A stretch of 64,000 nt of DNA from positions 1 through 64,000 of the forward strand of contig JAQXBM010000041.1 of assembly GCA_029252405.1 (NCBI GenBank). Direction: 5' to 3'. The notes beneath the pieces were generated by a model. It did not search any database. It was not told the DNA's origin and worked only from the letters and a program-made list of their open reading frames with translations. The DNA is from Crocinitomicaceae bacterium (lineage in GTDB: Bacteria; Bacteroidota; Bacteroidia; Flavobacteriales_D; Crocinitomicaceae). Positions 1 through 64,000 of the stretch are shown in pieces; the first letter of the stretch is position 1; every line of letters begins with the position of its first letter. Both the position numbers and the translations under genes were made by a program.

Positions 1-1410
1 CTTGTTGGTGACAACTCAATTTCATATCACTTCATCAAAAATGGAAGTTCCCGACAATCAAGCGAGCAAGTGCAGCGCTGTTTTTTAGGAGCTAATTTCC
101 CATTTTATAGAATAGAGAACTTAGAGAATGATCTTGTTCAAATTAGAGATCACCTCTCAAAAAGACAAACATATCCATATCTCTTGAGCTATGAAGCGCC
201 ATATGAAGGTGACGATATGATTCACCCTGTTTCCGTGGATATTGTACAAAATAAGAGTGTTTCTGCCATAAAATCAAGGTATGTTGTTGATCGGGAAAGG
301 GCGTATAATGAAGATAGGTTTCCATGTGGAATTTCAATCACTTTGGATTGGGATGAAGAGTACTCAAGTCGTTCAATCACAAAACATATCGCTGGGTTTA
401 ATCCAACTATTGACAAGGAACTACACCCAAAACACAAGGAGCAAATCCGTTCGTTTGCATTAGGGACGCATCGCTTTTTCTTCGAAGCTGACAAGGCAAC
501 TTTGCCTACGCTTTTGGATCAGTCCTTGAGTGCGCAACTTTCTGTCGCATCACTTTTTGAAAATCCAAAATCCAAGACTGAAGATCAATTGGAACAACTC
601 AATGAATTTGAGATTCTCCCGTCCGCTGGACTTTCCGTTTTTGCGCCTCTTCCAGAGCCAGGAAATGATTGGGCGACCTTTGAAAATAATTTCCAGACCT
701 GTCTGTATTCGGAGTTTATCGACTTTGAACGTCAAAAAAGTTTTAAGAAAGTAGATGTTTGGGAAACAAGCGATATCAGAACATTTTCTCCTTCCAAAAA
801 GAAGTCTTTTGAGAAAACACTTGAAGCAACATCCTTACTGGCTCTCTCAGAGAGTTCGCTTTTTCATGATAGTACGTTTAACCAGTTAAAAAATAGAACG
901 ACGCGACTTTATACAGATGATGTGCTTGATGCAGAACTGTATCCAGAATTGAGCGTGCTCTCAAGTCAATCCTATTTGAATCATTTGCTTTACGATTCCT
1001 CTTTTGAGTCAAAAGCTTATTGGAAAATTAATAAGTCATCGGGTGCCCTTTTAGGTATTATGCCTGACGGTAGCGGTGGAGGAATTGAAGTGGCTATTGC
1101 GCATAATTTGAAAATAATTGATTCATACGCTGGGGCATATAACAAGGCGGCGGCTCCTTTAATGAGTGATCCTCTCGCTTTCGGAACAGTGACAATGTAT
1201 GGTCAGTTTTTGGCCCGTCTTTACGGGCTGGTTTGTGTGGCGGTGCTTTCTTTGGATACAGCTCAGTTACCAGCAGATTCTCGCAAGGCTATTAAGAAAT
1301 TAGCATATGGAGTAATCAAATCTTTTGCCTTCGCCAAGTTCGGTAAGCTCAAGAATTTCGAGAAGATCTTGGATAAACTATTTGATCCAGGTTGGCCTAA
1401 AATTGGGTAG
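1..1410 (+). CDS. Hypothetical protein, 5'-truncated by window edge
   Basis: The ORF track starts at a GTG (70), but the frame is open to base 1 (LVGDNSISYHFIKNGSSRQSSEQV...), so the true start is probably upstream. No family recognised. Confidence 0.75.
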   Translation, partial: LVGDNSISYHFIKNGSSRQSSEQVQRCFLGANFPFYRIENLENDLVQIRDHLSKRQTYPYLLSYEAPYEGDDMIHPVSVDIVQNKSVSAIKSRYVVDRERAYNEDRFPCGISITLDWDEEYSSRSITKHIAGFNPTIDKELHPKHKEQIRSFALGTHRFFFEADKATLPTLLDQSLSAQLSVASLFENPKSKTEDQLEQLNEFEILPSAGLSVFAPLPEPGNDWATFENNFQTCLYSEFIDFERQKSFKKVDVWETSDIRTFSPSKKKSFEKTLEATSLLALSESSLFHDSTFNQLKNRTTRLYTDDVLDAELYPELSVLSSQSYLNHLLYDSSFESKAYWKINKSSGALLGIMPDGSGGGIEVAIAHNLKIIDSYAGAYNKAAAPLMSDPLAFGTVTMYGQFLARLYGLVCVAVLSLDTAQLPADSRKAIKKLAYGVIKSFAFAKFGKLKNFEKILDKLFDPGWPKIG

Positions 1411-1478
1411 CATGTTAACCTTTTCAAAACTGGAGGCACTAATACTCGAGTAGATTAAATAAGAATTAAAAAAATACA

Positions 1479-3938
1479 ATGAAAATTATTTCAACGCTTA
1501 GTTTGTTGTTAATTGGATTAGCGGCAAATGCGCAGTACACCTTCAACGAAATTGAAATCTGGTCGGGAAGTTTTCCAGGGACACCACGTTATTTTGAAGA
1601 AGTAAATGGAACCCTGTTCTTCGAGGCATACAATAATTACAACTACGAACTTTGGAAGTCTAACGGAACACAACCTGGAACTTCCATGGTGGCGGATTTA
1701 AATGGAACGGCAAGTTCAGGTCCTAAATCTTTAAAAGAGTTCAATGGCGAATTGTTTTTTACTGCAACTGTTTCTGGTTATGGTAACGAATTATGGAAAT
1801 CGAATGGAACATCGGCAGGAACCATGTTATTGAAAGATGTTCGTTCTGGATCGAGCAGTGGTTTCGAGTCGACGACTTCTACGTTTAATGGCACCAGAGA
1901 AACATTTTTGGAGTTCGGAGGAGAGTTGTTCTTCTTTGGAAATACTGGGAATGGAATTGAACTTTGGAAATCTGATGGCACATCAACAGGGACGGTTTCG
2001 GTTAAGAATTTTACCCAAGGACCAGTTTACGGGAACGGAAAATACAGTTCGAATGCTGAGAGAGAAAAACTTGGCGTGATCTTCAACAATGAACTCTACT
2101 TCATTGTTGTTAAAAGTTCTCCGATTCTCGTGAACTACCAAGGTGAACTATGGAAAACTGATGGAACCACAGCAGGCACTGTTCTGGTTCAAGATAGTCT
2201 TCATGCTTCGGTTTCGGGATTGACAGTTGCTGGGAGCAAAATCTATTTCGTGAATCAAACTACAACTACAGGAAGAGAATTGTGGAGTAGTACGGGAACA
2301 ATTACAGCTTTAGAATCTGATATTTCAGCTGGTTCTGTCAATAGTGATCCTGAATATTTAACTGCCTACAATGGCGATCTTTATTTCAAAGCAAAGGGTC
2401 CTGACGGAAGAGAACTATACAAAACAGATGGCAGTTTCACAACGCTGATAAAAGACATTTTCCCTGGAAATGGAAGTACAACGGCAAATTCAGGTCTTGG
2501 ATTGGCTCGTTTCTTTGAATACAATGGTTTGCTCTATTTCTTAGCGGAAGATGCAACTTCCGGAGGAGATAACGAACTTTGGAAAACAGATGGTACAACT
2601 TTAGGAACGGTCAAAGCACTCATACTTCCGCAAGTTGGTGGGTACATCGAATTTCTAAATCCGACTATTTATGATAATAAAATCTTTTATCGAACCTCTG
2701 GACAGCTATGGGCAACAGATGGAACACCAGCGAATACTCAACAATTGACCGATAATGGAAATTCAGCGGAACCGATTTCTCAAGTTTCACATCTCGCTTT
2801 GTTTCAACAAAACTTATGGTTTGCAGGAGCGAATGCTACAAATGGAGGAGAGGCATGGTACATTGGAAACCAACCTCCAACGACCATTGATATTATAAGC
2901 TGTAGTTCTTACACGGTTCCAAGCGGTGATGAATCATACTCAATTTCAGGAACATATACTGACACCTTGACGAACACTCAAGGAAGCGACAGCATTTTAG
3001 TCATCAACTTAACATTGAATCAATCAACAACAGCAACGATCAACGTTGAAACCTGTGATTTCTATACTTCGCCAAGTGGAAACAATACTTGGTCAACATC
3101 TGGAACTTACATGGACACCTTGACAAATTCAGTCGGCTGCGATAGCATCATAACCATTAATATGTCTGTAATGACCTCTTTCAATACTGTTGATGAGAAT
3201 TCATGCGGTGACTATGTGTCTCCAAGTGGAAATTATACTTGGACCACATCAGGACTTTATGCTGATACATTAACGAACGCTGCGGGCTGCGACAGTATCA
3301 TTACGATCAACTTGTCTGTTTTGTCCTCATCGAGTTCGATTAGTGACAATACATGTGATTTGTACACTTCGCCAAGTGGTAATTACACGTGGTCTAGCTC
3401 AGGAACCTATTTTGATACCATCCCGAACGGTGCCGGTTGCGATAGCGTAATCACGATTAATCTCACAGTCGATGTTGTAGATATCAGTGTTCAAACAAAT
3501 ATGGGAACCCTAGAAGCAAATACTTCCAATGCGAACTATCAATGGTTAGATTGTGATAATAATTATGCCGCAATTCCAGGAGAAACAAATCAAAGTTTTA
3601 CTCCACAAATAACGGGATTGTACGCAGTGCGAATAACTGAGGGTGATTGTACAGATACTTCCGATTGCTTTCAGGTTGATGTGTGGGGATTGCAACAATT
3701 ATCAGAATCAACTATTTTGGTTTATCCAAATCCTACGCAAGATCGAATCACAATTCAGAATGTTGATTTCAAGAACGTTGATCAGATTGCTATTAGTAAT
3801 GGACTCGGACAAATTGTGTACCTCGGAGCAGTCGAAGGCATTGAAACAAGTGTAAAACTCCCTGAATCCGCAGGACTCTACTTCCTCAAGTATAAAGGTG
3901 ATTCGGGAGAATTCCATTCGCGAATAGTTAGAAATTGA
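1479..3938 (+). CDS. Secreted repeat protein with ELWKSDGT(xxGT) repeats, four ~49-aa Cys-containing repeats and a T9SS type A C-terminal sorting domain
   Basis: N-terminal signal peptide MKIISTLSLLLIGLAANAQ. Many ELWKS(D/N)GTxxGT motifs. C-terminus ILVYPNPTQDRITIQN...GLYFLKYKGDSGEFHSRIVRN is typical of T9SS cargo. Confidence 0.9.
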   Translation: MKIISTLSLLLIGLAANAQYTFNEIEIWSGSFPGTPRYFEEVNGTLFFEAYNNYNYELWKSNGTQPGTSMVADLNGTASSGPKSLKEFNGELFFTATVSGYGNELWKSNGTSAGTMLLKDVRSGSSSGFESTTSTFNGTRETFLEFGGELFFFGNTGNGIELWKSDGTSTGTVSVKNFTQGPVYGNGKYSSNAEREKLGVIFNNELYFIVVKSSPILVNYQGELWKTDGTTAGTVLVQDSLHASVSGLTVAGSKIYFVNQTTTTGRELWSSTGTITALESDISAGSVNSDPEYLTAYNGDLYFKAKGPDGRELYKTDGSFTTLIKDIFPGNGSTTANSGLGLARFFEYNGLLYFLAEDATSGGDNELWKTDGTTLGTVKALILPQVGGYIEFLNPTIYDNKIFYRTSGQLWATDGTPANTQQLTDNGNSAEPISQVSHLALFQQNLWFAGANATNGGEAWYIGNQPPTTIDIISCSSYTVPSGDESYSISGTYTDTLTNTQGSDSILVINLTLNQSTTATINVETCDFYTSPSGNNTWSTSGTYMDTLTNSVGCDSIITINMSVMTSFNTVDENSCGDYVSPSGNYTWTTSGLYADTLTNAAGCDSIITINLSVLSSSSSISDNTCDLYTSPSGNYTWSSSGTYFDTIPNGAGCDSVITINLTVDVVDISVQTNMGTLEANTSNANYQWLDCDNNYAAIPGETNQSFTPQITGLYAVRITEGDCTDTSDCFQVDVWGLQQLSESTILVYPNPTQDRITIQNVDFKNVDQIAISNGLGQIVYLGAVEGIETSVKLPESAGLYFLKYKGDSGEFHSRIVRN
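2886..3475 (+). repeat. Four in-frame tandem ~147-bp repeats (C-x-Y-x-SPSGNYTWSxSGTYxDTLTNxxGCDSIITINLxV)
   Basis: Seen directly in the translation: SCSSYTVPSGDES..., TCDFYTSPSGNNTW..., SCGDYVSPSGNYTW..., TCDLYTSPSGNYTW... Confidence 0.85.
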
Positions 3939-3968
3939 AGAAAGCCAAAAGTTGAGTAAATTAGTCGG

Positions 3969-6752
3969 ATGCGTCGAAAACTGATCATATTCATTGTATT
4001 GATTGCTGGTATGAGTGGGTTGTTTTTGGCTCAAGAAGCTCATTCCAACCAATATACTATAACTCAGAATTCTGGAGCAATTAAGGCCCAATTGGATAGT
4101 CTTTTGTCGCTCATTGATAGACTTTCTAACAATGGAGAGTATCAGCAAATTCTGGATGAGGTAGACCGCGCAGAAAAAATCGTTCTCACCCACAAGCAAG
4201 ATAGTTTTTACTTGTCCGTATTCCGTCAACACAAAGGAAATGCCTTTTATTGGTTGGGAGATTACGGAAAGGCAATTGAAGGTTTCAATGATGCAATTAC
4301 TGCGAATGGGAACAACGAAGCAGGGCTAAAACAGCGTGCAACGCAGTTCTTCGATAGAGCAAATGCCGAGTACCAATTAGAGATGATGACTGATTGCTAT
4401 CAATCTACCTTGGCTTCAGAAGCGATACTCACCAAATTGGAGAATCCTGATTACGATTATTTGATTTCAGTGTACAATGACTTGGCCTATCAAAGTAGAG
4501 AATTGGCATTTTATGATGATGCTCGGATGTTTCTGACGAAGGCGCGCTCTGTTTACGAATCAAAGAAGGATCTTGTTGACACGTACAATTTGCCAGTTCG
4601 GAAGCCTGTTTCCTTTGCTTACAGTGAAGTACTTATCAATGCTGAGGATAAAGATGAAAAGGAGATGCTCAATTCCTTGACCGAATTGGAGCAATTAGTG
4701 GATACCCGAACTTCAACAAAGCAGGAGTTGGTTCGATTGAGCAGCGCTTACAATGCGGTTGCGGATTTTTACATCAATGACTTGCACAGTTTTACTCAAG
4801 AGAAGTATCAAAACGCTAAACGTTATTTGGCGTTGACGAAAAGTACCCTGAACGTTGATGAGAACCCAGGAGGGTTGGATCAATTGAGGTTCAATGAGGC
4901 AAAGATGGCCTACAATATTGGAACTTATTCCGAGGCAAAAGCTAAGTTCGAGAAGCTTTCCGAGGAATTAGCAATTGACGACCCGCGACGACCGTTTTTC
5001 GAAACCATGAAAGGATTGGTCAACCTGAAATTGAAGCGAAGCAAAGGTGCAGAAGCGAATTTCTTCCGAACATTGGAAATTACTCATTCGGGAAGAGATT
5101 CCTTATTGACTGACTGTTCCAATTATCAAGCAAGTACCAACATCATTCATGCGACCCTTTTTGCTGAGGTTGCTGATACAATCAAAAAATATGACGAACA
5201 ATTATTTGATCGTGTTGGGAGTAAGCTCCAATTGGCGGGAATGCGGGAATTCGAGGCCAATTATCAAGGCAAAACCTTTAATTCTCGATTGAAATCAACA
5301 TATGAGTCCTTGTTTCAGGGTATGCTCGATCCAATGTTGGATGAACCCAATGATTTGAAGAAAACGAGTTTATACGCCGATCTACTCAATCAATCTGAAA
5401 CGATCGAGAACCGATTGCTTTGGTCAAAGTTCCTTCTAAATCGAAGATTAGGGCAGCTCAAAGTACCAGATTCAATCAGAAGAAAAGAGCAAGTGCTACG
5501 GCTGAATATTGTTCAAGCTAGGCGAGGGGGAGATGCACAGGCATGTTTCGAGCTTGAGAATGAACTTGAGAAGTTGGAGCGATCAATTCTTGCTGATTAT
5601 CCCAAATACGGTACGTTCAGTCAAAGTCATTTTGATGTGAAAGGCTTGCAAAAGGATCTCGCGAAGGAGACATTGATTATTAAGTATGTTGAATTAAACA
5701 AAGAATACTATCGTTTCGATATTGATAATCGGACAATCAAATGCACTAAAATTGAGCGGCCCGATGCGTTGAAGAAACAGATTGAAATGTACTTGTCGGT
5801 GATTCGGAATCGAAAACAAGATCGAGAGTTGGCGAGGTCCTTGTCTAGCTTGCTTCTTCCCGATGACTATTCGAAGTATTCAAAGTTGGTTTTTGTCAAT
5901 AATTTGATTTGGGAAGAGTTGCCATTTGAAGCGTTGTGCAACAAACAAAAAAACTATTTGGTCGAGAGTACATTGATCACATATTCTCCTCACCTTGTTT
6001 TCATCAATAACGAACACGAAAGTGAAGGAAGTAATGGAGATGTTGTGGTCTTCACTCCCAGTTACGCGAATGGTCAGACCAATTTGCGGGGTGCGCAAGA
6101 CGAAAGCGAGTTAATTTCCGATTGTTTTGGTTCCAAGTACTTTAATCAAAATAAGGCGACGCGGAGCGCATTCTTGGATGCTTCGACTAATGCTAGTGTT
6201 CTTCATTTAGCGATGCACGCAGAGATCAACGAGAATATTGGAGAACAAAGTTGCTTCTTGTTTAATGATGAAAAGTTGTATTTGGATGAATTGTACGGTC
6301 TCAATTTGAGTGGAGATATGGCTGTTCTAAGTGCGTGCAGCACTGGAAGGTCTTTCAAAGATGTCCGCAGCGGAAATGCTTCCTTGCAGCGAGCGTTCAT
6401 TTATGCAGGCATCACATCAACACTTTCGAGCCTGTGGGAAATTCCCGATCAATCGACGCAGGAAATAATGACATCCTTTTACGAGAATTTGAAAACAGGG
6501 ATGACAAATGGAGAGGCAATTCGAGATGCGAAAAGGAATTTTTTAAAGAATGCTGATGACCCAAATTTGCAAGCGCCGTATTTCTGGGCAGGGTTTGTTT
6601 TGTCAGGACAAGATCAATCAATCGAATTAAATACAGTATCCAATAATTCATCTGTTTGGATTTGGGTGATCATTTCAGTGTCCGTTATTGGGCTGTTTTC
6701 CTTGTTTTGGGTCAATCATAAACGAAAGAAAAAAGTACAAAATCTCGCTTAA
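3969..6752 (+). CDS. CHAT domain protein with TPR-like region, N-terminal signal peptide and C-terminal TM anchor
   Basis: His/Cys dyad context LHLAMHA...AVLSACSTGRSFKDVRSGNASLQRAFIYAGITSTLSSLWEIPDQST is typical of CHAT domains. C-terminal VWIWVIISVSVIGLFSLFW followed by a basic tail. Confidence 0.88.
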   Translation: MRRKLIIFIVLIAGMSGLFLAQEAHSNQYTITQNSGAIKAQLDSLLSLIDRLSNNGEYQQILDEVDRAEKIVLTHKQDSFYLSVFRQHKGNAFYWLGDYGKAIEGFNDAITANGNNEAGLKQRATQFFDRANAEYQLEMMTDCYQSTLASEAILTKLENPDYDYLISVYNDLAYQSRELAFYDDARMFLTKARSVYESKKDLVDTYNLPVRKPVSFAYSEVLINAEDKDEKEMLNSLTELEQLVDTRTSTKQELVRLSSAYNAVADFYINDLHSFTQEKYQNAKRYLALTKSTLNVDENPGGLDQLRFNEAKMAYNIGTYSEAKAKFEKLSEELAIDDPRRPFFETMKGLVNLKLKRSKGAEANFFRTLEITHSGRDSLLTDCSNYQASTNIIHATLFAEVADTIKKYDEQLFDRVGSKLQLAGMREFEANYQGKTFNSRLKSTYESLFQGMLDPMLDEPNDLKKTSLYADLLNQSETIENRLLWSKFLLNRRLGQLKVPDSIRRKEQVLRLNIVQARRGGDAQACFELENELEKLERSILADYPKYGTFSQSHFDVKGLQKDLAKETLIIKYVELNKEYYRFDIDNRTIKCTKIERPDALKKQIEMYLSVIRNRKQDRELARSLSSLLLPDDYSKYSKLVFVNNLIWEELPFEALCNKQKNYLVESTLITYSPHLVFINNEHESEGSNGDVVVFTPSYANGQTNLRGAQDESELISDCFGSKYFNQNKATRSAFLDASTNASVLHLAMHAEINENIGEQSCFLFNDEKLYLDELYGLNLSGDMAVLSACSTGRSFKDVRSGNASLQRAFIYAGITSTLSSLWEIPDQSTQEIMTSFYENLKTGMTNGEAIRDAKRNFLKNADDPNLQAPYFWAGFVLSGQDQSIELNTVSNNSSVWIWVIISVSVIGLFSLFWVNHKRKKKVQNLA

Positions 6753-7291
6753 AATTTCAATTTCTGATCTGAATTCAAATTTCCCTTATCTTTTTTTCGT
6801 TTTAGTGCCCAGATTCTGGAATAGATCAATTGATTTCATGACTGTAAATTCTAGGTTAGTTGACCCACCAAATCCAGAAATGATTGATCATTTAGCTTGT
6901 CTACTATCAGATTGTTGAATGGGTCAATGAAAATGGATTCTACGCATATGGCAAGATAAGCGCAATAAATACATATTAAGGCAATTTTCCCAACGGATTT
7001 CAAATTATGAATAGTCGTTTGGATAGATACGAGTGTTGCAATGTTTTTTTTTTTTGAGCATTACCAGGGGGCTTTGAACTCCCCGTATTTTCTTGCTTCT
7101 GTCCAAATTGAGCATTCCAACCCTCCCAAAATGCTCAAACTCCCATTTGATAAGGGCATAAACCCTTCGTATCTTGAATAAGAACAATACCTGAGGTTAA
7201 ATAAAAAGAGTGAGAATGTAAAATCCGAGTATGTTGACGTTACCGTAAAAAACAAAACCCTCGATTTCTCGAAGGTTTCATTTCTTTTTTG

Positions 7292-7365
7292 TGAGCCCGT
7301 CAGGATTCGAACCTGAGACCGCCTCCTTAGAAGGGAGGTGCTCTATCCAGCTGAGCTACGAGCCC
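7292..7365 (-). tRNA. tRNA-Arg(TCT)
   Basis: Reverse complement GGGCTCGTAGCTCAGCTGGATAGAGCACCTCCCTTCTAAGGAGGCGGTCTCAGGTTCGAATCCTGACGGGCTCA folds as a cloverleaf; anticodon loop CTTCTAA gives TCT. Confidence 0.95.
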
Positions 7366-7419
7366 ATATTTGATACAATTTAGCAAAAAAAAAGGGACGA
7401 TTTCTCAGCCCTTTAGTAG

Positions 7420-7494
7420 TCGGGGTGGCAGGATTCGAACCTGCGACCTCCTGCTCCCAAAGCAGGCGCGATGACCGGGCTACGCTACACCCCG
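7420..7494 (-). tRNA. tRNA-Pro(TGG)
   Basis: Reverse complement CGGGGTGTAGCGTAGCCCGGTCATCGCGCCTGCTTTGGGAGCAGGAGGTCGCAGGTTCGAATCCTGCCACCCCGA; anticodon TGG. Confidence 0.95.
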
Positions 7495-7750
7495 TAGCTA
7501 TTTGTAATCAAATATTCCAACGTTATTAAGAGAGAATCGCTTTTCTCAAACGCGAGTGCAAAATTAATGATTTAAATCACTTTCGCAATACTAAATTCAA
7601 AAAAAATGAATGTTTTCTATTATTTATCGTTTCAGCGAAATGCGCTCCACGCTTAATACTTTACTATCAAGATAATATGGGCGGGAGATTATGGCTCGCT
7701 TCGCTGTCAACATTTATTTTTTCGTACCTTGAACGCTCAAAACCGACACT

Positions 7751-8137
7751 ATGAAAAGATTCGCATTCTCATTTATTTTACTCACTGGATTACTATTTAC
7801 ATTTACTCAGTGTGGATCCGCAGACGCTGGTGAAAAGACAGCGAATAAGTTTTTCTCTGCGATCATCAAAAAAGACTTCAAAAAAGCAGATGCAATGATG
7901 TTCCGACCAATTGGAGATACGACCAGTTTCATCCCTCAGCTTAGATATTTTGAGAACAATCCGACAAATGGACAATTGCTCGGTTTCAAAAAATCTATTG
8001 GATTCAATACTGAAATTGTGAATGGGGTAACAACCGTGAAACTTCCTTACACACTGAAGTATGAGAGTGGCGATCAGTTGGTTAACGTTGTCATTGAGGA
8101 TAGAGGAGCAGGGAATAAAATTCTTTCTGTCCAGTAA
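7751..8137 (+). CDS. Small lipoprotein, DUF4878/DUF3887-like
   Basis: Lipobox-like LLFTFTQCGS, then GEKTANKFFSAIIKKDFKKADAMM. Confidence 0.6.
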   Translation: MKRFAFSFILLTGLLFTFTQCGSADAGEKTANKFFSAIIKKDFKKADAMMFRPIGDTTSFIPQLRYFENNPTNGQLLGFKKSIGFNTEIVNGVTTVKLPYTLKYESGDQLVNVVIEDRGAGNKILSVQ

Positions 8138-8226
8138 ACACTTTGAATCAAGTTTTGAGCTAACAAATACTTGGTGATTCCAACGAATTGCTTCTGATAG
8201 ATTCCGTATTTTTGGAGTCGATTACA

Positions 8227-10698
8227 ATGACGAATCAGCAATCGGTATATTATTTCTTGTTAAGCCTCTCGCTAATTCTGCCTTCAATAAGTTGGTCGCA
8301 AACGCGCACCTACGAAATTGATAGAAGTGCCAACGACATTAAAATCGACGGTCAATTGACCGAAGCTCAATGGCAGGAAGCTGAAATTGCCACCGATTTT
8401 ACTGAGAACTATCCACGACCGGGAATTCCATCAAAATACGAATCGAAAGTGCGGATGTACTATGACGACAACGCACTTTACGTTGGTGGAGAAATGTATG
8501 ACCCGCGTCCAGACTCTGTCAGTTACACACTTTCTCAAAGAGATGACTGGGGAAATGCCGATTGGTTTGGAGTTTTTCTTGATCCATACGCAAACAATAT
8601 CAATGCCTTCGGTTTTAGTGTTACAGCGGCGGGAGTGGAATTGGATGCCTTGATGTACACTGATGATGGAGATGACAGTTGGAACGCAGTTTGGCGAAGT
8701 TCAGTCAAAAAGCAAGATTACGGTTGGTCCTTTGAAATGAAAATTCCTTTTTCCGCTGTCAGGTTTCCCAATAAACCGATTCAAGAATGGAACATAAATT
8801 TCGTACGCCAAGTACGAAGAGATCGTTCTAAGTCGTATTGGAATGAAGTTAATCCTGAAGTATTTGGTGAGATTACCCAGTCAGGGAAAATGGTCGGAAT
8901 GAAGGAGGTGAAATCGCCAATTCGTTTGTCATTTACGCCGTACGTTACAGGGTACGTTGAGAACTCATACGACTACACAACTCAGCAGCAAACATGGGGA
9001 CAGAGGGTTACAGGAGGCCTGGATTTGAAATACGGTTTAAATGATGCTTTCACTCTGGACATGACCTTGATTCCGGATTTTGGTCAGACCACTTCCGATA
9101 AACAAGTACTGAATCTAGGACCTTTTGAGGTGAGGTTCGATGAGAACAGACCGTTCTTTTTGGAGGGAACCGACTTGTTCAGTATTGGAAACGTGTTCTA
9201 CTCAAGAAGAATTGGAGCGACACCGTTCAATTACAACGATGCTCAAAACAGTGTCAATGATTCATTGAGTGAGGAAATTACAGGGAATCCGAGTTTAGCT
9301 CCGTTGATCAACGCAACAAAAGTGTCAGGAAGAACATCATCGGGATTGGGAATTGGCGTTTTCAATTCGATTGAAAATCGGGCATTTGCAACAATTTCAG
9401 ATCCTTCGGGTAATTCAAGGAGGGTTCAAACTCATCCGCTCTCCAATTACAATGTTTTCGTTCTTTCCCAGAACTTGAAGAATAACGGACGACTCTCCTT
9501 TTTGAACACAAATGTGATGCGGGAAGGGGGGAGCCGAGATGCCAATGTATCTGTAGGGCAAACGAATTTGTTTTCAAAAGATGGCAAGTATTCGCTTGGA
9601 GCTGAAATGAAGGTTTCATCCATCTTTGAAGATGAGGTTCCTGAGATTGGACATGCACTGAGTATTAATCTAGATCGGGTTTCTGGGGTTTGGCGCTATG
9701 GTTTTGGTTATTCTGAAGAAAGCGACACGTACGATCCGAATGACCTAGGTTTCTTGTTTAACAACAATTCCAGAGGTTATTATTCCTATGCTCGATGGAA
9801 TGATTTTTCGCCGGGTAAATTTTTCCTTCGCAAGTGGGCGAGCACCAGCATTTATTATGAGGAACTTTACAAACCAAAGCTTTTCTCCTACGGAGGTTTG
9901 GAATTTGATGCTGTGGGAACCTTTAAGAATTTCTTGACAGTTGGTGTGAACGGCGGTGTTGATCCTTTTGGCGAAGTAAACCACTTTGAATCACGAAGAT
10001 TTGGAAATGAAGTGAGATTCGGTTCGAGCTTTTCATTGGGTGGATTCTACTCCAGTGATTACAGTAAAAAATTCGCACTCGACGTTCGAACATCGTACAA
10101 GCAATTCGTTGGGTCCAATCAAAAAGCGGTGTCATTGGTTGTTAGCCCTAGAGTCCGATTGTTCGACAGACTGTTCGTCATTCTTAGAAGCAACTGGGAA
10201 TTCATCACTTCTGATTACGGTTATGTGCGACAACTCGATGATAATTACGCAGACGACATTATTCTTGGTTTCCGAGATCGCGTAATTTCCGAAAACTCCC
10301 TTCAAATGGAGTACATTTTCACGAATCGAATGGGAATTGACGTTCGAGTGCGTCACTACTGGCAGCAAGTGGAGTACTTCAATTTCAATGAATTGAGAAG
10401 AGGAGGTGAGCTAATTGAATCAAATTACAACCCTGTTGGAGCAGATGGAAGCTCAGAGCACAATACCAGCTACAACGCCTTTACGGTTGATATCAACTAT
10501 CGTTGGGTCTTCATCCCAGGAAGTGAACTTCGGTTGGTTTACAAGAACAACATCTTCAATTCTCAGAACACACTCATTCCATCGTACTTCAGGAATTTCG
10601 AAACCTTATTCGATCAACCTCAATTGAACAGTCTTTCGATGAAGTTGTTGGTGTTCGTGGATGCGATCTATTTCAAAAGAAATAAACCAAAGTTCTAA
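8227..10698 (+). CDS. DUF5916-type outer-membrane protein with N-terminal carbohydrate-binding (CBM9-like) domain
   Basis: YEIDRSANDIKIDGQLTEAQWQEAEIATDF...; long beta-rich C-terminus. The internal ATG at 8227 (MTNQQSVYYFLLSLSLILPSISWSQ) gives a proper signal peptide. Confidence 0.82.
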   Translation: MTNQQSVYYFLLSLSLILPSISWSQTRTYEIDRSANDIKIDGQLTEAQWQEAEIATDFTENYPRPGIPSKYESKVRMYYDDNALYVGGEMYDPRPDSVSYTLSQRDDWGNADWFGVFLDPYANNINAFGFSVTAAGVELDALMYTDDGDDSWNAVWRSSVKKQDYGWSFEMKIPFSAVRFPNKPIQEWNINFVRQVRRDRSKSYWNEVNPEVFGEITQSGKMVGMKEVKSPIRLSFTPYVTGYVENSYDYTTQQQTWGQRVTGGLDLKYGLNDAFTLDMTLIPDFGQTTSDKQVLNLGPFEVRFDENRPFFLEGTDLFSIGNVFYSRRIGATPFNYNDAQNSVNDSLSEEITGNPSLAPLINATKVSGRTSSGLGIGVFNSIENRAFATISDPSGNSRRVQTHPLSNYNVFVLSQNLKNNGRLSFLNTNVMREGGSRDANVSVGQTNLFSKDGKYSLGAEMKVSSIFEDEVPEIGHALSINLDRVSGVWRYGFGYSEESDTYDPNDLGFLFNNNSRGYYSYARWNDFSPGKFFLRKWASTSIYYEELYKPKLFSYGGLEFDAVGTFKNFLTVGVNGGVDPFGEVNHFESRRFGNEVRFGSSFSLGGFYSSDYSKKFALDVRTSYKQFVGSNQKAVSLVVSPRVRLFDRLFVILRSNWEFITSDYGYVRQLDDNYADDIILGFRDRVISENSLQMEYIFTNRMGIDVRVRHYWQQVEYFNFNELRRGGELIESNYNPVGADGSSEHNTSYNAFTVDINYRWVFIPGSELRLVYKNNIFNSQNTLIPSYFRNFETLFDQPQLNSLSMKLLVFVDAIYFKRNKPKF

Positions 10699-10782
10699 GT
10701 TTTTTTGAGCCTTCAGTTTCGAATCTATTTTTATCTTTAAAACACTTCTGATCTTATCAGGAGTAATCTAAACTGCTTAAAA

Positions 10783-11487
10783 ATGAGATTTCTTACAGTT
10801 TTTATCGTCGTTCTCGTGTTTTATGGATGTGAAGGACAGGTTGATTCAAGTCTTGATGAAAACGACGCTGTTGAGGCGATAGATGATAAAAATATCCTCA
10901 CGGAGGTAATTACTCGGACCTATTCCGCAAAAGTGGTTAATGATGAGCCAGCAATTGATACGCTCCAGCAAATCCAATCAGTTACGAGCGATTCCGAAGG
11001 AAAAGAAATTGAAAACACCTTCTACAATTTAGACATGTCCATAAGTTGGCTTGACCTGTATATCCACGACGAAAACGGAAACAAAATTGGATCTGATTAC
11101 TACGATAAAGGAAAGGATAACACAATTTATTATACATACGATATCGATTCAAAAGGGAGAAGAACCTTCTATCAGGCGTATGATAAGAAGACAGATGCTC
11201 TGTTGTTCAATGGAGCTACGATGTACAATGAGTCGGGGACGAAGAAAAGGGACGGATATGTAGATGAGAAGGGCGAATTCATTTGCACGTTTGAATATCA
11301 ATTGGACGAGAACGGGAAGGAACTTGGGTATCTGTACATCGATAATTTATCTGGGGAGAAATACCCCTCATCCTATAAATATGTGGATTACAACGATGAT
11401 GATGAGTGGATTAAACGCTACGTAGTCAGTGACGGCAAAGTGCAGTCAATTGAAATGCGCGAATTCGTTAAAATAGAAACTGACTAA
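10783..11487 (+). CDS. Putative lipoprotein, hypothetical
   Basis: MRFLTVFIVVLVFYGCEGQ lipobox; YDxxGxx-type periodicity. Confidence 0.65.
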   Translation: MRFLTVFIVVLVFYGCEGQVDSSLDENDAVEAIDDKNILTEVITRTYSAKVVNDEPAIDTLQQIQSVTSDSEGKEIENTFYNLDMSISWLDLYIHDENGNKIGSDYYDKGKDNTIYYTYDIDSKGRRTFYQAYDKKTDALLFNGATMYNESGTKKRDGYVDEKGEFICTFEYQLDENGKELGYLYIDNLSGEKYPSSYKYVDYNDDDEWIKRYVVSDGKVQSIEMREFVKIETD

Positions 11488-11558
11488 AAATATTCAGAAT
11501 CGATTGCTTTGGCGCGTTTTTTGGTTCGTTATAAACCTATTCATTTAACAACATTGCT

Positions 11559-12188
11559 ATGAAGAAAATCTTACTCACATCAATTATCACATTAGCCTTT
11601 GCTCTGACTGGACTTTGCTCAGTAACTATTGCTGTTTTGCCGTATTCAGTCAACTATCAAGGTCGAATTCCTAAGAAATTAGATACTCCAGAGAAAATTC
11701 TTGAATCACAAACTGCTGATGGCGAGAGTTACCAAACAGCAATGATCGACCAGCTAACGCGAATTGCTAAAAAGAAAAAGTACATGTTCATGGATATCAA
11801 TGTTATTGGTCAAGTTCAAATTGATGCCATGTTGCGGAAACAAGGTATCGATACAACTGCCGCTTCAATGACAAACGCTCAGATTGCAGAGGCCATTGGC
11901 GTTAAGCATGTTGTTCGAGGAACTGTTACACGTACATTTCTACTCAGCGAAGCGGAAGCGATGGGAGTAGGAGTGATCAACGTGCTGTCGGGAGGCAGCA
12001 ATCAGCGAACTATAACATCAACCATGACGGTGAGGCATTCCACGGGAGACAATTTCATGGATGGCAATGTATACAGCATGCGTGTGACACGAACAACTAG
12101 GAACACACGTCCGCATCAGCGCGCTTTGAGGGATACCTTCAGAAAAGCGGCAAGGAGAACACTGAGAGCGATTAAGAAAAACGAGTAG
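11559..12188 (+). CDS. Secreted CsgG/TolB-like (FlgO-like) protein
   Basis: Signal peptide, then VTIAVLPYSVNYQGR...IDAMLRKQGIDTTAASMTNAQIAEAIGVKHVVRGTVTRTF, a CsgG/FlgO-like pattern. Confidence 0.55.
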   Translation: MKKILLTSIITLAFALTGLCSVTIAVLPYSVNYQGRIPKKLDTPEKILESQTADGESYQTAMIDQLTRIAKKKKYMFMDINVIGQVQIDAMLRKQGIDTTAASMTNAQIAEAIGVKHVVRGTVTRTFLLSEAEAMGVGVINVLSGGSNQRTITSTMTVRHSTGDNFMDGNVYSMRVTRTTRNTRPHQRALRDTFRKAARRTLRAIKKNE

Positions 12189-12193
12189 AAATA

Positions 12194-12226
12194 AAAAAGC
12201 CCTGACAGTTATCGTCAGGGCTTTTT
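12194..12226. terminator. Bidirectional intrinsic terminator
   Basis: aaaaagccctgac-agttatc-gtcagggcttttt: perfect stem with A/T flanks between convergent genes. Confidence 0.9.
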
Positions 12227-12242
12227 CTATTGTCTGAATTTA

Positions 12243-13358
12243 CTATCGGTTCAGCATCACTGGCATCACCAACATTAAAATATCTTCATCTTCGGCCATG
12301 TCTGCAGGAATTAACAATCCCGCTCGGCTAGGCTCACTCATTTCTAAGCGAATTTCACTCGAATCGATGTTGTTCAACATTTCCATTAGGAAGCGCGAGT
12401 TGAATCCAATCTCCATGTCCTCACCAGAGTAATTACATGTCAATCGCTCGTTCGCTTCATTCGCGAAATCTATATCTTCAGCAGAAAGCGATAATTCGGC
12501 TCCAGCCAATTTCAATTTGATTTGGTGCGTTGTTTTATTTGCGAAGATCGATACACGCTTGATAGAACTCAAGAATTGTAAACGATCTATCATCAATACA
12601 TTTGGATTCTCCTTTGGAATTACCGCTTCGTAGTTCGGGTATTTTCCATCAATCAAGCGACAAACCAAAATCGTGTCGTTGAAAGTGAAGACTGCATTCG
12701 AATCGTTGTATTCTAATTTCACCTCTTCGTCACCTTTCAAATTTCCTTTCAACAAGTTCAAAGGTTTCTTTGGTAGGATGAAAGAAGAACTTCCGTCTGC
12801 TTGAGAATCAGTGCGCGTGTAGCGAACCAATTTGTGAGCGTCTGTTGCAACAAACGTGATACTTTCTGGAGAGAACTCACAGAAAACCCCGCTCATTACT
12901 GGGCGAAGATCATCAACACCGGTTGCAAAAAGTGTTTTGTTGATTGCGTTCGATAAGATACTTCCTGAAATACGAATCGAGCTTGATTTCTCTAAAGCTG
13001 GAGTTCGTGGGAAATCATCACCATCAAAACCAACCATTTTCGATTTACCGTTGTCGTAGGCGATCTCAACTGAGAACGTCTCGTCATTCACGAGGAATGT
13101 ACAAGGCTGATCTGGTAAGTTTTTCAACACATCCAACAACAACTTCGCTGGAATGGCGATTTTACCTTCTTCTTTTGCTTCAACATCCAAAGATGTGCGC
13201 ATCGTAGTTTCCAAATCAGAAGCGGAAACAGTTAAGCGACCATCATTGATTTCAAACAGAAAATTATCAAGTATTGGTAGCGTGTTACTTGTGCTCAAAA
13301 CACCAGAAATTCCCTGCAAATGTTTGAGTAGTGTAGCACTTGAGATTACAAAATTCAT
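12243..13358 (-). CDS. dnaN: DNA polymerase III subunit beta (sliding clamp)
   Basis: MNFVISSATLLKHLQGISGVLSTSNTLPILDNFL...TDAHKLVRY...LIDGKYPNYEAVIP...MLVMPVMLNR. Confidence 0.97.
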   Translation of the reverse strand: MNFVISSATLLKHLQGISGVLSTSNTLPILDNFLFEINDGRLTVSASDLETTMRTSLDVEAKEEGKIAIPAKLLLDVLKNLPDQPCTFLVNDETFSVEIAYDNGKSKMVGFDGDDFPRTPALEKSSSIRISGSILSNAINKTLFATGVDDLRPVMSGVFCEFSPESITFVATDAHKLVRYTRTDSQADGSSSFILPKKPLNLLKGNLKGDEEVKLEYNDSNAVFTFNDTILVCRLIDGKYPNYEAVIPKENPNVLMIDRLQFLSSIKRVSIFANKTTHQIKLKLAGAELSLSAEDIDFANEANERLTCNYSGEDMEIGFNSRFLMEMLNNIDSSEIRLEMSEPSRAGLLIPADMAEDEDILMLVMPVMLNR

Positions 13359-13464
13359 TCTATGACTATTTAGATCAAGCTCAAAGCTACCAAATTACAA
13401 GAAAACAGGGCGCTGCGATTGCTTCGACTTTTCACCGAGTTATTAACATCAGAGCGCTAGTTTC

Positions 13465-14538
13465 TTATTTTTCGAAGCTATTATCCATATCCGTTGGAGC
13501 AAACCCATCCAGCGTTGTGAATTTCGTTTCATCCATTGGGAAATAAATGTGTCCGAGAAGTAGCGGATTGAAGACAAAATATTGACATTTCACAAGGTCT
13601 CCGCTCGGCAATTCACACCAGAATTTATCGATGTCCGAATTCACAATTTCTTTTCCTGCAACGATGTCATTTGCCGCAGCTTTTGCTCTGAAACAACGAA
13701 GTTTTGTTGTGGTTCCACTTGTCTCTTTCACCTTGATTTCTGCAAATGGAGTAGTGCGCTTAAGGCTGTCCATTTGTTTGTCATTCAGCTCGAAATTTCT
13801 CAGGTTGTAGTGAATCTTTTTGTAGTTCTGAAGATAGCTAAATGCCATGCGATCCTCCACATTGTCCAGTTTTCGTCCATTTTGGTAGACCTCCACATTT
13901 GGCCCTTGCTTCGCGACTGAGAAACTGCGTTCCGCCTCTTTATTGAATTTCACATCCACACGGCTAATTCTCTCCATTGGAATTGAGAAGATATCCGTAC
14001 ATGCCCACAATCTAGGATCAGCAAAGAATCGCGGTCCTAGGAAACCGTTAAGTCCTTTTACTTTCATCAAAACAGGATGCGTACTTTTTCCCAGTTCTTT
14101 TGTGTCGAGCAACATTACTTGACCGTAATGATCTGGTGCAGGAGGTCCAATGTACCACGTTTTCGACCATTCTCCATTTTCGAAAATTTCAACTTTGATG
14201 TTCTGTGAACTCATCATTTTGTTGTAGTTCTCGTGTGATTTATCAGGAAGGTATCCTTTGAACTCAATGTTTCTAATTGCATCAAGGATATTGTCAATAT
14301 TTTCAGGAACAACACAATTTCCTTTTGCATCGGTCCATTTATCACCTTTCTTTTTCACCTCGAATGAATTCAATGCTCGATCAGTAACGATCAGGCGATC
14401 AATACTCGAAACATCTTTGATGGCGAATTCAATCAGTTGCGTGTCCGACTTCCCTTTGTTTGCAAACAAAGTAGAAATGTACCAGCCTAGTCCAGCTAAT
14501 CCAGCAACAGAAACGATGAGGATAATTATTTTTTTCAT
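13465..14538 (-). CDS. DUF4340-type protein in the gldFG-dnaN cluster
   Basis: N-terminal TM; FAIKDVSSIDRLIVTDRALNSFEVKKKGDKWT.... Position between gldG and dnaN. Confidence 0.65.
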   Translation of the reverse strand: MKKIIILIVSVAGLAGLGWYISTLFANKGKSDTQLIEFAIKDVSSIDRLIVTDRALNSFEVKKKGDKWTDAKGNCVVPENIDNILDAIRNIEFKGYLPDKSHENYNKMMSSQNIKVEIFENGEWSKTWYIGPPAPDHYGQVMLLDTKELGKSTHPVLMKVKGLNGFLGPRFFADPRLWACTDIFSIPMERISRVDVKFNKEAERSFSVAKQGPNVEVYQNGRKLDNVEDRMAFSYLQNYKKIHYNLRNFELNDKQMDSLKRTTPFAEIKVKETSGTTTKLRCFRAKAAANDIVAGKEIVNSDIDKFWCELPSGDLVKCQYFVFNPLLLGHIYFPMDETKFTTLDGFAPTDMDNSFEK

Positions 14539-14549
14539 AATTGAGTGTT

Positions 14550-16328
14550 TTAAGCGTATCGTCGCTTGCGTATGAAGTTCATCGCAAAGCCAAGTAATAG
14601 AATGATTCCAATCGGCAAAAGTAGATTGACAATTTTGTAGAAAGTTGCATCCTCTGAGACTTTATCTTTGTCCATCGGGTGCATATCAATTTGGCGACTA
14701 CGAATATCCAATACAGAATTTTCTCCCATCATATAATCTGTCATGTTTTGGAAGAGCTCCTGATTTCCAAAGAAGTGTTGCATGCGCATTCGCATCATGT
14801 CTTCATCTCTTTGCAAATTGTTGAGTTGTTTTGGTCGGTAACGGAAGCCACCACGATTATCAGGCATTGAGTCGTATTTGTTCGCGATCCAGCGACCATT
14901 TCCAACGAGTAGCACCTTTCCTTCTTTCTCACTTTTATCTTTGAAGCCAGATTCAGGATCGTTCGCAAACTTTCCAACGATTCTGTTTTTAAAGTAAGAA
15001 TCGAACGTTCCTTCCGCCAATCCCGCCAAACATTTTTGGTTCAATGGGTTGTTTGGATCAGCTGCCAATTGCGGGTTTTCACCATAATTGACAGGCATCA
15101 TCAAGTTAACCACTGGAGCAAGGCCTGTCACCATTGAATTCGTACTCGACGTCAATATTGGCGTGAGTGCGACTCCCTCTTTGTTATTCACAAATTGAAT
15201 TTCTCCTGTATATGGAAGCGAAACATTTTCCAAGTTCTTTGAAATTGGGTGCGTAGTGGGCGAGCCCAAAACATGATAGAACCATTGGATTCGACCTCCT
15301 TCTGCGTAAGGTGCAATGCGGTAGGCACATTCGGTGTCAAGAACGTAATTATCTTGCAGTTTCAATCCGTAATCGAAAAGCATGTTGTCGAGACCAAGAT
15401 CGTAGCGCATTGTGTGGGTCTGACCGTTTCGTCGCAAAGAATCTTCGTTCAAATTCAACTTGTCTAGGAAGCACATCAATCGACCTCCCTTCATCAGGAA
15501 TTGGTCAATAATGTACAAGTCTTTGTCACTAAACTCTGATCGAGGGCGTGCAATGATCAAACCGTCCACATTATCGAGAGCATGAATGGAATCATTCAAT
15601 TCAATATCCGTAATAGCGAAATAAGGCGAAATCATAGCCCGAACTCGCTGCGTTTCCTTGAATTGAAGTTCACCATGTCCCTGCAAGAAAGCGATCCGCT
15701 TCTTGGATTCAGCAGTTGCCCGACGCAAAGAACTCACGAGCATGTACTCCAAGTTGTTGATCGCGTTCGGAACCATTCCATTGATATCGGGAATTCTGTA
15801 GGGTTGATCGGTTCGCGAACCCGGTAAGAATTGAATCGTGTTGGCAGTTGATCCGTCATATTCAATCACGGCTCCAGGCCAAAGCATCATCTTGTTGCTC
15901 GCTCCGTCTTTTTCGTAAAGCACTTGCATCGGTAGGATTCCTTTTCCTTCAGCAAACAAGGTCTGAAAGAGCGCTTCTTGTTCGTCGTCAGTGCCCTCAT
16001 GTGGATCGATGAATTGGTATTCGATTCGATCTCCTGCATACAATTTGAACTCCTTTAGTTTATCCTCAATCGCGTCGCGAAAATGTTTTACTTCAGATGG
16101 AAGATTTCCTTCAAGGTAGATTTTGAGGTTCACGCGACCTTTTAATCCTTTGGTATTCTCTAAAAAGGTTTGCGTTCCCTCTGCAAGCGAGAAACGTTGG
16201 TCCTCCGTCATATCAATTCGACGGTACACAAACGAACTCACAATATTGATCAAGATTACTGCGACAACTACAATGACTAGAAATGTCCAATTGTAGAATC
16301 CCGAAATGATTTTTTTCTTTTCCGCCAT
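14550..16328 (-). CDS. gldG: Gliding motility-associated ABC transporter auxiliary protein GldG
   Basis: VIVVVAVILINIVSSFVYRRIDMTEDQRFSLAEGTQTFLENTKG...LQGHGEL...GGRLMCFLDKLN; C-terminal TM. Confidence 0.9.
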   Translation of the reverse strand: MAEKKKIISGFYNWTFLVIVVVAVILINIVSSFVYRRIDMTEDQRFSLAEGTQTFLENTKGLKGRVNLKIYLEGNLPSEVKHFRDAIEDKLKEFKLYAGDRIEYQFIDPHEGTDDEQEALFQTLFAEGKGILPMQVLYEKDGASNKMMLWPGAVIEYDGSTANTIQFLPGSRTDQPYRIPDINGMVPNAINNLEYMLVSSLRRATAESKKRIAFLQGHGELQFKETQRVRAMISPYFAITDIELNDSIHALDNVDGLIIARPRSEFSDKDLYIIDQFLMKGGRLMCFLDKLNLNEDSLRRNGQTHTMRYDLGLDNMLFDYGLKLQDNYVLDTECAYRIAPYAEGGRIQWFYHVLGSPTTHPISKNLENVSLPYTGEIQFVNNKEGVALTPILTSSTNSMVTGLAPVVNLMMPVNYGENPQLAADPNNPLNQKCLAGLAEGTFDSYFKNRIVGKFANDPESGFKDKSEKEGKVLLVGNGRWIANKYDSMPDNRGGFRYRPKQLNNLQRDEDMMRMRMQHFFGNQELFQNMTDYMMGENSVLDIRSRQIDMHPMDKDKVSEDATFYKIVNLLLPIGIILLLGFAMNFIRKRRYA

Positions 16329-16330
16329 GG

Positions 16331-17068
16331 TTATTTCTTTAGTGATTTGATCACTGTCAAAGCAGCGTAAATAAATAGTGTGATGATCGTTACAAAGTAA
16401 ACGATGTTCTTCGTGTCAATTACACCACGCTTAATTCCATCGTAGTGGTAAGTGATTCCACAGTATTTCAAAACAGAATCGAATTTCCCCATCAGGTTAA
16501 AGGAACCGAGTAAATCGAATCCTTGATAAATCAACCAGCATAAGAACATGGCGAGAATGAAGGCTACGATTTGACTACTCGTTAAAGAAGAGGCGAAAAT
16601 TCCAATTGCAACAAACGTTGCTCCTAGGAGAATTAAGCCGATGTAAGAAGTGAATGCTGCACCACCGTCAATGATCCCAACTGGATTCCCCAAGGAATAC
16701 ATGGAAATGTAATAAACAAGTGTTGGCAGCAAAGCCACGATTAACAGGGTTACTCCCGCGAAGTACTTCGCCAAAATAATTTTGAGATCAGAAATGGGTC
16801 GTGTAAATAACAATTCTATGGTTCCAGTTCTACGTTCCTCCGCGATCGAGCGCATCGTAATGGCTGGAATAAGAACGAGGAAAATTAATGGAGAAAGGTT
16901 GAAAAAGGGGATCAAATCAGACTCTTGGCCTTCGAGAAGGTTCGTGCCGACGTCTCCAGAAATCACCCAATGAAAAAGTCCTGATGCGATGAGATAAATC
17001 AAGATAAAGACGTATCCAATCACAGAGCTTAAAAAACTTCGTATTTCCTTAAAATAAAGTGCTCTCAT
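16331..17068 (-). CDS. gldF: Gliding motility-associated ABC transporter permease GldF
   Basis: MRALYFKEIRSFLSSVIGYVFILIYL...MRSIAEERRTGTIELLFTRPISD. Confidence 0.9.
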   Translation of the reverse strand: MRALYFKEIRSFLSSVIGYVFILIYLIASGLFHWVISGDVGTNLLEGQESDLIPFFNLSPLIFLVLIPAITMRSIAEERRTGTIELLFTRPISDLKIILAKYFAGVTLLIVALLPTLVYYISMYSLGNPVGIIDGGAAFTSYIGLILLGATFVAIGIFASSLTSSQIVAFILAMFLCWLIYQGFDLLGSFNLMGKFDSVLKYCGITYHYDGIKRGVIDTKNIVYFVTIITLFIYAALTVIKSLKK

Positions 17069-17326
17069 GCTTGTCTGCGATAATTGAATTCAAAAATAAG
17101 ATTTACTTTCGAATCAAGGCCTTAGTTTTGATGATCGGCAGCAATGATTTATTAAAAGATAGATGTTGGTAAGCCTGATCAATTAATCTATTTTGATTTC
17201 TTGTTTTTCGAACTTGATAACGCCTTTTTCGAAAATGGTTAACAAGATAGATTGAATGAAATTGAACTATTTCCGCTAGTTTTTTGTTTTATCAGCAACG
17301 AAAGAAGTAAGATAAAAACAAAGAAC

Positions 17327-18478
17327 ATGAATTTACGCCCTCAAAATATCTTATTGATTGGATCTCTCGTTTTTCTTGCGATCTCCTGTTCGAACAGCAA
17401 TATTGCTCAGCAAGCGAATCAAGGAGCGACCAATGCTGAAAACACGTTTAACATTAATTTGGATGTCGCGACGTGCAAAGAAGAACCGAAATACGAAAGT
17501 GAATTCTCTCAGGACATTGATTCCATTCGAGGTGCTCGAACAATCGTTTCGAATAGTATACCAAATCATGACACGGGTGCATTCCCAAATAGTGGAAATC
17601 CGAATAGAATTCAGCCTCAAAATCACTCGTATTCGCTTGTACTGAAACCAAAGTACACAGGAAAGGCAACGCCAGGACAAGGTTATTCTTTTGGGATTTT
17701 ATTGAATGGAGTGGAAGTGGATCCGTATTCCGGCGAGTTCTTTCAAGGACGAAATGGAATGAATCGCGAATGGAACATCAATGCATTGACTTCTTCAGTG
17801 AATTTGGGAACAGATTGCAACAATGCCCATGTTCAGCCGGATGGAAAATATCACTACCATGGAACTCCAACCGCATACTTGGAAGATTTGAAGGTCGACG
17901 GAACGAAGATGGTGAAAATAGGTTATGCCGCAGATGGCTTTCCGATTTACTACAAATACGGTTATTCCGATTCAGGAGAATTGATCGAACTAACCAGTGG
18001 ATTCAAACTGAAATCTGGAAATCGCCCTGGTGATGGGAAGTCCTCGCCTGACGGTGTGTATGACGGAACGTACTTCCAAGATTACGAATACGATTCACAA
18101 TTGAGTTTGCTCGACGAATGCAACGGACGATTCGGAAAAACTCCCGAAAGTGAAAACGAATATTACTATGTGTTCACGGATAATTATCCTTCGTCACCGT
18201 TGTGTTTCATGGGAACACCAAGTGATGATTTCAATCACCGAATGGGAGGAGAACCTCAATTGGGTGGGCGATCTGGTGGAAATCGACCGCAGGGAGGTCC
18301 GAATCCTGACAGATTATTCGAAGAGTTTGATACAAACAAAGACGATCGACTTTCCAAAGATGAAGTCAGAGGACCTCTACAAAATGATTTCGATCGCTGC
18401 GATAAAAACAACGATGGCTTTCTCACAAGAGATGAACTAGCGAATTTACCACCTCCACCAAATGGAAGAAGACCATAG
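17327..18478 (+). CDS. YHYH-domain lipoprotein with C-terminal EF-hand pair
   Basis: Start at 17327 gives lipoprotein signal MNLRPQNILLIGSLVFLAISCS. Motif DGKYHYHGTPTAYL. EF-hand loops DTNKDDRLSKDE and DKNNDGFLTRDE. Confidence 0.87.
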   Translation: MNLRPQNILLIGSLVFLAISCSNSNIAQQANQGATNAENTFNINLDVATCKEEPKYESEFSQDIDSIRGARTIVSNSIPNHDTGAFPNSGNPNRIQPQNHSYSLVLKPKYTGKATPGQGYSFGILLNGVEVDPYSGEFFQGRNGMNREWNINALTSSVNLGTDCNNAHVQPDGKYHYHGTPTAYLEDLKVDGTKMVKIGYAADGFPIYYKYGYSDSGELIELTSGFKLKSGNRPGDGKSSPDGVYDGTYFQDYEYDSQLSLLDECNGRFGKTPESENEYYYVFTDNYPSSPLCFMGTPSDDFNHRMGGEPQLGGRSGGNRPQGGPNPDRLFEEFDTNKDDRLSKDEVRGPLQNDFDRCDKNNDGFLTRDELANLPPPPNGRRP

Positions 18479-18554
18479 AATAATGAAGCGTTGCTCTTGC
18501 TGAAGGTTTTTTTAAATCGCTATTTTACAGTTGATTAATAGCATTATTTCTATG

Positions 18555-18581
18555 AAAAAGTCGGTCGTTGATCGGCTTTTT
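18555..18581. terminator. Intrinsic terminator between convergent genes
   Basis: aaaaagtcggtc-gtt-gatcggcttttt: stem with G.T wobbles and A/T tails; overlaps the stop of the minus-strand gene. Confidence 0.65.
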
Positions 18582-18882
18582 AGTTCTCAAAACCATTGAA
18601 ATACGCATTCACACTCCAAGCCTGAGGCTTTTCAGCAAACCACGGTTTGATCTTTGGCCAGATCGTTCCAAAAGTCTCCGAATTTCGATAAGCATCCAAT
18701 GCTTCTTGAGTTTCCCAATGACTGTAAGTCATGACGATAGTAGGACGATTGATATCTTGGTACAATTTCATTCCATAACAACCAGGGAAAGTATTCACTT
18801 GATGCTTGATCGTATCAAAGAATTGAAAAAATCCTTCAATCTTATCTTGTTCAAATTCCAGTTGTACGATGCGGGTAATCAT
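18580..18882 (-). CDS. Antibiotic biosynthesis monooxygenase (ABM)-like small protein
   Basis: MITRIVQLEFEQDKIEGFFQFFDTIKHQVNTFPGCYGMKLYQDINRPTIVMTYSHWETQEALDAYRNSETF. Confidence 0.75.
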   Translation of the reverse strand: MITRIVQLEFEQDKIEGFFQFFDTIKHQVNTFPGCYGMKLYQDINRPTIVMTYSHWETQEALDAYRNSETFGTIWPKIKPWFAEKPQAWSVNAYFNGFEN

Positions 18883-19739
18883 TAAAACAGCGATTCAATA
18901 GTTGTGCGCGATCCTTTTGGGGTAAACTCTACTCGAATCATATCATTTACGCGCAAGCCAAATAATTGCTCAGCACCTCCAGTGCTACCATTTGCTCCAC
19001 GATTGATCGCAATTTCCATGAGGCCATTGGCATTGAAAATAGCCACCTTTTCACCTTGAGGTACCTCATTGTAGGCGCCAGAAATAACATCGATGAAATA
19101 ATCCTTTTTCTTGAAATATACCACGAATGGTGTCTCTTCACCGAACTGCTCAAACAAGTCACGATTGATATTTGTAATAGCGTTTCCGTAATTGTCGATG
19201 TGGATTACGTAGCCTTTGATGAGGTTTGTTTCCGTGATCGCCGTTGGAGTCAATGCGCTTTTGTATGAGTTCGAAGGTGTGGCGAAACTTCCTGGATCTT
19301 CTTCGTTCAAAATTTGAAAGGCAGCCTTCAGTAAAACGTTCTTTGTAGGGAAGGTAAACAGATTTTCATTCGACAAGATGTCTTCAATTCGCCAAAAAGC
19401 ATCTGGTCTTTTTTCTCCAAGAAACGCTCCGAAGAATCCATTGTCACAAGAGACGAAATAATGTCCATCAAACAACATGATTGCTGGAAAGCTTCCATCC
19501 GTTCCTCCAAAATTAATAACCGGCTCACTGTCCACTCCGACTACGTGCACTGTCCCTTTTGGGAAATCCTGATAACACGATCGAACATGATAAGAGGCTT
19601 CAGCTATGTCGAAAGGACGAACCGAGTGCGAAATATCAATGATTTTAGCATCCTCCAACGAGCGCAGAATGGTTCCTTTCAACGAAGCCACATAGTGGTC
19701 GTCAAGTCCCATATCCGTTGTTAAAGTGATGACTTTCAT
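18882..19739 (-). CDS. SAM hydrolase / SAM-dependent halogenase superfamily protein (DUF62)
   Basis: MKVITLTTDMGLDDHYVASLKGTIL...IIDISHSVRPFDIAEASYHV...VHVVGVDSEP...GYVIHIDNYGNAITNI. Confidence 0.9.
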   Translation of the reverse strand: MKVITLTTDMGLDDHYVASLKGTILRSLEDAKIIDISHSVRPFDIAEASYHVRSCYQDFPKGTVHVVGVDSEPVINFGGTDGSFPAIMLFDGHYFVSCDNGFFGAFLGEKRPDAFWRIEDILSNENLFTFPTKNVLLKAAFQILNEEDPGSFATPSNSYKSALTPTAITETNLIKGYVIHIDNYGNAITNINRDLFEQFGEETPFVVYFKKKDYFIDVISGAYNEVPQGEKVAIFNANGLMEIAINRGANGSTGGAEQLFGLRVNDMIRVEFTPKGSRTTIESLF

Positions 19740-19903
19740 TGGTTGTAAATCAGTCTTGCGAGGGTTTTGTTAATTAATTTGAACAAAAATAACGCTAAAA
19801 TAATGATTAGTGTAGAGTTCTATTGTATATTCATTCTCTTTTAGAGATTGAGCGAACGCGATTTGCAAATCTCATTGACAACGACAAAATAAATTGAATA
19901 CGA

Positions 19904-20902
19904 TTGCTAGAAAGAAAAATTGAAATTCAAGGGATCAATCCCGCCGAGCTATTCGGAGTAAACAATACGAAGCTTAAACACCTTAAAGCCTACTTCCCGA
20001 AATTACATGTCGCTGCGCGCGGAAATGTTCTCACGATTGCGGGTGACGATGAAGTAATGGATGAATTCGAAAAGAAATTCGAACTCATTTTGAAACTCTT
20101 CAACAAGTACAACACGATTTCTTTAAACAACATCGACAACCTTATGTTGAAGGATGGTTCTGATTTATTGGGATTGGACAACGGTTCTGAGGTGTTGGTG
20201 CATGGAAATCACGGAGTTCAAATTAGAGCAAAAACCATCAATCAGCGAAAGTTGGTGGAAGCTGTGAATAAGAATGACATGGTATTCGCAGTTGGACCAG
20301 CGGGAACGGGAAAGACATATACGGCGGTAGCATTGGCAGTTCGTGCGCTAAAAGCGAAAGAAGTAAAACGAATCATTCTTACTCGTCCAGCCGTTGAGGC
20401 AGGCGAAAATTTAGGGTTCCTTCCTGGTGATTTAAAAGAAAAACTCGATCCGTACATGATGCCGCTCTATGACGCATTGCGTGATATGATTCCACCAGAA
20501 AAGTTGGCGGATATGATCGAGTTCGGAATTATAGAAATTGCACCGTTAGCATTTATGCGCGGGCGCACGCTTGACAAAGCATTCGTTATTTTGGATGAGG
20601 CGCAGAATTCGACCACGATGCAAATGAAAATGTTCCTTACGCGAATGGGAATGACTGCGAAATTTGCCGTAACCGGAGATATGTCACAAGTCGATCTTCC
20701 GAATCGTCAACGATCGGGGTTGGCCTATGCACTCGACGTTTTAACGGGTGTTGAAGGAATTGGTGTAATCCGAATGGGGCAAGCCGATGTGATCCGACAC
20801 AAATTGGTAAAGCGAATTATTGATGCCTTTGATAAAGAAGAAGCAAAGCAAAAAGAACGACGTAAGGATTCGAAAGATTCAAAGGATTCAAAGAAAGATT
20901 GA
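19904..20902 (+). CDS. phoH: PhoH family ATPase
   Basis: AVGPAGTGKTYTAVALAV...LTRPAVEAGENLGFLPGDLKEKLDPYMMPLYDAL...FVILDEAQNST. The frame has a stop at 19895, so a TTG start at 19904 is likely. Confidence 0.95.
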   Translation: MLERKIEIQGINPAELFGVNNTKLKHLKAYFPKLHVAARGNVLTIAGDDEVMDEFEKKFELILKLFNKYNTISLNNIDNLMLKDGSDLLGLDNGSEVLVHGNHGVQIRAKTINQRKLVEAVNKNDMVFAVGPAGTGKTYTAVALAVRALKAKEVKRIILTRPAVEAGENLGFLPGDLKEKLDPYMMPLYDALRDMIPPEKLADMIEFGIIEIAPLAFMRGRTLDKAFVILDEAQNSTTMQMKMFLTRMGMTAKFAVTGDMSQVDLPNRQRSGLAYALDVLTGVEGIGVIRMGQADVIRHKLVKRIIDAFDKEEAKQKERRKDSKDSKDSKKD

Positions 20903-21074
20903 ATTAGATTTTCATAAGAGTTTGCTGATATTTGATTCTCATTTACCTTTTCAATTTTCTTGATGCTATGCATCGGCTTGACCGAAAAAAAAGTGTTGAA
21001 TCGATTTTATATCAATCAGTGTGAACATCCGGATTTTAATTATCAACAAAAAGAAAAAATTCAATTTTGATCCT

Positions 21075-21082
21075 TAATTTTG
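21075..21082 (+). promoter_or_regulatory. Bacteroidetes-type -7 promoter element (TAATTTTG) upstream of purC
   Basis: Matches TAnnTTTG, 22 nt before the ATG. Confidence 0.45.
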
Positions 21083-21104
21083 CACCTCATTTAAGACAAC
21101 CGTA

Positions 21105-22055
21105 ATGAGTAACGCGATCATCGAAAGTACATTCAAATTTAAAGGTCAAATCGACGAATACAACGGAAAAGTGCGTGATGTATACACGCTCGACAACGGA
21201 TTGTTAGTCATGGTGGCATCGGATCGTATCTCTGCGTTTGATCACGTTCTTCCGAAAGGAATTCCTTTCAAAGGACAAGTATTGAATCAAGTGGCAACGA
21301 TGTTTTTAGATGCCACAAAGGACATTGTTCCGAACTGGTTGATCGCAACTCCAGATCCATCGGTAGCTATCGGTCACGCTTGTGAACCAATTCGTGTGGA
21401 AATGGTGATTCGCGGTTACATGTCAGGACACGCAGCGCGCGAGTACAAAGCAGGAAAGCGAATTCTTTGTGGAGTTCCAATGCCAGAAGGAATGAAGGAG
21501 AATGATAAATTCCCAGTTCCGATTATCACTCCAGCGACCAAAGCAGAAGAAGGACACGACGAAGATATTTCCAGAGGAGAAATCATTGCTCAAGGAATCG
21601 TTCCAGAAGATGTGTACGTTCAATTGGAAGATTACACGCGTCAGTTGTTCCAAAGAGGAACGGAAATGGCCGCGAAACAAGGGTTGATTCTTGTCGACAC
21701 GAAATATGAATTCGGAATTCGAAATGGTGAAGTGATGTTGATTGATGAAATTCACACGCCAGATTCTTCGCGTTACTTTTATGCTGAGGGATACGAAGGG
21801 CGTCAAGCGAAAGGTGAAGCACAGAAACAATTGTCAAAAGAGTTTGTTCGTCAGTGGTTGATTCAAAATGATTTTCAAGGATTGGAAGGACAGACGATGC
21901 CTGTGATGCCTGATGATTTCGTGCAAGTGGTAACAGATCGTTACGTTGAACTTTACGAGAAAATTACAGGAAAGGATTTCGAAAAATCAGATACTTCAAA
22001 CATTCAGGAGCGCATTCAATCGAATGTTGACGAATACTTAGCGAAGAACGCTTAA
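21105..22055 (+). CDS. purC: Phosphoribosylaminoimidazole-succinocarboxamide synthase
   Basis: [42 protein letters not shown]...[21 protein letters not shown]...[18 protein letters not shown]. Confidence 0.97.
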
Positions 22056-22480
22056 TTCGGGTTTACTTTTGCCTCAATAAGTCGAAGGGCACCATATTCA
22101 ATGGTACCAACTTTTGCCGTCAATGAAATTGAGTCGTTTTCTTCGAATGTTTTAAGTTCCTCTTTCTGTTCCTTGGTGAAATGTACTAAGATATGCGCTT
22201 GTTGAAGACCTTGCAGCAGCGCTTCATCATCAATGCTCATAAGAATTTCTTCCCCATCCGCAGAAGGACTGTGTCCCCAATTTATAGCATCTAAGGTGAC
22301 TACTTTACCTTCAAAATCTTCAGGTGTATTAAACAAATCTTCACATGTCAATGCGGAACTCTTTTCTTTCGATTCCTTGGATTTAAGATCAATACCAATC
22401 GAATCATCTTGGACTTGACATGCGTGCAATCCAAAAATAATAGATCCAAAAAAGATTCCTTGACGAATGGTCGTTTTCAT
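22052..22480 (-). CDS. Putative lipoprotein with tRNA_anti-like/OB-fold domain
   Basis: IIFGLHACQ lipobox; [24 protein letters not shown]...[14 protein letters not shown]. Confidence 0.6.
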
Positions 22481-22598
22481 GATGTAGGCAGTAATGTTGA
22501 TCGTTAGTGATCACAAAGTACTGATTTCATGTTAACTAGAAGTTAAGGATGAGTAGATACCGAGAAAGAATGAATGAATCGAGATTTCGTGTTAATCT

Positions 22599-23129
22599 TT
22601 ATAAACTCGCTACGAACTTGTCTAGTTCAGTTTTATGTTCTTTTGCCAAATTTTCGTCTTTGATTCCTTCTTCAGAGAAGTTGTCTTGAAACGAAGGAAG
22701 CATAAAGGAAGCAGTGATTTCCGCACCAAATCGAGGGAAAGCAGCACTTGCTAGCTCATGCACTGATTTTCCACCTCGTCCTCCTGGTGATGTCGCCAAC
22801 AAGTACATCTTTTTACCAGACCAGATTTTTCCCTCTAGGCGAGATACCCAATCCATTAAGTTTTTGAATGCAGCGGTGTAATTTCCGTTGTGCTCAGCCA
22901 AAGAAACGATGATTCCATCCATGGATTCAATGCACTTCTTGAGTCGCTGTGCTGCCTCTGGAATTCCATCCGACGATTCCAAATCAGAGCTGTAAAGCGG
23001 AGCTTCGTAATCGTTTAAGTCGATTAATGTCAATTCCGCATCTTCTATTTGATGTGCTGTGTAATGAGCAAGTTGCTTGTTGATTGAAGTTGAGCTAGTT
23101 GATGCTCCTAAGGCCAAAATTCGTTTCAT
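22599..23129 (-). CDS. NADPH-dependent FMN reductase family protein
   Basis: Internal start MKRILALGASTSSTSINKQLA...ELTLIDLNDYEAPLYSSDLE...IIVSLAEHNGNYTAAFKNLMDWVSR. Confidence 0.87.
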   Translation of the reverse strand: MKRILALGASTSSTSINKQLAHYTAHQIEDAELTLIDLNDYEAPLYSSDLESSDGIPEAAQRLKKCIESMDGIIVSLAEHNGNYTAAFKNLMDWVSRLEGKIWSGKKMYLLATSPGGRGGKSVHELASAAFPRFGAEITASFMLPSFQDNFSEEGIKDENLAKEHKTELDKFVASL

Positions 23130-23195
23130 GTTTTCTGATTGATTAGAGAGCAAAATACTAAACTCCTGCAACAATTGTTTATTATTGTTGAGTCA

Positions 23196-24029
23196 ATGAA
23201 GGATTCTCAAAATAGCACTGGATTTTTTGCAACGAAATTGATTTCTGAGCAGTCGCTCATTCCTGCAATCCCAAATTTTGATCATTCAATAACTGGATTT
23301 CCGCTTAATTCAACGCTTTCTTTTTCTGATTCCGAATTGGGAATTCCTGAACGATTAATGCTTGGAAAGCGAGCCGAGCGCTATTTTTCTGAGTGGGTGA
23401 GGCGGTCCTCCGAATTTGACTTGGTAGCTGAGAATATTCAAGTCATTGATCAAAAACAAACCTTGGGTGAATTCGATTTCATCGTTCGGAGAAAATCGGA
23501 TGATCAATTGATTCACGTTGAGCTCGTTTACAAGTTCTATTTATTCGATCCTGCTGTTGATGGGAACGAATTTGAACACTGGATCGGTCCAAATAGGGGA
23601 GATCAACTCGATTTCAAGCTGGACAAATTGCAAAATCATCAGTTTCCGCTGTTGTTCAGCGAGGCTGCGAAAAATAAGTTGGAGAATTCGGGAATTGATA
23701 CTTCCAATATTGAACAACAGGTGTTGTTTTTGGCGAATCTGTTTACGCCAATTAATCATCAAGTGGATTTTCAAGAAGTAAATAAAAATGCAATTGAAGG
23801 CTCATGGATGAATTTGGATGATTGGGTGCGAACAGCGAACTCAGAAGACATCTTTGCGATTCCTTCACAAGTGAATTGGTTCTCTCGAAAACTCGAGCAA
23901 ATTGAATGGTTAACCAAGACAGAGATCATGGAAAAGATCATGTTGATGCATACTAAAAAGCGCTCACCTTTGGTTTACTCGAAGGACGTTAGCAGCAATC
24001 AATCCCGGGATTTCGTTGTTTGGTGGTGA
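23196..24029 (+). CDS. DUF1853 family protein
   Basis: LGKRAERYFSEWV...LGEFDFIVRRKSDDQLIHVELVYKFYLF...WIGPNRGDQLDFKLDKLQNHQFPLL. Start at ATG 23196. Confidence 0.8.
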   Translation: MKDSQNSTGFFATKLISEQSLIPAIPNFDHSITGFPLNSTLSFSDSELGIPERLMLGKRAERYFSEWVRRSSEFDLVAENIQVIDQKQTLGEFDFIVRRKSDDQLIHVELVYKFYLFDPAVDGNEFEHWIGPNRGDQLDFKLDKLQNHQFPLLFSEAAKNKLENSGIDTSNIEQQVLFLANLFTPINHQVDFQEVNKNAIEGSWMNLDDWVRTANSEDIFAIPSQVNWFSRKLEQIEWLTKTEIMEKIMLMHTKKRSPLVYSKDVSSNQSRDFVVWW

Positions 24030-24030
24030 T

Positions 24031-24609
24031 TCAAATAAGTGCGTGCACTCTTTCCCGTAAAGTAGGCAAAACATCATGAGCAAACCACGGATTCTTTTTC
24101 ATCCAAATCGCGTTTCTTGGCGATGGGTGAGGTAATACAAAGTTCTTCGGTAAGTATTCTGAGAAATGAAGCACAGTTTCCGTCAAGTTTTTCTTTGCTT
24201 CTGATTTGAGGTAATATTTCTGAGCATACACGCCGATCAACAAAACCAATTCCAATTCTGGGAGCTCATTCAGCAGTGCTTCGTGCCACAATGGAGCGCA
24301 TTCTTTTCGTGGAGGGAGATCACCTGACTTTCCTTTTCCAGGATAGCAAAATCCCATGGGTACGATTCCAAAAAGGTCTGGATTGTAGAATTGCTCATTC
24401 GTGACATTCAACCAAGCGCGTAGGTTTTTCCCGCTTTGATCATCCCAAGGGATTCCCGAAGCATGGACTTTCGTTCCAGGAGCTTGGCCGATAATTAAGA
24501 TTTTACTTTTCTTAGAAACTGAAACTACAGGACGCGGACCGAGAGGCAAGTGTTTCTCGCAAACTTTACAGTTGTTAATATCAATCAGAAGTTTATCGAA
24601 AGAAGTCAT
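24031..24609 (-). CDS. Uracil-DNA glycosylase family protein
   Basis: CKVCEKHLPLGPRPVV...ILIIGQAPGTKVHASGIPWDDQSGKNLRAWL...GFCYPGKG...LPHPSPRNAIWMKKNPWF. ATG at 24609 directly follows the upstream response regulator stop. Confidence 0.88.
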   Translation of the reverse strand: MTSFDKLLIDINNCKVCEKHLPLGPRPVVSVSKKSKILIIGQAPGTKVHASGIPWDDQSGKNLRAWLNVTNEQFYNPDLFGIVPMGFCYPGKGKSGDLPPRKECAPLWHEALLNELPELELVLLIGVYAQKYYLKSEAKKNLTETVLHFSEYLPKNFVLPHPSPRNAIWMKKNPWFAHDVLPTLRERVHALI

Positions 24610-24610
24610 C

Positions 24611-25009
24611 TTAGTTCTGATCGAACTCGCCAATGATTTCTTGCAATTTATCTTTAGAAAGCGGTTTTGGGTTAAACGAAAGATTTGGGTACAACTTTGT
24701 CGTTCGTTCTTTGTCGAAATCTTCATCAGAAGAAGAAAGGATGACCACATTCGTGTTTTCCTTGTCCTCGTCAGTGAGGTAGGCATTCAAAATCCCTAGA
24801 AACTCGAATCCATCCATTACGGGCATGTTGAGATCGAGAAAAATCAATTTTGGTTTTTCTTCCGCATCCACGAAGAAATCGAAGCCAACTTTTCCGTTTT
24901 CAGAGAGGTGTACATTCACTTCGGGGTACAGTTTTTCAATCAATCTTCTGTGAAAATGATTGGTCGCGTCGTTATCGTCAATAATCAAGATGTTGGTCAG
25001 TTTCCCCAT
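24611..25009 (-). CDS. Single-domain response regulator (CheY-like)
   Basis: LIIDDNDATNHFHRRLI...PKLIFLDLNMPVMDGFEFLG...VVILSSSDEDFDKE...FNPKPLSKDKL. Confidence 0.93.
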   Translation of the reverse strand: MGKLTNILIIDDNDATNHFHRRLIEKLYPEVNVHLSENGKVGFDFFVDAEEKPKLIFLDLNMPVMDGFEFLGILNAYLTDEDKENTNVVILSSSDEDFDKERTTKLYPNLSFNPKPLSKDKLQEIIGEFDQN

Positions 25010-25011
25010 AA

Positions 25012-25842
25012 CTATGCGTTTGTGCCCGTTAAAGGTAAGATGATTTTAAAAGTTGAACCAACTCCAACTTCACTTTCTATCTCCAAGGTGCCTCCGTAAT
25101 TCTCTAATAATTTATTGATGATGTACATTCCAATTCCTGATCCAGAGCCATCGTTGGTAACGCGTTTGAACAATCCCAAGAGTTTTTCGCGGTTCTTTTC
25201 CAAATCAATACCGACACCATTGTCCTCGATGGAAATACAAATAGTTTGCTCGTCAAGTTTCTCTGTATGAACCTTAATTACACCCGGTTTTTCTGGATCC
25301 AAGTACAAGATGGCATTCGAAATCAGGTTTTGCAAAATGCTGCGAAGAGCGGATTTATAGTAAGGGAAATTATCGAACTCGGTGAAGTCGCAAATGAACA
25401 GCACTCCTTTTTTCTTAATCGTTGATCGCATTCCCGACAATATACTTTCCACCAAACTGTCCATGTTGATCGTCACGAGCAGATCGTCTTTGTCATTTCG
25501 CGCTTTCAGTGCTGAAGTCAGTTCTTTGATTACATTCATTGCCTCACGAACGGAGTATTTCAACCACTTTATGGAATCTTTCACATCCCCAGAAGGCTCT
25601 TCTAAATCCATTTCCAGCAGGTCGAGGTAGCCTGAAATATTGGCAAGTGGGGTTTTTAAATCGTGCGTCGCGACGTAGGTAAATTGCTCCAGTTCGTTGT
25701 TATAACCAATAACTTTTGAGGAATCCGGGTCGTTATCTTCAACTAAAGTGCGCAGCGTTTCATTCTCAAGCCGCAGGGATTGATTTTCAGAAACTAGTAC
25801 TTCCAGTTTCTCCAGTAGATGTTCTACATTATCCTTGCTCAT
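25012..25842 (-). CDS. Soluble sensor histidine kinase (coiled coil + HisKA + HATPase_c)
   Basis: N-terminal coiled coil; FTYVATHDLKTPLANISGYLDLLE; NLISNAILYL; DNGVGID; GSGIGMYIINKLLENYGG. No TM or PAS domain apparent. Confidence 0.93.
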   Translation of the reverse strand: MSKDNVEHLLEKLEVLVSENQSLRLENETLRTLVEDNDPDSSKVIGYNNELEQFTYVATHDLKTPLANISGYLDLLEMDLEEPSGDVKDSIKWLKYSVREAMNVIKELTSALKARNDKDDLLVTINMDSLVESILSGMRSTIKKKGVLFICDFTEFDNFPYYKSALRSILQNLISNAILYLDPEKPGVIKVHTEKLDEQTICISIEDNGVGIDLEKNREKLLGLFKRVTNDGSGSGIGMYIINKLLENYGGTLEIESEVGVGSTFKIILPLTGTNA

Positions 25843-26314
25843 TGTTGATTCGTTTCGCTAAATCTAGAAATGCATCTTCCACATTTTCTCCTGTTTTTGC
25901 ACTGGTTAAAAGATCGAAATCCGCATCAAAAGAGGGAGCGTTGCCTTCCAATAAATCCATTTTATTTCCGATAATCACTTTATTGACTTCAGGAAAGTAA
26001 GAATTCAAAACTTCCAGTTCTTTTATGATGGCGTGATACGTTTCTTCTCGTGTTGAGTCGAAAACCAAGAGAAACGCGTGTGTACCTCTCAAATAAGCAT
26101 CGTAAAGTTGTTCATTCATCAAATCGCCTGCAACATCCCAAATGAGCAGTTTGTAGGTCACATCTCCCAAAACAACCGATTTCTTAGAGATGTTTATTCC
26201 GATCGTCGACAAGTATTCTTCATTAAATATACTGTGCACGTATTGTTTGATCAGCGATGTTTTTCCAACGGATTCGTTTCCAAGAAGGACTATTTTTTTA
26301 CTTATTTCGCGCAT
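25829..26314 (-). CDS. Ras/Rab-like small GTPase
   Basis: P-loop GNESVGKTSLIKQ; G3 LLIWDVAGD; G4 IGNKMDL; G5 TSAKTGENVEDAFLDLAK; 161 aa stand-alone G domain. Confidence 0.92.
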   Translation of the reverse strand: MREISKKIVLLGNESVGKTSLIKQYVHSIFNEEYLSTIGINISKKSVVLGDVTYKLLIWDVAGDLMNEQLYDAYLRGTHAFLLVFDSTREETYHAIIKELEVLNSYFPEVNKVIIGNKMDLLEGNAPSFDADFDLLTSAKTGENVEDAFLDLAKRINNEQG

Positions 26315-27023
26315 TATCTGTAGAGGGAAAAAATGTCTTTTGTATGTGTTCGTTTACTTGCTCTGTCAATTCATTGTCGATCTCTTTGAATGAAAGTGAA
26401 CCAATTGATTCATCAGCAAGTTCCAAGCATTGATCGAAATAGAGAGATTTCATTTCCTTCGAGATGATTCCTTCTGTAATCAATGCAAAGTAAAATTGTT
26501 CAAAATTGAAGAGTAGGATGGTGTAGTCGCCATATTCGAGGCTTTCCAAATCGGAATCGCCATCGCCAAAAGCGGATTGAACGAATGACTTAATAGCCGT
26601 AAGCATGCTCGCAATCAGGTCGGGCTCGATGGTGTCTTCGTTTCCATATTCGCCAATGACTAATCCAGAATCTTTGTGAATGATAAAGACTTGTTCCAAT
26701 TGTCCGTTGGCTTCCTTCGTCTTGTTTTTCTTTAAGAAATCAAAAGAGAACAGTGCTTTTCGGCGTTTATTGATTTCTTCGTTAAGTCGTTCCATTTCAC
26801 TTCGGATAAACTTTCGAATCAGTTTGCCGACATGTGGACCGAGCATATCAACCACTTGATCCTTCGAATTGTTCAGAACTTTGACGAATTCATCTGGATC
26901 GTTTAGTTGTTTTTCGAGCACGTCAATTCGTTCAAGTAAACGCTCATTACGTTCCTTGTTCTCTTCACGATCATCGGCTAAAATGATTTTACGAAGCTCT
27001 TCGAATTGACTTTTGGTGTCCAT
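26298..27023 (-). CDS. Hypothetical protein: N-terminal coiled coil plus C-terminal possible roadblock/longin-like domain
   Basis: N-term FEELRKIILADDREENKERNERLLERIDVLEKQLNDPDEFVKVL; C-term VFIIHKDSGLVIGEYGNEDTIEPDLIASMLTAIKSFVQSAFG...YTILLFNFEQFYFALITEG, alternating strands and helix. Overlaps the GTPase gene by 17 nt. Confidence 0.75.
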   Translation of the reverse strand: MDTKSQFEELRKIILADDREENKERNERLLERIDVLEKQLNDPDEFVKVLNNSKDQVVDMLGPHVGKLIRKFIRSEMERLNEEINKRRKALFSFDFLKKNKTKEANGQLEQVFIIHKDSGLVIGEYGNEDTIEPDLIASMLTAIKSFVQSAFGDGDSDLESLEYGDYTILLFNFEQFYFALITEGIISKEMKSLYFDQCLELADESIGSLSFKEIDNELTEQVNEHIQKTFFPSTDNARNK

Positions 27024-27039
27024 TTAGATCTGCAGGTCT

Positions 27040-27399
27040 TTACGACTGCAATTTCTCACCGATTTGAACCAATAATTTTCCAAGAACCGCTCGGTCGGTT
27101 TTTTCATCTTGTAAACGATCCAATTCTTTCTGGATATCATCTTCAAGCTTCGAGAGTTGCTTGTCCGTCTTTTTTTCAAGATCATGAACGGCACTTTCAC
27201 GCTCGTTGCTCTCATCAACCAACTGATTTTGGAGATCGTCAAGGCGATCGTTGAGTGCTTTAAATCGATCTTCAAAGGTCTGAATGTCAGAGCCAAAAAT
27301 AAGCTCTTTGACCGCTTGAATTTTCATTTGGTCCTGATTCATTGGAGTCTCCTTTATTTCCTCGATCTCTTGAGGGTTTTTACCTTTTTGTTTCGCCAT
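27040..27399 (-). CDS. Coiled-coil hypothetical protein of the GTPase operon
   Basis: IQAVKELIFGSDIQTFEDRFKALNDRLDDLQNQLVDESNERESAVHDLEKKTDKQLSKLEDDIQKELDRLQDEKTDRAVLGKLLVQIGEKLQS. Confidence 0.8.
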   Translation of the reverse strand: MAKQKGKNPQEIEEIKETPMNQDQMKIQAVKELIFGSDIQTFEDRFKALNDRLDDLQNQLVDESNERESAVHDLEKKTDKQLSKLEDDIQKELDRLQDEKTDRAVLGKLLVQIGEKLQS

Positions 27400-27551
27400 A
27401 ATGCTAATATTTGTTCCTGTAGTGATGCATACGCATCGGCTTGATTAATGGTTTCAGATTCACACAAATATAGAAAATACCTGTCCATTAGATTAAATAC
27501 ATCAGAACGTGCAACTAAACGAGCCTGATTGATTAAATTTGCTGAACTCAT
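27354..27551 (-). CDS. Small (~65 aa) helical hypothetical protein, likely first gene of the GTPase operon
   Basis: Internal start MSSANLINQARLVARSDVFNLMDRYFLYLCESETINQADAYASLQEQILALWRNKKV...; the longer ORF start would run into the divergent ccsBA gene. Confidence 0.6.
   Translation of the reverse strand: MSSANLINQARLVARSDVFNLMDRYFLYLCESETINQADAYASLQEQILALWRNKKVKTLKRSRK
27534..27541 (+). promoter_or_regulatory. Bacteroidetes-type -7 element (TAAATTTG) for the CcsBA gene
   Basis: TAnnTTTG, 24 nt before the ATG at 27566. Confidence 0.4.
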
Positions 27552-27565
27552 TATTTCGACAAAAC

Positions 27566-30500
27566 ATGGACAAATTCGCGAATCAGTTTTTTTCAATGCG
27601 CATGATGGCCATTGCAATGATCATATTTTTTGTTGCAATTGGAGGAGCCACATTACTTGAATCTTCCTACGACACTCAAACATCGAAATTATACGTTTAC
27701 AATGCAACATGGTTCAACCTCCTGTTGACCTACCTTGCTTTGAATTTAATTGCGAACATTATTCGTCACCGAATGTTTCAGTTGAAGAAGTGGGCAACAC
27801 TGCTGTTTCACGTTTCTTTCATTGTTATTTTGATCGGTGCTGCAATTACACGTTTTTTCTCTTTTGAGGGGATGATGCTCATTCCTGAAGGCGGAACTTC
27901 TGATTACATCTATTCCTCCGATCCGCACGTTTCGTATCGAATTACGGACAAGAATATGGTTCTGGTCAACGATATTCCAGTGTACATGTCTGAGTGGAAA
28001 TTGTGGAACGGTTTCGATGAAACGGAGGTGTTAACCGAAGAGTTCGGAAGCAGAAAAGGTCAAGAGATCCTGATTGAATACGTGGATTATCACAAGAACA
28101 TGATTGATTCAATGGTGACAAATGATAGCATCAAAGAGTCGTCGATTGAGTTGGTGTATTTGGGTGAATCGCAATTTGTTTCCCAAAACGATTTCTTGAA
28201 TCTTGGTGGGGTTGATTTCTCTTTTGATAAGAAGAATGCGATGCCAGGAGTGGAGATCTTCAAGAATGGCAATAGATTTGAGATGAAAGTTGGAATGCCT
28301 GGATCGACAAGTTTGCCAATGGCCACGTTGCGAACAGCTGACCGAACAACAGGAGTTCCTGACTCATTGTATCAGCCAATACCTGTGGGCATTGTTGTTC
28401 CACTCGAAATGTCTACACTTTACAAGGTTGGAGAAACACAATTCGTCTTCAAAGGATTGAGAAAGAATACGAAAAAGATCCGTGTTAAATCGGAAGTGAA
28501 GGACGAAGGACTGGATGATTTAGTGGTGAAAATAACGCATCAAGGTAAATCAATAACGAAGACTTTAACAGGAGGAGCTAGTTCGATTCCATCATTATTA
28601 CCATTTGAATTTAACGGACTTACCTACCAAATGAGCTATGGTCCGAAAATCATCAAGCTTCCATTCAAAGTTGGATGTGATGATTTCAGATTGGAACGCT
28701 ACCCAGGTTCAAATGTGGCTTCGTCTTACGAAAGCGATTTGGAAATCATTGATGACTCTTTGAACTACAAAAGAAAACAAACGGTGTTCATGAACAACAT
28801 TATGGATTACCGCGGTTACCGTTTCTTCCAATCGAGCTATTTCCCAGATGAAACTGGGACGAAATTGAGCGTGAACTATGACAGATTGGGAACGAATGTG
28901 ACGTACATTGGTTACCTGCTGATGGCTTTGGGAATGATTGTTACTTTGTTTATGAAGAATGGACGTATGCGCGAATTGATTCGAAAACTTGAAAAGAATC
29001 ACGACCGAAAGGTGAAGTTGCAAAATACCACTTTGGCAATCGCGCTGCTGTTCTCAGTTTCAGTTTTTGGTCAAACACCTCCGGCAGAAGAAGATCATTC
29101 AGGGCACGACCACAGCCAACATGATCACTCAGGCCATGATCATTCGGACATGGAGCCACCGATTATTATGGATACAAGTGGAAATCAAAATCCACCGCCT
29201 CCGCCACCTAGAAAACAAACGGTTTCTAAGCATCATGTGATGTCGGAAAAGGTGTCAGAAGAAATTGCAAGTTTGCTGCTCTTCGATTTCAAAGAGAGAA
29301 TAATTCCTTTTCACACTTTCGCTGATCAAGTGATGCGAAAAATACATCGATCAAATAAATACGAAGACTACAACGCTGTTCAGGCGGTTGTGAGTATGCA
29401 CATGTATCCTGATTATTGGCTTCGACAAGACGTGATTTACATTGATAGCAAAGGGGGGATTAGAGACCGCTTCGATGGCCGTAAACATGTTTCATTCATT
29501 GATCTCATGGATACGACGACTGGAAATTTTCTATTCTTCGACGAGTATCAAAAAGCATTTCAGAAGAAAGAATCTAAGCGCAACGAGTTTGAGAAAAGGC
29601 TATTAAAAATTGCAGAGCGATTTACCATCTTCAATGATATCATCTCGTGGCGTTTGATGAAAATCATCCCAAGTAAAACAGATGAAGGTGGAAAATGGTT
29701 CATCCCACTTAGCCAAGAGTTAGCTGGTGTTGATACAACTGGAAGCGGTTTAGCTCTGCGCTTTTTCACAGCTATTAATGTTTCCGCTACATCGAAGTCG
29801 GATGTAAAACCGTTGGCATTGCTGAAAGAGTTGAAAAAATATCAACGCGATGTTGCAGGGGACGCTTGTCCGAGTATTGAGAAAGTCGAAATGGAGATTA
29901 GCTACAACAAAATGAACATTTTTAATAATGCAAAGAATGTTTACGGAGCTCTGGGTGCGATCTTACTGCTTGTTTTCTTCTTTGGAATTTTCGTTAAACC
30001 AACGGAGAAGTCGAAGAAGCGCATGAAATGGATTGCCTATTCACTCGCAGCATTATTGCTAATAACATTCTTGTATCATGGTTACGGAATATACTTACGT
30101 GCAAGAATTACGGGATATGCGCCATGGGCGAATGGATACGAAGCGCTCGTGTTTATTGGATTCGTGACCATGTTCGCGGGTTTCTTTACCTACAGAAAAT
30201 ATCCTGTGGTAACAGCAGGGGCAGCTATTCTTGGTTTCTTGTTGCTCTTTGTGGCAGACATGAATTTACTCGATCCTGAAATTACTCCAATGCAGCCAGT
30301 TTTGAAATCGTATTGGTTGATGATCCACGTAGCGATTATCACAGGAAGTTATGCCCCATTGGGAATCTCCTGCATCTTGGGTCTTTTGGCTATGATTTTA
30401 TATGCAACACGAAACAAAGAGAATGCGGCAGTCATTAATTTGAACATTAACGATCTGACTTATATTTCTGAGATTTTCATGACAATTGGATTATTCATGC

Positions 30501-30883
30501 TTACCATTGGAACCTTCCTGGGCGGCGTCTGGGCCAATGAATCCTGGGGTCGATATTGGGGATGGGATCCAAAAGAAACGTGGGCATTGGTAGCTGTACT
30601 CGTATATGCTGTGATCTTACACCTTCGATACATTCCAGGTTTAAAAGGCAAATTCGTGTTCAATATGGTTTCCTTCTGGGGATACACATCCATTTTGTTT
30701 ACCTTTTTTGGAGTGAACTTCTATCTCGTAGGACTGCACTCGTATGCACAAGGAGATGGACTAGGCGAAGTGCCGATTTGGATCAAATTGACCTTCCTGT
30801 TCTTCGGATTATTCACAGCTTTCGTAGCCTACCGAAATTGGAATTTCAAAAAGAAAATGAAACAAGAAAATGTTGAGCTCTAA
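27566..30883 (+). CDS. ccsBA: Cytochrome c biogenesis fusion protein (ResB/CcsB-like + CcsA)
   Basis: ResB-like N-terminal half; CcsA heme-binding Trp motif WGRYWGWDPKETWALV; multiple C-terminal TMs. ATG at 27566 (MDKFANQFFSMRMM). Confidence 0.92.
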   Translation: MDKFANQFFSMRMMAIAMIIFFVAIGGATLLESSYDTQTSKLYVYNATWFNLLLTYLALNLIANIIRHRMFQLKKWATLLFHVSFIVILIGAAITRFFSFEGMMLIPEGGTSDYIYSSDPHVSYRITDKNMVLVNDIPVYMSEWKLWNGFDETEVLTEEFGSRKGQEILIEYVDYHKNMIDSMVTNDSIKESSIELVYLGESQFVSQNDFLNLGGVDFSFDKKNAMPGVEIFKNGNRFEMKVGMPGSTSLPMATLRTADRTTGVPDSLYQPIPVGIVVPLEMSTLYKVGETQFVFKGLRKNTKKIRVKSEVKDEGLDDLVVKITHQGKSITKTLTGGASSIPSLLPFEFNGLTYQMSYGPKIIKLPFKVGCDDFRLERYPGSNVASSYESDLEIIDDSLNYKRKQTVFMNNIMDYRGYRFFQSSYFPDETGTKLSVNYDRLGTNVTYIGYLLMALGMIVTLFMKNGRMRELIRKLEKNHDRKVKLQNTTLAIALLFSVSVFGQTPPAEEDHSGHDHSQHDHSGHDHSDMEPPIIMDTSGNQNPPPPPPRKQTVSKHHVMSEKVSEEIASLLLFDFKERIIPFHTFADQVMRKIHRSNKYEDYNAVQAVVSMHMYPDYWLRQDVIYIDSKGGIRDRFDGRKHVSFIDLMDTTTGNFLFFDEYQKAFQKKESKRNEFEKRLLKIAERFTIFNDIISWRLMKIIPSKTDEGGKWFIPLSQELAGVDTTGSGLALRFFTAINVSATSKSDVKPLALLKELKKYQRDVAGDACPSIEKVEMEISYNKMNIFNNAKNVYGALGAILLLVFFFGIFVKPTEKSKKRMKWIAYSLAALLLITFLYHGYGIYLRARITGYAPWANGYEALVFIGFVTMFAGFFTYRKYPVVTAGAAILGFLLLFVADMNLLDPEITPMQPVLKSYWLMIHVAIITGSYAPLGISCILGLLAMILYATRNKENAAVINLNINDLTYISEIFMTIGLFMLTIGTFLGGVWANESWGRYWGWDPKETWALVAVLVYAVILHLRYIPGLKGKFVFNMVSFWGYTSILFTFFGVNFYLVGLHSYAQGDGLGEVPIWIKLTFLFFGLFTAFVAYRNWNFKKKMKQENVEL

Positions 30884-31595
30884 AGTTGACATACTCGCGT
30901 TTGCTGCGCATCCGGATGATGTTGAATTGGCAGCATCAGGAACGATCATGAAGCACATTGCTCAAGGAAAGACAGTGGCAATTGTCGACTTGACGCAAGG
31001 CGAAATGGGATCGCGTGGAACCATTCACACACGTTACGAAGAGGCAGAAGCGGCATCTGAAATTTTAGGACTTCAGCACCGCGTAAACCTCAAAATGGAG
31101 GACGGTTTCTTTGAAATAAACGAGGAGAACAAGCGTAAGATTGTAGAACAAATTCGTCGATTTCAACCTGACATCGTATTGGCGAACGCAATGAGTGATC
31201 GTCACCCTGACCACGGTAGAGGAGGGAAGCTGGTTTCTGAAGCGTGCTTTTTATCAGGATTGGTGAAAGTGGAGACGGAACTGGATGGATTAAAACAAGA
31301 AGCATATCGCCCAAAGGCCGTTTATCATTACATCCAAGATTATTATATCAAACCAGATTTTGTTGTAGATGTCACAGATTTCATCGATCGAAAAATGGCG
31401 TCCATTCAGGCATACAAAACGCAATTCTTCAATCCGGATTCAGAAGAGCCAGAGACACCAATTTCAAGCCGAGGCTTCCTTGATTTTGTTGAGGCGCGCA
31501 TGAGAGAATTTGGTCGACCAATTGGCGCGAAGTACGCTGAAGGGTTTACTGTTGAGCGTTTTATTGGAGTAGAGGATTTGTTTGATTTGAAGTAA
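30870..31595 (+). CDS. bshB1: Bacillithiol biosynthesis deacetylase BshB1
   Basis: VDILAFAAHPDDVELAASGTIMKHIAQGKTVAIVDLTQGEMGSRGTIHTRYEEAEAAS...DRHPDHGRGGKL. Confidence 0.95.
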   Translation: MLSSKVDILAFAAHPDDVELAASGTIMKHIAQGKTVAIVDLTQGEMGSRGTIHTRYEEAEAASEILGLQHRVNLKMEDGFFEINEENKRKIVEQIRRFQPDIVLANAMSDRHPDHGRGGKLVSEACFLSGLVKVETELDGLKQEAYRPKAVYHYIQDYYIKPDFVVDVTDFIDRKMASIQAYKTQFFNPDSEEPETPISSRGFLDFVEARMREFGRPIGAKYAEGFTVERFIGVEDLFDLK

Positions 31596-31653
31596 TTAAT
31601 CCAAATCAACGCAGAGTCTTTTCTTGAGTGTGATATGTATGCGAATCTTTCAA

Positions 31654-32103
31654 TCAACGAATCCCTTCAATCTTGATTGTCTTCCCGTTAAACTGAATTT
31701 CATCTCCAGCCTTTTTTCCTTTCAGTACATTTCCCAAAGGAGAAGTCATTGTCAGGCAGAAAATGGATTCATCTTCCACCAATAATTTCCCAATTCCAAC
31801 CGAGAAAAAGAACAAACCGTTTGAAGCGTTGACCAAACTCCCGAATTGAATTTCATCGTGTTTGTCTTCGACCTTGATCTGAGCGATCGCCTGCTGGAGA
31901 TCACGAGCACTCAATACCTGTCGGCCCAATTTTTCTTGTTCCAGCTGCGCCATTGCTCGACCCGTTTCATGCTTGTCTCCAGCGGTGCTTTTTGATTCAC
32001 TAACCATTTCCGCGCGACTATTGTCCAAGGCCTTTTCCAAGGTTGATACGCGATTGTTCACTTCAGCTTGAAGTACTTGAAAAACGAGAGATTTATCCAA
32101 CAT
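31654..32103 (-). CDS. GreA/GreB C-terminal domain family protein
   Basis: SRAEMVSESKSTAGDKHETGRAMAQLEQEKL...SPLGNVLKGKKAGDEIQFNGKTIKIEGI. Confidence 0.72.
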   Translation of the reverse strand: MLDKSLVFQVLQAEVNNRVSTLEKALDNSRAEMVSESKSTAGDKHETGRAMAQLEQEKLGRQVLSARDLQQAIAQIKVEDKHDEIQFGSLVNASNGLFFFSVGIGKLLVEDESIFCLTMTSPLGNVLKGKKAGDEIQFNGKTIKIEGIR

Positions 32104-33223
32104 GTTTAGCGATAATGGATTCTAATTGTTCGAGAACTTTCTCTGAGCTGTATTTCATGCTGGAAGTTCGAATTTTCTCAGAATCAAATGTTCTTTCCTC
32201 TTTGATGATTTCTTCCATGGCTGCAGCCAAACTTTCGGGACTATCCGCCTTTGTTTGGATTCCCATATCCTTTGGAAGCTTTGAGGCAATTCCAACCGGA
32301 GTTGAAAGGACAGGTGTTCCAGTGGCCCACGATTCTGCCACTACAATCGAAAAAGTCTCGTAGTTTGAATTCAAAATAAATGCATCTGATTGTTGATACC
32401 AGCGCGGTAAATCTTTCCATTCGAATGGACCATCAAATGAAACTTGATTATCCAAGTTCTGCTCGGTGACATAATCTTGCCACTTCTTTGCAGATTCATC
32501 TGAAATAATCGCCAGGTGGAAATTAAAGAGGCCTTTGTCGGTTAAAATACGACAAGCGTCAATGAGTCCTTTTGGATTTTTCGTGGCTTCCTCTAAGGTT
32601 GAGATGTGCAAGAACTTCTTGATCTCAGTGCTTGGCTTTGGAGCAAACTTGAACAAATCTGTATCTATGTGATTTGGTAGAATTCCGATCTCGCTTTGGG
32701 GGAAGTGACCTAATATTTCTCGCTTCAAATTTTCTGAAACTGCATAAAAATGATCAATCTTCTTAATCGTTCTGCGGATAATGGATTTCTGTAGGAAGGT
32801 CATTTTCTTCCAGTATTCCTTTCGGAAATAAGAACCATGTTCAATGTGAATCCAAGGACATTTCAATTCTTTCTTGAGTTGAATAAATTGCAATCCCTTC
32901 GGCAAGGTGACGTGCGAAATGAAAAGGTCAGCATCCAATACTTCATTGAGCGCATGTTTCAACGCTTTCTTTTGAAGGGAAAACTTCTTCCAAGCAGATC
33001 CACCTCGTGGGTGGTATACAATGATTTCGGTTAAATTCCCCGACGAGTTCTTTTCAAGATTGAAATCCGTTTGATCCGGATGCGAAACAGTGTGAACAAC
33101 TGTAACGTGATGTTTCGTAGCGATTAATTCCGCTTGTCGCTTCACGAAATTGCCCACAAATTCCTGGTACTTGTTCGGGTACCATGAGCTAGCAATTACA
33201 ACATGTACTTGTTCTTGTGGCAT
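32093..33223 (-). CDS. Family 1/4-type glycosyltransferase
   Basis: VHVVIASSWYPNKYQEFVGNFVKRQAELIA...HISTLEEATKNPKGLIDAC...YETFSIVVAESWATGTPVLSTPVGIASKLP. Confidence 0.9.
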   Translation of the reverse strand: MPQEQVHVVIASSWYPNKYQEFVGNFVKRQAELIATKHHVTVVHTVSHPDQTDFNLEKNSSGNLTEIIVYHPRGGSAWKKFSLQKKALKHALNEVLDADLFISHVTLPKGLQFIQLKKELKCPWIHIEHGSYFRKEYWKKMTFLQKSIIRRTIKKIDHFYAVSENLKREILGHFPQSEIGILPNHIDTDLFKFAPKPSTEIKKFLHISTLEEATKNPKGLIDACRILTDKGLFNFHLAIISDESAKKWQDYVTEQNLDNQVSFDGPFEWKDLPRWYQQSDAFILNSNYETFSIVVAESWATGTPVLSTPVGIASKLPKDMGIQTKADSPESLAAAMEEIIKEERTFDSEKIRTSSMKYSSEKVLEQLESIIAKHVG

Positions 33224-33254
33224 ACATGCCTAAGTTACGATTTTAAACGCAAGT

Positions 33255-34394
33255 TTAAACGAGTGTCTTTTCGAAAACTACGCGGATTTGCTCTAATGCG
33301 AATTCGATTTCTTCTTTCGTGGTGTATCTTGAGAATGAAAAACGCACGTTCGGTCGCGTCATGTCAGTGTTAATTCCCGTCAATACGTGAGAACCGACGG
33401 ACGCTCCTGAAGAGCAAGCACTACCTCCTGAGACGGCGATCCCTTTCAAATCGAGCGTAAATAAGAGCATTCCAGCTTTTTCCGTTTTAGGGAAACACAC
33501 ATTCAACACAGTATACAAGGATGATTCTGGGCGAATATCTCCATGGAAGCTAATGTCGCTAAACATCGCTTTCAATTCAGAAATCATGTAATCCTTCAAC
33601 CCTTGAACATATTCCTGATGCTCTTTGACATCTTCATAGGCCAAATCCATTGCTTTTGCCAAACCAACAATTCCGTATACGTTTTCCGTTCCACCGCGCA
33701 TTCCGCGTTCTTGTGCTCCTCCGTGAATGAGGGCTTCGGCTTTCGTGCTTTTGTTGATATAGAGGAATCCTATTCCTTTTGGTCCATGGAATTTATGTGC
33801 CGCGCAGGTAAGGAAATCAATCTCTAATTCCCGCATGTCGAATGGGTAATGCCCCATTGTCTGGACAGTATCCGAATGAAAACAAGCATCATATTGTTTA
33901 CAGAGCTTGCTAACTTTATCCAATGGAAGTAATGTCGCAATCTCATTGTTAGCGTGCATCAACGAAACGATTTTCTTTTCATCTCCTTGAAGCAAACGCT
34001 CTAAATCTTGCAGATCAACTGTACCGTTTTCATCAAGCTTTACGTAAGAAACTTTCACTCCGTGCTTTGCTTTTAAGGCATCAGAAGCGCAGATTACCGC
34101 TTTGTGTTCAATTTCTGAAGTGATGATGTGCGTTACACCACAGTTCGTGACAGCAGAAGTAAGTGCCATGTTATCTGCTTCCGTTCCGCCAGATGTGAAA
34201 ATGATTTCCGACGGCTGACAATTTAAATGTTTCGCAATTGAACGTCGCGAGGTCTCGATGAGAGCCTTGGTTTTACGACCAAAAGAATGAGTTGAGGAAG
34301 GGTTTCCGAATCCGTCTCTCAATACTGGTATCATTGCATCCACAACTTCTGGCGCTACAGGAGTGGTGGCTGCATTATCAAGATAAACTGCCAT
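33255..34394 (-). CDS. Cysteine desulfurase (NifS/IscS-like)
   Basis: MAVYLDNAATTPVAPEVVDAM...FTSGGTEADNMAL...HKFHGPKGIGFLYI...SGGSACSSGASVGSHVL. Internal ATG 34394 preferred. Confidence 0.93.
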   Translation of the reverse strand: MAVYLDNAATTPVAPEVVDAMIPVLRDGFGNPSSTHSFGRKTKALIETSRRSIAKHLNCQPSEIIFTSGGTEADNMALTSAVTNCGVTHIITSEIEHKAVICASDALKAKHGVKVSYVKLDENGTVDLQDLERLLQGDEKKIVSLMHANNEIATLLPLDKVSKLCKQYDACFHSDTVQTMGHYPFDMRELEIDFLTCAAHKFHGPKGIGFLYINKSTKAEALIHGGAQERGMRGGTENVYGIVGLAKAMDLAYEDVKEHQEYVQGLKDYMISELKAMFSDISFHGDIRPESSLYTVLNVCFPKTEKAGMLLFTLDLKGIAVSGGSACSSGASVGSHVLTGINTDMTRPNVRFSFSRYTTKEEIEFALEQIRVVFEKTLV

Positions 34395-34427
34395 TACGCT
34401 AAAATTTGAGGCAAATATAGCCAATTC

Positions 34428-34943
34428 CTAGGGCAAATCTTTACCCAGAATATTGCGCATTGTTGGTTTTTCAGGAGCGCGTTTTAGGTTCTCTAAGAGG
34501 AAAATGCTTTTCTCGATTCGCTTCTGACTTGATTTAATTTGAAGTACAAGGTAAATAACGGCTCGTCGCGTTCCTTTTGTTAGTGCGTTAAATCGTTCAC
34601 TGGCAAGCGGATCTTGTTTCAGAACCTCTTCGAATTCTTCAGGAACAACGAACCCATATTCCGATCGGTTTTTCTCCAAATGAACGGTTACGGTGTCACC
34701 CAATCCAACGCCAATTTTCTTCATGCGGGCTTTCGAAAACGTAATATACGCCATGTTGTAGCCGAGTGAAACGGTTCCACCTTGCCACGTAACTTGATCA
34801 TTCACAGTGACATCAAACCGCTGATTGTATAAGAATTTATCTCCTTCTTCCATGAATTCTTCGAGAATATCATCACTCACCGAAATGTAGGACATGCGGA
34901 GTTTGTCGAGATGCTCAATTTTGGATGTGAAGGTTTTCGCCAT
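34428..34943 (-). CDS. YdeI/OmpD-associated, DUF1905-containing protein
   Basis: FLYNQRFDVTVNDQVTWQGGTVSLGYNMAYITFSKARMKKIGVGLGDTVTVHLEKN...FEEVLKQDPLASERFNALTKGTRR. Confidence 0.82.
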   Translation of the reverse strand: MAKTFTSKIEHLDKLRMSYISVSDDILEEFMEEGDKFLYNQRFDVTVNDQVTWQGGTVSLGYNMAYITFSKARMKKIGVGLGDTVTVHLEKNRSEYGFVVPEEFEEVLKQDPLASERFNALTKGTRRAVIYLVLQIKSSQKRIEKSIFLLENLKRAPEKPTMRNILGKDLP

Positions 34944-35056
34944 GAAAGCAAGATAAGCATTCTCTCACTATTGAAAACGAAAAGAGCCCACCCGAAGGCA
35001 GACTCATTTTCAACAAACATGAAATTTGCTAACGACTAACTGTACTACTCATTATA

Positions 35057-36199
35057 CTACTTAGGTGTATTAGCTTCTTTGACAAAACCATTCGATTTTG
35101 CACGTTTTTCAATGCTCAAGTTTACGGAAGAGCCAAAGTCATCAACTTCTGCGCCTTCCTCAGCTCGTTTCTTTTTTTCTGCGGTGATAAAGTTCTCACG
35201 TTCGACAGCGAGCTCACCAATTTTTTGTTGGAACTTCGCACGTTCTTCTTTCTTCTCTTCGATGAGGGCAGTTTTTTCTTCCTTCGTTTTATTTTTGAAT
35301 TCTTCAGGTAAATCTTTCTCAGCGATTTTATTGATGTCTTTTCCATCTTCAACAGCGTCCACTAAATCCCACGATGAATTCTTGTAAACTCCTTTCTTAG
35401 ATTTGGAAATACTTCTTTCAGCAGCTACCGACATATCCATCTCTTCGGCATTCGCATCCTCAGACATCTGCATATCTTTCTTACGCAGTCCTTGAACTCC
35501 AAAACCGTAATATGTGCTGTTCAAAGAATCATTGTACTGTTGAATTTCAGCATCGTAAGGTGTTTCAATATGAACCATTTCTTTGTCTGTATCAATATTG
35601 AAGTAATCTCCACCTGAGCAATCTGCGCCATCGTACCAGTGTAGTTCCACACCTTCGTCATATGCACCGCAGAAAATAGTGTTGATATAGACTGATTTTT
35701 TTCGAGCGTTTTCACACGCTTTCTTATACTCAATACTGCCCTGGTTGAATTCTTCATTCCCTGCGATGTAGACCATTTTCAGATCTGTTTGGTCGTTCGA
35801 CCAATCTAAATCGTCTAGTGCTTTTTGAATGACCGCGCCACAGTATTCGCTACCACCATTCGTCGTCAAGGCAAACATCTTTTGGGAAAGGTCATCTAAA
35901 TCGGTGGAGAAATCGAGCACTTGTCTCAAGTAATTGTCAGCTTCAGCCAGTCCATCATTTCCATACTCGTAGAGCGAAAACTCCATCGTTGGTAATTCTC
36001 CTTCGTAACGTAATTCACTGATCTCGTTGACAATGCTCCAAATTCGGGCTTTCGCCTGATCAATAAGGTTGTCCATACTGTTTGATGTGTCAAATAGAAT
36101 GGCAACTTGAACTTTTTTGTCTGATGGTGGTGGGGCGATTTGAGCAAATGTACTCGTGAAGTATAAAATACTGAGAGAGGATAAAATGAGTCTTTTCAT
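35057..36199 (-). CDS. Secreted von Willebrand factor type A domain protein
   Basis: Signal peptide from ATG 36199 (MKRLILSSLSILYFTSTFAQ); MIDAS-type VQVAILFDTSNSMDNLIDQAK; highly charged KEEKTALIEEKKEERAKFQQK C-terminus. Confidence 0.85.
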   Translation of the reverse strand: MKRLILSSLSILYFTSTFAQIAPPPSDKKVQVAILFDTSNSMDNLIDQAKARIWSIVNEISELRYEGELPTMEFSLYEYGNDGLAEADNYLRQVLDFSTDLDDLSQKMFALTTNGGSEYCGAVIQKALDDLDWSNDQTDLKMVYIAGNEEFNQGSIEYKKACENARKKSVYINTIFCGAYDEGVELHWYDGADCSGGDYFNIDTDKEMVHIETPYDAEIQQYNDSLNSTYYGFGVQGLRKKDMQMSEDANAEEMDMSVAAERSISKSKKGVYKNSSWDLVDAVEDGKDINKIAEKDLPEEFKNKTKEEKTALIEEKKEERAKFQQKIGELAVERENFITAEKKKRAEEGAEVDDFGSSVNLSIEKRAKSNGFVKEANTPK

Positions 36200-36486
36200 G
36201 GCTGTTGTTTCGATCCTGTACAGCGCTGTGTTCGTTTGGTTCAAATTCAATTTTGCAAATGGCGTTTTTCAATGTGAGTTTTACAATTGAGTTCAGAAAT
36301 CATGACTAAATTGTCCGTGCCTAGCCACTGAATTCGATACCAAATCACTTCTTTCGAAAATCAAGGGACTCAAGTAAGGGACGTGCTGATACTCGTTTCT
36401 GTGGAATTATTCTACAGTTACTGTTGAGGTTAACTCTAATTGAATGGGCGAACATTTAATTACATACCACAAATAAACAGTAAACT

Positions 36487-37590
36487 ATGTCAGAAAAAGA
36501 TTCAGATTGCCTACACGTTAGGAGTGTCAAAGAGTACACGCCGGATGTCCTAAAAATACCCGCGGACTACGGTGTTTTAAAACTATTAGCAGGAACATGG
36601 AAAAACCATAATCCAGATAACAACAAGACAGGTTGGGGATTGCACACGACGTGCATGCCTTCGCCAGGGTCAAATTCAGAAACACTGCCAGGGAAATACC
36701 ATTTCCTCAGCGAGAACTACACTGAAACGCTAACGTTTAACCTTGTAGAAGGAAGCGTGCGTAATAGAGGAGGAGCAAATGAGCAGTTCAATGGGGCGGT
36801 AGAATACAAGACAGCCATTAACGATTTGAACGGGAATCCTCTTCATGCTGAAAATGGAATGTACCTATATTTGAATGATGTGTACAATCATCCTGCGAGT
36901 GTAGAATCAGTTAAGGAAGATATTGGTTTACCTGAGCTTAAGCCAGGAGACGGAGCCAATGGACCAGATTTTGTGCCTGCATATTCAATCTCGAGAAGCG
37001 GTACAATTCCTCACGGGAATACGATAATGTTGTTAGGGAAACATTCTACGGTTGAAGGTGCACCTCAATTTCCTGAAGGAGACGCAGCGTGGGATTTTGA
37101 TCATCTCGCGATTTCTCCGAGTATGGGAGGAGCAGGAACAACGCCGGGCCATCCAATTAACCTTGATGAACCTGCTCCAGCTTGGGTACATGACAAGCGC
37201 CTTCCTATCGATTGTCCGAGTGGAAATAGAACATATACGCAACGAATTTTGGCTCACGAACTTTATCCTTATCCAGTAAGACCGGATTTGAGATTGCGTG
37301 ACGCTTTGAAGAGTCAAGATGTGAAAGCGCACGTTTTGATCCAAATGTCGACGAATGAAACGGCAGGCCCTCAAGGCGGCATTCTGAATAATCCTTTTGC
37401 TAAACGATATACACCAGTTACAGAAATGAATTTCAACATGTGGATTGAAACGATTGTAGAAAACGGAGAAGAAATTCTTCAATTACAATACGAACAAATT
37501 CAATACTTTGAGTTTTCTTTTGGTACTGATGGTGGAACGACTCGTTGGCCGCACATTCAGGTGAACACACTTAGAAAAGTAAAAGAGTAA
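36487..37590 (+). CDS. Conserved hypothetical, possible nitrobindin/lipocalin-like heme-binding protein
   Basis: LKLLAGTWKNHNPDNNKTGWGLH...KYHFLSENYTETLTF...WDFDHLAISPSMGGAGTTPG; family call tentative. Confidence 0.5.
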   Translation: MSEKDSDCLHVRSVKEYTPDVLKIPADYGVLKLLAGTWKNHNPDNNKTGWGLHTTCMPSPGSNSETLPGKYHFLSENYTETLTFNLVEGSVRNRGGANEQFNGAVEYKTAINDLNGNPLHAENGMYLYLNDVYNHPASVESVKEDIGLPELKPGDGANGPDFVPAYSISRSGTIPHGNTIMLLGKHSTVEGAPQFPEGDAAWDFDHLAISPSMGGAGTTPGHPINLDEPAPAWVHDKRLPIDCPSGNRTYTQRILAHELYPYPVRPDLRLRDALKSQDVKAHVLIQMSTNETAGPQGGILNNPFAKRYTPVTEMNFNMWIETIVENGEEILQLQYEQIQYFEFSFGTDGGTTRWPHIQVNTLRKVKE

Positions 37591-37610
37591 AATCGTAATA
37601 CGACTAGTAA

Positions 37611-37646
37611 GGCCCATTGCAGATAATATTGCAGTGGGCTTTTTTG
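37611..37646. terminator. Intrinsic terminator
   Basis: gcccattgca-gataatat-tgcagtgggc followed by ttttttg. Confidence 0.85.
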
Positions 37647-38924
37647 TTACTCTTCTAGGGAAATGTTTGTTGATTTCTGTCCTTTGAAAGCAGAAGGGAA
37701 TACGAAGTATAAAATGATCGAAGCGACAAGCAGAGCAACTAAGAAAATATCGAAAATCACCTCAAACCAAGTTGATTCACCATAATTGATGATCCGTGTC
37801 GCACCATATAGCACGATGGAGTAGACTCCGTAAATGATTCCATAGTATTTTTTCGAAGTATGAATCGCCATCAAAGTTAGAACACTCGGAGTTAGAAATA
37901 TGTCCGCGATTCCTTCCAAGAACACGAACAAAATCATTGCTGTGAAACCGAAAGCAATGAGTTCCGATTTGAAAAGAAGAACTGCTGCTCCCCAACAAAC
38001 ACCAATAAGTATTAAGGCGATAGCCATTTTCAAGTAGAGTGGAATTCGGTGTGCTATGAAATAATAGGGAATCGTCAAAACGAGCAAAAGCAGAGGAGAT
38101 ACATACCAAACGTTCATTCTGAGAAAATCATACCCATTGTCCAAAAAGAAATCTATTCTGACCATATAGACTTCGGTTGAATATTTCTCGAAAAGTATCC
38201 AGAAAACGCCGCTACTGACAATTACAAGAATTACCACAAGTAAACTCTTCGTGATGGATTTTGGCGCTTTCGAGATCGCATTTCTAATTGTGAGGGCAGT
38301 ATTTGATCGATCAGAAATAATAAAAATGAGTGCGAATCCTAGAGCATAAAGCAGCATAACAGTAATAAAGGAGTAGATGTAGCCATACCATTCTCCAATT
38401 AGGCCGATTAACAAGGCGCTTAGAAAGGCTCCGATATTAATCATAGCATACATGGAAATGAAGCGTTTCTCCAAAAGAACCTTGTCGTGTGAGCTGAAAT
38501 AACTAATGAAAGAAAAGGTATTGGTTTTAATGAAACCGGATCCGATTGCAATAATTATAAGGGCTGCGTAAAATGGCAATGTACCCTCTATTGTGATGAT
38601 CAAAGCTCCAAAGACGCACATCCCCAATCCAACGAGTATTGCGTTCTTTGCGCCAATAAGAAAGTCACCTAAAAAGCCCCCTAAAAGTTGAGAAGCGTAG
38701 ACGATCAAAGTCAAATAACCGTAATGGGTAATAGCCGTTTCACGTGTGAATTTCAATTGCTCAATTGCATATAAAATGATCACACTTCGTAACCCATAAT
38801 ATGCCAAACGATCCACACAAACAGTCGTAAGAAGCAGCCTAAAATTTAATCCTGATAATGAGGGATGGGAATCAGAGGTAGTTGCTGATTCTAGTGGTAG
38901 GTCGTCAATAGTTTCCAAAGCCAC
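37647..38924 (-). CDS. POT/PTR family MFS transporter
   Basis: VCVDRLAYYGLRSVIILYAIEQL; GGFLGDFLIG; GSGFIKTNTFSFI; 12-TM pattern. Confidence 0.78.
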   Translation of the reverse strand: MALETIDDLPLESATTSDSHPSLSGLNFRLLLTTVCVDRLAYYGLRSVIILYAIEQLKFTRETAITHYGYLTLIVYASQLLGGFLGDFLIGAKNAILVGLGMCVFGALIITIEGTLPFYAALIIIAIGSGFIKTNTFSFISYFSSHDKVLLEKRFISMYAMINIGAFLSALLIGLIGEWYGYIYSFITVMLLYALGFALIFIISDRSNTALTIRNAISKAPKSITKSLLVVILVIVSSGVFWILFEKYSTEVYMVRIDFFLDNGYDFLRMNVWYVSPLLLLVLTIPYYFIAHRIPLYLKMAIALILIGVCWGAAVLLFKSELIAFGFTAMILFVFLEGIADIFLTPSVLTLMAIHTSKKYYGIIYGVYSIVLYGATRIINYGESTWFEVIFDIFLVALLVASIILYFVFPSAFKGQKSTNISLEE

Positions 38925-38927
38925 TGT

Positions 38928-39617
38928 TTAAGAACCAGCCAATTGAATCAAACCTTCTTTGTCCAATACTTCGATCTTGCGCACATGCGTTTTTACAAGC
39001 CCTTCGTCTTTGAAATCTTTGAGAAGTCGAATCAAGGTCTCGGTCGCCGTTCCAACGAAATTGGCTAAATCTTCACGCGATAAATTGATGAAATCTTCAG
39101 CGTAAATATCATCCAAAATTAACAGGGAAGAGGCCAAACGCTCACGCACCGATTTTTGCGCCATGTTTTTTATGAACGACGCGCGATCTGCCAGCTCTTT
39201 CGACAATTCTCTAAGGATTCCATTACGCAAGTTCACGTTGGTGTCAACCATATTCAGGAAATCGCCTTTTCCGATGAAGCAGATATTGCTTTCTTCCAAA
39301 GTATTTGCTGCAACCCCGTACGCTTCACCACTAAACATGGCGCGGAACCCAACAATTTCTCCGGTTGTAGCAACGTGAATGATTTGTTCTTTTCCATCTT
39401 CACCGCGAGAGTAAATTTTCACTTTTCCTTCATTGATGCAAAACACACCACGAGGTAAACTGCCCTCAATAAATAAAGGTTGATCCTTTTTGAAGTATGA
39501 ACAAGATTTATTAGAATCAACAGATGTAAGCTCATCTCCCGTTAAAGAACAGAACAAGGAATCCTTGAGAGCTCCGCAAGTCTCACACGTTACGTGCTTA
39601 TGTGATTTCTCCAGCAT
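38928..39617 (-). CDS. Crp/Fnr family transcriptional regulator with N-terminal Cys cluster
   Basis: CETCGALKDSLFCSL...; cNMP-binding fold; HTH SREDLANFVGTATETLIRLLKDFKDEGLV. ATG 39617 preferred because the track's TTG start (39641) lies inside a TATCTTTG -7 box. Confidence 0.92.
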   Translation of the reverse strand: MLEKSHKHVTCETCGALKDSLFCSLTGDELTSVDSNKSCSYFKKDQPLFIEGSLPRGVFCINEGKVKIYSRGEDGKEQIIHVATTGEIVGFRAMFSGEAYGVAANTLEESNICFIGKGDFLNMVDTNVNLRNGILRELSKELADRASFIKNMAQKSVRERLASSLLILDDIYAEDFINLSREDLANFVGTATETLIRLLKDFKDEGLVKTHVRKIEVLDKEGLIQLAGS

Positions 39618-39638
39618 TAAGTCGTCGATTCGTTTTCC

Positions 39639-39646
39639 CAAAGATA
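39639..39646 (-). promoter_or_regulatory. -7 element TATCTTTG for the Fnr gene
   Basis: Top strand CAAAGATA is the reverse complement of TAnnTTTG, upstream of ATG 39617. Confidence 0.5.
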
Positions 39647-39671
39647 CGGATTTACTTTTTTTTATTAAGTA

Positions 39672-39683
39672 TGATCTAAGTCA
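39672..39683. promoter_or_regulatory. Fnr/Crp-type operator TGATCTAAGTCA (palindrome ATGA-N6-TCAT)
   Basis: Matches TGAY-N4-RTCA, between divergent fnr-like and hemN genes. Confidence 0.7.
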
Positions 39684-39706
39684 TTTTTTACCCTGTTCAA
39701 TGAATC

Positions 39707-39714
39707 TACATTTG
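39707..39714 (+). promoter_or_regulatory. -7 element TACATTTG for hemN
   Basis: TAnnTTTG ending 4 nt before the ATG; about 29.5 bp from the Fnr-type operator centre. Confidence 0.5.
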
Positions 39715-39718
39715 AAAG

Positions 39719-41092
39719 ATGAATTTTGATAAACGTGCACAACTCATTCGCAAGTACGATGTTCCTGGACCGCGATATACCTCGTACCCAACAGTTCCGT
39801 ATTGGAAAAATGAACCATTGTCCAACGAGGAGTGGTTGCAATCGATTCATCGAAATCAAAAACATTTCTCCAGTGATGACGTGAGTTTGTACGTGCACTT
39901 ACCTTATTGTGAAAGCCTTTGCACGTTTTGCGGATGTCATAAACGAATTACAAAAAACCATTCTGTTGAGCAACCATACATTGATGCGGTGATCAAAGAG
40001 TGGCAATTGTACAAAAGTGCTGGATTGGAAAAATCACGCATCAAAGAACTTCATTTTGGTGGTGGGACACCTACTTTTTTTCAGGCCGATGAACTCGTGA
40101 GGTTAGTTCACTCGTTGTTGGAAAATCAACAAGTTGATCCTTCGGAAGTTGAAATGGGGTTCGAAGCCCATCCTAACAACACCTCGAAAGAGCATTTGGA
40201 GAAATTACATACTCTAGGTTTCCGACGTTTGAGTCTTGGCGTTCAAGATTACAATCCAAGGGTACAAAAAGCAATTAACCGAATTCAACCCTTTTCTCAA
40301 GTGAAGAAAGTGCATGAACTTGCCAGGGGAATAGGGTATAACTCCATCAGTCACGATTTGGTTTTTGGACTTCCAAAGCAAAGCTTGAAAGACATGCTTT
40401 TCACCGTTGAAAAGACCTTGGAACTGCGACCTGATCGAATTTCGCTGTACAGTTACGCTCATGTTCCATGGGTGAAAAGAACAGGTCAGCGCGGATTTGA
40501 TGAAAATGATTTGCCCACAGGAGAAGTGAAGCGTGAATTGTACGAGCAGGCGAAGCTTCGATTACTCGATGTAGGATATTTAGAAATCGGGATGGATCAT
40601 TTTGCCTTGAAAGAGGATTCTCTGGCGCAGGCGTTCCTTTCGAAGAATTTGCACCGAAATTTCATGGGATACACAACGCAAAATACTCCAATGCTAATTG
40701 GTTTAGGAATGTCCGCCATTTCTGATAGCTGGTTCGGTTTTGCTCAAAACAAGAAAAGTGTTGAAGCATACATAGACGGAATAAATAAAGATCAACTACC
40801 AGTTTTTAGAGGACATTTATTGACGAAAGAGGATTTGGTCATTCGACAACATATCTTAGATTTAATGTGTCATTTCGAAACGGAATTGGGCGTTCATGAT
40901 TCGTTTGATTTCAACTTGAACGTGCTGCTGAGGTTGAAAGGAATGGTAGAGGATCGACTGATCGAAATTGACGGCAATACATTGAGAATTACCGAAGAAG
41001 GAATACCATTTGTTCGCAACGTTTGTATGATTTTTGATCAAAGTTTACAATCATCAGCGAGCAGAGAAGGAGTGTTCTCCCGAACAATATGA
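39719..41092 (+). CDS. hemN: Oxygen-independent coproporphyrinogen III oxidase
   Basis: YDVPGPRYTSYPTVPYW...YVHLPYCESLCTFCGCHKRIT (radical SAM CxxxCxxC)...HFGGGTPTFF. Confidence 0.96.
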   Translation: MNFDKRAQLIRKYDVPGPRYTSYPTVPYWKNEPLSNEEWLQSIHRNQKHFSSDDVSLYVHLPYCESLCTFCGCHKRITKNHSVEQPYIDAVIKEWQLYKSAGLEKSRIKELHFGGGTPTFFQADELVRLVHSLLENQQVDPSEVEMGFEAHPNNTSKEHLEKLHTLGFRRLSLGVQDYNPRVQKAINRIQPFSQVKKVHELARGIGYNSISHDLVFGLPKQSLKDMLFTVEKTLELRPDRISLYSYAHVPWVKRTGQRGFDENDLPTGEVKRELYEQAKLRLLDVGYLEIGMDHFALKEDSLAQAFLSKNLHRNFMGYTTQNTPMLIGLGMSAISDSWFGFAQNKKSVEAYIDGINKDQLPVFRGHLLTKEDLVIRQHILDLMCHFETELGVHDSFDFNLNVLLRLKGMVEDRLIEIDGNTLRITEEGIPFVRNVCMIFDQSLQSSASREGVFSRTI

Positions 41093-43440
41093 GCGAAAGT
41101 TGCTACCACTGCGGTGATGAGGTAATTGGTCGTGGATATACCCTCGAAGATAAATCGTTTTGCTGCAACGGATGCAAAAGTGTGTTTCAGCTCCTAAATG
41201 AAAACGGACTGGATTCATTTTATTCGATAGAGCAGAACGCTGGCTCAAAACCCAAAACAACGGATGTCCATCGCTATGATTTTTTAGACCTCCCTTCAAT
41301 CAAGGAGCGATATGTCGATTTTGAGGATGAAAATTCTATTCACGTCGTCCTATTCTTGCCAGCGATTCATTGTTCATCCTGTATTTATCTTCTCGAAAAT
41401 CTAAATAAGATTGAGCCAAATATTTTGAGCTGTCAGACAAATTTTACAAAACGAACGGCAAACATCGTCTTTTTGAAAGATGCATTAACCTTACCAGGTT
41501 TAGCCTTACTCCTGGATAGAATAGGGTACCCACCCAACTTCGAAGAAAAGAAGAAAGTAAACGAATCAATCGATAAGACCTTTCTCTATAAATTGGGAGT
41601 AGCTGGATTCGCATTTGGGAGTATTATGCTTTGGAGCTTCCCCGAATACTTGGGGATCGAAAATCTCGACGCGGGAATTCGTTCGTTTACCTCCTATTTA
41701 TCCTTCTTTATTTCCATTCCAGTTCTACTTTATTCCGCGCGCGAATACTACTTTTCAGCATATAAGGCAATTAGATTCAAACAAATCAACATTGATGTGC
41801 CGATTACTCTTGGGATTTTAGCATTGTACGCCCAAAGTTGTTATCACATTTTTTCCGGTTCAGGACCTGGCTACATGGACAGTTTCGCAGGCTTCATCTT
41901 CTTCTTGTTGATAGGGAAGTGGTTTCAACGAAAAACATATCGCTCCTTGTCTTTTGACCGAGATTATACTTCGTATTTCCCAGTTGCGGTGCTGCGCGTT
42001 GTTGGTGATGAGGAAGAAATAGTTGAAATTGAAAAAATCGAGGAAGGTGACCACTTAATGATTCGAAACGACGAAATCGTGCCGTGTGATGTTGTTTTGC
42101 TCTCAGAATTAGCACAAATCGACTATAGTTTTGTCACGGGTGAATCAGAACCAGTCTCGATCAATAATGGTCAACTTGTGTACGCTGGTGGGCGATTAAT
42201 TGGAGCGAAAACGCGCTTCCAAGCAAAGAATGCATCTGAGAGAAGTCGTTTAGCGAATTTATGGAATAAGTCGAGTGAAACTTCAGCGAAGAAATCAAAG
42301 TCTCAAGCCAATTGGGACCGACTTTCAAGCTATTTTCTGATAGGAGTAATTGCAGTCGCGTCGGTGTCAGCAATACTGTGGGCGTTCATTGATTCTGATG
42401 GAATTGTTGAGACAGTCGTTTCTGTGCTTATCGTCGCTTGTCCTTGTGCCTTGTCGCTTTCACGACCATTTACCTTTGGTAACACAATGCGGAAATTAGG
42501 ACGAAAAGGTTTATATCTTCAGAATACTGAGGTCATTGATGAGATCAATACGGTTACCGACGTCGTTTTCGATAAAACAGGAACACTGACAAAAGGAAGT
42601 CAGGAAAAAGTCGTTTTTGAGGGAGATGATTTATCAGAGAAGGAATGGATTAGCTTACTGATGTTGGCGAACTCCTCAACGCATGTTTTGTCCCGAACGA
42701 TTGTTCATTGGATCAAGCAAAAAGAGTTTGTCATTGATTCTGATCAATCGATTGAGAAATACCAAGAAACATTGGGACAAGGAATCCAGGGACAGGTGAA
42801 TGGAAAACACGTCAAAATTGGGAACGCAAAATTCATCGGAGTCGAATCGAGCGATGGAACATTTGTGTCAATCAATGAAGAAGTAAAAGGGAAATTTTTG
42901 TTTGAGTCGGAAATACGCGATGGATTGGAGGAAATGCTCTCAAAACTGAATCAAAACTACTGCGTTCATGTACTTTCTGGCGACTCAGAAAAAGATGCGG
43001 AAATGATGAAATCTCACTTCCCTGAAATAGAAAAATGTTACTTCAAACAATCACCAGAAGACAAGTTTAGCTATGTCGAAAAGTTGCAATCTGAGGGAAA
43101 AGTTGTCATGATGATTGGCGATGGACTCAACGATTCAGGAGCGCTAGCGAAAGCCGATGTAGGAATCGCTATTTCGGAAGATGTCTTCCAATTCTCTCCA
43201 AATTCTAACGGTATTTTGGAAGCAAATCACCTTCGAAAACTAAACAAATTACTGGATACCAGTAGCTTCGCGACAAGCGTTTTGTGGATCTGTTTGAGCT
43301 TCTCAATTATTTACAATATTATTGGATTGGGCTTCGCTATTTCTGGAAATTTAACGCCTCTAGTAGCCGCTGTTCTCATGCCAATCAGCTCCATTTCCAT
43401 TGTTCTGATTAGTACCGTTTTTATTCACTTTCGCAAGTAG
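41089..43440 (+). CDS. ccoI: Heavy-metal P-type ATPase, CcoI/FixI type (Cu export for cbb3 assembly)
   Basis: N-terminal CYHCGDEVIGRGYTLEDKSFCCNGCKSVFQLL; HCSSC; CPC (VACPCALSLSRP); DKTGTLT; MIGDGLNDSGALAKADVGIAIS. ATGA overlap with hemN. Confidence 0.95.
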   Translation: MSESCYHCGDEVIGRGYTLEDKSFCCNGCKSVFQLLNENGLDSFYSIEQNAGSKPKTTDVHRYDFLDLPSIKERYVDFEDENSIHVVLFLPAIHCSSCIYLLENLNKIEPNILSCQTNFTKRTANIVFLKDALTLPGLALLLDRIGYPPNFEEKKKVNESIDKTFLYKLGVAGFAFGSIMLWSFPEYLGIENLDAGIRSFTSYLSFFISIPVLLYSAREYYFSAYKAIRFKQINIDVPITLGILALYAQSCYHIFSGSGPGYMDSFAGFIFFLLIGKWFQRKTYRSLSFDRDYTSYFPVAVLRVVGDEEEIVEIEKIEEGDHLMIRNDEIVPCDVVLLSELAQIDYSFVTGESEPVSINNGQLVYAGGRLIGAKTRFQAKNASERSRLANLWNKSSETSAKKSKSQANWDRLSSYFLIGVIAVASVSAILWAFIDSDGIVETVVSVLIVACPCALSLSRPFTFGNTMRKLGRKGLYLQNTEVIDEINTVTDVVFDKTGTLTKGSQEKVVFEGDDLSEKEWISLLMLANSSTHVLSRTIVHWIKQKEFVIDSDQSIEKYQETLGQGIQGQVNGKHVKIGNAKFIGVESSDGTFVSINEEVKGKFLFESEIRDGLEEMLSKLNQNYCVHVLSGDSEKDAEMMKSHFPEIEKCYFKQSPEDKFSYVEKLQSEGKVVMMIGDGLNDSGALAKADVGIAISEDVFQFSPNSNGILEANHLRKLNKLLDTSSFATSVLWICLSFSIIYNIIGLGFAISGNLTPLVAAVLMPISSISIVLISTVFIHFRK

Positions 43441-43473
43441 AATTTTCTCCTTTTTTAGTGCATTAAAAAAACA

Positions 43474-43485
43474 TGATATAAATCA
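43474..43485. promoter_or_regulatory. Fnr/Crp-type operator TGATATAAATCA upstream of ccoS-ccoNOQP
   Basis: Perfect TGAT-N4-ATCA half sites in the intergenic region. Confidence 0.72.
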
Positions 43486-43542
43486 GGTTTTACTATAACA
43501 TCCATCATACTTTAAGCATTGATTTCTGGGTTGCTTTGTACT

Positions 43543-43728
43543 ATGGGAATTATCTATTTGATGTTAGTAGTGAGCCTAATCATAGCGCTGTTTTTCTTGT
43601 TCTCTTTTTTGTGGGCAACGAAAAATGGACAGTTTGAAGATGATCACACCCCGTCAATAAGAATTCTCTTCGACGACGAAAACAATCAAACAAATCATAC
43701 AGAAGACGATGGAAGTAGAAAAGTTTAG
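43543..43728 (+). CDS. ccoS: cbb3-type cytochrome oxidase assembly protein CcoS
   Basis: MGIIYLMLVVSLIIALFFLFSFLWATKNGQFEDDHTPSIRILFDD; ATG 43543. Confidence 0.92.
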   Translation: MGIIYLMLVVSLIIALFFLFSFLWATKNGQFEDDHTPSIRILFDDENNQTNHTEDDGSRKV

Positions 43729-45955
43729 TTATGATAATAAAATCGTAAAGAATTTCGCTTATGCCACCATTATTTGGGGAATCACCGGGATGCTGGTTGG
43801 GCTGATAGCAGCGTTACAATTAGCTTTCCCGCTATTTTTTGACGAATACTTAGGGTTCAAGTACTTATCCTTCGGACGAATTAGACCACTGCACACCAAT
43901 GCGGTGATTTTTGCGTTTGTAGGAAACGGAATTTTTATGGGAGTTTATTACTCGCTGCAACGTTTGCTGAAAGCAAGAATGTGGAGCGATAAATTGAGTA
44001 ACATCAACTTTTGGGGATGGCAATTCATTATCGTTTGTGCGGTTGTAACGCTTCCATTAGGAATCACAAGTGGTAAGGAATACGCCGAACTCGAGTGGTG
44101 GATCGATATCTTGATCACCGTTCTTTGGGTGGTGTTTGGATGGAACATGTTCGCGACAATTTTGAAACGTCGTGTGAAGCACTTGTATGTAGCCATTTGG
44201 TTCTACATTGCCACTTTCGTTACAGTGGCAGTATTGCACATCTTCAACTCATTTGAGCTTCCAGTTTCGATGTTCAAAAGTTACTCCGCATACGCTGGAG
44301 TCCAGGATGCATTGGTGCAATGGTGGTACGGACACAACGCCGTGGCCTTTTTCTTAACGACACCTTACCTGGGGTTGATGTACTACTTTGTTCCAAAAGC
44401 AGCGAATCGTCCCGTATACTCCTACAGACTATCGATTATTCACTTCTGGGCCTTGATTTTCTTGTACATCTGGGCAGGACCTCACCACTTGCTTTATACG
44501 TCTTTGCCAGATTGGGCGCAGAGTTTAGGGGTTGTATTCTCAATCATGTTGATCGCACCATCTTGGGGTGGTATGTTGAACGGATTGTTGACACTCCGTG
44601 GAGCCTGGGACAGAGTTCGTGATGATGTGATGTTGAAGTTCATGGTTGTTGCCTTGACGTGTTACGGTATGGCAACCTTTGAAGGACCGCTTCTTTCATT
44701 GAAAAACGTAAACTCAATCTCTCACTTTACCGATTGGACAATTGCACACGTTCACGTAGGTGGACTCGGTTGGAATGGTATGTTCACTTTCGGTATGTTG
44801 TACTGGTTATTCCCGAAAATCTTTAGAGTGAAACTGTACTCGAAGAAATTGGCTAACCAACACTTCTGGATTGCAACATTAGGTATCATCCTTTATGCGA
44901 TTCCAATGTACATCGCTGGATTCATGCAAGGATTGATGTGGCAAGATTTCAAAGAAGATGGAAACTTAGCGAACCCTGAATTCCTTGAGACTGTAACGGC
45001 ACTCGAACCTTACTATATCTTACGTGCAATCGGTGGATTACTCTTCATCGTTGGAGCTGTGATGATGTTCTGGAATCTCGTGAAAACTGCGAAGTCCGGA
45101 AAACTCATGGCAGACGAACCAGCGGAAGCGGCTGTATCTCGAAATGTAAAAGTGAAAGGTGGAGAATACTGGCACCGTGCTATTGAGAAACGACCGATCA
45201 GATTCTTACTAGTGAGTTTGATTGTCATCTTAATCGGTGGATTAGTGGAGATCATTCCAACTATGATTGTGAAGAGCAATGTACCTCACATTGCAGCAGT
45301 AAAACCATATACGCCTCTGGAACTCGAAGGTCGTGACATCTACATTAGAGAAGGATGTTACAACTGTCACTCCCAAATGATTCGACCCCTACGATTCGAG
45401 ACAGAGCGCTATGGCGACTACTCCAAATCTGGTGAGTTCGTCTGGGATCACCCATTCCAATGGGGATCTAAACGTACTGGTCCTGATTTAGCGCGAGAAG
45501 GCGGTAAACGAAGTAACTATTGGCACTACGATCACATGTTTAGACCGAAAGTAGTATCGACAGGAACTGTGATGCCGGCTTATCCTTGGCTGAAAACGGA
45601 TGATTACGATACTGATTTGATGCCAGCGAAGATCAGAGCCATGGAAACATTGGGTGTTCCATACGAGAAGGAATACGGCAAAGGATTCGATGAAAAAGCA
45701 GTTGCGAATATGGCTGTTCAAGCTGATGAAATCGCCACTGACATCATCACAGATATGTACAACAATACGCCGAAGAAATTGCGTACAGGTATGAATCAGA
45801 AGGAGATGATTAAAGATCTGAAAACGAAGGAAATTGTTGCGATTATCGCCTACCTACAACGATTAGGTACTGATACGAAGAATTCACCTGTGATGAAGGA
45901 AACTCCAATTGAGGTGCCAGAAGCAGCAGCCGAAAATGACACACTAACGAATTAA
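43709..45955 (+). CDS. ccoNO: cbb3-type cytochrome c oxidase subunit I/II fusion (CcoNO)
   Basis: CcoN: FGRIRPLHTNAVIFAFVGN...WWYGHNAVAFFLTTPYLGLMYYFVPK; CcoO: GRDIYIREGCYNCHSQMIRPLRFETERYGDYSKSGEF. Confidence 0.96.
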   Translation: MEVEKFSYDNKIVKNFAYATIIWGITGMLVGLIAALQLAFPLFFDEYLGFKYLSFGRIRPLHTNAVIFAFVGNGIFMGVYYSLQRLLKARMWSDKLSNINFWGWQFIIVCAVVTLPLGITSGKEYAELEWWIDILITVLWVVFGWNMFATILKRRVKHLYVAIWFYIATFVTVAVLHIFNSFELPVSMFKSYSAYAGVQDALVQWWYGHNAVAFFLTTPYLGLMYYFVPKAANRPVYSYRLSIIHFWALIFLYIWAGPHHLLYTSLPDWAQSLGVVFSIMLIAPSWGGMLNGLLTLRGAWDRVRDDVMLKFMVVALTCYGMATFEGPLLSLKNVNSISHFTDWTIAHVHVGGLGWNGMFTFGMLYWLFPKIFRVKLYSKKLANQHFWIATLGIILYAIPMYIAGFMQGLMWQDFKEDGNLANPEFLETVTALEPYYILRAIGGLLFIVGAVMMFWNLVKTAKSGKLMADEPAEAAVSRNVKVKGGEYWHRAIEKRPIRFLLVSLIVILIGGLVEIIPTMIVKSNVPHIAAVKPYTPLELEGRDIYIREGCYNCHSQMIRPLRFETERYGDYSKSGEFVWDHPFQWGSKRTGPDLAREGGKRSNYWHYDHMFRPKVVSTGTVMPAYPWLKTDDYDTDLMPAKIRAMETLGVPYEKEYGKGFDEKAVANMAVQADEIATDIITDMYNNTPKKLRTGMNQKEMIKDLKTKEIVAIIAYLQRLGTDTKNSPVMKETPIEVPEAAAENDTLTN

Positions 45956-45966
45956 CACAGGAAATT

Positions 45967-46170
45967 ATGTTACGATACATTAAACACAACTTGACGGAGA
46001 TTGACGGCGTGAATATCTACCCGCTCATCTCACTCCTAATATTTGTCATCTTTTTCGTAGTGATGTTTACCTATGTCGCTAGAATGAAAAAATCGCGAAT
46101 TGAAGAACTTGGTGCCTTGCCATTTGAAGACGATGTTGAACCTAAGCAAGCGCTTGAAAAAAACAACTAG
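45967..46170 (+). CDS. ccoQ: CcoQ-like cbb3 oxidase small subunit
   Basis: 67 aa, single TM FVIFFVVMFTYVARM, between ccoNO and ccoP. Confidence 0.7.
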   Translation: MLRYIKHNLTEIDGVNIYPLISLLIFVIFFVVMFTYVARMKKSRIEELGALPFEDDVEPKQALEKNN

Positions 46171-46171
46171 C

Positions 46172-47614
46172 ATGAAAAATCGATTGAAATATCTAATCAT
46201 TCTTATCCTCTGGATAAACAATGGCGGTGTTTTCGCCCAAGACGGACAAGGATTGTTCAAAGCGAAGTGTAGCACATGTCATAAGGTCGATGGCGATATG
46301 ACAGGTCCAAACCTCAAAGGTGTCAAGCAAAAGTGGAATGACGCTGAGGAGGGTGATATGTTGTACGAATGGGTGCAAAACTCAGATAACTTGATTGCTT
46401 CTGGGAAAAGTAAAATGGCAATTGCTATCAAAGACTTTCACGTGACGGAGATGGCTCCACAACCAGTTTCGAATGAAGAAATAGACGCCATTCTTGATTA
46501 CGTGGACACATACGTGCCAGAGCCAAAAGATGACCCAAAAGTTAACAGTGAGGGTGAGCCTGAGGTAGTCATGCTTCCAAATTACCACACCAATCTCACA
46601 GTGTTTTATGCATTGATCGTGATGGCCTTTGTTCTACTTATTGCGATTGCAATGATTTCTGGAGCAATTAAACGTTACATCAAATCGGATTACTTCAAAG
46701 AGCGTTTGGCGAAAATTGAAGACGAAGATGAAAACTCAGACGGTAAATCTGGCGGGTTGAAGAATTTGATTCTAGTAATCATTGGAACGACTTTAATCGC
46801 GAATAGCAGTAACGCACTCGAGTTCTTGCAGCCTGGAGATGCGGTTGAAAACCAACCATGGTTATTGGTGGAAACATCTGATCTCTATGCATTGGTAATC
46901 CTTAACATTCTGTTGGTTGGAGTATTACTTTACCTCAGAAGACTCTTCAACGGATTCGTTAATATGGTCGCTGATGAGAAAACTCCTGAGCAAATAGAGG
47001 AAGAAGCAGTAATGACCAAAGTGAACAAAATCTTAACGGATGTTGTTCCAATTGAAGAAGAAGAAACGATCATGCTTCACCACGAATATGATGGTATTCG
47101 CGAGCTGGATAATAACTTGCCACCTTGGTGGGTTTGGATGTTCTACGCGACGATCATTTTCGGTGTTGTCTATATCTTCAATTACCACATTTTGGGTACT
47201 TCAGATCTACAGCTGGTTGCTTACGAAAAGGAAATGGAGCAAGCGGAGATTGAGAAAGAAGCCTACCGAAAGGCAATGGCAATGAACATTGACGAAACCA
47301 ATGCCGTCGAAATGACGGATGCTTCAGATATCGCGAAAGGAAAGGAATTGTTTGCTAAGCAATGTGTGACGTGCCACCTCGAAAAAGGACAAGGGTACAT
47401 CGGACCAAACTTGACAGATAACGCGTGGATTCACGGATATGATATCTCGACAATCTACAAGACCATTCGAGTAGGTTCACCTAACGGAAAAATGCCGGAA
47501 CATGAATCGAAGTTGAATCCAATTGAAATACAACAGGTAGCATCATTTGTGATGTCTATGCCTTATGCAGAGGGTTCAGAACCCCAAGGGGAGATTATTG
47601 AGGACGAGGAATAA
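46172..47614 (+). CDS. ccoP: Diheme-type CcoP with extra N-terminal secreted cytochrome c domain
   Basis: Signal peptide; first heme site KCSTCHKVDGDMTGPNLKGV; CcoP N-terminal TM region; PPWWVWMFYATIIFGVVYIFNYH; second heme site QCVTCHLEKGQGYIGPNLTD. Confidence 0.93.
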   Translation: MKNRLKYLIILILWINNGGVFAQDGQGLFKAKCSTCHKVDGDMTGPNLKGVKQKWNDAEEGDMLYEWVQNSDNLIASGKSKMAIAIKDFHVTEMAPQPVSNEEIDAILDYVDTYVPEPKDDPKVNSEGEPEVVMLPNYHTNLTVFYALIVMAFVLLIAIAMISGAIKRYIKSDYFKERLAKIEDEDENSDGKSGGLKNLILVIIGTTLIANSSNALEFLQPGDAVENQPWLLVETSDLYALVILNILLVGVLLYLRRLFNGFVNMVADEKTPEQIEEEAVMTKVNKILTDVVPIEEEETIMLHHEYDGIRELDNNLPPWWVWMFYATIIFGVVYIFNYHILGTSDLQLVAYEKEMEQAEIEKEAYRKAMAMNIDETNAVEMTDASDIAKGKELFAKQCVTCHLEKGQGYIGPNLTDNAWIHGYDISTIYKTIRVGSPNGKMPEHESKLNPIEIQQVASFVMSMPYAEGSEPQGEIIEDEE

Positions 47615-47625
47615 GTTGAAACAAA

Positions 47626-49041
47626 ATGGTTGAAGACGAACAACAGGAGGAAGCATTCCGCGACAGGATTGCTACAGTGGATGAAGATGGTGGTCGAAAG
47701 TGGATCTTTCCAAAGAAGCCGTCAGGGAGATTTTACAACTATAGAAAGATCGTTAGTTACGTTCTATTGGCCTTGCTTTTTGCGGCACCGCACATTAGAA
47801 TAAATGGCGAGCCCATGCTACTTTTCAATGTCATCGAGCGAAAGTTCGTAGTATTTGGAAAAATCTTCTGGCCACAAGATCTCTATTTGTTTGCCATCGC
47901 ATTTGTGATTGGAGTGATCTTCGTGATTCTCTTTACGATCATCTACGGTCGATTGTTCTGTGGTTGGGTTTGTCCGCAAACCATCTTCATGGAAATGGTC
48001 TTCCGCCGCATCGAATATTGGATTGAGGGCGATTGGACACATCAGAAGAAGTTGGCGGCAGCGCCTTGGAACGGTGGAAAAATTAGAAAACGGGTACTCA
48101 AACACGCCATTTTCTGGATCATCTCCTTTCTGATTGCCAATACTTTCCTTGCGTACATTATTGGAGCTGATGAACTTTGGGCCATTCAAACCGGTACGTT
48201 CAATGAACACGTTGGAGGATTTGTTTCGATCGTGATTTTCACAACAGTATTCTACCTTGTATTTACGCGACTCAGAGAGCAAGTTTGTACAACTATTTGT
48301 CCTTACGGAAGATTACAAGGTGTGCTGCTCGATCCGAACTCAATGGTTGTGGCGTATGATCATAAACGTGGAGAAGGTGAGAAGGGTAGAGCGAAATTCA
48401 AAAAGAAAGAAGATCGCGCAGCTTCAGGAAAAGGAGATTGTATCGATTGTCACCAATGTGTAAATGTTTGCCCTACGGGGATTGATATTCGACATGGAAC
48501 GCAGCTGGAATGTGTAAACTGTACGGCTTGCATCGACGAATGCGATCACATGATGGACGCAGTGGGACTTGAAAAAGGACTCATTCGCTTTGTATCTGAA
48601 AACGGGATCAAGAATAAAACGCGTTTCGAGTGGACGAGAAGAGTAAAGGCATACACCGCCTTGCTTGGCGCCTTGTTCGCAGTACTTGTGGTGTTGTTGG
48701 TGACACGCAGCGATTTCCAAGCGACAATTTTACGTCAACGGGGAACGACATTTCACGTGACGAAAGATGGGAACATTGGGAACATTTTTGAGATCAACTT
48801 GACCAATAAAACGAACAATGACTTCGACGTAGTACTAAAGACAGATGACAAAGATGCAAAGATCGATATGGTTGTTGAGAAACTCCATCTAGAGGAGCAA
48901 GGACACATAAAAGAGCGCTTCGTAATCCGTATGCCAATGAACCGTTTGGAAAATGGGAAAATGGATTTGGAAGTGATCGTCTACGGAAACGGAAAAGAAA
49001 TTGACAGGGTGCGAACGAAGATCATTGGACCTTTAATGTAA
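47626..49041 (+). CDS. ccoG: Cytochrome c oxidase accessory protein CcoG (RdxA/FixG)
   Basis: GRLFCGWVCPQTIFMEMVFRRIEYWIEGD...CTTICPYGRLQGVLLD...CIDCHQCVNVCPTGIDIRHGTQLECVNCTACIDECD. Confidence 0.95.
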   Translation: MVEDEQQEEAFRDRIATVDEDGGRKWIFPKKPSGRFYNYRKIVSYVLLALLFAAPHIRINGEPMLLFNVIERKFVVFGKIFWPQDLYLFAIAFVIGVIFVILFTIIYGRLFCGWVCPQTIFMEMVFRRIEYWIEGDWTHQKKLAAAPWNGGKIRKRVLKHAIFWIISFLIANTFLAYIIGADELWAIQTGTFNEHVGGFVSIVIFTTVFYLVFTRLREQVCTTICPYGRLQGVLLDPNSMVVAYDHKRGEGEKGRAKFKKKEDRAASGKGDCIDCHQCVNVCPTGIDIRHGTQLECVNCTACIDECDHMMDAVGLEKGLIRFVSENGIKNKTRFEWTRRVKAYTALLGALFAVLVVLLVTRSDFQATILRQRGTTFHVTKDGNIGNIFEINLTNKTNNDFDVVLKTDDKDAKIDMVVEKLHLEEQGHIKERFVIRMPMNRLENGKMDLEVIVYGNGKEIDRVRTKIIGPLM

Positions 49042-49051
49042 AACGAACGAT

Positions 49052-49474
49052 ATGAACTGGGGAAAAGGATTAACAATTGCAATGGTCGCGTTTATGGGCT
49101 TCATCATCACAATGGTTGTGATCATGATTTCTGCTGATGTAGAGTTGGAATCAGAAGATTATTACAAGAAAGATTTGGCCTACAACGGCGAAATGGAAGC
49201 GATATCACGCGTAAATGAAATGGATCAACCCATCGAACTTACAAAAGGAGACACTTCGTTTGTCGTGAAAGTTCCGACGAATGAGTTTATCAGTGATGTA
49301 AGTATTTTCTTCTCACGCCCAAATGATGAGTCACAGGATTTTGTGGTTGAAATAGGGGAGAGAAGATTGGAGAAAATCTCAATGGATCGATTCAATCCTG
49401 GTGTGTACAATATTGAAGTACGCTTTTTCGCAAAAGGGAAATCGTGCTTGCAGAAAGACAGAATTTACGTTTAA
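49052..49474 (+). CDS. ccoH: FixH family protein (CcoH)
   Basis: MNWGKGLTIAMVAFMGFIITMVVIMISADVELESEDYYKKDLAYNGEMEAISRVN. Confidence 0.87.
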   Translation: MNWGKGLTIAMVAFMGFIITMVVIMISADVELESEDYYKKDLAYNGEMEAISRVNEMDQPIELTKGDTSFVVKVPTNEFISDVSIFFSRPNDESQDFVVEIGERRLEKISMDRFNPGVYNIEVRFFAKGKSCLQKDRIYV

Positions 49475-49477
49475 ACA

Positions 49478-50266
49478 ATGGAAACGATTTTATTCACCGG
49501 TTTAATTTTAGGCTTGGCATCGAATGTCCATTGCCTTGGTATGTGCGGGCCGATTGCGCTCGTTCTTCCTTTAAACCGAACGAATAATTGGACCATTCTC
49601 GGAGGAACACTTCAGTACAACCTCGGAAGAACATTGACGTACGGAGTTCTCGGGATCATTTTCGGTCTACTCGGAGTGACAATTCAGATTTTCGGAATCC
49701 TTCAGTGTATGAGCATCGTTGCGGGAATTGCGTTGGTGATTTTTGCTTGGAGAAAGCAATTGAAAGTTTGGTTCCCGCATGTTTCCAATCCCTTCGGAAT
49801 TCAAAAGGGAATCCAAAAGTTGATGGGGAAATCAATGAAATCAAAATCACGCTTTCGATTGTTGGCTTTTGGTGCGATCAACGGTTTGCTCCCTTGTGGA
49901 ATGGTTTACGTTGCCTTGTTGAATGCGTTACTCGCGGAAAACCTCATGTCGAGCTCACTCGCAATGATCGCATTCGGAGTTGGTACACTTCCCGTAATGA
50001 TTTTCGTGCCCTTCATGTCGAACAAAATTGGAGCTGAAACACGAAAAAAACTCAATCGAAGCATCCCGTATGTTTTGACCGTTGTAGGACTGATGATTGC
50101 TCTTCGTGGGATGAACCTTGGAATTCCCTACGTAAGTCCACGCATCTCCGTTCCAACAGAAAAAGCCATGGTTCAGAATTCCGATCAAACTACAAGTGGT
50201 GATGCGCAACCTTCTGTGCAAATGGACTGTTGTCATCCTTCAGAACCTCAATCCTGCCCTGAGTAA
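49478..50266 (+). CDS. Sulfite exporter TauE/SafE family protein, cbb3-cluster type
   Basis: LASNVHCLGMCGPIALVLPL...YNLGRTLTYGVLGIIFGLLG...GLLPCGMVYVAL; Cys/His-rich C-terminal MDCCHPSEPQSCPE. Confidence 0.88.
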   Translation: METILFTGLILGLASNVHCLGMCGPIALVLPLNRTNNWTILGGTLQYNLGRTLTYGVLGIIFGLLGVTIQIFGILQCMSIVAGIALVIFAWRKQLKVWFPHVSNPFGIQKGIQKLMGKSMKSKSRFRLLAFGAINGLLPCGMVYVALLNALLAENLMSSSLAMIAFGVGTLPVMIFVPFMSNKIGAETRKKLNRSIPYVLTVVGLMIALRGMNLGIPYVSPRISVPTEKAMVQNSDQTTSGDAQPSVQMDCCHPSEPQSCPE

Positions 50267-50325
50267 CATAAATTACATTCAAAATGGCTTTTTCAGTGTA
50301 TTTTTGAGACATAAACAACAGACAA

Positions 50326-50730
50326 ATGGCGAAGTTAATTGGAAAAGGATCGAAGTTGTACAGCATTTTCAGAATGAAGTGTCCACGTTGTCAGGAAGGG
50401 AAGTTTTTCACATCTCATCCCTATGATATTAAAAATGCAGGTAATACGCACGAAAATTGCTCTGAATGCGGCTTGAAATACGAAAAGGAACTTGGGTTCT
50501 TTCAAGGAGCGATGTACGTTTCCTATGCACTCGGAGTAGCACTTTTCGTGACCTTATGGGTGTCATTCAATTTATTCTTCCCGTGGATGAGCACTGGTGC
50601 GCAGGTCACGATTGTAGCAGTTTCATCAATAGTTCTCACGCCATACATGTACGCGCTCTCAAAAATTATCTGGATCAATCTCTTTATGAGCTATGAGAAG
50701 CGTGAGGCAAGAGTGAAGGAAACAGTTTAA
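50326..50730 (+). CDS. DUF983 family protein
   Basis: SIFRMKCPRCQEGKFFTSHPYD...CSECGLKYEKELGFFQGAMYVSYALGVAL. Confidence 0.88.
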   Translation: MAKLIGKGSKLYSIFRMKCPRCQEGKFFTSHPYDIKNAGNTHENCSECGLKYEKELGFFQGAMYVSYALGVALFVTLWVSFNLFFPWMSTGAQVTIVAVSSIVLTPYMYALSKIIWINLFMSYEKREARVKETV

Positions 50731-50813
50731 TCTGTCTGGACGCGCTACGCTTTTGGATTAATTGATCTTTAGAGCGTTTCACGCTTGGATTGGCTGAGGC
50801 GAATTAATATCAT

Positions 50814-50885
50814 CCAACAATCCAACAATCCAACAATCCAACAATCCAACAATCCAACAATCCAACAATCCAACAATCCAACAAT
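50814..50885. repeat. 8-bp microsatellite (CCAACAAT) x9
   Basis: Nine uninterrupted copies, read directly. Confidence 0.97.
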
Positions 50886-50887
50886 CC

Positions 50888-50912
50888 GAGGGCTGAGCGG
50901 AGCCGAAGTCCG
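50888..50912. repeat. REP-like half element GAGGGCTGAGCGGAGCCGAAGTCCG
   Basis: One mismatch to the left arm of the palindrome at 53006. Confidence 0.8.
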
Positions 50913-50914
50913 AA

Positions 50915-52117
50915 CTAGCAGTAAGTTTTCCCTGGATAAACTCTCAACGCTTCTTTCAAGCATTTCACCGCCTTTTTCAACGAGTCTTTATTCAATACAT
51001 AGGCAATGCGTACTTCTTGCGTTCCGCGTCCCTCAGAAGAATAAAAACCACTTGCTGGCGCCATCATAACTGTCGCTCCTTTGTGCTCGAAGCTTTCAAG
51101 TAACCATTGACAGAACTTTTCAGAATCGTCAACTGGGAATTGCGCGACACAGTAAAATGCTCCGCTTGGTTTTGGACAGAATACACCATCAATTGAATTC
51201 AATCCATCCACCATGATGTTCCGACGCTCAACGTATTCAGAAACGACGTCATCAAAGTAAGATTGAGGTGTTTTTAGTGCTGCTTCTCCCGCAATTTGAT
51301 CCACAGTTGGTGGAGAAAGACGTGCTTGGCCAAATTTCAATGCAGAGGCCATCACTTCTTTGTTCTTCGAAACAATCGCTCCGATTCGTGCTCCACACAT
51401 AGAGTAGCGTTTAGAGACAGAATCAATCATGATCACGTTGTTGTCAATTCCTTCCAAATTCATTACTGAAAACGGAACCGCTCCGTCGTAACAGAATTCA
51501 CGGTAAACTTCATCAGCAAATAAGAACAAGTCATGCTCCTTTACGATATCGCGAAGTTTTTCTAACTCCTCTTGTGAGTACAAATATCCAGTTGGATTTC
51601 CAGGATTGCAGATTACAATCGCTTTGGTTTTATCCGTAATTCTCTTTTCAAATTCTTCAACAGGAGGCAAGGCAAAGCCATCACTAATGCTTGCCGTGAC
51701 TGGGACAACATTTAATCCTGCAGCAACAGCAAAGCCATTGTAGTTAGCGTAAAACGGCTCAGGAATGATTACTTCATCTCCCGGATCACACGTTGACATA
51801 AAACCAAAGGTCAATGCTTCAGAACCACCAGTCGTGATGATGATGTCTTCAGATTCAACATTGATTCCGGATTTTTGGTAGCTCGTAGCCAAATTGTCTC
51901 GGTACGATTGAAAACCAGCCGAGTGACTATACTCAATTACTTTCTCGTCAAAATTTCGAATCGCGTCCAAAGCAACTTGAGGTGTTTCAATGTCTGGTTG
52001 ACCGATATTCAAATGGAATACTTTCTTTCCTTGCGCTTTAGCTTTTTCTGCAAAAGGAACCAATTTTCGAATTGGCGATTCAGGCATGATAACAGCTTTG
52101 TGAGAGATTGTTGGCAT
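50915..52117 (-). CDS. Pyridoxal phosphate-dependent class I/II aminotransferase
   Basis: HLNIGQPDIETPQVALDAI...ITTGGSEALTFGFM...ICNPGNPTGYLYSQEEL...MIDSVSKRYSMCGARIGAIVS. Confidence 0.94.
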   Translation of the reverse strand: MPTISHKAVIMPESPIRKLVPFAEKAKAQGKKVFHLNIGQPDIETPQVALDAIRNFDEKVIEYSHSAGFQSYRDNLATSYQKSGINVESEDIIITTGGSEALTFGFMSTCDPGDEVIIPEPFYANYNGFAVAAGLNVVPVTASISDGFALPPVEEFEKRITDKTKAIVICNPGNPTGYLYSQEELEKLRDIVKEHDLFLFADEVYREFCYDGAVPFSVMNLEGIDNNVIMIDSVSKRYSMCGARIGAIVSKNKEVMASALKFGQARLSPPTVDQIAGEAALKTPQSYFDDVVSEYVERRNIMVDGLNSIDGVFCPKPSGAFYCVAQFPVDDSEKFCQWLLESFEHKGATVMMAPASGFYSSEGRGTQEVRIAYVLNKDSLKKAVKCLKEALRVYPGKTYC

Positions 52118-52196
52118 AGAATTAATTTTCTGCCGCGAATTTAATGAGAAAGTTCTATTTCAAATAATTCCAAAGAGATTTTGTTACTTTGATTCC

Positions 52197-52991
52197 ATGA
52201 ATGCTAAAATGCTCTTCTTGGCGATTGGTTTAGGTGTTATTGTGCCGAGTTGTGCAGACAATTCTGAACCTATTGTCATTGAGGGAGTTGAACTTGCTCC
52301 TGTTCCTGTTCGGGATCCCCAGATAGCGATCGATTCACTCGCTAAGGTGGAACTTGATTCTACGACAAACGTGTACATGAAATCCTTCAACCTTGTAAAT
52401 ATTCTTGAAATTGATCCTTCCATTCAGGTAGATTTGCGATATGCCACGGATAACAATTTTATGGGGCACGTCTTGTATGACACCTTGAATGTGCTCTATT
52501 TGCAAGATGATGTAGCGGTCAGAGTTGCCGCTTGTCAGACCTATCTAAAAGAGAAATTTCCGAATTATTCCTTATTGATTTATGATGGAGTTCGACCGTT
52601 AGAAGTACAACGCGAAATGTGGAATGCCCTAGATACAATTCCAGCGGCTCAGCGCGGTAAGTTCGTTTCAAATCCTTCCTACGGAAGTGTGCACAATTTT
52701 GGTGCAGCCGTCGACTTGACAATCTGCGATGAAACAGGAAAACCATTGGACATGGGAGCTGGCTACGACGATTTCCGCGACATTGCCTTTCCAAGCAAAG
52801 AATGGAAGTTTCTACAATCTGGTGAGCTCACTAAAGAACAACATGAAAACAGAAAACTACTCCGAGAAGTAATGAAATCGCAGGGATTTAGAGGGATTCC
52901 AAGTGAATGGTGGCATTTCAATGCGTGCTCAAGAGATCAAGCTGTTTGGAAGTATGATAAGTTAATTTTTGAGAGCGGAGCTGCAAATTAA
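52197..52991 (+). CDS. D-alanyl-D-alanine dipeptidase (VanX-type, peptidase M15D)
   Basis: LVNILEIDPSIQVDLRYATDNNFMGHVLY...IYDGVRPLEVQREMWN...GSVHNFGAAVDLTICD...SEWWHFN. Confidence 0.93.
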   Translation: MNAKMLFLAIGLGVIVPSCADNSEPIVIEGVELAPVPVRDPQIAIDSLAKVELDSTTNVYMKSFNLVNILEIDPSIQVDLRYATDNNFMGHVLYDTLNVLYLQDDVAVRVAACQTYLKEKFPNYSLLIYDGVRPLEVQREMWNALDTIPAAQRGKFVSNPSYGSVHNFGAAVDLTICDETGKPLDMGAGYDDFRDIAFPSKEWKFLQSGELTKEQHENRKLLREVMKSQGFRGIPSEWWHFNACSRDQAVWKYDKLIFESGAAN

Positions 52992-53005
52992 CTGAAGTAG
53001 CACAC

Positions 53006-53053
53006 GAGGGCTGAGCGGAGTCGAAGTCCGGGCTTCGGCTCCGCTCAGCCCTC
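53006..53053. repeat. REP-like palindrome, 21-bp stem with 6-nt loop, between convergent genes
   Basis: GAGGGCTGAGCGGAGTCGAAG-TCCGGG-CTTCGGCTCCGCTCAGCCCTC, a single G.T mismatch. Confidence 0.9.
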
Positions 53054-53063
53054 AGTAAAAGAT

Positions 53064-55397
53064 CTATCGAAACGAATATCGAATTCCCAAAAATCCACGA
53101 ATCCCTTGATTTGGACCATAAACATAAGAAGGATCAAAGGTCAATCCGTAAGGATTATTCGCAGTGGCAACAGCATCACCATTTCCATCAAAGGTCACTC
53201 CATTATCAAAAGGATCGTTTGCGCGAGCGAGTAGGAAAGGGGTGTTTTTTCCAGGAGTCCAGTTGAGCAAATTTTTCACTCCTCCGTAAATCTCCCAATT
53301 ATCGAATCCTTTGTACGTTACCTGAATGTTTTGAATGCTCCACCAAGGTGAATATTCCGGGCGAGGATCAAGTTCATTCAATAGCGGTAATCGCATTGGA
53401 CTGTAAACATTTCCAGTGTAATCGATTGAGAACTGCGTTCTTGGAACTTCATAGGAAACCGCCCAAGTTGCAGTGAATTTTTCCGTTAAGATTTGATCAC
53501 TGCGCACGCCATTGGAAATGGAGTAAATGTCCATGAGTGTTGCTCCCGTTTGAATGGATAATCCTGGTAAGAGTTTCAGTGTTAAATTGGCGCTCACTCC
53601 TTGACTTACTGCATGACCATCCAAGTTGGCGTAGCGAATTTCATTGGGGTCGCTGTCGTAATCAGCAATAATTCGATTCGTGAAATAGGTATGGAACAAA
53701 GTGGCGTCCACACTGATCATTTTGTTTTTCTTGGTGATGAAGGTTTTGCTGTAATTCACATTTACGTTGTACGATTCTTCAGGGGCAATATCATCCTCAA
53801 TAACAACTTCTCGCGCTCCCGTCAATGCAGCGTGGTCTTCGGTAAAGATGTTCACAACGCGGTATCCCGTCCCAGCATTCAGACGAAGAATGTGCAGATT
53901 CTTGCTCATCCATTTGTATCCAACACGGGGAGTGAAAATAATTCCATGAACAGAATGGTAATCTAATCGCGATCCAAGTAGCAATTTGTGCTCTTTCCCA
54001 AATTTGATTTCATCTTGCGCGTAGATTCCAGGAATCCATTGGATATCGCGCATGTTTTGTGGATTCACGCTGTCATTCGTTGCCGTTGCAGGAGTGTTAT
54101 CGTCATAATTGACGTATCGAACGGCCGCCCCAATGATGAAATCGTGCTTGTCCAAATGCTTATCCCAATAGGTTTGAGCAAATCCTGTAATCTGATCTGC
54201 CATGTATGGCACATTTCCGTAGAAGCTGTTTTGCTGATGACGATTGAGTGACCCAGTCATGAAAACACGTTCTTTCATTGGTAGCTGATACATTCCGAGT
54301 AGTTCCCAACGAGATGTATAAATGCTTTCTCCGTAGAGACTGTCTCCACCGCGGAAGTTCGAATTCCAATCCATTTGTCCTCCCCAACGATCTTCGTATA
54401 AATAGCGCCCAGCAATTGAAAGTTGTCTGCGATCCTTCCTTGGATTGAACTTCCATTTCTGAAAGATTGAAATGCGATTTTGCAGCGTTACATCGGTAAA
54501 TCCGTCATTATTGTTGTCAACTGGAGTATTGTAGTTGTAGTAATTGATTCCGGTGAGAACATCCCAAATCGGTCTTTTTGGCTCGTAAGTACTGAGTGGA
54601 CTTTTATACCGATTACGCCTGCCTAGTTTAAATCGGAGCCCTAGATCAGCATTTGTTTCAAGCCAACTTGTCGTGAATACATCGGCAGATACCACTGGTG
54701 CGTTAATCGGATTTTTCGTGATGATATTGATCACCCCTCCAATGGCTTCGCTCCCGTAAAGTGTTGAAGCTGGTCCCTTGATGACTTCAATTCGTTCGAC
54801 AAGTGAGTTTGGTATTCCAGAGAGTCCGTAAACACTCGATAAGCTGCTGACAATTGGCATTCCATCTATCAGCATCATGGTGTAAGGTCCCTCCAGCCCA
54901 TTGATATGAATGTCGCCAGTGTTACAGATGTTGCAATTCAATTGAGGGCGAACACCATTCACATTTTGCAAGGCATCGTACACGGAAGGACTCGGATTTT
55001 TCTTAAAGAATTTGGGTGAATACACTTCAACATTAACGGTGCTGGCTTTCTTCGAGATTTCTTTCATCGTTCCAGAAATCACGATTTCATCAATGGCTTG
55101 AAATTCAGATTTTAGCTCTACATCAACGACAACATTACCTTGTACTTCAATGGTCTCAGAGTAGAGTTCATACCCCGTCACAGATACTTCGAGTAAATGA
55201 TCTCCAGAAGGAACATTTTTTAGCATTGCGATCCCATTCTCATCACTCAACACGAATAATTTATTCGCTCGAATCATCACTTTCGCGTAAGGTATAGGGT
55301 CACCACTTCTTGATGATGTAAGGTTTACTTTGACGTTGTTTTGCCCAAATAGGCTCAAGTTGACAAGTAAAAATGTAAAAAGAATAAACTGCCTCAT
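53064..55397 (-). CDS. TonB-dependent receptor, probable metal/siderophore uptake
   Basis: Signal peptide from ATG 55397; CarboxypepD_reg-like N-terminus; plug SVYDALQNVNGVRPQLNCNICNTGDIHINGLEGPYTMMLIDGMPIVSSLSSVYGLSGIPNSLVERIEVIKGPASTLYGSEAIGGVINIITK; terminal FLGIRYSFR. Confidence 0.94.
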   Translation of the reverse strand: MRQFILFTFLLVNLSLFGQNNVKVNLTSSRSGDPIPYAKVMIRANKLFVLSDENGIAMLKNVPSGDHLLEVSVTGYELYSETIEVQGNVVVDVELKSEFQAIDEIVISGTMKEISKKASTVNVEVYSPKFFKKNPSPSVYDALQNVNGVRPQLNCNICNTGDIHINGLEGPYTMMLIDGMPIVSSLSSVYGLSGIPNSLVERIEVIKGPASTLYGSEAIGGVINIITKNPINAPVVSADVFTTSWLETNADLGLRFKLGRRNRYKSPLSTYEPKRPIWDVLTGINYYNYNTPVDNNNDGFTDVTLQNRISIFQKWKFNPRKDRRQLSIAGRYLYEDRWGGQMDWNSNFRGGDSLYGESIYTSRWELLGMYQLPMKERVFMTGSLNRHQQNSFYGNVPYMADQITGFAQTYWDKHLDKHDFIIGAAVRYVNYDDNTPATATNDSVNPQNMRDIQWIPGIYAQDEIKFGKEHKLLLGSRLDYHSVHGIIFTPRVGYKWMSKNLHILRLNAGTGYRVVNIFTEDHAALTGAREVVIEDDIAPEESYNVNVNYSKTFITKKNKMISVDATLFHTYFTNRIIADYDSDPNEIRYANLDGHAVSQGVSANLTLKLLPGLSIQTGATLMDIYSISNGVRSDQILTEKFTATWAVSYEVPRTQFSIDYTGNVYSPMRLPLLNELDPRPEYSPWWSIQNIQVTYKGFDNWEIYGGVKNLLNWTPGKNTPFLLARANDPFDNGVTFDGNGDAVATANNPYGLTFDPSYVYGPNQGIRGFLGIRYSFR

Positions 55398-55414
55398 TGT
55401 ATTGTTTCGTGATG

Positions 55415-55422
55415 CAAAACTA
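55415..55422 (-). promoter_or_regulatory. -7 element TAGTTTTG for the TonB receptor gene
   Basis: Top strand CAAAACTA, upstream of ATG 55397. Confidence 0.45.
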
Positions 55423-55427
55423 TAAAA

Positions 55428-55443
55428 GTTAGACGAGTCTAAC
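55428..55443. promoter_or_regulatory. Perfect palindrome GTTAGAC-GA-GTCTAAC, candidate DtxR/MntR-family operator
   Basis: 7-bp arms, 2-nt spacer, in the divergent intergenic region between the DtxR-like regulator and the TonB receptor. Confidence 0.8.
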
Positions 55444-55465
55444 AATTATTCTAGGCTTTTTTAAC

Positions 55466-55473
55466 TAGATTTG
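55466..55473 (+). promoter_or_regulatory. -7 element TAGATTTG for the DtxR-family gene
   Basis: TAnnTTTG ending 5 nt before ATG 55479. Confidence 0.45.
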
Positions 55474-55478
55474 TTTTC

Positions 55479-56165
55479 ATGTTGTCATTCACAGAAGAGA
55501 ATTACCTCAAAGCCTTAGTAGAATTGACTGTATTAGATGCAGATTCAGATGAGGTGGGCGTGAATGCATTGGCGTCTTCTTTGGACGTTAAACCCGCAAC
55601 AGCGAGCGATATGGTTCGGAAGCTTCGCGATAAAACACTGGTGAACTACAAAAAGTACGGAAAAGTCTCACTGACAGATACTGGAAGATTTAAAGGAATG
55701 ATGGTCATTCGGAGACATCGTTTATGGGAAACCTTTCTTTCCAGTAAGCTGGATTTCTCTTGGGATGAGGTGCACGAATTGGCCGAAGAACTGGAACACA
55801 TTCACTCAGAAAAATTGATCAATCGATTGGACGAGTTTTTGGATTTCCCTGAATTCGATCCACACGGCGATGCGATTCCAAATAAAGATGGCGAGATTTT
55901 GCTTCCTTTCAGAAGAACACTTTCGGAAGCAGAAGTTGGGAAGAAACACAAAATTAGCGCAGTGCGCGATCAGATCGAAGTCCTGCAGTACATGGACAGA
56001 ATCCAATTGAAAATCAATCAGGATGTGACGATTGACCACCGAGAAGCGTTTGATGGCTTGACAACAATTACCTACGGTAAACAAACGAGTGTTGTTTCTC
56101 CGAAGTTGACGGAGAACATATTTGTTGTTTGCTCGACATGCGGCAAGGCGAAATGTACGTGTTAG
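55479..56165 (+). CDS. DtxR/MntR-family metal-dependent transcriptional regulator
   Basis: TEENYLKALVELT...VNALASSLDVKPATASDMVRKLRDKTLVNYKKYGKVSLTDTGR...RRHRLWETFL...WDEVHELAEELEHIHSEKLINRLDEFLDFPEFDPHGDAIP. Confidence 0.95.
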   Translation: MLSFTEENYLKALVELTVLDADSDEVGVNALASSLDVKPATASDMVRKLRDKTLVNYKKYGKVSLTDTGRFKGMMVIRRHRLWETFLSSKLDFSWDEVHELAEELEHIHSEKLINRLDEFLDFPEFDPHGDAIPNKDGEILLPFRRTLSEAEVGKKHKISAVRDQIEVLQYMDRIQLKINQDVTIDHREAFDGLTTITYGKQTSVVSPKLTENIFVVCSTCGKAKCTC

Positions 56166-58126
56166 TTTTTCACTAAAATTTTCACTCTTGTGTCACCACT
56201 TTCAGTCGTCAATTGCATGATGTAGTTGCCATTCAACCTAGACGTCAAATCAATTTTCGTTGAATTGGAGAAACTTCCTTCCTCAATCAATCTTCCGCGC
56301 GTATCGTAGATCTTGAATGATTGTGAACCTGTCATTTCTGTTTCGATGGTGTAGTTTCCTTTTGAAGGATTTGGCGAAATGATGTAATCGTTTTTCGAAG
56401 TAAGGTCGTTGATTGAATTCGTTAAGTTGTCATCTTCCACAATTGATCCAATTTCGTTGATGATATAGTTGTCAGGATCAAGCCCTACGAGCCCGTTGAT
56501 GTTCCCCATGTTGTAGAAAGTAAATTGCTCCAAGTTTGAATTGATATCCAATCGAATTGTCGTATCAGGACCAAATGTTTTTGAGAATCTGACATCTATC
56601 GGGTTCGTAAATGTTGGAGTCGAGCTGGAAGTTGTGTGAGAAACCTCCAAGATTAAATCACTTCCAACTTTGTTCCAACGAGCTGAATAGGTCGGGAATC
56701 CTTCTCCAAAATACCATTCTTGAAAGGCATCAGTTAAATCCAAACCTGAACTTGTTTCGAGCGCTTCTTTTACATCTAATCCAATTAGTGTGCTGTCAGC
56801 GAAATCAACTTGCAAATCTTGCAGAGCTTGGAAGAAATCGGCATCATCATTCATAATGTATCGGAAGGTATGCAAGATGGCTGCTCCTTTATCGTAGGTC
56901 AAACGTCCTGAGAAAATGCGGTTTTCGTTCAAGGTATCCAATACCCAAACGCTTCCACCATTTTGAGACATAATGTTATCGTGACGATTGAACATGTCAT
57001 CGTAAGCGTCGTTGGTTGAGTACAAGTTTTCCAGCATCAAGTGCTCGCTGTAGGAAGCGAATCCTTCGTTTACCCAGATATCAGACCAAGAACCGCACGT
57101 AAGGTAATCTCCCCACCACTGGTGTCCTAATTCGTGGGCCGTCAACCAAGGAGTAAAAAAACCTTGAGTCGTCATTGTTTGATGTTCCATTCCACCGGAA
57201 AGTGGTGCCATGCAGTGACCGTATTTCTCATCAGCAAAAGGGTACATTCCGTACAAATCAGAGAATAGCTCTAGGAAATCGACCGTTTCATCAATGTCAT
57301 TTTGGAAGTTCGGCAATGTTGCCGGATTGTTGTAAATGAAGTTTTGAATCAAAATTGGGCTTGGTGCTCCTGCTGGATTTGCGAAAACATTGTATTCGAC
57401 GTATTCGGCAATCGCTACAGAAATCAAGTAGTAATCAATTGCGTGGCGGTGCATCCATTCGAAACGTTTTGTTCCATTTCCTAGGTCTACAGTCGCTTCC
57501 AAAATTCCATTCGATCCTGCCATGCAGTTATCTGGAACTGTTAGTTTCACTGAAGAACTATCGGCTTTATCCGTTAATGATTGCTTACACGGCCACCATT
57601 CGTAGGCTGAAAATGGTTCCGAAAGTGACCACGTTACTTGATTTCCCCATGTAGGTGATGAATCGTTACTCATTCCTGATCCTCCAAATGGAGTAGAGGC
57701 ACCTGTTGCTGGAAACCCATCGTAGTCGATTGCAATAGCAAAGTTGACGCCTGCAGCAATGTTCACAGGAACGCGAATTGCCGTCCCAACGCGTGAATAT
57801 GGAGTGCTAACTCCGTTCAAACGAATATCAGAAATAGTGAATCCATCATACAGCTCAAATAATACAGAGTCCATGGCAACTCGAGAGGTTCCGTGAATTT
57901 CGCCTGTACCGTCGATGCTGGTATTCAAGTTGGTCATTTCTAAATCGAGTGCGTAAAAATGCACATCGTATTCTTCAGTTTCGGCAATTTCAGCCACAGA
58001 TAACGAAGCACTTTTGAATTGTGCACCAAAGCCATCACGTTTTGAACAGTGATGTGAGTTTTCGTTTTGAGCCGATAAAATTCCAGAAAATAAAAGAGAA
58101 ACGGAGAGAAGTAAAGTTTTAGTCAT
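56162..58126 (-). CDS. M1 family metallopeptidase with T9SS type A sorting domain
   Basis: HELGHQWWGDYLTCGSWSDIWVNEGFASYSEHL; GGMEHQTM; C-terminal YIISPNPSKGNYTIETEMTGSQSFKIYDTRGRLI...VKILVKN. Confidence 0.94.
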   Translation of the reverse strand: MTKTLLLSVSLLFSGILSAQNENSHHCSKRDGFGAQFKSASLSVAEIAETEEYDVHFYALDLEMTNLNTSIDGTGEIHGTSRVAMDSVLFELYDGFTISDIRLNGVSTPYSRVGTAIRVPVNIAAGVNFAIAIDYDGFPATGASTPFGGSGMSNDSSPTWGNQVTWSLSEPFSAYEWWPCKQSLTDKADSSSVKLTVPDNCMAGSNGILEATVDLGNGTKRFEWMHRHAIDYYLISVAIAEYVEYNVFANPAGAPSPILIQNFIYNNPATLPNFQNDIDETVDFLELFSDLYGMYPFADEKYGHCMAPLSGGMEHQTMTTQGFFTPWLTAHELGHQWWGDYLTCGSWSDIWVNEGFASYSEHLMLENLYSTNDAYDDMFNRHDNIMSQNGGSVWVLDTLNENRIFSGRLTYDKGAAILHTFRYIMNDDADFFQALQDLQVDFADSTLIGLDVKEALETSSGLDLTDAFQEWYFGEGFPTYSARWNKVGSDLILEVSHTTSSSTPTFTNPIDVRFSKTFGPDTTIRLDINSNLEQFTFYNMGNINGLVGLDPDNYIINEIGSIVEDDNLTNSINDLTSKNDYIISPNPSKGNYTIETEMTGSQSFKIYDTRGRLIEEGSFSNSTKIDLTSRLNGNYIMQLTTESGDTRVKILVKN

Positions 58127-58218
58127 ATGGAGATAGTTGAAGCCTAAAATTACTATTAAATTCGGGTTTGTAATTGTTAGGATTTTCAATTGATTGAAGT
58201 CCTATATTCGTTGATTCT

Positions 58219-59133
58219 ATGAAAAAGTATTATTTCAGCTTCTTATTTTTTGTTCTTGCCTTTTGTTTGAATGCTCAAACTTCGCGATTGGAGATTCAAA
58301 GTCAATTGGATACAATCGTAAATCGAGATGGATGGCGCAATTATGAGGACACTTCTGTGCTCACTGCAGTAGGTGTTTACATCGAAAATGAATTCAAAAA
58401 GCACACGAAAAATGTCTATCGACAGAATTACATTGTTCACAACAAAGAATACTTCAACGTAGTTGGATTGATTGGGGATACAACCAAGCCTCGCGTTATC
58501 GTTGGTGCGCATTACGACGTGTGCGATACACTTCCAGGAGCTGATGACAACGGAACAGGTGTCGTAGGATTATTGCAAGTAATGCAGCAACTCAAGAACG
58601 ATACTTTGGGGAAATACTGTTTCGAGATTGTTGCTTACACACTTGAAGAACCACCGTATTATGCAACCGAGTACATGGGGAGTTTTGTTCATGCTGAATC
58701 ATTGCACACTAGAGGTATAGACGTTTTCGGTATGGTTTCCTTGGAAATGATCGGTTACTTTTCCGATGAGAAGCACTCACAAGATTATCCGCTGAACTTT
58801 CTGCGTTTCTTTTATGGAAATGTGGGAGATTACATCACCGTGGTGCGTAAAATGAATAAAGGTCCGTTCGCTCGAAGATTTTCGAGTAAGTTCAAGAAAT
58901 CAGATAAAGTCAGAACGAAGAAGTTCACTGGGCCAAAAAACCTGAGGGGAATTGACTTTTCAGATCACCGCAGTTATTGGCATTTCGAGTACGATGCAAT
59001 CATGCTCACAGACACAGCATTTTACCGGAATAAGAACTATCACCACTCAACGGATACGTTAGATAAAATTGATTTTGAGCGCTTGGCAGCAGTGATCGAT
59101 GGAATCGTTTGGACCTTGCGAAGAATGAATTAA
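58219..59133 (+). CDS. Secreted M28 family metallopeptidase
   Basis: Signal peptide; VIVGAHYDVCDTLPGADDNGTGVVGLLQVMQ; EEPPYYATEYMGS; SDHRSYWHFEYDAIMLTDTAFYRNKNYHHSTDT. Confidence 0.92.
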   Translation: MKKYYFSFLFFVLAFCLNAQTSRLEIQSQLDTIVNRDGWRNYEDTSVLTAVGVYIENEFKKHTKNVYRQNYIVHNKEYFNVVGLIGDTTKPRVIVGAHYDVCDTLPGADDNGTGVVGLLQVMQQLKNDTLGKYCFEIVAYTLEEPPYYATEYMGSFVHAESLHTRGIDVFGMVSLEMIGYFSDEKHSQDYPLNFLRFFYGNVGDYITVVRKMNKGPFARRFSSKFKKSDKVRTKKFTGPKNLRGIDFSDHRSYWHFEYDAIMLTDTAFYRNKNYHHSTDTLDKIDFERLAAVIDGIVWTLRRMN

Positions 59134-59213
59134 TTGCCAAAATTGGGCTCTGCGTTGAACAAAATCGCTTTAAAACTGTACTTTAGAAAGAACGTTTACA
59201 GTAATCAGACAGT

Positions 59214-59861
59214 ATGGATAGAAAGAAGTTTTTAGTAACAGCATCATTGGCGGCATTTTCAATATCTGCTTGTGCCAATGTCAAGGTGGATGGAGAATCG
59301 AGTAAGGCTGAAGAGCCAGAAGGTGAAGGAGAAGGTAAGTTGGTTGGTCAATGTGCTACAACAAATGATATTCTAGGACCATTTTATCGAGAGAACGCGC
59401 CGGATCGTTCAGACTTGACTTTCGACGGCTTAACAGGATCAATTGTTCAAGTGAAAGGACGAGTTTTGGCCGAGGATTGTATTTCGCCTGTCAAAGATGC
59501 GTTGATAGAAATTTGGCACTGTGATACGGAAGGTGACTACGATAATGACACGGATCAATACCTTCATCGAGGAGTCCAAACGACGTCGAAAACTGGTGAA
59601 TATTCCTTCAAAACGATTTTGCCTGGGAAGTATTTGAACGGAAGATTGTATCGTCCAGCACACATTCATTTTAGAATTACTTCGCCAACGTCAAAAGAGT
59701 TGGTTTCACAGATTTACTTTATGGGTGATCCTCACATTACAGAAGATCCTTGGGCATCTCAGGATAAGGCAGCTGATCGAATTCGACCTGTTATTTTGGA
59801 AGATGTGAAAGGAAATTTGGTAGTTAATTTTGATGTGTATACGACGGCTAGTGAGGAATAA
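59214..59861 (+). CDS. Intradiol ring-cleavage dioxygenase-like lipoprotein
   Basis: LAAFSISACANV lipobox; DILGPFYRENAPDRSDL...VKDALIEIWHCDTEGDYDND...RPAHIHFRI...QIYFMGDP. Confidence 0.88.
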   Translation: MDRKKFLVTASLAAFSISACANVKVDGESSKAEEPEGEGEGKLVGQCATTNDILGPFYRENAPDRSDLTFDGLTGSIVQVKGRVLAEDCISPVKDALIEIWHCDTEGDYDNDTDQYLHRGVQTTSKTGEYSFKTILPGKYLNGRLYRPAHIHFRITSPTSKELVSQIYFMGDPHITEDPWASQDKAADRIRPVILEDVKGNLVVNFDVYTTASEE

Positions 59862-59879
59862 TTTTGGTATCTTAATACC

Positions 59880-60176
59880 ATGAAACAATCATTTCACTTT
59901 ACCAAAGACAAATTTTGCAGTTTGACCATGAAACTGATCAATATTCGTCAACCTTCCTTCTTGACCGAAAAAAACATCGAAGACACATTGATGAATTGCC
60001 TTGTGGCCATTGAAGGTGAAAAAAGTGTACAAATTGAGAATATTTTCTTTACAGAATCTGAGAAAATTGTTCCGAATGGCTTGAGTCCAGTCGCGGATGT
60101 TAACTTCACGCTTTCTAAAAACGAGGATACGAAGAACACGGATTTTTTGAAGATTATTGCGAAGTTTAACTCCTAG
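59880..60176 (+). CDS. Small hypothetical protein
   Basis: 98 aa ORF; TAATTTTG -7-like box at 59859-59866 upstream of the ATG. Confidence 0.55.
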   Translation: MKQSFHFTKDKFCSLTMKLINIRQPSFLTEKNIEDTLMNCLVAIEGEKSVQIENIFFTESEKIVPNGLSPVADVNFTLSKNEDTKNTDFLKIIAKFNS

Positions 60177-60195
60177 CGTCGTAATTGAAAAATTC

Positions 60196-60224
60196 TTGAT
60201 TGAAAGATGTTTGATTGAAAGATG
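60196..60224. repeat. Tandem duplicate TTGATTGAAAGATG (2 copies, 15-bp period)
   Basis: Direct read; an inverted 10-bp relative ATCTTTCAAT occurs at 60369-60378. Confidence 0.75.
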
Positions 60225-60415
60225 CGATAGGTTTTTAAGATTTCAACGTGAACTTCTGAATAATACTTATTGACTGAAATCTAAATTGATTCCATTTATT
60301 TCATTTCAGAAGCAGTTCGATCATCCCATTTTCGTAAAGTCAACTTGGAAATAGTTACTCTTCATTCAATCTTTCAATGCGCGCAGCGCAAATCATTCTT
60401 CAATTTTCCAAGTTT

Positions 60416-60754
60416 CTAGGCGAAGTCCATGTTTAGTCTGTCTTCCAATATCTCAATCAGCTCTTTCTGGTAGTATTTAAATCGATCTGGAATGTGCAAA
60501 ACGCGAATTTTCTTTGAATAACTCGCGGACGTATGCTTGTTGATCAAGTCTTTGTGACGCTTCTCCATAACGTAAATTACATCCGCCCATTCTGCTAAAT
60601 CTTCCGACATTGGATTCGTGCCTTCTTTCTGGCAGATTTTCAAATTGGTACCTGCAGAATCGAAATTGAGTTCTGGATACTTCTCTGCGAAATAGTCGTC
60701 CGCAGTTTTAGAACGCTGCTTGTTCGCTGAGCATACAAATAGAATGTTTGTCAT
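60416..60754 (-). CDS. Low-molecular-weight phosphatase-like protein
   Basis: MTNILFVCSANKQRSKTADDYFAEKYPELNFDSAGT...LAEWADVIYVMEKRHKDL...LHIPDRF. Confidence 0.75.
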   Translation of the reverse strand: MTNILFVCSANKQRSKTADDYFAEKYPELNFDSAGTNLKICQKEGTNPMSEDLAEWADVIYVMEKRHKDLINKHTSASYSKKIRVLHIPDRFKYYQKELIEILEDRLNMDFA

Positions 60755-61704
60755 TTGTTTTTTCTGTCTTTTCGTTTTTGACGACGTTCGGCTTTTTTCA
60801 ATTTCCTGCGCTCCTTTCGACTTAAGGGAATTACTACTTCAGGCTCCTGAGCATAGACAGGATTCAACTTCTCAACGGTGAGTGATTCTAAGAATTCAGT
60901 GTCGGTTGCATAGTCGCCATTATAGTCGATGAATCTTTGCTCCTCAGATGCTTTAGCTTCCTCAACAATAGCTACGTATTCTGCTTCTGTCGTTGCGGTT
61001 CGGGCCCGTTCCTTTAAGTCAATTTTGTAATACATCTCATGCGAATAATACATGTAATCAGGATCCGACAAGACACGCTGAACAATCTTTGAATTCAACG
61101 GAAGCACGGCATTGTAGAAAATGTTCGAGTCCAAGTAGTTGTTTAATTCTTCCAATCCGAATTGATCCACGAAGGCTTGTGTGTTTTCTCTAAAAAGTGA
61201 TCGATCCTTGTTCAAAAGAACGGCCATGCTCTTGCGCCAAATTGCTATATCTTCTGGATTGTTTTGCATGTCCTTCAGCGCGATATTTTTAGGCAAAAGT
61301 GCCGGGTCAATGAAAAGATCTAACTTGTCATGAAATTCCCCCACAGACATGTTCCCTATGAATTTCTTGAGTTGTTTACCGTCGCCATCGAGCACAATCA
61401 TTGTAGGGTAGGCTCTAATGTTGAACTCAACTAGTCGGCTTTGATCTGGATAACGCTCGGCATCCACCTTAATGGCGATAAAGTCAGGATTGACACGCTC
61501 TCCAACTCCAGTATTCTTAAATACATTGCGATCCAGAATTTTACACGGACCGCACCATGTCGTATAGATATCAATGAATACCTTCTTGTTCTCGGTTTTT
61601 GCTTTCGCGATGGCTTCATCAATTGAAAGCGATTGAAAATTAATTTGTCCGAAAGAGAACAAGGAGAAAGCTAAAAAGACGATGGGTAGGAGTGATTTGA
61701 TCAT
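60751..61704 (-). CDS. Secreted thioredoxin-fold protein (CGPC)
   Basis: Signal peptide; KVFIDIYTTWCGPCKILDRNVFKNTGVGERVN...AYPTMIVLDGDGKQL. Confidence 0.9.
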   Translation of the reverse strand: MIKSLLPIVFLAFSLFSFGQINFQSLSIDEAIAKAKTENKKVFIDIYTTWCGPCKILDRNVFKNTGVGERVNPDFIAIKVDAERYPDQSRLVEFNIRAYPTMIVLDGDGKQLKKFIGNMSVGEFHDKLDLFIDPALLPKNIALKDMQNNPEDIAIWRKSMAVLLNKDRSLFRENTQAFVDQFGLEELNNYLDSNIFYNAVLPLNSKIVQRVLSDPDYMYYSHEMYYKIDLKERARTATTEAEYVAIVEEAKASEEQRFIDYNGDYATDTEFLESLTVEKLNPVYAQEPEVVIPLSRKERRKLKKAERRQKRKDRKNK

Positions 61705-61859
61705 AGTGAATTTTACTAATATAATTGTCAGGTTGAGTGCAAGTTACGACTATATTGTGTTATTGATCTGTTAAAAATAAGATCATTTCTGAATCCTCTG
61801 ATCCTTCAGTTTGGGCACTGAGCCCGTCGAAGAGCAATCTTGCAATTATTGAATCACAT

Positions 61860-62297
61860 TTACCGCACCTTCGATTTATCCAAGATATTTACAAAATGGA
61901 ATCCTTTCGGTCCATAGTCTTGACTATAAAAGAAACGGTGTGCTTTGAAGTTGGTCGTATACGAATCCAAGGCGAGCATGGTGCACTTTTCTTCTTTTGC
62001 CCATTTTTCCATGTGATCAAACAGCATTTTTCCAACACCTTTTCGTCGATACGCTTCCGCCACAACTACGTTGTCCAGCTCCATGTACTTCCCACACCAG
62101 AGTTTAGATCCAATCCAGTAACCTGTTAAACCAGCGATGATGTCTCCGTCCATCACCACGACTTGTCCGTAATTGTGTGGTAACATTATGTCCAATTCAT
62201 TCGAATATTCCTCCAATGTCAAATTCGGATAAACCTCCAAAAGGATCTCGAAGGCACTTAACATTTCCTCCTTGCTTTTTAATTCTCGGATTTCCAT
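61860..62297 (-). CDS. GNAT family N-acetyltransferase
   Basis: MELDNVVVAEAYRRKGVGKMLFDHMEKWAKEEKCTMLALDSYTTNFKAHRFFYSQDYGPKGFHFV. Confidence 0.92.
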   Translation of the reverse strand: MEIRELKSKEEMLSAFEILLEVYPNLTLEEYSNELDIMLPHNYGQVVVMDGDIIAGLTGYWIGSKLWCGKYMELDNVVVAEAYRRKGVGKMLFDHMEKWAKEEKCTMLALDSYTTNFKAHRFFYSQDYGPKGFHFVNILDKSKVR

Positions 62298-62301
62298 CTA
62301 A

Positions 62302-64000
62302 CTAGTTTTTTGGTTCTAACAATTCCTGATAGAACAAGGTATAAATTCTTCGGTATTCGTCTGCCCAAGATGATGTCTTTCTAAACCCATGTGCCTCGAC
62401 AGGATAAACCGCCGTTTCCCAATTATCTTTTCCTAATTCGATAAAGCGCTGAGAGAGACGGACAACGTCTTGAAATTGGACATTGTTGTCCACCATTCCA
62501 TGCAACATCAACAATCGATCTTCTAGATTCTCTGCAAAGTAAATGGGCGAACTTTTTTTGTACGCTTCAGGGTCGCTTGAAGGGTAGTTGAGGATGTTCG
62601 AAGAGTATTCATGGTTGTAGTGGAACCAATCGGTTACAGAACGAATCGCTGCGCCACACTTGAATTTACCAGGGTGTTGCAAGAGCGCCATGATTGCCAT
62701 GAACCCACCATAAGAACCTCCGTACATTCCTATTCGATTTGGATCAATTCCCAAGGAATCGATCAATAATTGGCGAGCATCAATGTGATCACTGAGATCT
62801 TTTCCTCCCATATGCCGGTACGTCGCTACTCTGAAATCTCGTCCGTATCCTTTACTGGCTCTGTAATCGACATCCAACACTGTGTATCCGTTGTCACGAA
62901 GTAAGTTGTGGAACATAAATTCTCGGTAGTAACCGCTCCAGTAGTTGTGCGCGTTTTGCAAATATCCTGCGCCATGAACGAAGAGTACTGCGGCTCCATT
63001 TTTCTTTGATGCTTCTGGTTGAAAGATTCGTGCGTGCACTTTTTCTCCATCGGACGCAGAGAAGGTTATCACTTGAGGAGAGTACCAATCGTAGTTATTG
63101 AATTGCTCAGTGGTTGAGTTCGTAATTCGCTCGAGCGACGCTCCTTTTTTGTTTTCAGCGATGTAGAATTCCCACGGACTTGTTTTTCCCGAGTAGCGCA
63201 CAGCCAATGTTTTTTCATCTGGTGAGATGGATACTTCGTGATTTCCATCTGTTGTAAGAATCGGTATGAGTTCTTTTGAATCAATCATCAAATGGTAAAA
63301 TTCTCTGTTCCCGGGGTGATTTTTATTAGCCGTAATGTAAAAACGGTCTTTTTTCGATGATAATTCAGCGTTATGCACTTCCCATTTTCCTTTGGTAAGT
63401 TGGACGGCATTTCCCGTGTTGATACTTCTCTTAAGAAGGTGCGAATATCCCGTTTTTTCACTTTGATAAAAGAACCATTCATTGTCGATCCATCCAAGCG
63501 TTCCTGAGACCATGTTCCAATTGGAAATTCCCGGACCGCCAATCCATGCTTCGTTATGTTCTCTCTCTACTAACCGAATTTTACCATTAGTGAGATCAAC
63601 TTCAACAATCCATCGATCTTTGTTGTCGTAACTGCGGATATCAAGTACGTTTTTCTCGCCATCTTCAGAATAAATCATGCGGTGCATAATGATGTTTCGA
63701 TCCTTACTGTATTCAGTTGTTGTGTCTTCGTATTCCTTCAAGTACAAAGGTTTCGTGCGGATGTTTGGCAACGTTGAGAAATCAGCGAAGTAGCTCGTGT
63801 CTTTTTTGATGTCGTAGATTCCCAGTTTGTGGTTTGGATCTTCATCGTGAACTTTCGCTCTGGCTGGCTCCGCGTATGTGTGACCGTCCGCTGCGATGTG
63901 ATGATCGACATGCGTTTTTGTTAAAGTTGGATTGTCATTGATGCGGTACGTGATGAATTGTCCTGAACCATCTATTTGAATGTTGTTTACCGAGGAACCT
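62302..64000 (-). CDS. S9 family (DPP IV-like) prolyl oligopeptidase, 5'-truncated by window edge
   Basis: GMYGGSYGGFMAIMALLQHP (Ser nucleophile), MLHGMVDNNVQF (Asp), VEAHGF (His). The frame stays open beyond the track's TTG start (63771) to base 64000. Confidence 0.93.
   Translation of the reverse strand, partial: GSSVNNIQIDGSGQFITYRINDNPTLTKTHVDHHIAADGHTYAEPARAKVHDEDPNHKLGIYDIKKDTSYFADFSTLPNIRTKPLYLKEYEDTTTEYSKDRNIIMHRMIYSEDGEKNVLDIRSYDNKDRWIVEVDLTNGKIRLVEREHNEAWIGGPGISNWNMVSGTLGWIDNEWFFYQSEKTGYSHLLKRSINTGNAVQLTKGKWEVHNAELSSKKDRFYITANKNHPGNREFYHLMIDSKELIPILTTDGNHEVSISPDEKTLAVRYSGKTSPWEFYIAENKKGASLERITNSTTEQFNNYDWYSPQVITFSASDGEKVHARIFQPEASKKNGAAVLFVHGAGYLQNAHNYWSGYYREFMFHNLLRDNGYTVLDVDYRASKGYGRDFRVATYRHMGGKDLSDHIDARQLLIDSLGIDPNRIGMYGGSYGGFMAIMALLQHPGKFKCGAAIRSVTDWFHYNHEYSSNILNYPSSDPEAYKKSSPIYFAENLEDRLLMLHGMVDNNVQFQDVVRLSQRFIELGKDNWETAVYPVEAHGFRKTSSWADEYRRIYTLFYQELLEPKN

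What the first reader, a model, noticed from the sequence alone, without database searches (positions are those of the whole stretch)
24611..27551. Six-gene Ras-like GTPase / two-component signalling operon
Six minus-strand genes overlap or abut (overlaps of 46, 17 and 14 nt; gaps of 16 and 2 nt). They encode a ~65-aa helical protein, a 119-aa coiled-coil protein, a 241-aa coiled-coil plus possible roadblock/longin-like protein, a stand-alone Ras-like GTPase, a histidine kinase without TM or PAS domains, and a receiver-only response regulator. The sequence shows intact G1/G3/G4/G5 motifs, an intact HisKA His, and an intact receiver Asp. MglA/MglB-type polarity systems set a precedent for a bacterial Ras-like GTPase paired with a roadblock partner. 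Inference: the 241-aa protein may act as GAP/GEF or scaffold, and the GTPase cycle may feed the phosphorelay or cell organisation.
Basis: partly seen in the sequence, partly recalled or inferred. Interest (0 to 1): 0.85.

Follow-up and report, generated by a model that had tools for sequence, protein, structure and literature searches.

The report
Bacterial Rab-like GTPase–longin signalling operon
A bacterium carries a five-gene cassette in which a Rab-like molecular switch sits beside a partner whose predicted shape matches the "longin" regulators of human and yeast Rab switches, wired to a sensor kinase and its receiver; the family was predicted in 2014 but never tested, and the longin partner had been listed as unknown.

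Summary
The operon is real, but has five genes, not six: the 65-aa ORF is promoter/leader DNA, broken by stops and indels in the nearest relative. The cassette runs coiled-coil protein, 241-aa protein, Ras/Rab-like GTPase, soluble histidine kinase, lone receiver. It matches the "Group 1 Rup" systems predicted from genomes in 2014 (PMC4316618), uncharacterised by experiment there. It is not an MglA/MglB system: G3 keeps its Asp, and no roadblock (PF03259) protein was found in 13 module-bearing genomes. The 241-aa protein belongs to that paper's "domain of unknown function" proteins; AlphaFold plus structure comparison give its C-terminal half a longin fold (Z about 11 to VAMP7, Fuzzy, Mon1-Ccz1, TRAPP). 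The GTPase's closest solved relatives are Rabs. GTPase and longin genes co-occur 11/11 in 395 sampled class genomes and are adjacent in 79/80 loci. Elsewhere a PAS-type domain with an invariant Gln follows the GTPase; in the Crocinitomicaceae clade, apparently once, it was replaced by this PAS-less kinase plus receiver. Best model: the longin protein is GEF or platform for the GTPase, whose state gates the kinase. Direct interaction and GEF/GAP activity are untested.

The parts
24611..25009 (-). single-domain receiver (response regulator), 132 aa
   Evidence: Pfam Response_reg 8.3e-13; orthologues at the same place in Fluviicola NORP8 and sister genus
25012..25842 (-). soluble histidine kinase, 276 aa, short N-terminal coiled coil, no PAS, no TM
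   Evidence: HisKA and HATPase_c; catalytic motifs conserved; lacks the PAS-like domain of other Rup outputs
25829..26314 (-). Rup-family, Rab-like small GTPase, 161 aa, G3 WDVAGD
   Evidence: Pfam Ras 1.3e-32; Rab nearest solved relatives; motif counts
26298..27023 (-). 241-aa protein: helical N-terminal half plus C-terminal longin-fold domain (residues about 104-235; about window 26316-26714)
   Evidence: AlphaFold and structure search; adjacent to GTPase in 79/80 loci
27040..27399 (-). 119-aa coiled-coil protein with conserved KIxAIKxxIFG motif
   Evidence: present upstream in 75/80 loci
27400..27551 (-). promoter and leader region, with TATATTTG box; not a 65-aa gene
   Evidence: frame broken in Fluviicola NORP8 while the TTTTTCTATATTTGTGTGA block is identical; promoter assignment is inference

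Best explanation
The five genes form a Group 1 Rup small-GTPase signalling system in a soluble, two-component-output variant. Shown by sequence and comparison: a Rab-like GTPase, a coiled-coil protein and a 241-aa protein travel as one unit across Bacteroidota, with matching operons in a cyanobacterium and an alphaproteobacterium. Shown by predicted structure: the 241-aa protein ends in a longin domain. Inferred: the longin domain, probably as a dimer held by the helical region and/or the coiled-coil protein, binds the GTPase at its switches and sets its nucleotide state, more likely as GEF or platform than as GAP. Inferred: GTP-bound GTPase engages the adjacent histidine kinase and changes its autokinase or phosphatase activity, and the lone receiver carries the phosphoryl signal to targets encoded elsewhere. 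In most relatives the contact is probably the PAS-like domain with an invariant Gln that follows the GTPase gene. In the Crocinitomicaceae clade that domain was lost and a PAS-less kinase plus receiver took its place, so the contact there must be different.
For: Co-occurrence: in 395 class genomes all 11 with a strong GTPase match also have the 241-aa family and vice versa, barring one marginal hit (naive p about 1e-21, ignoring phylogeny); in G176 the two genes are unlinked yet both present. Adjacency 79/80, coiled-coil gene 75/80, PAS-like domain 73/80. Same order in Nostoc and Mesorhizobium, with kinase or cyclase output. Longin fold, with weak Pfam Fuz_longin_1 matches in 7 of 37 members. 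Rabs are the nearest solved GTPases. PAS-less operons with HK and RR from six Crocinitomicaceae genomes plus L066 form one clade, support 89/55. Invariant Gln in 79/80 PAS-like domains, which have a PAS fold. The published Group 1 Rup description matches in all but one feature.
Against: No direct evidence of binding, exchange or hydrolysis; no complex could be modelled. The full model has mean pLDDT 68, with the helical half below 60. Longin folds also serve in adaptors and SNAREs, so the fold does not prove GEF activity. The genome-wide Fuz_longin_1 search puts only 3 of 13 weak hits in the 241-aa family and none over the cut-off. The kinase could regulate the GTPase rather than the reverse.
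Confidence: 0.6

Rival explanations
1. Reverse wiring: the histidine kinase is the sensor and the GTPase is the output. Kinase or phospho-receiver acts on the longin protein or GTPase, which then controls cell organisation, in the manner of conservons or of RomR acting on MglA.
For: Conservons are read as kinase upstream of GTPase (PMC4316618); MglA works with the receiver protein RomR (same source); single-domain receivers often act by protein contact (general knowledge).
Against: Across the family the gene after the GTPase is swapped among kinase, lone PAS protein and cyclase, which fits an output position better; the window kinase has no sensor domain.
Confidence: 0.22
2. The longin protein is not a nucleotide-cycle regulator but a scaffold or effector that localises the GTPase; in relatives the TM/OmpA form anchors it to the cell wall.
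For: OmpA and TM fusions; longin domains also work as adaptors, as in the AP and SNARE matches.
Against: Strict one-to-one co-occurrence and Rab-GEF longins among the best structural matches are equally or better explained by a regulator. The window form has no anchor, so anchoring cannot be its job here.
Confidence: 0.25
3. The C-terminal domain is a roadblock (MglB-like) GAP rather than a longin.
For: MglB structures are also matched (Z 9.6; Foldseek E 4e-4); the folds are related; long helices precede b1 and could stand in for the roadblock N-terminal helix.
Against: Alignments to roadblocks stop near residue 210 and leave out a3, while longins align through 234; no PF03259 match in 13 genomes or in 37 homologues.
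Confidence: 0.1
4. Kinase and receiver are mere neighbours, unrelated to the GTPase unit.
For: In most relatives a different kind of output protein stands there; nothing tests contact.
Against: 14-nt overlap of GTPase and kinase genes; the same five-gene order in two genera, and a related kinase and receiver on the other side of the unit in L066; kinases are the commonest output family-wide (62 of 80).
Confidence: 0.08

Closest known systems
Group 1 Rup systems (Wuichet and Sogaard-Andersen 2014, PMC4316618)
   Same: GTPase of the Ras-like kind without the G3 Gln; adjacent coiled-coil protein; adjacent protein with an unassigned conserved domain; adjacent signalling output (histidine kinase).
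   Different: Here the unassigned-domain protein has no TM/OmpA anchor, the kinase lacks the N-terminal domain with the invariant Gln, and a separate receiver is added. The unassigned domain is here predicted to be a longin domain.
Mon1-Ccz1, BLOC-3, Fuzzy-Inturned and TRAPP longin complexes acting on Rabs
   Same: Longin domain partnered with a Rab-type GTPase; structural Z about 10-11 to these longin domains.
   Different: One longin domain per chain, bacterial, no sequence-family membership over cut-off, no vesicle traffic; GEF activity untested.
MglA/MglB and RomR polarity system of Myxococcus
   Same: Small GTPase with a regulator of the related roadblock fold and a receiver-domain protein.
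   Different: MglA family (Thr in G3) versus Rup (Asp kept); roadblock versus longin topology; PF03259 does not match; the receiver here is single-domain and encoded in the same operon.
Actinobacterial conservons (CvnA-D)
   Same: Operon of histidine kinase, GTPase, a roadblock/longin-class regulator and a small accessory protein.
   Different: MglA-type GTPase and MglB-type roadblock, membrane kinase, no receiver; an analogous rather than the same operon.

Membership tests
Group 1 Rup system | Small single-domain GTPase with Ras-superfamily G1-G5 motifs | tested here: met
   Pfam Ras 1.3e-32; motifs conserved in 44 homologues
Group 1 Rup system | No catalytic Gln in G3 | tested here: met
   WDVAGD; Gln in 3 of 44 relatives
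Group 1 Rup system | Adjacent gene for a cytoplasmic coiled-coil protein | tested here: met
   119-aa protein; family present in 75/80 loci
Group 1 Rup system | Adjacent protein with a conserved unassigned domain, often (not always) with TM and OmpA | tested here: met
   241-aa protein is homologous to the OmpA-fused forms; the window form itself lacks TM and OmpA
Group 1 Rup system | Adjacent signalling output protein (histidine kinase or c-di-GMP enzyme) | tested here: met
   Histidine kinase
Group 1 Rup system | Output protein has an N-terminal region with an invariant Gln | tested here: not met
   Gln present in 79/80 PAS-like domains elsewhere; the window kinase has only a short coiled coil there, and one query found no copy elsewhere in the genome. 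So the window is filed as a variant lacking this published feature, not as a typical member
Group 1 Rup system | Placement within the published Group 1 tree | not tested
   The 71 published sequences were not retrieved; the Nostoc and Mesorhizobium operons give indirect support
MglA family | Thr in place of the conserved G3 Asp | tested here: not met
   Asp60 invariant, 44/44
MglA family | MglB/roadblock partner | tested here: not met
   PF03259: no match in 13 module genomes while 3 of 14 control genomes ring
Longin domain (fold) | Topology b1-b2-a1-b3-b4-b5-a2-a3 | tested here: met
   DSSP order on the model; alignments to longins run through a3 (residues 104-234), those to roadblocks stop near 210. 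Prediction only
Fuz/Mon1/HPS1 longin sequence family (PF19036) | Score over the curated cut-off | tested here: not met
   7 of 37 members match weakly, best E 0.007; none over the cut-off in 20 genomes
Rab-GEF | Catalyses nucleotide exchange on its Rab | not testable with these tools
   Needs purified proteins

The most novel reading that the evidence does not exclude
Bacteria possess true longin-domain regulators that act as exchange factors for Rab-like GTPases, encoded as ready-made operon pairs; the longin/Rab partnership of eukaryotic membrane traffic would then have a bacterial counterpart used for two-component and second-messenger signalling.
Probability: 0.35. Interest if true: 0.85.

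Novelty: new variant of a known kind. Interest (0 to 1): 0.62.

Why it matters
Rup GTPases are the prokaryotic family proposed as the source of the eukaryotic Ras superfamily (PMC4316618), and none had been characterised by experiment in that paper. Longin domains are usually treated as eukaryotic or Asgard regulators related to roadblock domains (PMC3521125, PMC10933270), and Asgard GTPase genes do not generally lie in operons with their regulators, so pairs there are hard to assign. A bacterial operon that pairs one Rab-like GTPase with one longin-fold protein gives a defined two-protein test of whether longin GEF or platform activity exists outside membrane traffic. The modular swap of outputs (kinase, cyclase, lone PAS protein, kinase plus receiver) is a natural experiment on how the switch passes on its signal.

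Tried and rejected
(1) Six-gene reading: rejected, the 65-aa ORF is broken in the nearest relative. (2) MglA/MglB membership: G3 Asp is retained and roadblock PF03259 is absent. (3) Sequence-level link of the longin domain to Fuz/Mon1: suggestive in 7/37 members, but a genome-wide search gave 13 sub-threshold hits of which only 3 are this family, so it is not claimed. (4) Homology of the coiled-coil protein with the N-terminus of the 241-aa protein: hhalign probability 4%, not supported. (5) A solved homologue of the 241-aa protein by sequence: none. (6) GTPase-only tree to place the PAS-less clade: unresolved; the concatenated tree was better. (8) Literature on a longin domain or on experiments with Group 1 Rup systems: none in the held library, which omits most subscription journals. 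(9) Gain or loss of the cassette: absent from most of the genus, and G008 has the same flanks without it, but neither mobility genes nor repeats were examined, so gain versus loss is open.

Full report
OBSERVATION. Pfam supports the GTPase (Ras, 1.3e-32), the kinase (HATPase_c 7.7e-22, HisKA 5.6e-9) and the receiver (8.3e-13); the 119- and 241-aa proteins have no family above cut-off. No member has a transmembrane segment by hydropathy. The 65-aa ORF is not a gene: in Fluviicola NORP8, whose kinase is 86% identical, the frame is interrupted by stops and indels, while a block containing TATATTTG is unchanged. From general knowledge TAnnTTTG is the Bacteroidota -7 promoter element, so this stretch is read as promoter and leader. 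The operon therefore has five genes.

DISTRIBUTION. The nearest named relative is Fluviicola sp. NORP8 (Crocinitomicaceae). Of 34 genomes of the genus, only the window genome and this one carry the unit. In G008 the flanking genes are contiguous without it, so the cassette is a discrete unit gained or lost as a whole. In 395 genomes of the class, the 11 with strong GTPase matches are the same 11 with clear matches to the 241-aa protein; one further genome has a marginal hit only. In G176 both are present on different contigs. Of 80 loci fetched from the genome collection with the 241-aa family, 79 have the GTPase next to it, 75 the coiled-coil gene, 73 a conserved PAS-like domain after the GTPase, and 62 a kinase. 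The same order occurs on a Nostoc plasmid and on a Mesorhizobium plasmid, the latter with an annotated OmpA family protein, Rab family GTPase and adenylate/guanylate cyclase.

WHAT IT IS. This is the Group 1 Rup system predicted in PMC4316618: a GTPase lacking the G3 glutamine, a coiled-coil protein, a protein with an unassigned domain often followed by TM and OmpA, and an output protein with an N-terminal invariant glutamine. All but the last feature are met here. The Ras Q61 position is Asp in the window and Gln in only 3 of 44 relatives. The nearest solved GTPases listed are all Rabs.

THE UNASSIGNED DOMAIN. AlphaFold with 37 natural homologues gives residues about 108-231 as b1-b2-a1-b3-b4-b5-a2-a3. 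Block pLDDT there is mostly about 80-94, dipping to 63 at residues 151-160; the N-terminal helices are of low confidence and the overall mean is 68. Foldseek's best hits are an AP sigma subunit, TRAPP, CPLANE Fuzzy and, lower, MglB; 47 are below E 0.001. VIA-align gives Z 11.6 to VAMP7, 11.3 to a CPLANE (Fuzzy-Inturned) chain, 11.2 to Mon1-Ccz1 and to a Lokiarchaeal longin, and 10.9 to a TRAPP subunit; roadblocks score 9.6-10.0 over fewer residues, stopping near 210. Helix a3 is what separates longin from roadblock, so longin is the better label, with the caveat that the two folds are related by permutation (PMC3521125; PMC10933270). Sequence support is weak. I found no earlier statement of this in the held literature.

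THE OUTPUT. The domain that usually follows the GTPase has a high-confidence PAS fold (pLDDT 93; PAS matches) that Pfam misses. Its Gln is present in 79 of 80, agreeing with the 2014 description. The window kinase lacks this domain, and one query found no copy elsewhere in the genome. Five further Crocinitomicaceae genomes (Fluviicola NORP8 and four of a sister genus) have the same gene order; in L174 the receiver frame is broken. L066 has a related kinase (49% identical) and a receiver upstream of the unit. A concatenated tree of 241-aa protein and GTPase groups all seven as one clade (89/55, in 88% of bootstraps), so one replacement is the simplest reading, though not proven.

MECHANISM. Shown: a conserved unit, intact GTPase motifs apart from the family's missing Gln, intact kinase and receiver residues, and a longin fold by prediction. 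Inferred: longin protein as GEF or dimeric platform; GTPase state gating the kinase; receiver as diffusible output. Because the Gln-bearing domain is missing, the 2014 suggestion that it may act on GTP hydrolysis in trans cannot apply here as it stands: either hydrolysis is slow and the cycle is set by exchange, or another part supplies the residue. Rivals are listed with confidences; they overlap with the main model, so the numbers are not meant to sum to one.

LIMITS. Genome searches were samples, and the 404 relatives rest on one peptide pattern. Many loci come from metagenome-assembled genomes. Gene calls in relatives came from a simple longest-ORF script. No complex was modelled. The co-occurrence p-value ignores phylogeny.

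Noticed in passing
L075, L082, L091, L115, L135, L144 (Flavobacteriaceae): Rup operons with two GTPase genes and a PAS-like protein between them, so the switch is duplicated next to a single longin gene.
   Followed up: partly
L064:6980-7894 (G124): A divergent GTPase whose G3 reads WTVPG (MglA-like Thr) followed by a PAS-like protein resembling the Rup output domain, next to a 1922-aa protein and without a longin gene.
   Followed up: no
L056 and L057 (G176): GTPase and longin genes are both present but on different contigs; the GTPase lies beside a gene that looks like succinyl-CoA ligase.
   Followed up: partly
L051:6274-7379 (G210): A second coiled-coil plus longin gene pair without a GTPase, in a genome that also has a GTPase-bearing operon.
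   Followed up: no
L174:8675-9051 (G1064): The receiver gene is split into two frames, either a pseudogene or an assembly error.
   Followed up: no
L183 (G008): Same flanking genes as the window (UDG-like gene next to the 1114-aa cytochrome c biogenesis-like gene) without the five-gene cassette.
   Followed up: yes
window 24031-24609: UDG-superfamily gene starting 1 nt after the receiver stop codon, possibly cotranscribed with the operon, though it is not part of the conserved unit elsewhere.
   Followed up: partly
L060, L061, L148-L159: Longin-family proteins of about 570-640 aa; L060 has a TM helix and a Pfam-detected OmpA domain, the envelope-anchored form of the system.
   Followed up: partly
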